From assembly GCA_003648125.1 (NCBI GenBank), contig QMOE01000141.1, forward strand, positions 1 through 6,545: a stretch of DNA of 6,545 nt, in the 5' to 3' direction. Every line of letters starts with the position of its first letter. Within the stretch, counting starts at the first letter, position 1. A model generated the notes under the pieces. The model was not told the origin of the DNA, searched no databases, and worked only from the letters and a program-made list of their open reading frames with translations. The position numbers were made by a program, and so were the translations under genes. Shown here one piece after another: positions 1 through 6,545 of the stretch. Source of the stretch: Chloroflexota bacterium. GTDB taxonomy: Bacteria; Chloroflexota; Anaerolineae; B4-G1.

Positions 1-195
1 ACCCTGCTCGATTGGGGAGTAACGCGGGCCAAGGAACTTGGGCAAGAAAAAAAGTTCGCCGACCTGCGACGCGCTATGAAGCGCATCAGCCGAGAGGCCG
101 GTAAAGCCGCGCCGGAGGCCCAAACGGAATGGGTGAGAGCATTGCTGGCAGAGATTGAGGCGGAGATAACCATGGAGGTAAAAGATGGCGCGTAA
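1..195 (+). CDS. C-terminal end of an unrecognised protein (5' truncated)
   Basis: Reading frame 1 is open from the left edge to a TAA at 193-195, giving the last 64 residues of a protein whose start lies outside the window. The tail is strongly charged and probably helical, rich in Lys, Arg, Glu and Ala (for example KKFADLRRAMKRISREAGK, then a Glu-rich LLAEIEAEITMEVKDGA end). It has no membrane segment and no motif I can name. The frame is supported by its overlap with the next gene: the downstream ATG at 185 lies inside this frame, an 11-base overlap typical of translationally coupled genes, and the downstream ribosome binding site lies within this coding sequence. The function is unknown; being co-transcribed with the HKD lipoprotein is the only context. 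Confidence 0.6.
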   Translation, partial: TLLDWGVTRAKELGQEKKFADLRRAMKRISREAGKAAPEAQTEWVRALLAEIEAEITMEVKDGA

Positions 196-1300
196 AACAC
201 AGACTTTTGCCAGACTGAGCGCGCTCATCCTGGCAGCGACAACCATCGCGCTCGCACAGTTTGCCTGTAGCAATCTCAGCGAATCGCGCACGATGACAGA
301 GACAGTGAGCGGCGATTGGATTCGCGTCTACTTTACCAACCCCCGCTACCCGGACGACGCCGATCACTACGGCGGGCTGGATGAGGAACTGACCGCGGTG
401 ATCGAGCAAGCCAAGAGCAGCGTGGACGTGGTGGCCTACGATCTCGACCTGGCAAGCGTAACCGACGCACTGATCGCCGCCCAGCGCGAGGGCGTGCAGG
501 TGCGCGTCGTCGTCGAAAGCGACAATGCCGACGAGGAGGCCATCACCGACTTGCACCGGGCCGGCGTCCCGCTCGTCGAGGACGGACGCAACAGCGGGCT
601 GATGCACAACAAGTTCGTCGTCATAGACGGGCAGTGGGTATGGACGGGGTCGTGGAACATGACCGAGAACGGCACTTACCGCAACAACAACAACGGAGTC
701 CTGATCGCCTCGCCCGCGCTGGCGGAAAACTATACCACCGAGTTCGAGGAAATGTTCACCGGTCAATTCGGCCCCGCCTCCCGCGCCGACACACCCAATC
801 CACACGTAACCATCACCGTCGAGAGCGGAGAAGGGGAAGAAAAGCAAGAGCGACAGGTAGAGGTGGAAAACTATTTTGCGCCAGAGGATGAGGTGGCCGC
901 TCAAATCATCTCCGAGATTGAGAGCGCACGAGAGCGCATCCGCTTCTTGGCCTTTACATTCACCAGTGACGAGATCGCCGCCGCCATGCTGGAACGAGCG
1001 GATGCGGGCGTGGTGGTGCAGGGGGTGATCGAGAGCCGCAACGCCGAAAGTGATTACAGCGAATACGAACGGCTGCGTGACGTAGTCCACGACGTGCTCC
1101 CTGACGGCAACCCATACGTCATGCACCACAAAGTGATCATCGTTGACGACGCGACGGTGATCCTAGGCTCCTACAACTTTACCGCCAGTGCCGAGGAAAA
1201 GAACGACGAAAACCTGCTCATCATCCACGACCCGGAGGTGGCGGCCCTGTTCGTAGCCGAGTTTGGGCGGGTATACGAGCAAGCCAGGACAGCGGATTGA
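185..1300 (+). CDS. Phospholipase D-superfamily lipoprotein with two HKD motifs (probable extracellular nuclease or phosphodiesterase)
   Basis: This is a 371-residue protein. Residues 1-27 form a lipoprotein signal peptide (basic MARK start, hydrophobic core, then QFA-Cys28), so it should be lipid-anchored outside the membrane. Two PLD-like halves follow, at about 45-198 and 227-365, joined by a Glu-rich linker. The first half has a complete HKD motif: His141, Lys143, Asp148, then Gly155-Ser156 and Asn158. The second is also complete: His314, Lys316, Asp321, then Gly328-Ser329 and Asn331. In this superfamily the two motifs meet to form one active site that cleaves phosphodiesters through a phospho-histidine intermediate. 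The small two-motif form without extra domains is closer to Nuc-type nucleases or cardiolipin-synthase-like proteins than to large phospholipases; the sequence alone does not fix the substrate. The start at 185 is backed by GGAGG at 174-178, six bases upstream. No terminator with a T-run follows. I see both motifs intact, so I expect it to be active. Confidence 0.88.
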   Translation: MARKTQTFARLSALILAATTIALAQFACSNLSESRTMTETVSGDWIRVYFTNPRYPDDADHYGGLDEELTAVIEQAKSSVDVVAYDLDLASVTDALIAAQREGVQVRVVVESDNADEEAITDLHRAGVPLVEDGRNSGLMHNKFVVIDGQWVWTGSWNMTENGTYRNNNNGVLIASPALAENYTTEFEEMFTGQFGPASRADTPNPHVTITVESGEGEEKQERQVEVENYFAPEDEVAAQIISEIESARERIRFLAFTFTSDEIAAAMLERADAGVVVQGVIESRNAESDYSEYERLRDVVHDVLPDGNPYVMHHKVIIVDDATVILGSYNFTASAEEKNDENLLIIHDPEVAALFVAEFGRVYEQARTAD

Positions 1301-1346
1301 TTTGGGAGAAGTCATCATGAACCAGGTTCACCCTCAAGGACGAAAA

Positions 1347-1391
1347 TGTAGCCGCGATTTCCTAATCGCGCGAATGGAATTCGCGACTACA
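1347..1391. repeat. Imperfect palindrome with a nested CGCGATT hairpin
   Basis: The outer arms 1347-1362 (TGTAGCCGCGATTTCC) and 1376-1391 pair over 14 of 16 positions. Inside lies an alternative perfect 7-bp hairpin, CGCGATT (1353-1359) with AATCGCG (1364-1370) around a 4-base loop. No T-run follows, so it is not an intrinsic terminator of the HKD gene. The compact nested form suggests a dispersed palindromic repeat; that is inferred, because only one copy is in the window. Confidence 0.6.
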
Positions 1392-1405
1392 AGTTTATTT
1401 TCGAG

Positions 1406-1422
1406 GCAGTCTTGGAGACTGC
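1406..1422. repeat. Short perfect hairpin GCAGTCT/AGACTGC
   Basis: A perfect 7-bp stem (1406-1412 with 1416-1422) closes a 3-base loop. It lies just after the larger palindrome and about 45 bases before the promoter of the transporter operon. With no T-tract it does not look like a Rho-independent terminator. It may be part of the same repeat unit as the preceding palindrome, or an inverted-repeat site near the promoter. Confidence 0.45.
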
Positions 1423-1466
1423 TCCCAAGCCACCAAAGTCAAACTCGAGACATCACATATCGCGCC

Positions 1467-1494
1467 TTGTCTTTCCCACCAGTTTGACTATAAT
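1467..1494 (+). promoter_or_regulatory. Sigma-70-like promoter of the transporter operon
   Basis: The -10 box is a perfect TATAAT at 1489-1494. The best -35 is TTGTCT at 1467-1472, which keeps the TTG and matches four of six consensus bases, with a 16-base spacer. Transcription would start near 1501, leaving a leader of about 95 bases before the binding-protein ATG. The box stands out against GC-rich surroundings and is the only convincing promoter in the window. No known riboswitch core was recognised in the leader, only a weak AT-rich hairpin (1541-1547 with 1555-1561). Confidence 0.65.
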
Positions 1495-1596
1495 AGGGTA
1501 GCCAACCAAAACACGAGGGAGGTGAGTATATCGCGGAAACATTTTAACAGCCTTTTAAAATTACACACTAATTCAACTACTGAGAGGAGAATAGAA

Positions 1597-2667
1597 ATGC
1601 GCAAGTATCTTTTGATAACTCTAAGCCTGCTGACAATTGTAGCGTTGCTGGCAGCCTGCGGCCCCAAAGAGACCGAAGTGGCAACCGAGGCCCCAGTTGA
1701 GATCACTATGGAAGACTGCCCCAAGGCAGAGGTCTTCTGCGTGGGTCTGGTGACCGACGTGGGCAAGATTGACGACAAGTCCTTCAACCAATCCACCTGG
1801 GAAGGCGTGCAACTGACCCAAGACGAGTTGGGTGTGGACATCGTCCAGTACATTGAGACGACTGACTCGAAGGACTATGGCAAGAACATTGCCCAGTTTG
1901 GCGACGCCGGGTTCGACGTGATCGTGACCGTGGGCTTTGGGCTGGGCGAGGCCACCCTGGAAGCTGGCCCCAAGTACCCGGACGTCAAGTTCATCGGCGT
2001 AGACCAGTTCCAGGGGGACGTAGTAGAGAACGTCGTCGGCTTGATCTTCCCTGAGGATCAGTCCGGGTTCCTGGCCGGTGCGCTAGCCGCGCAGATGAGC
2101 GAGAGCGGCAAACTCGGCGCAGTGCTGGGCACGGACGCCGTCCCCCCAGTGTGGCGCTTTGGCGAGGGGTATCGCGCCGGGGCGCAGTACATCAACCCAG
2201 ATATCGAAGTGAACGTCGTCTACCACAACGACGTGGGCTTCGACAAGACCTTTACCGACCCAGAGTGGGGCAAGACGACTGCGCTCTCAATGATTGACAA
2301 GGGCGTGGACGTCATCTTTGGCGCGGGCGGCAAGACCGGCAACGGCGCCCTGCTCGGTTGCGCCGAGAAGGGTGTTTTAGCCATCGGCGTGGACACCGAC
2401 CAGTACTATACCGTGCCGGAAGCGCAGAGTGTGTTGCTGACCAGCGCGATGAAGCTGCTCACCCCCGGCACGTTCGACCTGATCAAGATGGCCAAGGAAG
2501 GCAACTTCCCTGCCGGCGGCAACTACCTGGGCGCAGCCGGCCTGGCCCCCTATCACGATCTTGCGGACCAAGTTCCGGATGATGTTGACGCCAAGATCCA
2601 GGAGATTGACGCGGCGCTCAAGGACGGCTCGTTAGAAACCGGGGTCGCCCCGGTCAAACCAGAGTAA
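1597..2667 (+). CDS. BMP/PnrA-family substrate-binding lipoprotein of a nucleoside-type ABC importer
   Basis: This 356-residue extracellular lipoprotein captures the ligand and hands it to the permeases encoded downstream. Residues 1-20 are the signal peptide with lipobox LLAAC, so Cys21 is lipidated; a Glu/Thr/Pro-rich tether follows. The family hallmark is at 49-65, VGLVTDVGKIDDKSFNQ, the ligand-side loop of the BMP domain (PF02608). Other expected parts are the internal DVIVTVGFG strand, DVIFGAGGKTGNG, and the GVDTDQ segment near the C-terminal lobe. Characterised relatives (PnrA, BmpA, NupA/RnsB) bind purine or other nucleosides; the exact ligand here is not shown. Cys41 and Cys48 could form a disulfide at the start of the domain. 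The start at 1597 is chosen because it gives the proper signal peptide and has GAGGAG (1584-1589) seven bases upstream. A GTG at 1522 in the same frame would bury the signal peptide behind 25 polar residues. Confidence 0.93.
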   Translation: MRKYLLITLSLLTIVALLAACGPKETEVATEAPVEITMEDCPKAEVFCVGLVTDVGKIDDKSFNQSTWEGVQLTQDELGVDIVQYIETTDSKDYGKNIAQFGDAGFDVIVTVGFGLGEATLEAGPKYPDVKFIGVDQFQGDVVENVVGLIFPEDQSGFLAGALAAQMSESGKLGAVLGTDAVPPVWRFGEGYRAGAQYINPDIEVNVVYHNDVGFDKTFTDPEWGKTTALSMIDKGVDVIFGAGGKTGNGALLGCAEKGVLAIGVDTDQYYTVPEAQSVLLTSAMKLLTPGTFDLIKMAKEGNFPAGGNYLGAAGLAPYHDLADQVPDDVDAKIQEIDAALKDGSLETGVAPVKPE

Positions 2668-2689
2668 CCGATAACATAGCCAAAAAGTA

Positions 2690-2734
2690 ACAAGTGCGAC
2701 GCATCTGCCAATCCGTGAGATGCGTCGCACTTGT
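2690..2734. repeat. Perfect 17-bp inverted repeat (long hairpin) after the binding-protein gene
   Basis: The arms 2690-2706 (ACAAGTGCGACGCATCT) and 2718-2734 are exact reverse complements around an 11-base loop. It lies 22 bases after the stop of the binding-protein gene. The transcript would fold into a very stable hairpin, but no T-run follows, so full intrinsic termination is unlikely. Such hairpins behind a binding-protein gene are known in other ABC operons (the malE-malF REP case) to protect the upstream mRNA and raise binding protein over permease; that role here is inferred. The conserved stem and arbitrary-looking loop also fit a dispersed palindromic repeat. Confidence 0.8.
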
Positions 2735-2743
2735 CAACATGTC

Positions 2744-2797
2744 GTAGGGGCGACCCTTGCGGTCGCCCTCCTGGGCAGGTGCAAGATTTGCCCCTAC
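2744..2797. repeat. 54-bp GTAGGGGC...GCCCCTAC palindromic repeat
   Basis: The outer ends GTAGGGGC (2744-2751) and GCCCCTAC (2790-2797) are exact reverse complements. Inside are an 8-bp hairpin, GGGCGACC (2748-2755) with GGTCGCCC (2761-2768), and a second one at 2773-2780 with 2786-2793 using two G-T pairs. The outer stem and inner hairpins share bases and would compete. I recognise this layout as resembling dispersed GTAGGGGC-type repeats found between genes in many bacterial genomes, including Chloroflexota; the recognition is from memory. It ends 33 bases before the permease start. Confidence 0.7.
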
Positions 2798-2830
2798 CCA
2801 GTTTGTTGAAAACACGAAAGTAGGAAAAGC

Positions 2831-3973
2831 ATGAGCGAACCGGTAGGGACAACCACTCCTAAAACCGCACCTGGAATACTGAAGAAATTTAGGCCAGCCA
2901 TCAACGCCGTCCTGGTGCCGCTGCTGGCGGTATTCACGGCCCTGGTGTTGGGCGCGCTGGTCATCAAGGTCGTCGGAGGAGACCCTCTCGCCGCCTATAG
3001 GGGGCTGTTCGAGGGCGCGTTCGGCTCCGCCCAGGCGTTGAGCGAGACGACCGTCTGGGCCACCCCCTACATCCTGGCCGGCCTGGCAGTGGCCCTGGCA
3101 TTCAAGGGTGGGCTGTTCAACATCGGCGCGGAGGGGCAACTGGCCTTTGGCGCAGTGGCAGCGGCCTGGGTGGGTTACGCGCTACCGGACGTGCTGGGCG
3201 TGACGCTGCCGGCCGCTGTCCACATTCCACTGGCGGTCGGCGCTGGAATGCTGGCTGGCGGCATCTGGGGCGCTATCCCCGGCTGGCTCAAAGCTCGCAC
3301 CGGGGGACACGAGGTCATCAACACCATCATGATGAATTATATCGCCTTGAACATTACCAGTTTTCTCCTCAACGGGCCAATGAAGGACCGCTCCCCGCTC
3401 AACGTGGTGGCCCGCACGCCCCAGATCGCCGAGAGCGCGCGCATCCCTCCCATCATCGCCGGTTTCCGCTTACACTGGGGGTTCGTCCTGGCATTGGTGA
3501 TGGCCGGCATCGTCTGGTGGGTCTTGAGGAAAACGACGCTGGGATTCGAGATTCGCACCGCCGGAGCAAACCCCGACGCAGGACGGTACGCCGGCGTGAA
3601 CGTATCCCGCGCCATCGTGATGACGATGCTGCTTTCCGGCGTACTGGCCGGGCTGGCCGGGTCCCTTGAAGTGACCGCCCTCAACTACCGGCACGAATTA
3701 GGTTTCTCCGTCGGCTACGGTTTTGATGCCATCGCCATCGCGCTGCTGGGCAAGACGCACCCGGCCGGCGTGGTGCTGGCCTCCCTGCTGTGGGGCGCGA
3801 TGCGCAACGGAGCCTCCCGCATGCAGTTCCTGACCCAGATTCCGGTGGACGTCATCTCGGTCATCCAGGCACTGATCCTGCTCTTTGTAGCAGCCGACGC
3901 GATCGTCCGCTGGCTCTACCGCATCCGCGCTACAGAGGAGCGGCTGGTGCTCACACGCGGGTGGGGGGGATGA
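2831..3973 (+). CDS. ABC transporter permease, BPD_transp_2 family (nucleoside-type importer, first permease)
   Basis: This is a 380-residue polytopic inner-membrane protein that should pair with the second permease to form the channel. After a polar N-terminus (1-25), hydrophobic segments begin at about 25-48 and recur to about 360. Motifs typical of the NupP/YufP group of PF02653 are FNIGAEGQ (96-103), GGHEVINTIMMNY (158-170), and the cytoplasmic loop RTAGANPDAGRYAGV (242-256), which should contact the ATPase. The length is normal for the family. The start at 2831 has AGGA at 2822-2825 five bases upstream. The gene follows the binding-protein gene after a repeat-filled gap of 163 bases, and its end abuts the second permease (stop at 3971-3973). 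Nothing is missing or broken. Confidence 0.92.
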   Translation: MSEPVGTTTPKTAPGILKKFRPAINAVLVPLLAVFTALVLGALVIKVVGGDPLAAYRGLFEGAFGSAQALSETTVWATPYILAGLAVALAFKGGLFNIGAEGQLAFGAVAAAWVGYALPDVLGVTLPAAVHIPLAVGAGMLAGGIWGAIPGWLKARTGGHEVINTIMMNYIALNITSFLLNGPMKDRSPLNVVARTPQIAESARIPPIIAGFRLHWGFVLALVMAGIVWWVLRKTTLGFEIRTAGANPDAGRYAGVNVSRAIVMTMLLSGVLAGLAGSLEVTALNYRHELGFSVGYGFDAIAIALLGKTHPAGVVLASLLWGAMRNGASRMQFLTQIPVDVISVIQALILLFVAADAIVRWLYRIRATEERLVLTRGWGG

Positions 3974-3978
3974 GGAGG
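3973..3978 (+). promoter_or_regulatory. Ribosome binding site that decides the second permease start
   Basis: AGGAGG overlaps the last base of the first permease stop codon and sits six bases before ATG 3985. An in-frame ATG at 3970 forms an ATGA overlap with the stop, but it has only a G-run upstream and would place this ribosome site inside the coding region. The 3985 start is therefore preferred. Confidence 0.75.
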
Positions 3979-3984
3979 AAACTT

Positions 3985-5052
3985 ATGGATTGGCGACGTC
4001 TTGGCTTTATCTCTCTGATCATTATAATTCTCATCGGCGTGGTCGTGCTGGTCGGCGGGAAGGATGTCTCCCCAACCGTGATCGTGGTAAGTATGCTGGC
4101 GACCACCATCGCGGTGGCGACACCACTGACGCTGGGCGCGCTCTCCGGTATCTATTGCGAACGCGCTGGCGTGGTCAACATCGGCATCGAAGGCATGATG
4201 CTCTCATCCGCCTTCTTCGGCTGGTTCGGCGCCATCTACCTCAACACGATCCTGGGTGTCTCCCCCATGCCCAGCCTCATCTTTGGCGTGGTGGCGGCCA
4301 TCCTCACCGGCGGGCTGATGGGGTTGCTGCTTGCCGTTCTCTCGGTGACGTACAAGGTGGACCAGATCATCGGCGGGACGGTGATCAACATCCTGGCGAT
4401 TGGCATCTCGGGCTTTTTGAACCGGCAACTGTTCTTTGAAAAGGGGAGCATCTTTGGTGGACAGGTGCCGCACGCACCGGGCGTCCTGCCGCGCCTCAAG
4501 CTCCCATTTCTGGGCGATTCTCCCATCGCCAGCATCTTTGAGCAACAGCCAATCGCCATAGCCGCCATCCTGCTGGTGCTGCTGACCCACTTTATCCTCT
4601 TTTACACGCGCTGGGGGCTGCGCACGCGGGCAGTCGGCGAGCACCCCCGTGCCGCCGATACGGTGGGCATCAACGTGGCCCGCATGCGGTACACCAACGT
4701 GATCATCGGCGGGATGATCGCCGGCCTGGGAGGAGCCTACTTTACGCTGGAATCGGTGCCCTCCTTCGAGCCGTTGATGACCAACGGGCGCGGGTTCATC
4801 GCGCTGGCCGCCATGATCTTTGGCAACTGGTCGCCGTTCGGCGCGTGGGCATCCGCACTCGTCTTTGGCGCCGCGCAGGCGCTCCAGATCAACTTGCAGT
4901 TCTTCCGCGATCAGATTCCGGCCCAGTGGGCCTTTTTGCAGCAGGCCTACATCGTCGGCCTGGTGCCTTATCTGCTGACTATGCTGATCCTGACGGGCAT
5001 CATCGGCAAGACGACCCCACCCGTGGCAGATGGCGTGCCTTACGAGAAATAA
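3985..5052 (+). CDS. ABC transporter permease, BPD_transp_2 family (nucleoside-type importer, second permease)
   Basis: This 355-residue integral membrane protein is the second half of the channel. The first membrane segment is at about 7-24, and further hydrophobic stretches run to about 340. The NupQ/YufQ-like signature SGIYCERAGVVNIGIEGMM lies at 54-72, VDQIIGGTVINI at 125-136, the cytoplasmic coupling loop RAVGEHPRAADTVGI at 215-229, and GRGFIALAAMIFGNW at 268-282. These are the motifs expected of the shorter partner permease in BMP-type importers. The gene begins 12 bases after the first permease stop, so the two are almost certainly translated together. Its stop is followed not by the ATPase but by a repeat-rich module, leaving 796 bases before the ATPase start. 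Confidence 0.92.
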   Translation: MDWRRLGFISLIIIILIGVVVLVGGKDVSPTVIVVSMLATTIAVATPLTLGALSGIYCERAGVVNIGIEGMMLSSAFFGWFGAIYLNTILGVSPMPSLIFGVVAAILTGGLMGLLLAVLSVTYKVDQIIGGTVINILAIGISGFLNRQLFFEKGSIFGGQVPHAPGVLPRLKLPFLGDSPIASIFEQQPIAIAAILLVLLTHFILFYTRWGLRTRAVGEHPRAADTVGINVARMRYTNVIIGGMIAGLGGAYFTLESVPSFEPLMTNGRGFIALAAMIFGNWSPFGAWASALVFGAAQALQINLQFFRDQIPAQWAFLQQAYIVGLVPYLLTMLILTGIIGKTTPPVADGVPYEK

Positions 5053-5064
5053 TATACGGGAATC

Positions 5065-5094
5065 GGACGCAGACGAACGCAGACAAACGCAGAT
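5065..5094. repeat. CGCAGA tandem half-unit, left outer copy
   Basis: Three CGCAGA cores occur at a 10-base period, joined by CGAA and CAAA spacers (ACGCAGACGA, ACGCAGACAA, ACGCAGAT). It begins 12 bases after the permease stop and is the leftmost repeat of the module around the GxxExxY gene. In inverted orientation it resembles the single half-unit at 5687-5723. Confidence 0.75.
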
Positions 5095-5136
5095 CCATTC
5101 CCTTGACTGAACACTGGCAAATCACAGTTCTCGGAA

Positions 5137-5213
5137 CCAGGACGCAGACTAACGCCGAAAAACGCTGATTTTTATGCTCCTGTCTGCGAAATTCTGCGTT
5201 AATCTGCGTCCTG
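5137..5213. repeat. Left arm of a 77-bp inverted repeat, itself a palindrome
   Basis: Within this arm, 5138-5168 (starting CAGGACGCAGA) and 5183-5213 pair over 25 of 31 positions around a 14-base loop, so it can form its own hairpin. The whole arm is the reverse complement of 5752-5829 with about eight mismatches and one inserted base. A 9-base pair of words, CTGGCAAAT (5114-5122) and ATTTGCCAG (5230-5238), also brackets it as an exact inverted repeat. An A-run, not a T-run, follows, so it is not a forward terminator. Confidence 0.85.
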
Positions 5214-5255
5214 AAAAAAAGCCAGGAAAATTTGCCAGACTCCAGCCCTTGATAT

Positions 5256-5263
5256 GGAGGAGG
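5256..5263 (+). promoter_or_regulatory. Ribosome binding site supporting a TTG start for the GxxExxY gene
   Basis: GGAGGAGG lies just before TTG 5267; its first GGAGG ends six bases before that codon. Starting at TTG gives a protein beginning (M)DFKHTDVTE, which matches how this family usually begins. The upstream in-frame ATG at 5174 would instead translate part of the repeat hairpin. Confidence 0.6.
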
Positions 5264-5266
5264 TCT

Positions 5267-5679
5267 TTGGACTTTAAGCATACCGACGTAACCGAGTTGA
5301 TCATCAAAGCGTTTTACACGGTCTATCACACACTGGGCTACGGCTTCCTGGAAAAGGTCTACAGGAACGCGATGGTTATTGAACTCGCAAACTGGGATTG
5401 GACGTGATCCAGGAGGCACGCATCGCCGTCTACTACGACGACCAGGTGGTGGGCGAGTACTTTGCCGACTTGTTGGTAGCCGGCGCTGTGATCGTCGAAT
5501 TGAAAGCTGTAAAGAGGTTGTTGCCAGAACACGAAGCGCAGTTGCTCAACTACCTGAAAGCGACACCATACGAAGTCGGTCTGTTACTCAACTTTGGCCC
5601 CAAACCTGAAATCAAGCGCAAGGCGTTCGACAATTCACGTAAAGGCTCTATGCACTGGGTTCAAGTGTCACCCGCTTGA
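5267..5679 (+). pseudogene. GxxExxY family protein (PD-(D/E)XK-like), frameshifted
   Basis: This small protein would be about 137 residues, near the family norm, if a one-base frameshift were repaired. The first part, in the frame of 5267, carries the naming motif GFLEKVY (Gly26, Glu29, Tyr32) after TELIIKAFYTVYHTLGY, then runs into a TGA at 5405-5407. The second part, in the +1-shifted frame, continues the same family: LGLDVIQEARIAVYYDDQVVGEY, then ADLLV and VELKAV (the Asp and Glu-x-Lys of a PD-(D/E)XK-like core), HEAQLLNYLKAT and GLLLNFG. The join falls at the short A-run 5389-5391; adding one A there restores ELAKLGLDV. It may be a real lesion or a sequencing error. The family is assigned to PDDEXK_3 (PF13366/TIGR04256); its biochemical role is not established. 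It is flanked on both sides by inverted repeats and lies within an otherwise unrelated transport operon. Confidence 0.85.
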
Positions 5680-5686
5680 CAGAACC

Positions 5687-5723
5687 AAAATCAGCGTTCG
5701 TCGGCGTTAGTCTGCGTCCTGGT
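5687..5723. repeat. Half-unit repeat immediately after the GxxExxY gene
   Basis: This 37-base stretch begins eight bases after the GxxExxY stop. It is a direct copy of 5794-5830 with 35 of 37 identical bases, and an inverted copy of the outer part of the left arm. It carries the same TCAGCGTT...CGGCGTTAGTCTGCGTCC core but lacks the partner that would make a full hairpin. Confidence 0.8.
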
Positions 5724-5751
5724 AAAAATCCTGACCTGTTACGTCCCGTGG

Positions 5752-5829
5752 CAGAACGTAGATTCACGCAGAATTTCGCAGACCAGGAGCACAAAAATCA
5801 GCGTTCGTCGGCGTTAATCTGCGTCCCGG
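5752..5829. repeat. Right arm of the inverted repeat, itself a palindrome
   Basis: This 78-base arm is the reverse complement of 5137-5213 with about eight mismatches and one inserted base, including an unbroken match over the ACGCAGAATTTCGCAGA portion and the AAAAATCAGCG portion. Its own halves also pair, less well (about 20 of 29 positions), around a loop with CCAGGAGCAC. It ends only 19 bases before the ATPase start codon. Confidence 0.85.
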
Positions 5830-5848
5830 TCAAAATGGAGAATGACCA

Positions 5849-6545
5849 ATGACTAATAATGATCTGGCTCTTGAAGCAAAAGGCATCACCAAACGATTCC
5901 CCGGCGTCCTGGCGAACGATCACGTAGACTTTGACCTGCGCAAAGGGGAGATTCACGCCCTGCTGGGTGAAAACGGCGCGGGCAAGACCACGCTGATGAA
6001 CATCATCTACGGCCTGTACGCGCAAGATGAGGGTCAAGTTTTCCTCGCCGGCAAGCAAGTTGATATTCACGACTCTAACAACGCTATCGCGCACGGCATC
6101 GGCATGGTACACCAGCACTTTATGCTCATCCCGGTCTTTACCGTGGCCGAAAACATCATGCTGGGCGCGGAGACGGTGCGCGGATTAAAGCTGGATCGGC
6201 GCGGCGTGGCGGCGCGGGTGCGGGAGCTTTCACACCAATACGGGCTAGACGTAGACCCCACATCCTACGTTAGCGATCTGCCAGTCGGCGTGCAGCAGCG
6301 GGTGGAAATCATCAAGGCCCTCTACCGCCAGGCCGAAATCCTGATTCTTGACGAGCCGACCGCCGTGCTCACGCCGCAGGAGGCGGATGATCTCTTTAAC
6401 ATTATGCGCGAACTGGCCGAGCAGGGCACATCCATCGTCTTTATCACCCACAAACTCAAGGAGGTGCTGGTCGTGGCCGACCGGATCACGGTGATGCGGG
6501 CCGGGCATGTCGTCGGCACGGTCGTTCCCCAGGAGACGGACGAAC
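5849..6545 (+). CDS. ABC transporter ATP-binding protein of the nucleoside-type importer (N-terminal cassette; 3' truncated)
   Basis: The frame stays open from ATG 5849 to the right edge, giving 232 residues. It is the ATPase that drives the two permeases. Visible motifs are Walker A GENGAGKT (40-47), Q-loop Gln89 in MVHQHFMLIP, the signature region LPVGVQQRVEI (144-154), Walker B ILILDE (164-169, catalytic Glu169), and switch His201. The QQRVEI signature and the PTAVLTP sequence after Walker B are typical of the NupO/YufO/RnsB-partner group, whose members are usually about 500 residues with two cassettes; the second would lie beyond this window. The start has GGAG at 5837-5840, and ATGs at 5835 and 5842 are in frames that stop at once. 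Oddly, the Ser of the usual LSVG signature is Pro145 here. The gene is 796 bases from the second permease because of the inserted repeat module. Confidence 0.93.
   Translation, partial: MTNNDLALEAKGITKRFPGVLANDHVDFDLRKGEIHALLGENGAGKTTLMNIIYGLYAQDEGQVFLAGKQVDIHDSNNAIAHGIGMVHQHFMLIPVFTVAENIMLGAETVRGLKLDRRGVAARVRELSHQYGLDVDPTSYVSDLPVGVQQRVEIIKALYRQAEILILDEPTAVLTPQEADDLFNIMRELAEQGTSIVFITHKLKEVLVVADRITVMRAGHVVGTVVPQETDE

Follow-up and report, generated by a model that had tools for sequence, protein, structure and literature searches.

The element described here is closest in its arrangement to the REP-RAYT systems (REPtrons), in which a small gene lies between inverted repeats. The hallmarks of these systems, as given in passages of PMC2817692 and, as a further source, of PMC8266576, are inverted flanking repeats, co-evolution of gene and repeat, repeat abundance that follows the cognate gene and dispersed gene-less palindromes. 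The RAYT enzymes are HUH tyrosine transposases akin to those of IS200/IS605. The intervening sequences (IVSs) of 23S rRNA, treated in passages of PMC4990558 as a selfish element in Coxiella, are likewise insertions that contain a short ORF. These IVSs, which are associated with the S23 protein (PF05635), lie in rRNA and are excised from the RNA by RNase III. Insertion sequences and MITEs also have a gene between terminal inverted repeats and gene-less derivatives. Cas4 (SSO0001), archaeal Hjc and lambda-type exonucleases are PD-(D/E)XK nucleases, none of which is, to our knowledge, tied to phased repeats.

The GxxExxY proteins are a very large family, with at least 7,994 matches among the 7,999 candidates that we scored, and we know of no function and no biochemical activity for them. 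In the excerpts retrieved from the open-access literature (subscription papers and preprints lay outside its scope), GxxExxY occurred in passing mentions only, the names PF13366, TIGR04256 and PDDEXK_3 were scarcely present, and work on interspersed palindromes in Chloroflexi was of REP-type and other kinds, none of it naming GxxExxY. Six of the repeat words discussed below were absent from the open-access literature searched, which also yielded no description of a GxxExxY-plus-repeat element.

We analysed a window of 6,545 nucleotides, that is, the whole stretch of DNA under study, in which a GxxExxY gene lies between inverted arrays of short words. Like the REPtrons, this kind of element combines a small gene between inverted repeats with gene-repeat co-evolution, cognate abundance and gene-less palindromes. 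Unlike them, it encodes a predicted PD-(D/E)XK protein, and its repeat consists of inverted arrays of words phased at about 10 bp. A genome has several families of such words and several gene types. The two pieces of the window gene match PF13366/TIGR04256 only and not an HUH transposase, and the window element is not a RAYT. A preliminary description of this DNA had loosely compared it to REP sequences with their RAYT transposase; the likeness holds for the inverted flanking repeats, the co-evolution and the cognate abundance, but not for the type of enzyme. Unlike the IVS, the window element lies between protein genes, its protein is unrelated to S23 and the GxxExxY family is without an RNA-pairing signature. 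Unlike insertion sequences and MITEs, the GxxExxY element is without target duplication and contains no further gene.

A composite block inside an ABC transporter operon

The open reading frames of the window include an operon with a BMP-type binding protein gene (1522–2667), ABC permease 1 (2831–3973), ABC permease subunit 2 (3985–5052, forward strand) and an ABC ATPase (5849–6544, forward strand) that continues past the window edge. The top NCBIfam matches of permease 2 (NF047928, 138.6 bits) and of the ATPase (NF047930, 275.3 bits) fall far under their cut-offs of 465 and 670, respectively, and a relative of permease 2 (L081) is 81% identical. Directly 3' of the BMP gene, at 2690–2734, lies an inverted repeat of 17 nt without mismatches and with 11 nt in its loop; it is perhaps a terminator-like hairpin of the operon. 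The window also encodes a PLD-like protein (185–1300) with two PLDc_2 stretches, the top NCBIfam match of which, DISARM DrmC, is under cut-off (97.1 versus 133).

The block of interest occupies the 796 bp (5053–5848) between the permease 2 stop at 5052 and the ATPase start at 5849, so that it parts the second permease from its ATPase as the preliminary description had it; the deletion of 5065–5830 that was proposed there does leave 12 + 18 = 30 bases. The block is composite, with an outer array, a full palindrome, the gene, an inverted array and a full inverted palindrome in that order. The left outer array (5065–5094, forward) contains three word units spaced by 10 bp, at 5067, 5077 and 5087, and pairs over 30 nt at 87% with the right array (5690–5719, reverse), the three units of which, at 5690, 5700 and 5710, are inverted with respect to it. 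Palindrome 1 (5138–5213), which is complete and of the gene-less kind, spans 76 bp, with arms that are 81% complementary and 14 nt between them, and palindrome 2 (about 5752–5826, reverse), also complete, is an inverted copy of it. Pairing further joins 5136–5172 with 5687–5723 (37 nt, 95%) and 5136–5182 with 5784–5830 (47 nt, 89%). The arm score of the window is 111, compared to a maximum of 28 among 1000 dinucleotide shuffles, and the earlier observation that repeats bracket the gene on both sides is borne out by arm pairing of 87–95%. All five forward word units of the block are 5' of the gene (5067, 5077, 5087, 5142 and 5162), while six of the seven reverse units are 3' of it (5690, 5700, 5710, 5797, 5807 and 5817) and one is at 5202. 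A loose word pattern gives 12 forward and 12 reverse matches elsewhere in the window, and an Rfam search of the window at gathering scores returned no match.

The gene had been described as that of a nuclease-like GxxExxY protein. The family assignment stands, but the gene is not intact and consists of two overlapping frames, about 5267–5407 and 5398–5679, both forward. The N-terminal piece has a TTG start with GGAGG upstream and contains GFLEKVY, the GxxExxY pattern; the C-terminal piece, in the other frame, carries the D and E-x-K residues of a PD-(D/E)XK centre (FADLL...VELKA). Both pieces pass the cut-offs of TIGR04256 (38.1 and 84.4 bits, cut-off 35) and of PF13366 (40.1 and 85.9 bits, cut-off 22), the N-terminal piece having been searched from position 5270. 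Among the matches listed, three further 91-residue clusters (7 contigs) are 99–100% identical to the C-terminal piece and look like the same shortened form, and one intact 137-residue cluster is 99% identical across the whole of that piece. Because the shortened product recurs in 7 contigs beside one intact relative, the frameshift probably reflects the population rather than an isolated assembly error.

A structure model of an intact relative (pLDDT 90.4) is PD-(D/E)XK-like; Foldseek ranked Cas4 as its nearest fold, with Hjc resolvases and exonucleases also among the nearest, and GxxExxY is thus predicted to adopt the PD-(D/E)XK fold. A sequence search of the PDB, these nucleases included, gave no match up to an E value of 10. 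Across 69 sequences, picked among open frames, columns 26, 29, 32, 68, 78 and 80 are conserved at 90% or more, and these include the putative catalytic-site residues D68, E78 and K80.

Inverted arms and matching words across the family

GTDB species genomes were scanned with a 27-sequence profile (A1), and the best 80 of at least 578 confirmed loci were collected. By their record titles these 80 come from Chloroflexi, Acidobacteria, Bacteroidetes, Planctomycetes, Zixibacteria, KSB1, Latescibacteria, Nitrospirae, Deltaproteobacteria, Cloacimonadota, Armatimonadota and others. In most of them the flanks, as read, carry GRACRCNGAT-type words 5' of the gene and the same type reversed 3' of it; a pattern search finds a word unit on both sides at 64 of 79 loci, and at one locus (L042) no words are visible by eye. 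A strict two-unit word pattern caught both arms in just 37 of 78 full-flank loci, with 71 matches in 863 kb of control, and since it missed arms we used instead a motif-free local alignment of the upstream flank with the reverse complement of the downstream flank (about 250 bp each). An arm score of at least 30 was reached by 49 of 76 GxxExxY loci, as opposed to 98 of 608 mismatched pairs, to 7 of the 591 further ORFs in these loci and to 1 of 760 shuffled sequences. With 40 stretches from seven genomes and 30 Spirosoma loci added, the set rose to 148 genes with flanks, and 100 of these scored at least 28 (102 of 1480 mismatched pairs; 1 of 1480 shuffles). Eight of the 148 loci each repeat a gene already in the set; without them 140 remain, on which the arm counts, Mantel and mismatch tests given here are based, but they are still counted in the placement, Spirosoma-versus-other and arm self-match figures. 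Among the distinct genes, arms are present at this threshold in 96 of 140, versus 93 of 1400 mismatched pairs. This enrichment agrees with the earlier proposal that gene and repeats form one unit, as does the agreement between genes and their cognate words. Not every GxxExxY copy is flanked by this measure, with 44 of the 140 under the threshold, and each protein subfamily tends to have a repeat word of its own.

A CCCGTTAGA...TCTAACGGGG-like hairpin lies within the word array at three loci (L015, L021 and L049) in two records, L015 and L021 sharing one, and in these two there is an apparent short duplication (TGAAC) at the hairpin inserted in the array.

The arms are built from phased words. 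Within the window subfamily, 131 of 170 unit spacings of up to 30 bp are 9 or 10 bp, and the pattern-free self-match of the arms peaks at 9–10 bp (0.35–0.42; shuffled 0.28) with a second rise at 18–20. Other GxxExxY subfamilies have other phased words, among them CGCAGAG, CACAGAT, CGCAAAG, CACGAAG, CGCGAAT, CAGGATT and CATAG. The word pattern of the window subfamily fixes C, C, G and A and limits the third letter to A or G; the fixed letters therefore come from the pattern, and the result lies in the agreement of the variable and linker letters. The third and fifth word letters agree from arm to arm at 0.90 and 0.56 (between loci 0.56 and 0.27), and letters past the word at 0.32 and 0.44 (between loci 0.30 and 0.35). 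The commonest word is identical on both sides in 43 of 64 loci, where permutation gives a mean of 12.4 and a maximum of 23. As linker bases hardly match between the arms and the mismatches show no G-U excess (below), the conserved entity is, at the level of sequence, the array of words phased at about 10 bp and not a fully pairing hairpin.

Protein and word vary together. For 96 distinct loci the Spearman correlation between protein identity and repeat similarity is 0.370 in a Mantel test (maximum of 1000 permutations 0.151); a repeat is shared by 30 of 39 pairs at a protein identity of 0.7 or more and by 19 of 1966 pairs under 0.4. Comparing 26 Spirosoma loci, one gene being included twice, with 27 from other genomes gives a correlation of 0.297, a value that 0 of 2000 permutations reach, and the highest identity bin has a common word in just 30% of 37 pairs. 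Judged from these comparisons, protein similarity is a predictor of the word, across phyla too. Residue 120, chosen post hoc as the top column, varies with a letter of the word: it is A, S or G in 33 of 42 loci with a CGC word and I, V, T or L in 17 of 18 loci with a CAC word; independent pairs were 5 concordant, 0 discordant and 6 unchanged.

An analogous arrangement was seen for PF05635 (23S_rRNA_IVP, a four-helix bundle) in ten of the same genomes. Inverted arms flank 24 of 30 of these genes (L271–L300), versus 25 of 870 mismatched pairs. The period of these arms is strictly 7 bp (match 0.58–0.59 at lags 7, 14 and 21). This looks like a second, parallel system of protein plus phased repeat; a search of the open-access literature for heptamer repeats with four-helix bundle proteins gave nothing relevant.

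Word abundance, gene-less copies and empty sites

Our survey of the strict two-unit word covered 120 genomes from the same class as G001, which is an Anaerolineales record. GxxExxY matches were found in 79 of the genomes and the word in 50, and a reversed control pattern gave 0 matches in the same scans. The presence of gene and word is associated (43 genomes with both, 36 with the gene only, 7 with the word only and 34 with neither; Fisher p 8e-5). We then distinguished genomes with a window-type gene, a class drawn once the scores had been viewed, which takes in matches with E values of about 1e-36 or lower and a fragment in G028. The word is present in 27 of 30 window-type genomes, in 16 of the 49 that have only other types and in 7 of the 41 without GxxExxY, and at least 4 copies occur in 24 of 30, 5 of 49 and 6 of 41, respectively. 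Word abundance differs between the window type and other types (p 5e-7), whereas other types and none are alike in the frequency of at least 4 copies (p 0.54). A statistical link between repeat and gene across genomes, on which the preliminary description hinged, is therefore present. The exceptions, for which genome completeness was not reported, are 11 of the 120 genomes with at least 4 copies and no window-type gene and 3 of the 30 window-type genomes that lack the word. One genome (G036) has 105 copies of the two-unit word and no GxxExxY match; it may have lost the gene, be incomplete or use another enzyme.

Among 21 genomes with GxxExxY, matches to the strict word are most numerous in G006 (128, with 3 genes), G008 (65, with 6) and G007 (64, with 2), and 9 of the 21 have 0. 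Twenty stretches from G006, taken at the first listed of its 128 matches and hence not at random, were examined for solo copies. A complete GGAC...GTCC palindrome of 50–82 bp, in seven cases of 70–72 bp, is present in 10 of the 20, and a simple motif test detected no GxxExxY-like coding in these solo stretches, so that solo repeats, which the preliminary description had only raised as a prospect, do exist as dispersed gene-less palindromes of about 70 bp. The similarity of solo pairs has a median of 0.59 and reaches 0.99. Their flanks mostly differ, but the most alike pair (L261/L270) is the same in the flanking bases too, and the copied unit may therefore, by this comparison, be longer than the palindrome. 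GxxExxY copies within one genome, where read, are mostly divergent; G017 has two adjacent copies with equal score.

The site in the window was compared at the 30 loci with the best permease-2 matches in the 120 genomes of the G001 class. The ATPase was found downstream in 17, and in all 17 the gap, measured from the end of the permease alignment, is 4–129 bp and without the block; the other 13 were left out of the gap count as no ATPase lay beside the permease within the short stretch examined. The gap is 13 in the closest operon relative (80–81% identical), and tblastn with the C-terminal piece (E 1e-8) gave no GxxExxY match in the 30 short loci. As the closest operon relatives found belong to this class, the window probably comes from an Anaerolineae bacterium. 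At two loci, L085 and L086, the same gap as that filled by the window block holds other short palindromes, of the ACAATGATCAATG and AGTGAGATAGTG types.

For Spirosoma, the joined flanks of 6 of 20 elements served as queries against 36 genomes from the genus, and 20 stretches were examined. All six sites are empty or eroded in at least one relative. They measure 491 bp when occupied (L228) versus 9 bp in L231, 526 bp (L223) versus 20 bp in L233 and L234, and 590 bp (L211) versus 24–38 bp in 7 relatives, and at the other three sites the relatives have 16–65 bp (L229), 25 bp (L212) and 58 bp (L218). Two species (L246 and L247) retain at the L218 site a gene-less remnant of 117–130 bp with both ends present. 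Empty sites, the expectation set by the preliminary description, thus occur both in the ABC operon, wherever the ATPase adjoins, and at every Spirosoma site tested. These are cross-species comparisons, and we saw no precise jump among near-identical genomes. Among the matches listed, some Spirosoma sites are occupied in several species, from which it follows that inheritance is largely vertical.

In the Spirosoma spacer between an oxidoreductase gene and preA (named by NCBIfam), a GxxExxY gene is present in 2 of 17 species in which both genes were found. The spacers without the element (L112–L127) mostly have a different, GAGTGAAAGAGCG-type palindrome, as judged by eye and often at the upstream stop, so the spacer would be a shared insertion spot; because of these other palindromes it was not used to define element borders. 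In the spacer before a tyrA-like gene (named from its translation), the GxxExxY gene of L217 and L227 is reversed relative to that of L211, L220 and L221, as if the interior had inverted between the arms or the insertions were independent. One element (L212, 1451–3527) lies in a CRISPR operon of Spirosoma, where it separates cas4 from cas1. Phage or plasmid carriage was rejected as an explanation: with P0002 as query, 0 of 50,697 phage records and, rarely, 8 of 72,556 plasmid records matched. Viral contigs scanned with A1 gave 7 pattern matches and no relative, and a PHROGs search gave weak matches only.

Proposed mechanism, alternatives and meaning

At the level of sequence, gene and arrays form a unit, its words co-vary with the protein, and both solo copies and empty sites occur. 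The block is probably a REP-like element, composed of a PD-(D/E)XK gene between inverted arrays of its own recognition word together with two gene-less palindromes. We infer that the GxxExxY protein is responsible for binding, cutting, movement and spread. It would bind duplex DNA from one face, one unit per helical turn, and read the word, and its D...ExK centre would cut or nick at the word array; processing of the repeats by the protein, as the preliminary description had suggested, would belong to this step. Repair or recombination would then copy the palindrome of about 70 bp into other intergenic sites and, rarely, the gene-bearing form. The gene copy would be mostly inherited vertically and would sometimes decay, as in the window. 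Weighing against this reading are the genes under the arm threshold, the exceptions in word abundance, the common flanks of L261 and L270, the mostly divergent gene copies within a genome, and the failure to find either a target duplication or a precise jump.

It is possible, though unlikely, that the gene is instead a homing-type rider on palindromes that are made otherwise, its nuclease cutting palindromes or empty sites and the gene being copied in by recombination. Such a rider would explain why gene-bearing and gene-less forms have common arms and why L246 and L247 have gene-less remnants where the L218 species has the gene, and Hjc resolvases and exonucleases are among the nearest folds. 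It would also fit the lack of a target duplication: in 63 distinct elements anchored on the outermost unit, 4-bp direct matches were found in 2 and none were longer; with small offsets, matches of at least 4 bp occur in 7 of 63 versus 472 of 3906 mismatched pairs; and none were found in 53 elements anchored on the gene-nearest unit, which is often not the outer end. However, word abundance follows the cognate gene type, which is not required of a rider on foreign repeats, and no other word-tied protein was seen in an unsystematic inspection.

A regulator embedded in the operon appears quite improbable; here an autoregulating protein of nuclease fold would use the words as operators or as sites of local DNA structure, and they would be kept for operon expression and not for spread. 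The placement of the 95 loci above the arm threshold with enough flank does suit such a regulator, as 71 are co-directional with both neighbours and 8 are opposite to both (of the others, 11 have neighbours on unlike strands and 5 lack a neighbour in the stretch), and between same-direction neighbours the element fits snugly, with medians of 1 bp from the upstream stop and 12 bp to the next start. The ~10-bp phasing would likewise suit cooperative binding. Yet a pure regulator needs none of D68, E78 and K80, which are retained as described above, and the dispersed, similar solo copies, some with common flanks, and the empty sites amount to gain and loss. The bias of 71 to 8 suggests selection as much as mechanism.

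A very improbable alternative to the REP-like element is an intervening sequence acting at the RNA level, the arms of which would pair in the transcript and be processed, for example by RNase III as in the 23S rRNA IVS, the insertion being tolerated. The arms can fold, with a predicted −36 kcal/mol for 5138–5213, and the elements lie mostly within co-directional gene runs. RNA stems would, however, give an excess of G-U over A-C mismatches, and on the coding strand the arms have 200 G-U versus 226 A-C (195 versus 223 with duplicates removed). The RNA stem model for the arms was rejected on this count, which favours recognition of DNA, and the linker positions barely match between the arms. Finally, an anti-phage function of the nuclease, or one linked to CRISPR, in which the repeats would be self sites shielded from it, deserves next to no credence in spite of the element between cas4 and cas1 and the top-ranked Cas4 fold, as PADLOC, a defence library, gave only weak and unconvincing matches for 3 proteins (best E 0.0021) and the other sites examined closely are ordinary operons (ABC transporter, oxidoreductase gene/preA and a gene pair read as aminotransferase/tyrA-like).

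The REP-like element of the window points to a little-studied class of such elements, with relatives in many bacteria that have their own matching words, and a cognate repeat gives the GxxExxY family a testable role. We lean, with some reserve, towards a broader proposal: the GxxExxY proteins, of about 130 residues and of PD-(D/E)XK type, may be the enzymes of a hitherto undescribed class of repeat-spreading systems that spans phyla. They would read duplex words phased at about 10 bp, residue 120 contributing to the choice of the third letter, and would seed genomes with cognate palindromes. Together with the PF05635 genes and their 7-bp-phased arms they may form a wider phased-word class, to which a large share of the intergenic palindromes of environmental bacteria could be due. 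If this is true, the REP-RAYT arrangement would have arisen again with an unrelated enzyme, the intergenic palindrome families of many uncultured phyla would be explained, and compact natural protein-word pairs would be at hand for work on DNA reading by a minimal nuclease fold.
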